The translations under genes were made by a program, and so were the position numbers. 10,603 bases of DNA from Thermoleophilaceae bacterium (GTDB lineage Bacteria > Actinomycetota > Thermoleophilia > Solirubrobacterales > Thermoleophilaceae): assembly GCA_013812485.1 (NCBI GenBank), contig JACCTJ010000261.1:1-10603 (forward strand). The letters are read 5' to 3'. A model generated the notes under the pieces. That model saw only the letters and a program-made list of their open reading frames with translations, was not told the origin of the DNA and made no database searches. Shown here one piece after another: positions 1 through 10,603 of the stretch; positions within the stretch are counted from its first letter, which is position 1; each line of letters begins with the position of its first letter.

Positions 1-88
1 GGCCCAGCTGCTGGCGTTCATCGAGCGCTACAACCCCACCGCGAAGCCGTTCGCCTGGACCTACGCGGGCAAGCCGCTGGTCAAGTGA
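1..88 (+). pseudogene. IS630-family transposase, C-terminal end (cut by window edge)
   Basis: The first 28 codons (frame starting at base 2, stop TGA at 86-88) read to an end with FIERYNPTAKPFAWTYAGKP. This matches the conserved C-terminal tail of IS630/Tc1-like DDE transposases (F-I-x-x-Y-N-x-T-A-K-P-F-x-W-T-Y). The rest of the gene lies upstream, outside the window, so I cannot tell whether the transposase is whole. The element's right end should lie within the next few tens of bases, but without the left end no inverted repeat can be assigned. Confidence 0.65.
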
Positions 89-296
89 ACCGGAATAGGC
101 GGACAAGGTACTAGTGGCTCGGACGACAGGCGCGGTTCCGTTGATATCGGGGCGAGCGTCGGGTTGGGAGCAAGTGCGGCGCCTTCGTGGGCCGGGGCGG
201 GGGGGTTTGCTCCCCACCGGAACTTCGGTCGCTGTTGAAAGGAGTCACGAGGACGGCCTCGACTCGCGCATTCGATCACGCGCGGACTGCTCATCC

Positions 297-1526
297 ATGA
301 GCACCACGGACCCTAGCCCGACCCGCGCCCGCGAGGGCCGGCGTCTGGTCGTGACCAACACACCCGGCATCTACCGCCGCAAGCGCGCGGACGGCTCGCT
401 CGGGGGCTACGTCGTGATCTACCGCGCCGCGGGCCGGCAGCGCAAGGAGTCGGCGCGTACGCTTGCGGAGGCACGGGCGATCCGTGCCTCCCGTCACGCC
501 GACCGCGACCGCGGCGAGTTCCACGCTCCCTCGCGCGTGACGCTGCGCGAGTTCCTCGCAGAGTGGATCGACCGCTACCAAGGCACAGGTCGGCGTGGCT
601 TTCGCGAGGGGACACGTGCCGAGTACCGGCGACTGCTCGACCAATACGCCCACCGCTACTTCGGCGAGCGGTTGCGGCTGGTAGACGTGACGCCGCACCA
701 CATGGCCCAGTACGTCGCCTGGCTCGCCGACGCCGGCAGGCAGGGCCGGCGGCTCGCCGATGCCACGGTTGCTAACGCGGTCATTCCCGTGCGTGCCGCG
801 CTCGGGACAGCCAAGGCCGAAGGGCTGCTCAGGCACAATCCGGCGGACGGGCTGCGCCTCCCCGTCCGCCAAGAGGTCCGCGACGACGACGCCGAGGACG
901 TCAAGGCCCTCTCGCGCGAGCAGCTCGCCACCGCGCTCGGGCTCGCCCCCGTGCGTCACCGTACGCTGATCGAGCTGCTCGCCGCCACCGGCCTCCGAGT
1001 GTCCGAAGCGCTCGCGCTCCAGCGCCGCCACCTGGCGCTCGACGGGGCACGCCCGCACGTACGCATCCGGCGCGCATTCGTTAAGGGCCGGGTCGAGCCG
1101 CCGAAGTCCCGCCACGGCCGGCGCGACGTGCCGCTCTCACGCGAGCTCGTCAACCGGCTGCGTGCTGACCTAGCCGACCTCCCGGACGTGCCCGAGGCGC
1201 TCATCTTCGTGAACCGCAACGGCACACCTATTGACGCCGACAACCTGCGCCGCCGAGTAGTAAAGCCGCTCATGGAGGAAGCTGGCGCGCCGTGGGCAGC
1301 GTTCCACACCCTCAGGCACACCTACGCAAGCCTGCAGCTCGCGCGCGGCGTGAACGTCGTCCAGGTCTCCCGGGCGCTCGGGCACCACTCCGCCGCGTTC
1401 ACGCTCGACACCTACGCCCACTTGCTCGAAGGCGAGGAAGCGCCGGCACTCGACCTCGCTGGCGCGCTCGAAGGGACGGCATCGGCGCACCGCGTGCCGC
1501 CGAAACTGACCGCACCTTCCGCCTAG
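297..1526 (+). CDS. tyrosine recombinase/phage-type integrase
   Basis: Complete site-specific recombinase of 409 aa if started at ATG 297. An in-frame GTG at 114 would give 470 aa, but the added 61 residues are Arg/Gly-rich and unlike the family. Neither start has a clear ribosome binding site. Residues about 24-75 (GIYRRKRADGSLGGYVVIYR) form an arm-type DNA-binding domain, about 80-185 the SAM-like core-binding domain, and about 205-380 the catalytic domain. Catalytic residues are visible: R234 (ATGLRVSEAL), K270 (EPPKSRHGRR), H337 and R340 (FHTLRHTYAS), H363 (LGHHS) and nucleophile Y373 (LDTYAHL). The protein should cut and rejoin DNA through a 3'-phosphotyrosine. No tRNA or att core is visible nearby, so this is not an obvious tRNA-integrated element. 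It lies about 0.7 kb from the 34-bp inverted repeat described below and is a candidate for acting on it, which is inference. Length and motifs are normal, so it is probably active. Confidence 0.95.
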   Translation: MSTTDPSPTRAREGRRLVVTNTPGIYRRKRADGSLGGYVVIYRAAGRQRKESARTLAEARAIRASRHADRDRGEFHAPSRVTLREFLAEWIDRYQGTGRRGFREGTRAEYRRLLDQYAHRYFGERLRLVDVTPHHMAQYVAWLADAGRQGRRLADATVANAVIPVRAALGTAKAEGLLRHNPADGLRLPVRQEVRDDDAEDVKALSREQLATALGLAPVRHRTLIELLAATGLRVSEALALQRRHLALDGARPHVRIRRAFVKGRVEPPKSRHGRRDVPLSRELVNRLRADLADLPDVPEALIFVNRNGTPIDADNLRRRVVKPLMEEAGAPWAAFHTLRHTYASLQLARGVNVVQVSRALGHHSAAFTLDTYAHLLEGEEAPALDLAGALEGTASAHRVPPKLTAPSA

Positions 1527-1602
1527 CACGGGTCCCGCACCTCTCGGCGTAGAGAGTCGACCGCCTTCACGCCTCTCCGGAGGTCTTCGCCGTGCCGACG
1601 TC

Positions 1603-1809
1603 TTGAGTTCCAGCGCGACTTCGGGGGCGATGGCGCCTGACCCGACCGGCAGCTCAAGACTTCCTTCGTGTTCAACGAAGCTGGTGAAGGTCCTCCACGC
1701 TGCTCTTACCGCCCCCCTGTGGGTGCCGGGCGCCGTCGGCCTGTACACCGTGTCGCGCGGCGCGCACCTGGCGGTCAAGGTGAAGGCGAAGCTAAGGCCT
1801 CTGATTTAA
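1603..1809 (+). CDS. doubtful small ORF, 68 aa, hydrophobic C-terminal half
   Basis: Small ORF starting at TTG 1603 and ending at TAA 1807-1809. Its first 25 residues are Ser/Pro-rich and low complexity. From about residue 26 it becomes amphipathic to hydrophobic (LVKVLHAALTAPLWVPGAVG) and ends in a basic tail (KVKAKLRPLI). This could be a small membrane-associated peptide or chance. There is no convincing ribosome binding site, and the start overlaps the 8-bp inverted repeat GTCTTGAG. I recognise no family and include it only because the C-terminal half looks less random than neighbouring frames. Confidence 0.2.
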   Translation: MSSSATSGAMAPDPTGSSRLPSCSTKLVKVLHAALTAPLWVPGAVGLYTVSRGAHLAVKVKAKLRPLI

Positions 1810-1862
1810 CGGTCAGGGCAGAGGGCGAGGTCCAAGCGGGCTGCCGGGCGCCAGGGGCGAGT

Positions 1863-2093
1863 TCAGGCGGCGTGCCGCGTGCTGGGCGGGGCGCTCGAGG
1901 TTTCGGACCTGCGAATGGCGCCGGACGCGGTTTCTGCCGGGACGTTGGGGTCAGCATCAAGAGCCGCGGCGCGATCCGGCCTCGAGCGGCTGGGTCCGTA
2001 TGGGGAACCGGCGGTAAGGACGCGACCGGCCAACAGAGCGAGCACCTGGGCTCGTTCAAGGTCTCGACCGATGTAGCGGGCGATCCAGCCCAT
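1863..2093 (-). CDS. doubtful small ORF, 76 aa, with a good ribosome binding site
   Basis: Minus-strand ORF from ATG 2091-2093. A Shine-Dalgarno-like GAGGTAGG lies just upstream, which sets it apart from random frames. The N-terminal third (MGWIARYIGRDLERAQVLAL) is plausible amphipathic helix. The last 45 residues are Ser/Pro/Arg-rich and look like untranslated or decayed sequence, so it may be a gene 5' end followed by read-through. It lies 57 bp downstream of the stop of the hydrophobic minus-strand frame at 2151-2315, so the two could be co-transcribed if the segment upstream were inverted. No family recognised. Confidence 0.25.
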   Translation of the reverse strand: MGWIARYIGRDLERAQVLALLAGRVLTAGSPYGPSRSRPDRAAALDADPNVPAETASGAIRRSETSSAPPSTRHAA

Positions 2094-2150
2094 CCTACCT
2101 CAAAGAACGGTGTGACCAGCTCCTATCTTGCGGTCTCGATCGGCGTTGAG

Positions 2151-2315
2151 CTAGTAGGCAAGAGGGATTGCCGCCGGAATCCACAGTCCGAGCACGGCGT
2201 ACCTCGCGACCCAGATCAGCGCGAGCAGCGTGATCGTCGAGAGCATGAGCACCGCCTTGCGCAGTAGCAACCCGGCGGCTGCAAGTACCTCGATGTCGCG
2301 CCTCCGACCTATCGT
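2151..2315 (-). pseudogene. orphan hydrophobic C-terminal frame (alternative 3' end of the inverted-repeat switch)
   Basis: Minus-strand open frame running from just after an in-frame stop (plus 2316-2318) to TAG at plus 2151-2153. It reads DIEVLAAAGLL from the 34-bp repeat, then a basic pair LRK, then a strongly hydrophobic run (AVLMLSTITLLALIWV, then ARYAVLGLWIPAAIPLAY). That looks like one long or two short membrane segments. In the present orientation it has no good start: only TTG 2268-2270, GTG 2250-2252 or ATG 2244-2246 inside it. It therefore looks like a 3' end waiting for a 5' end. Inverting 2300-2520 would supply an in-frame N-terminus of 40 residues plus the shared repeat, giving a predicted 89-aa product. 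It could instead be the tail of an unrelated small membrane protein whose start was lost. Confidence 0.45.
2266..2299 (+). repeat. left arm of an exact 34-bp inverted repeat
   Basis: Bases 2266-2299 (from AGCAACCCGGCGGCTGCAAG to CGATGTCGC) are the exact reverse complement of 2521-2554. Identity ends abruptly on both sides. On the minus strand this arm encodes DIEVLAAAGLL in the same codon phase that the right arm uses on the plus strand. No strong internal dyad is visible in the arm, so a recombinase core site cannot be assigned by eye. Confidence 0.97.
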
Positions 2316-2324
2316 CTACGCGCT

Positions 2325-2360
2325 GGTTTCGCCAAGCGGTTTGGCGGGTTTCGCCAAACC
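2325..2360. promoter_or_regulatory. triple GGTTTCGCCAA motif with two mutually exclusive hairpins
   Basis: GGTTTCGCCAA occurs twice in direct orientation (2325-2335 and 2347-2357), with an inverted copy between them (GGTTTGGCG, 2338-2346). The middle copy can form a perfect 9-bp stem with CGCCAAACC (2352-2360; 5-nt loop GGTTT), or a 6-bp stem with CGCCAA (2330-2335; 5-nt loop). The cluster is 40 bp upstream of GTG 2400, inside the segment bounded by the 34-bp repeat. As DNA it could be an operator; as RNA, a switch between two hairpins. TTGGCG at 2341-2346 and TAGAGC at 2365-2370, 18 bp apart, form only a weak promoter match. Confidence 0.6.
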
Positions 2361-2399
2361 CTCCTAGAGCCAGAGCAAGAACAGCTACTCGGGACGCTG

Positions 2400-3125
2400 G
2401 TGGAGGCGTCCCGCACCGTGGCGGACCGCAACAAGCGCGAGTTCTTCCTGATGCTGTTGGAGCAGGGCGCGCTCGTCGCGGGTGGCGGCCTCCCTCACGA
2501 CGGGCCGATGGTCGCCGACGGCGACATCGAGGTACTTGCAGCCGCCGGGTTGCTTCGGATCATCGAGGACGGCCAAGGTTCGACTCGGTTTCGAGTCACG
2601 CCGGAGGGCGAGAGGTTCTACGCGGCGATGAAAACCCGGGCGGGCGAGCCGGTCCGGGAGGTCGAAGACGACGTGCGCGGCTACCTCGACTCGGAGCCGT
2701 TCCGCAGCCGGTACGGCGCGGCCTACCAGAGCTTCGCGGAGGCCGAGAGGATGCTGTGGGGACGCGACTCGCAGAAGCAGCTCACGGCCGTCGGGCACCA
2801 CGCGCGAGAGGCGCTCCAAGCGTTCGCCACCGGCTTGGTCGAGCGCCATCAGCCGCCCGCCGTCAACTCGAACCCCACGCACACGCTCGACCGCCTTTCG
2901 GCTGTGGTTCAGATGCACCGGCCGACACTCGGCGACCGACGCACCGACTTCCTCGACGCGCTGTTCGGCTACTGGCGCGAGGTCGTCAACATCGCGCAGC
3001 GTCAGGAGCACGGCGGCCAGAAGGAGGGCGAGTCGCTCGTGTGGGAGGACGCGCGGCGCGTCGTCCTCCACACAGCCGTCGTCATAGTCGAGGTGGCGCG
3101 CACGCTTGACCCGCTCGCACCCTGA
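2400..3125 (+). CDS. winged-helix-type protein of unknown function
   Basis: Protein of 241 aa from GTG 2400 with a weak GGGA five bases upstream. The start is uncertain: the frame stays open upstream to 2268 with protein-like sequence (LLEPEQEQLLGTLVEASRTV) but no ATG, GTG or TTG, so the original N-terminus may have been lost. Residues about 1-76 resemble a winged helix: helices, then a recognition-helix-like GDIEVLAAAGLLRII (41-55), then a wing (GQGSTRFRVTPEGERFYAAM). The remainder is helical and acidic, with the conspicuous stretch QRQEHGGQKEGESLVWEDAR and a moderately hydrophobic helix near the C-terminus (VVLHTAVVIVEVARTL). There is no signal peptide, so it is likely cytoplasmic. The fold suggests a DNA-binding or regulatory role, but I cannot name the function. 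The stop lies 8 bp before the IS1182 left repeat, which probably separated the gene from its own terminator without breaking it. Confidence 0.7.
   Translation: MEASRTVADRNKREFFLMLLEQGALVAGGGLPHDGPMVADGDIEVLAAAGLLRIIEDGQGSTRFRVTPEGERFYAAMKTRAGEPVREVEDDVRGYLDSEPFRSRYGAAYQSFAEAERMLWGRDSQKQLTAVGHHAREALQAFATGLVERHQPPAVNSNPTHTLDRLSAVVQMHRPTLGDRRTDFLDALFGYWREVVNIAQRQEHGGQKEGESLVWEDARRVVLHTAVVIVEVARTLDPLAP
2521..2554 (-). repeat. right arm of the exact 34-bp inverted repeat
   Basis: Reverse complement of 2266-2299 with no mismatch over 34 bases. It lies inside the plus-strand winged-helix-type gene and encodes residues 41-52 (GDIEVLAAAGLL), the presumed recognition helix. The two arms enclose 221 bp (2300-2520) holding the putative promoter, the start codon and the first 40 codons. 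Confidence 0.97.
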
Positions 3126-3133
3126 GCGACGGG

Positions 3134-4849
3134 CTAGGAGCGCGGGTCGCTAACGCGACCGGCGGGGAGCTGAACTGCGAGAGGCAGCGCCGGGGAGCTC
3201 GATCATCGCTCGGTGGTCGCATCCGGGCGCTGGCGGCGGTTCCTGGGTGGTGGGGTGGGGGATCTGCGCCCCGCCCTCGTTCAGGTCCCCGCCACCAGGC
3301 TCAGGCCGCCCGCTCGATGGAGCTTCAGCAGGTTGTGCACTGCGCAGTTGAAGCGCCACTGGCAGCGCGCCGCTCGCTCGCCGCGCAGGAGGAGTTGTCG
3401 AGCTGCCTGGACGGTCTGCATCTGACCGAAGACGGGCTCGACGATCGTCTTGCGGCGGGCGTAGGCGGTGCGGCCCCGCTCGGTCTTCAGCTTGCGCGCC
3501 ATGCGCTGCTTCGGGGTCGCGCCCTTTTGGAGCGGCCCCGGCCCCGGCGGCGCCTGGGGCTCTGAGTGCTTGAAGCGGCCGGTGGCGATGTGGGGGTCGA
3601 GGCCGTGCTCTGAGGTGATCTGGACGTTGTCCTCGGAGAAGTAGCCGGCGTCAGCGAGCAGCACCGCCTCATCGGGCAGCTCGTCGCCGACCAGCTCGAG
3701 GTTCTCTGAGAGCTGGTCGAGCGCCGGTCGGAGCTGGCGTTGGTCGGGAGCCTCAGCGGAGAGCTCGGCCGCGACGATCACCTGGGTGCTCGAGTCGACG
3801 ACCGCCTGGCCGTTAAAGCACTGGTGGTAGGCGCCATCGGAGGTCTTCATGATCTTCGAGTCTGGGTCTGTGAAGTTGCGCTGCGCCTTGGGCTTGGGCT
3901 TAAACGGATCGCGCCCATCGGGCGGGCGGCGGGGCTTCTTGCCCTGTGCCTCGAGCTCTGAGCGCCGCGCGCGCTCGGCCTCGGTCGCCTCGGCCTCGAG
4001 AGCCTCCTTGGCCTCCCGGATCGCCTCGAGGCGGCCCTCGCGGCGCTGAAGCTCGGCGGGCAGCTCGTCGCCGCGGCGATCGCACCCGAAGCGCTCGTCC
4101 TCCGCTCGGTCGATTGCCTCGGCGTCGGCCAGCAGCGCTCCCACGCGCTCGCGCAGGGCGTCGATCTCTGACCGAAGCTGCGCCTCGGCCCTGACCATCC
4201 GCGCGTAGCTCATCGCCTTGTGGCGCGAGGCGTTGGCGCGCAGCTTGGTGCCGTCGAGCGCCAGTGTCCCGAGTCCGACCAGGCGCGCCTTGGCGCACAG
4301 CCGCAGCGCCTGCACGAACAGCTCCGCCAGCGCCTCCAGGTGACGCGCCCGAAAGCGGGCGATCGAGCGGTAGTCGGGGTGCTGGTCGGCGCACAGCATC
4401 CGCACCGCCACGTCGCGGTGGGTCGCGGCCTCGAGCTTGCGCGAGGAGACCACGCCGCTCGCGTAGCCGTAGATCAAGAGCTTGAGCATCAAGCGCGGGT
4501 CGTAGGGCGGATAGCCGCGCTCGTCCTCGTAGTCGGCGTAGATCGGCCCCAGATCCAGTGCGGAGTCGACCAGGTCCGAGACGAAGTGCGCCAGGTCCCC
4601 CTCCGGCACCCACTCCTGCAACACCGGCGCCATCAGCAGCACCTGGTCGGGGGCATAGGGACGGAAGGTCTTGTGCTGCGCGGACGCCCGCTCGGGTGCC
4701 TGTGCGCGAACGTCGGCGTCCTCGGCCTCCGCCTCGAACAGCTGTCCCTCCTCCACCGCTGCCGACATGCGAACCTCCCCGTCGTGTGCAGGGAGATCTT
4801 CGACTCCGGACCGGACGGGTCAGGCGTGGTTACTGACCCAGGCTCCTAG
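3134..4849 (-). mobile_element. IS1182-family insertion sequence, apparently complete
   Basis: The element is about 1.7 kb and encloses one transposase gene. Ends were found by comparison: 3134-3154 (CTAGGAGC..GGGTC..TAAC) against the reverse complement of 4829-4849. They match at 17 of 21 positions, differing only in two 2-base pockets. Both ends begin with the palindrome CTAG, which may be part of the repeat or a 4-bp target duplication. The right terminus also contains GGGTCAG (4817-4823) and CTGACCC (4833-4839), the left terminus GGTCGC (3145-3150) and GCGACC (3155-3160). Each end can thus form a small hairpin, possibly used in transposase recognition. It inserted 8 bp past the stop of the winged-helix-type gene, in convergent orientation. 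Confidence 0.85.
3281..4768 (-). CDS. IS1182-family DDE transposase
   Basis: Transposase of 495 aa, full length for the family. It starts at ATG 4766-4768 with GGGGAGG about six bases upstream. The N-terminal DUF772-type region (about residues 75-145) contains PPYDPRLMLKLLIYGYASGV and the HPDYRSIARFR motif. The DDE catalytic residues are D172 (LALDGTKLRANAS), D373 (VLLADAGYFSEDN) and E444 (KTIVEPVFGQMQ). A charged, coiled-coil-like insertion (about 186-275) separates the first Asp from the rest of the RNase H-like fold, as is usual here. The C-terminus (WRFNCAVHNLLKLHR) is the typical family ending. Frame and motifs are intact, and terminal repeats are recognisable on both sides, so the element may still be able to move. 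Confidence 0.95.
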   Translation of the reverse strand: MSAAVEEGQLFEAEAEDADVRAQAPERASAQHKTFRPYAPDQVLLMAPVLQEWVPEGDLAHFVSDLVDSALDLGPIYADYEDERGYPPYDPRLMLKLLIYGYASGVVSSRKLEAATHRDVAVRMLCADQHPDYRSIARFRARHLEALAELFVQALRLCAKARLVGLGTLALDGTKLRANASRHKAMSYARMVRAEAQLRSEIDALRERVGALLADAEAIDRAEDERFGCDRRGDELPAELQRREGRLEAIREAKEALEAEATEAERARRSELEAQGKKPRRPPDGRDPFKPKPKAQRNFTDPDSKIMKTSDGAYHQCFNGQAVVDSSTQVIVAAELSAEAPDQRQLRPALDQLSENLELVGDELPDEAVLLADAGYFSEDNVQITSEHGLDPHIATGRFKHSEPQAPPGPGPLQKGATPKQRMARKLKTERGRTAYARRKTIVEPVFGQMQTVQAARQLLLRGERAARCQWRFNCAVHNLLKLHRAGGLSLVAGT

Positions 4850-4892
4850 ACCCTATGGACCGTCGGCGTAAGCATCCGCAACTGATGTAAGC

Positions 4893-4972
4893 GTCGGCAC
4901 CCGCGCATGAGATGCGCGGGTTGACCGTCGAGGAGTGGCCTCGGTGGGGACCGCAATCATGGGGGTGCCGAC
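4893..4972 (+). promoter_or_regulatory. overlapping inverted repeats between the two insertion sequences
   Basis: The 136-bp spacer between the IS elements holds a perfect 10-bp hairpin (ACCCGCGCAT 4899-4908, loop GAG, ATGCGCGGGT 4912-4921). A longer-range 10-bp pair, GTCGGCACCC (4893-4902) with GGGTGCCGAC (4963-4972), shares four bases with that hairpin, so the two cannot form together. The distal arm covers a Shine-Dalgarno-like GGGGG run (4961-4965) just before ATG 4973. There is no U-tract, so this is not a standard terminator. It may be the leader of a gene whose body was displaced when IS1380 inserted 13 bp after that ATG. Confidence 0.55.
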
Positions 4973-5048
4973 ATGACGCAGGCTAAGCCTGAATCCACCG
5001 TATTGCCTGCTATCAATGAGCGGTTTCCGTCCGGTCGGGGACCCATAA

Positions 5049-5112
5049 TGACCTCCTGAGCAGGGCTTTTCAGCGGATGTATCGGCATCCGCGGCCCCAC
5101 GTCAGGAGGTCA
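5049..5112 (+). promoter_or_regulatory. IS1380 leader hairpin sequestering the transposase ribosome binding site
   Basis: TGACCTCCTGA (5049-5059) is the perfect 11-bp complement of TCAGGAGGTCA (5102-5112). The second arm contains the transposase Shine-Dalgarno AGGAGGT (5104-5110), 7 nt before ATG 5118. The 42-nt loop carries a second perfect hairpin, GCGGATG (5073-5079) with CATCCGC (5086-5092) and loop TATCGG. A transcript entering from outside would fold both stems and hide the ribosome binding site, while one starting inside the loop would not. IS10 and IS50 limit expression from outside transcription in this way; applying it here is inference. Confidence 0.7.
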
Positions 5113-5117
5113 CCCGG

Positions 5118-6436
5118 ATGATGAACGATGAAGCGGCGGTTGTCAGCGCCCCCGCGAGCCTCGATTCGGTGCAGGTGCGCTTCGACGATTCGCGCTCGGT
5201 CGCTGACGCCGGGTTGATCTTGGCGGGCACCTCGGCCGAGCGACTCGGGCTCGAGCGGCTGATCAACCGCTGGGTCGATCTGGGCCGCCGGCGGGGCGCC
5301 TTTCGCCCCGGGCGCAAGGTGATGACGCTCGTCAACGCGATCCTCGCCGGGGCGGACTCGATCGAGGACTGTGACCTGTTGCGCTCGGGCTCGACGGGCA
5401 AGGTCCTCGGCCACCGGGTGATGGCGCCCTCGACGCTCGGGACGTTCCTGCGCGCCTTCACCTTCGGTCACGTGCGCCAGCTCGACCGGGTGCTCGGCGA
5501 GGCGCTCGCCCGCGCTTGGAGGGCCGGTGCCGGCCCGGGCTCCGCTCGGCTGGTGATCGATGTCGACTCGTTCGTCGGCGAGGTCCACGGCCGGCTCAAG
5601 CAGGGCGCCGCCTACGGCTACACCAAGGTGCTCGGCTATCACCCGCTGCTGGCCTCGCGCGCCGAGACCGGCGAGGTGCTGCACGTGCGAAACCGCAAAG
5701 GGTCGGCCAACACCCAGCGCGGGCTCATCCGCTTCACCCAGGAGCTGATCGCGCGGGTCAGGCGGGCCGGGGCAGGCGCCGAGATCCTGCTGCGCGCCGA
5801 CTCCGGGTTTTGGAACGCGAAGCTGTTCGCCTGGCTGCGCTGCGAGGGGGTCGCCTACTCGATCGGCGTCAAGCTCCACAAGCACGTGCGCGAGGCGATC
5901 GAGGCGATCGGACAGGACGCCTGGGCGCCGCTCGCCGACTACCCCGATACGGGCGAGGCGCAGATCGCCGAGACGACGCTCGGATCAGAGCGGCTGATCG
6001 TGCGCCGGGTGCGCACCTTCGAGGCCCAGGGCGAGCTCTATCCCGACTGGCGCTACTTCGCCTTCGCGACCAACCGGGCCGAGGCGATCGAGCTCGTCGA
6101 GGCCGAGCACCGCGACCACGCCGTCGTCGAGATCCACATCTCAGACCTAAAGGACGGGGCGCTCGCCACTTCCCCTCGGGCCACTTCAGCGCCAACTCCG
6201 CCTGGTGCGTGATCGCCTGCCTCGCCCACAACCTCGCCCGCTGGTCGGCGATCATCGGCCTCCCAGACCAGCCCCGCCGGGCCGCACGCACCTTCCGCCG
6301 GCGCTACCTGCGCATGCCCGGCAGGCTGACACGCTCCGCCCGCCAGTGGACCCTCCACCTCCCAAGGCACTGGCCCTGGCAAGACGCATTCGCCGCCGCG
6401 CTCGCACGGATCAGAGCGATCCCCGCAGTTCCCTGA
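5118..6436 (+). pseudogene. IS1380-family transposase, frameshifted near its C-terminus
   Basis: Starts at ATG 5118 behind a strong AGGAGGT; ATG 5121 is also possible. The first frame runs to a stop at 6210-6212 (364 aa). It contains the N-terminal DNA-binding half, the catalytic Asp region LVIDVDSFVGEVHG (D148/D150) followed by KQGAAYGYTKVLGYHPLLA, the second Asp in EILLRADSGFWN (D228), and YFAFATNRAEA and HAVVEIHISDLKDG near the C-terminus. The family's conserved ending (HFPSGHFSANSAWCVIACL, then AHNLARW and the basic tail) is present, but in the -1 frame from 6167 to TGA 6434-6436. One missing base at about 6165-6167 explains the shift. No classic slippery heptamer is visible there, so an inactivating deletion or sequencing error is likelier than programmed frameshifting. 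Restored, the protein would be about 439 aa, normal for the family. Confidence 0.92.
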
Positions 6437-6645
6437 GCAGCGCGCCCTCGCCCACGTCGATTCGGTGCCTCGCCCCGCCCGCCCGGGTGCTTCAGCCTGC
6501 CCGCGAACGCCCCACGCCCGGCCCCGAAGCGACGATCCGACCCCGCTCAGGCGCCACTGCCGCCGAGCAAGACCCTCCGACCGCCCTCAAGCGTTGACGG
6601 GGCCGGTCAGGTGAGCATGAAGGGGCGATACGGTGGATTCAGGCT

Positions 6646-6799
6646 CAATACGATCGCCGACTCGCGCAGATCCTCGGCTCGGGAGGCGCCGTACGGGATT
6701 GCCGCTGTAGTCGGAGATCGCGACATACCCTGCGGAGACGTAGAGCGCGCGTGCGTGCGGTTGGCGTTGCCCGGTGTCGAGGATCGGCACGTTTACGTA
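6646..6799 (-). pseudogene. GNAT acetyltransferase, C-terminal remnant
   Basis: The minus-strand frame reads PILDTGQRQPHARALYVSAG followed by YVAISDYSGNP. This is the usual C-terminal signature of GCN5-related N-acetyltransferases (L-x-T-G-x-x-Q-x-x-A-x-x-L-Y-x-x-x-G-Y). The acetyl-CoA-binding motif A and everything before it are missing. The upstream side abuts, in another frame, an unrelated NmrA-like start. Beyond GNP the sequence stops resembling the family, and the IS1380 right repeat begins at 6645. It is a leftover between a deletion and an IS insertion and is not expected to be functional. Confidence 0.6.
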
Positions 6800-6843
6800 G
6801 GGACCCACCCACCGTGGCCGGTCGCTCCGGTGACGAGGATCAC
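6793..6843 (-). pseudogene. NmrA/SDR-type NAD(P)-binding protein, first 16 codons only
   Basis: GTG 6841-6843 opens a 16-codon frame beginning VILVTGATGHGGWV and ending at TAA 6793-6795. This is the beta-1 strand and glycine-rich nucleotide loop (T-G-A-T-G-x-x-G) that begins NmrA-like and other atypical short-chain dehydrogenases. The start overlaps the stop of the upstream DUF5519-like gene (GTGA), a classic sign of translational coupling. The two were therefore once an operon, and the rest of this gene was deleted and replaced by the GNAT remnant. SoxR targets in actinobacteria include NAD(P)-dependent oxidoreductases, so the lost gene fits the local regulon (inference). Confidence 0.6.
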
Positions 6844-7190
6844 GCTCGGGCCTCTGACGGGACGCCGTGGCGGGCGACGAGGCGGTCGTAGTTGAGCCGG
6901 AGCAGCTCGATCACATCATCGACGTCGGCCTGGGTCTCGATCCGGCGCGCGCCCGGACCCGCCTTGCCGGGGAACACCGGGTGCTCGACGATCCGTCCCT
7001 GCTCCATGAGCTCGGTCCAGACGCTCTTCGGGAAGCCGAAGTGGGCCGCGTGGTCGCCGTGCAGGTGGCCGATCTCGTGGCCACCGAGCTTGAAGGCGAA
7101 CTCACCGCGGCGGCCCGAGCCGGCCTCCACTCCTGGCCAGGAGGTGACCTCATCGGTGATCCGCTCGCTCGCTGTTGGTGTGTCGGTCAT
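6840..7190 (-). CDS. luciferase-fold / DUF5519-like family protein
   Basis: Small soluble protein of 116 aa. ATG 7188-7190 is preferred because AGGAG lies six bases upstream; an ATG 24 bases earlier (7212-7214) has no such signal. The sequence matches the small actinobacterial proteins often annotated as 'luciferase family' or DUF5519: ITDEVTSWPGVEAGSGRRGE, FKLGGHEIGHLHGDHAAHFG, then a helix, EHPVFPGKAGPG, and a C-terminal helix VDDVIELLRLNYDRL. The conserved His cluster HEIGHLHGDHAAH could bind a ligand or metal, but no biochemical role is established to my knowledge. No signal peptide is present. Its promoter overlaps a SoxR-type operator, and it is divergent from soxR with 91 bp between start codons. 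The stop overlaps the NmrA-like start, so it was the first gene of a redox-controlled operon. Confidence 0.78.
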   Translation of the reverse strand: MTDTPTASERITDEVTSWPGVEAGSGRRGEFAFKLGGHEIGHLHGDHAAHFGFPKSVWTELMEQGRIVEHPVFPGKAGPGARRIETQADVDDVIELLRLNYDRLVARHGVPSEARA

Positions 7191-7224
7191 TTCAACTCCT
7201 CGCGCTTCGGGCATGTTCTGACAG

Positions 7225-7255
7225 AAGCTACAAGTTCAAGTGAGCTTGATGTCAA
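7225..7255 (-). promoter_or_regulatory. SoxR-type promoter and operator for the DUF5519-like gene
   Basis: On the minus strand TTGACA (plus 7250-7255) and TAGCTT (plus 7225-7230) are 19 bp apart, the over-long spacer typical of MerR-family promoters. The dyad TTCAAGTGAGCTTGAT (7235-7250) lies between them. It matches the E. coli soxS operator core CTCAAGTTAACTTGAG, quoted from memory, at 12 of 16 positions. The predicted transcript start is near 7218. The site lies between divergent soxR and its likely target. Confidence 0.8.
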
Positions 7256-7281
7256 GGTCAAAATGTGCTTCCCTCCCTGCC

Positions 7282-7734
7282 ATGGTCACACTGCTGACGA
7301 TCAGCGAGGTCTCGCGGCGCAGCGGCGTCGCAGCCTCGGCGCTGCGCTTCTACGAGGAGCGAGGCCTGATCACGTCTGAGCGCGCCGGCTCGGGCCATCG
7401 CCGCTACTCCCGGCCGGTGCTGCGGCGGATCGCGTTCATCGTCTTCGCGCAGCGCGTCGGATTGAGCCTGGAGGAGATCGGCTCAGAGCTCGGCAAGCTT
7501 CCGCCCGATCGCGCGCCGAACCGGCGAGACTGGTCACGCCTGTCGAGCAAGTGGAGCTCGCGGATCGATCGGCGGATCGCCGAGCTCGAGCGCCTCAAGG
7601 CCGGGCTGACCGAATGCATCGGGTGTGGCTGCCTGTCGCTCGAGCGCTGCAAGCTCGCCAATCCCGACGATCGCGCGGCCGCGCGCGGCGCCGGCCCGCG
7701 CTACTGGATCGGTGACCGTCCGCTCGGCGGCTGA
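7282..7734 (+). CDS. soxR: SoxR, redox-sensing MerR-family transcriptional activator
   Basis: Protein of 150 aa from ATG 7282. The frame's earlier GTG (7240) falls inside the operator and is rejected. No Shine-Dalgarno is visible before ATG 7282, so the message may be leaderless or have a short leader. The N-terminal MerR helix-turn-helix and wing is clear (LTISEVSRRSGVAASALRFY, then EERGLI and GHRRYSR). A dimerisation helix follows (RIDRRIAELERLKAGL), then the SoxR iron-sulfur signature CIGCGCLSLERC with Cys112, Cys115, Cys117 and Cys123. This [2Fe-2S] cluster is oxidised by redox-cycling compounds or superoxide, and the dimer then untwists promoters with a 19-bp spacer. In actinobacteria SoxR usually answers redox-active metabolites directly, without SoxS. 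Two matching promoters lie nearby. Confidence 0.95.
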   Translation: MVTLLTISEVSRRSGVAASALRFYEERGLITSERAGSGHRRYSRPVLRRIAFIVFAQRVGLSLEEIGSELGKLPPDRAPNRRDWSRLSSKWSSRIDRRIAELERLKAGLTECIGCGCLSLERCKLANPDDRAAARGAGPRYWIGDRPLGG

Positions 7735-7748
7735 CGGGCCTCTTTACC

Positions 7749-7955
7749 TCAGCGGACGGATCGGTAGCTCGAGGCCTTCGAGTGACGGAGCCGAAGGCAT
7801 GCCCAAGACGGGCCGTGACAGACACGAGGCGCTGATCGTTGGTCCAGGGCGCCGTGCCCGGGTGAGGTTCGTGGCCGCGAGAGCCGTGCGTCGACGTAGC
7901 CGATGCCGACGCCGGACAGGTCGTCGCGCAGCGTCACCCTTCCGGGCCTGAGGTG
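7749..7955 (-). pseudogene. possible FAD-dependent aromatic hydroxylase, C-terminal remnant
   Basis: A minus-strand frame downstream of the aldo/keto reductase reads LRPGRVTLRDDLSGVGIGYV followed by DARLS. It resembles the linker and start of the thioredoxin-like C-terminal domain of PheA/TfdB-type FAD monooxygenases (V-T-L-R-D-E-L-S-G-V-x-x-x-Y). After that the frame loses similarity (RPRTSPGHGALDQRSAPRV, which may contain a shifted remnant of the usual GDRAPD motif) and ends at 7749. No FAD-binding domain is visible. The identification rests on about 25 residues and is tentative. Confidence 0.35.
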
Positions 7956-7975
7956 ATCGGTCTCCCCGGCGGCTG

Positions 7976-8839
7976 TCAGCTCGGTTGCGGGGCTCCGCCC
8001 TCCAGAGCCGCCAGCTCGTCCTCGGACAGCTCGATCAGCGCGGCGCCGACGTTCTCGCGCAGGTGCTCGGGCGATCCCGTGCCGGGGATCGGCAGCACGA
8101 CGGGTGATCGGTGGAGCAGCCAGGCGAGTGCCATCTGGGCCTGCGTCGCTCCGTGCCTGGCCGCTGCGCTCGCGAGCGCGTCCATGGAGTCGAGGACGTC
8201 GCCCATCCCGATCGGAGCCCAGGGGAGGAAACCGAGGCCGTCCGCCTCGCATGCCCTTAGGACATCCTCGGCTGCACGCTCGGCGAGATTGAACCGGTTC
8301 TGAACGGTGGCGATCTCGATCAGCTGACGGGCACGGCGCAGCTCCTCGACGGATACCTCCGAGACCCCGACGAAGCGGATCTTCCCTTCGTCGCGGAGCT
8401 CGCGGATGGCGCCGAACTGCTCCTCGAGTGGTACCTCGGGATCGATTCGATGCAGCTGCCAGAGGTCGATCGTCTCGAGTCGAAGCCGACGCAGGCTGTC
8501 CTCGCAGTCGGCTCGCAGGCGCTCAGGTCGCCCGTCGGGGTTGCCACCGCGGCGGAGCCCGCCCTTGGTGGCGATCAGCAGGCCCTCCGGGTAGGGATGC
8601 AGCGCCTCGGCGATCAGGTCCTCGGAGCGGCCGTAGGCGTGCGCGGTGTCGATCAGGTCGACCCCCAGCCGAACCGCCTCGCGCAGCATCTCGCGGGCCG
8701 CGCGGGGGCGGGGCTCGCCCCGCGCGCCGGGGAGCCGCATCGCTCCGAACCCGAGGCGGTGGACGCTCAGCTCGCCGCCGAGCGCGAAGGTGCCCGAGGC
8801 GTGCGCGCGCGGCGGTCTCTCCTCTGGACTGACAGGCAT
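7976..8839 (-). CDS. aldo/keto reductase
   Basis: Complete NAD(P)H-dependent aldo/keto reductase of 287 aa from ATG 8837-8839. The catalytic tetrad is visible in a TIM-barrel layout: D64 and Y69 (LIDTAHAYGRSEDLI), K92 (IATKGGL) and H130 (DLWQLHRIDP). GKIRFVGVSE follows near residue 155, and the C-terminal cofactor-phosphate region is PIPGTGSPEHLREN. This is the small soluble class (YdbC/'oxidoreductase' type) that reduces reactive aldehydes and ketones; the substrate cannot be told from sequence. Its promoter has the 19-bp-spacer layout of the soxR-linked promoter, suggesting induction by redox stress. The predicted transcript start (about 8841) is within two or three bases of the ATG and no good Shine-Dalgarno is seen, so the mRNA may be leaderless. 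Confidence 0.95.
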   Translation of the reverse strand: MPVSPEERPPRAHASGTFALGGELSVHRLGFGAMRLPGARGEPRPRAAREMLREAVRLGVDLIDTAHAYGRSEDLIAEALHPYPEGLLIATKGGLRRGGNPDGRPERLRADCEDSLRRLRLETIDLWQLHRIDPEVPLEEQFGAIRELRDEGKIRFVGVSEVSVEELRRARQLIEIATVQNRFNLAERAAEDVLRACEADGLGFLPWAPIGMGDVLDSMDALASAAARHGATQAQMALAWLLHRSPVVLPIPGTGSPEHLRENVGAALIELSEDELAALEGGAPQPS

Positions 8840-8847
8840 CCCGAGCG

Positions 8848-8878
8848 AGGCTAGGACCTCAAGCGTCCTTCAAGTCAA
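8848..8878 (-). promoter_or_regulatory. MerR/SoxR-type promoter for the aldo/keto reductase
   Basis: On the minus strand TTGACT (plus 8873-8878) and TAGCCT (plus 8848-8853) are 19 bp apart, with an imperfect dyad between them (GACCTCAAG and CTTCAAGTC on the plus strand around a CGTC centre). Aligned over 34 bases with the promoter at 7225-7255 it is identical at 24 positions, including CCTTGAC, the CTTGA half-site and TAG-CT. Control by the neighbouring SoxR is likely; another MerR-family regulator is the alternative. Confidence 0.65.
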
Positions 8879-8984
8879 GGGGGGATCGCCTGGGCGGTCT
8901 ACCGGTTGCGGTGACCGTGCCAGTCGCCCGACGCCTGAGCGCGCAAGCGAGGCGGCGGAGGGTCGCACGGAGTGGGAAGCAAAG

Positions 8985-9202
8985 GCCGCGGAGTTCTACG
9001 AGGGGACGCTCGGCCTGTCGCCCCTCGGCGACACGGGACGAGCCATGTGCGGATCTACCCGTGCGGGAGTGGCAGCTTCCGGCAGGTCTACGCTTCGGAG
9101 CACGCTGGCACCGCGACCGCGACGGTCGCCAGCTGGAGCACGTGGTTCAAGGACCCCGACGGCAACACGATCGCGATCGACAACGGCGGCGCGCCGTCGT
9201 AG
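8985..9202 (+). pseudogene. VOC/glyoxalase-family protein, frameshifted and internally deleted
   Basis: Frame one gives AAEFYEGTLGLSPLGDTGR, the usual first strand-helix of a vicinal-oxygen-chelate protein (x-F-Y-E-x-T-L-G-L). A one-base loss at about 9041-9044 shifts the frame. The second frame continues HVRIYPCGSGSFRQVYASEH and AGTATATVASW, then STWFKDPDGNTIAIDNGG and TAG 9200-9202. WFKDPDGN is the family's C-terminal metal-site motif. About 20-25 residues normally lie between the 'VAAW' strand and this motif and are missing. The start codon region is also absent. The gene is certainly dead. Confidence 0.75.
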
Positions 9203-9577
9203 GGACTGGATAGGTACCCGTCCCGCCCAGCAGGGAGCCGCCCCGATGCGCTGGGAGCGAGGGCGCGTGAGCCAGACGGAGCCGCCGTACATCCACCGGA
9301 TCACGCCCAGCATAACCGCGACCTGGAGCAGACCGCGCTCGTCGAGGCTGTCGGCCAGCACCGCCGTGAGCTGCCTCAGGGTGAAGACGAAGACGAGCTC
9401 GAGCGTCGAGGCCCGGATCTCGTCTTCGGGCGCTGTAGCGCGCGATTCCCCGACCGAGCGAGCGTAGTTGACGGATCGACCCGTCGCCGGGGAGATCGAC
9501 GTCGAGGTGCATCATCTTCCGCACAAGCCACGCCCCTGACCCGACCTGCGTCCTCCGAGGAGAGCTGCCATGCCGCC
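9203..9577. other. non-functional stretch around the LtrA remnant
   Basis: Apart from the LtrA fragment I see no intact gene here. The frames are open only because of high GC, and their translations are Arg/Ser/Pro-rich. The minus-strand reading KMMHLDVDLPGDGSIRQL (about 9470-9525) might be another scrap, but I cannot assign it. Confidence 0.5.
9263..9472 (-). pseudogene. LtrA (low temperature requirement A) family membrane protein, N-terminal remnant
   Basis: The minus-strand frame reads APEDEIRASTLELVFVFTLR, then QLTAVLADSLDERGLLQVAV, then MLGVIRWMYGGSVWLTR. This matches the start of LtrA proteins: S-T-L-E-L-F-F-D-L-V-F-V-F, then Q-L-T-x-x-L-A-D, the second helix and W-x-x-Y-G-x-x-W-L-T. 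The four residues FFDL expected after LEL are missing, consistent with a 12-bp deletion. There is no start codon upstream before a stop at 9512-9514. Everything after the second membrane segment is lost. Only a scrap of a multi-pass membrane protein remains. Confidence 0.65.
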
Positions 9578-9688
9578 ACAGACGATGTCCTCGGCGATGT
9601 AGGTCATGGCCCGGTCGAAGTCGCGGCTCGTCCAGGATCGGTGGTACGCCAGCGCGACGTCCAGCGCCGCTGTGGTGTGCTCGGCCAT
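9578..9688 (-). pseudogene. SnoaL/NTF2-like protein, 5' remnant
   Basis: ATG 9686-9688 is preceded by a good ribosome binding site (GGAGGG). The first 37 codons read MAEHTTAALDVALAYHRSWT, then SRDFDRAMTYIAEDIVC. This is the first helices of the NTF2/SnoaL-like fold (A-L-A-Y-H-x-A-W-T-x-x-D-F-D-x-A-M-x-Y-x-A-x-D-I-V-C). The following sequence (GGMAALLGGRR...) does not match, and the usual beta-sheet part of about 100 residues is missing. It is a truncated 5' end with its translation signal intact. Confidence 0.68.
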
Positions 9689-9715
9689 TGCCAGTCCCTC
9701 CGTGCGGGGTCGCTG

Positions 9716-9814
9716 ATGGTCGGAGACGAACACGCGTTTCGCGAGCTCACCGCCCCGCACCTTCGTGAGTTGCACCTGCACTGCTGCCGGATGCTCGGTT
9801 CGCAGGACGCCGAG
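9716..9814 (+). pseudogene. ECF sigma factor region 2 remnant
   Basis: The plus frame reads GDEHAFRELTAPHLRELHLH then CCRMLGSQDAE. This matches sigma region 2.1-2.2 of actinobacterial ECF sigma factors of the SigJ/ECF41-like type, which have a SnoaL-like C-terminal domain (G-D-E-x-A-F-R-x-L-T-x-x-H-R-R-E-L-x-x-H-C-Y-R-M-L-G-S). The first 8-10 residues normally before GDE, and everything after about residue 33 including regions 2.3-4, are missing. It lies head to head with the SnoaL-like remnant, only 27 bp between the two ATGs. Confidence 0.68.
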
Positions 9815-9834
9815 CTCCCCCCGAGCCAGTTCAC

Positions 9835-9859
9835 GCGCACCCTCGGGCTGAGGGTGCGC
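9835..9859. terminator. perfect 10-bp hairpin between gene remnants
   Basis: GCGCACCCTC (9835-9844) and GAGGGTGCGC (9850-9859) pair perfectly around the loop GGGCT. There is no U-tract on either strand. It may be an actinobacterial terminator lacking the U-tail, or a relic of a repeat. It lies between the ECF remnant and the MFS remnant. Confidence 0.4.
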
Positions 9860-9907
9860 CGGGTGCTGTCGGCCATGCCGGGAGCACCGATGGGGCCCGA
9901 GCCGAGG

Positions 9908-9965
9908 TTCACCTGCACCAGGTTCAACCGAGCGCCGCCCACCGTTTCCGACGAGGATCCTTCAT
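9908..9965 (-). pseudogene. possible MFS drug-transporter N-terminal scrap
   Basis: ATG 9963-9965 on the minus strand reads MKDPRRKRWAALG and then a stop at 9924-9926. In the next frame the sequence continues LNLVQVNL. Joined, RRKRWAAL-(x)-LNLVQ resembles the start of DHA2-type MFS transporters (R-R-x-R-W-A-A-L-A-L-L-N-L-V-Q-F). Only about 20 residues support this. It lies 43 bp downstream of the MazF-type toxin gene. Confidence 0.35.
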
Positions 9966-10008
9966 CGGGACGTTCCGCCGGCGGCTGCCGAGGTCGCCCC
10001 GGGGGTCG

Positions 10009-10380
10009 CTACTGGGCCGCCGCTCCACGGTCGAGCCCGAGGATCAGCGTCAGGGCGGATTCGATCTCCTCCATGACGACCGGCTCGACGCTTCCGAGCC
10101 GGCGCACGAGCCTGGAGGGGACAACGGCTCTGATCGCTCTGCAGATGGCTCGGCTGGGGCGAGCGATCCCGGCGCTCGGTTCAATCTTGACCCGGATGGC
10201 GGATCGTGCTTGCGAACTCGACAGCGGGACGACGACGATCAAGTCGGCTGGGGCGCCGGTGCTCAGCTCATCGACGGAGATGACGACCGCGGGCCGAGTC
10301 TTGCCCGGTTCGCCGGCGCGTGCCGCGCCCAGCGCGACGAGCCAGATCTCCCCGCGACGGGGAGCGTCAGCCGACGCCAT
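10009..10380 (-). CDS. mazF: MazF/PemK-type toxin endoribonuclease
   Basis: Toxin of 123 aa from ATG 10378-10380. Upstream frame-open sequence is Arg/Ser-rich and lies antisense to the antitoxin frame, so it is not used. Family motifs: [11 protein letters not shown] (strand 1), [13 protein letters not shown] (with catalytic-type Arg29), [11 protein letters not shown], then [20 protein letters not shown] and the C-terminal helix [15 protein letters not shown]. MazF proteins fold as SH3-like barrels and cut single-stranded mRNA at short motifs; the motif cannot be read from sequence. The start overlaps the antitoxin stop by 14 bp, so translation is coupled and one promoter upstream of the window end should serve both. 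The antitoxin usually represses that promoter. Length and motifs are complete, so it is likely functional, unlike the gene scraps next to it. Confidence 0.9.
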
Positions 10381-10603
10381 CCTCGAGGGTGGCCTCCCAC
10401 TCGCGCACCTCGGCTTGCACGTCGAGACTCTGCGCGTCGATGCGGTTAGCCTCGCGCTCCGACCGCCAGACCGCCTCGCGGCGGCGCTCGTCGGCGATGA
10501 CGGCAAGCAGCGCGGCCAGTGACATTCCGCGCTCGCGGGCCTGTTCAGCGAGGACGTCACGCGTTTCGCGCGTCACCCGGATGGTGGCCGTCTGGGACGC
10601 CAT
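10367..10603 (-). CDS. mazE: ribbon-helix-helix-type antitoxin partner of MazF
   Basis: Small protein of 78 aa whose ATG is the last codon of the window (10601-10603); an earlier start outside cannot be excluded. Residues about 5-12 (TATIRVTR) form a likely beta-strand, followed by two helices ([20 protein letters not shown], then [11 protein letters not shown]). This is the MetJ/Arc ribbon-helix-helix pattern that binds operator DNA as a dimer. The acidic C-terminal part ([18 protein letters not shown]) would wrap the toxin and block its active site. It overlaps the MazF start by 14 bp. Function is inferred from fold pattern and position; the sequence itself is less conserved than the toxin. 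Confidence 0.78.

Follow-up and report, generated by a model that had tools for sequence, protein, structure and literature searches.

The window analysed here, meaning the whole stretch of DNA at its full length, is the complete contig C295 (10,603 bases) from a bin of 1.81 Mb that comprises 369 contigs and is approximately 75% complete. An exact inverted repeat, with arms of 34 nt that are 100% complementary and separated by a spacer of 221 nt, occupies 2266–2299 and 2521–2554 in the left part of the contig, downstream of a tyrosine integrase gene (Table 1). The right arm is inside a plus-strand gene, and a hydrophobic frame can be read on the minus strand beyond the left arm. Two transposase genes and a toxin domain lie further along the contig. 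When read by eye, the IS1380-family transposase gene has an apparent frame shift near its 3′ end, and a small gene upstream of the PemK/MazF-like toxin domain, on the same strand, is a candidate antitoxin. A plasmid DNA search of 1–3300, phage searches, viral contig scans and a first genome-contig scan, as well as an Rfam scan of the window and a tRNA scan, returned nothing informative.

Table 1. Coordinates of features in the 10,603-base window
Feature	Position	Strand	Basis or comment
Tyrosine integrase (phage-integrase family), nearest recombinase	297–1526	+	A candidate only for a role in flipping
Class III adenylate/guanylate cyclase remnant, truncated, N-terminal membrane region	2151–2265	-	Homology; ends in TAG
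Left arm	2266–2299	-	Inverted duplicate of 34 bp from within the plus-strand gene; in-frame join to the cyclase remnant on the minus strand
Segment between arms	2300–2520	+	221 bp: 5′ part of the gene and upstream DNA; turned the other way round, relative to the cyclase remnant, in P0123
Repeated motif GGTTTCGCCAA and palindrome GGTTTGGCG-GGTTT-CGCCAAACC	2325–2360	+	Within the segment; motif match, palindrome by reading
Gene of uncharacterised family with helical C-terminal domain	2361–3125	+	Homologue alignment and structure prediction; conserved N-terminus from approximately 2361
Right arm	2521–2554	+	Native coding sequence of the plus-strand gene, as judged from P0004; encodes DIEVLAAAGLL
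IS1182-family transposase	3281–4768	-	
IS1380-family transposase	5118–6212		Within 4986–6645, between 22-nt inverted ends 4986–5007 and 6624–6645 (95% complementary)
PemK/MazF-like toxin domain	10009–10603		

The repeat had been reported in a preliminary description of this DNA made from the sequence, and it was confirmed here. Across 100 first-order Markov simulations of the window, the longest inverted match averaged 15.5 bp and never exceeded 22 bp, compared with the 34 bp observed, and a chance origin was ruled out. When the bin was searched with 2151–3125 no further copy of the arms was found, and the reading in which the repeat is one that occurs elsewhere was dropped. The internal dyad of the 34-bp arm is no better than that of shuffled sequences (272/300 shuffles equal it); such a dyad is a frequent, though not obligatory, feature of recombinase sites. 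The stable RNA fold predicted for 2262–2558 (z -8.9) arises because the inverted repeat itself gives it. Within the enclosed segment, the two copies of GGTTTCGCCAA are 22 bp apart (0/200 shuffles give two), and together with the palindrome they are a possible operator or promoter element, a function suggested by the arrangement of the motifs; a promoter and terminator scan of 2100–2560 gave nothing informative.

Homologues of the plus-strand product number 342 at E ≤ 0.001, with 120 of them among the matches listed. In relatives the family is patchy, present in 4/101 genomes in one search and 9/399 in another with the bin counted in, and its 26 loci in named genomes span many phyla. The gene family is widespread, and the right arm belongs to its ordinary coding sequence. 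Pfam gave no match to the window protein at E ≤ 1, the best Pfam match across 64 aligned family members has an E value of 0.0056, and a search of solved structures yielded a single, uninformative match (E 0.43). The product had been taken for a winged-helix protein. This was not established, as the predicted structure (mean pLDDT 92.7) runs H-E-E-H-E-E and continues into a long all-helical domain, and the winged-helix Pfam model matches only 2/64 family members (best E 0.055). The right arm corresponds to approximately residues 53–64 of the frame counted from 2364, which form the second helix and the following turn of the predicted structure. P0004, which is 84% identical overall, carries the right-arm residues at the equivalent place, and the right arm is thus native coding sequence. 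Exact inverted matches of 12 bp or more were sought at 32 other family loci, and at the gene none exceeded 14 bp; the arms were therefore rejected as a family-conserved repeat.

The GTG start at 2400 proposed for the 241-aa reading frame is doubtful. Residues matching LLEPEQEQLLGTL, which the window encodes from 2361, upstream of that GTG, are present in 17 of 18 aligned homologues. The start that gives 241 aa is probably too far downstream. Between 2268 and 2400 the window frame contains no ATG, GTG or TTG, so in the arrangement seen in the window the gene may be without its normal start. As the left arm stands ahead of the segment whichever way the segment lies, a flip would make no difference to this.

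P0004 of family A1 is window-like over its first 75 residues (71/75) and P0012-like over approximately the last 150 (147/150, then 7/7), and family A1 looks like a mosaic with a variable stretch at approximately residues 25–75. Pfam models were scanned against 49 of the 99 neighbouring ORFs listed from 18 family loci, with the neighbours taken from loci L041–L063. Three of the 49 include a type I restriction specificity domain and two an N6 methylase domain. Some family members are therefore neighbours of restriction-modification genes, and a link to defence is possible but weak.

Translation confirmed the hydrophobic frame and its stop on the minus strand, which reads DIEVLAAAGLL-LRKAVLMLSTITLLALIWVARYAVLGLWIPAAIPLAY-stop through and past the left arm. 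When a 48-residue query spanning the left arm and the hydrophobic frame was used to search 201 genomes, bin included, 15 relatives besides the bin were matched with E values from 4.2e-10 to 2.0e-6. These matches are to cyclases, and they begin at query residues 7–12, which is the edge of the arm, and stop at residue 48. Another 37/201 genomes returned matches solely at E 0.01 to 1, which were set aside as likely chance matches between hydrophobic stretches. Seven cyclase loci were read (L017–L020, L022, L024 and L027); L021, L023, L025 and L026, in which the match is on the minus strand, were left out together with L016 of the bin itself. In all seven, the match sits in a membrane region early in the gene, and the frame reads on with a Q where the window has TAG; P0124, a database protein described below, likewise has a glutamine there. 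Six of the seven run on into sequence recognisable by eye as cyclase, and L024 departs soon after the matched region. In L022, the sole locus tested for a catalytic domain, PF00211 was matched at 200 bits. The contig is 59% identical to the L022 protein over query residues 15–57, with one TAG within the match, and as the contig matches just these residues the cyclase catalytic domain is absent from the window. Within the bin, the window fragment alone matches L022 over that region; another contig gives one further weak match, which falls in the C-terminal part.

The start of the matches at the edge of the arm and the continuation of the relatives past the TAG show the second ending to be a remnant of another gene, and on this homology we identify the hydrophobic frame as a piece of the membrane region of a class III cyclase. 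As the frame is cyclase-derived, the idea that it evolved as another C-terminus for the plus-strand gene family was ruled out. The preliminary description had given membership of the frame in a separate gene as part of what would refute it, and that part was found, both in the cyclase membrane region and in P0124 and P0125, where the same remnant has another 5′ end.

In silico inversion of 2300–2520, reproduced in a script, generates the in-frame fusion that had been predicted, with an 89-residue product read from GTG 2400. The plus-strand frame that results from the same inversion has 206 open codons and contains no ATG, GTG or TTG before the arm. A stand-alone homologue of the fusion had been suggested as something to look for, and one was found. 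Searching 5.8 billion proteins with the hypothetical 89-aa fusion gave 26 candidates and two matches at E ≤ 1. P0123, a 126-aa protein on a 551-base contig, is 97% identical across the whole query. Its residues 3–87 are 100% identical to the translation of window 2301–2555, and residues 77–126 are 96% identical to 2297–2154 on the minus strand. P0123 thus links the segment to the hydrophobic frame by way of the arm, whereas in the window the segment points away from that frame. With P0123 as the one example of the opposite junction, public sequences appear to include the segment in both orientations relative to the hydrophobic frame.

P0123 opens with MR before PPTYRLRAG, where the left arm of the window would encode VA. 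It also has two additional codons (LSTSIITLL, with STSIITLL for STITLL in the window) that give a length fitting the cyclases and are also found in P0125. As a consequence of the extra codons and the different N-terminal pair, P0123 is not a copy of the allele in this contig. Two edits would convert the window arm into the start of P0123, and 1628 of 5000 random stretches come equally close, so that P0123 may be without the left arm. As the join of the arm to the remnant is found in P0123 as well, it is not peculiar to this contig. Inversion of the 221-bp segment would be the simplest account of the difference between the window and P0123, and we conclude from the two junctions that the segment has probably flipped in nature.

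Unfused versions of the remnant also exist. In P0124 (84 aa) and P0125 (112 aa) the remnant follows a different, cyclase-like 5′ part, PDWL...EVRLRKAVL, that replaces the arm. A 6-bp deletion is common to the window and P0124, and a frame end at the equal residue is common to the window and P0123; this crosswise sharing is unexplained by a single simple history. Beyond the cyclase remnant, P0125 ends in a tail that matches L067 1613–1720 in another genome, antisense to an EGFOA RNA (RF02955, 72 bits), which suggests that an RNA-bearing element was inserted into the remnant in P0125.

The nearest recombinase gene, the integrase, lies approximately 740 bp from the left arm. Its product scores 20.6 bits against the tyrosine DNA invertase model, for which the cutoff is 222, and relatives at E ≤ 1e-30 are present in 17/61 genomes, bin included; it is a common integrase of the general phage type, and a recombinase encoded elsewhere is possible. 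No integrase relative was detected at E ≤ 1e-3 in 33 family loci, in a search for which the family gene, used as a control, was found in 33/33. When the threshold was relaxed to E ≤ 10, a weak match (E 0.003, 39% over 44 residues), probably degraded, was returned at L011 1006–1137, approximately 360 bp upstream of the family gene, and a link between gene and integrase is possible. By eye, a possible degraded integrase is located upstream of the family gene in L006 and L011. The 849–1515 part of the integrase gene has an 88.6% DNA match in the same-genus genome L070, so the contig, at least in its left part, is consistent with its bin.

We put the probability at about one half that the segment became invertible as a by-product of a recent foldback rearrangement, and that it has flipped in at least one lineage. 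A local rearrangement would have placed a 34-bp inverted duplicate from the plus-strand gene against the broken remnant of a membrane cyclase, and the resulting exact 34-bp inverted repeat around 221 bp would have made the segment invertible. Flipping in at least one lineage would then have given rise to a structural polymorphism. One orientation would read into the gene's own helical C-terminus, and the other into the cyclase remnant, ending after approximately 38 mostly hydrophobic residues. The left arm is proposed to have originated as a short templated inverted duplication at a break. Such duplications occur at breaks in yeast and most are approximately 5–34 bp, according to PMC11724301; their transfer as a model from yeast to bacteria is our own step. 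The likeness is that a short nearby sequence is copied in inverted form at a breakpoint, with 34 bp at the top of the stated range, and the differences are that the host here is a bacterium and that the copy is 221 bp from its source. The order of events and the derivation of P0123 from the same locus are inferred, as is the route of the flip, for which we propose recombination through the repeat, or strand-switching there during replication, in place of a dedicated invertase. The membrane-ended product is most likely incidental. Counting against this reading are its dependence on one protein from a 551-base contig, the MR start of P0123 where the left arm would give VA, and the crosswise sharing of the 6-bp indel and the frame end, together with features that a selected switch would also have and the weak integrase match in L011.

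Phase variation had been proposed for this locus, as a switch that exchanges the C-terminus of the protein. The occurrence of the opposite junction in P0123 upholds one part of that proposal, and the finding that the second ending is gene debris weakens the other. A genuine switch, in which cells would alternate between the full-length protein and a short membrane-anchored form as a site-specific recombinase turned the 221-bp stretch of promoter and N-terminus, seems unlikely, even though both junctions are present in public sequence, the fusion is in frame, an integrase gene is close to the left arm and a weak integrase match is near the gene in L011. The length of the segment also resembles that of two fimbrial switches of 296 and 266 bp described in passages of PMC5903667, and the operator-like motif, repeated inside the segment, would likewise suit a selected switch, as would the preserved frame of the fusion. 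Against these, the partner on one outer side is what is left of a broken, unrelated gene, the right arm consists of plain coding sequence, the dyad of the arm is not beyond that of shuffles, and the integrase is of a general type that falls far below the invertase cutoff. The absence of comparable repeats at the gene in the 32 other loci, and of integrase relatives at E ≤ 1e-3 in the 33 family loci, also speaks against it. With the hydrophobic frame assigned to a cyclase, no such repeat at 32 other family loci and no recombinase tied to the arms, the claim of an evolved C-terminus switch was not sustained. A chance rearrangement beside a broken gene is more likely than a purpose-built switch; selected phase variation is possible, with a lower probability than that of a segment which recently became invertible by accident. 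A reading that combines the two, in which an uncultured high-GC bacterium has an active switch, recently formed by foldback duplication, whose mobile promoter and N-terminus cassette alternates between its own helical C-terminus and a membrane hairpin from a broken cyclase, is distinctly unlikely.

Two separate, fixed rearrangements could also account for the sequences. P0123 would then be a stable fusion produced by inversion or deletion in another strain, the window would have received a one-off inverted 34-bp insertion, and the repeat would have mediated no flipping. The methionine of P0123, which stands two residues before the segment in place of the residues encoded by the left arm, is consistent with this, as are the several joins in which the remnant occurs (P0124, P0125). 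However, the same arm-remnant join, GLL-LRKAV, would have to be shared across two opposite orientations of the segment, for which one inversion is simpler, and we regard this account as rather unlikely. An artefact of assembly or amplification, in which crossing of a 34-bp repeat at small word size or a chimeric molecule would have created either the window's repeat or P0123's junction, is very unlikely. A repeat of 34 bp exceeds some assembly word lengths, which counts towards an artefact, as do the fragmented bin, of which the window is one whole contig, and the short contig from which P0123 comes. Set against these, the arm-remnant join is present in two different alleles, the 241-aa protein is recorded in identical form on two contigs, which may not be independent, and an assembler would not be expected to create the left arm without a real or chimeric molecule.

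Jiang 2019 and Chanin 2024, both cited in PMC11868660, reportedly describe invertons with arms within or overlapping a gene. The window locus shares with invertons a short segment between inverted repeats, an arm in a coding region, a flip that alters the end of a protein and, through P0123, the opposite junction in another public sequence. It differs from them in that its recombinase is a candidate only and it is bounded on one outer side by part of a broken gene. Shufflons, Mycoplasma variable lipoproteins and hsdS have related alternative partners and dedicated recombinases. All resemble the window locus in joining a shared N-terminal or promoter part to alternative downstream parts, whereas here the partners are unrelated. 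The class III cyclases, represented by L022 and PF00211, are the source family of the hydrophobic frame, of which approximately 38 codons are left in the window. The arms, 34 bp of coding sequence, also differ from documented inversion sites, at which repeats are typically 10–20 nt in the passages of PMC5903667 that describe them.

If both orientations coexist, the locus would be an example of how an inversion that swaps the end of a gene starts. A short exact inverted duplication would make a segment flippable and an accidental neighbour would supply the second ending, which would bear on the origin of selected invertons. If they do not, a structural polymorphism beside a broken gene would still be represented, with the caution that an in-frame hydrophobic tail can be the debris of another gene.
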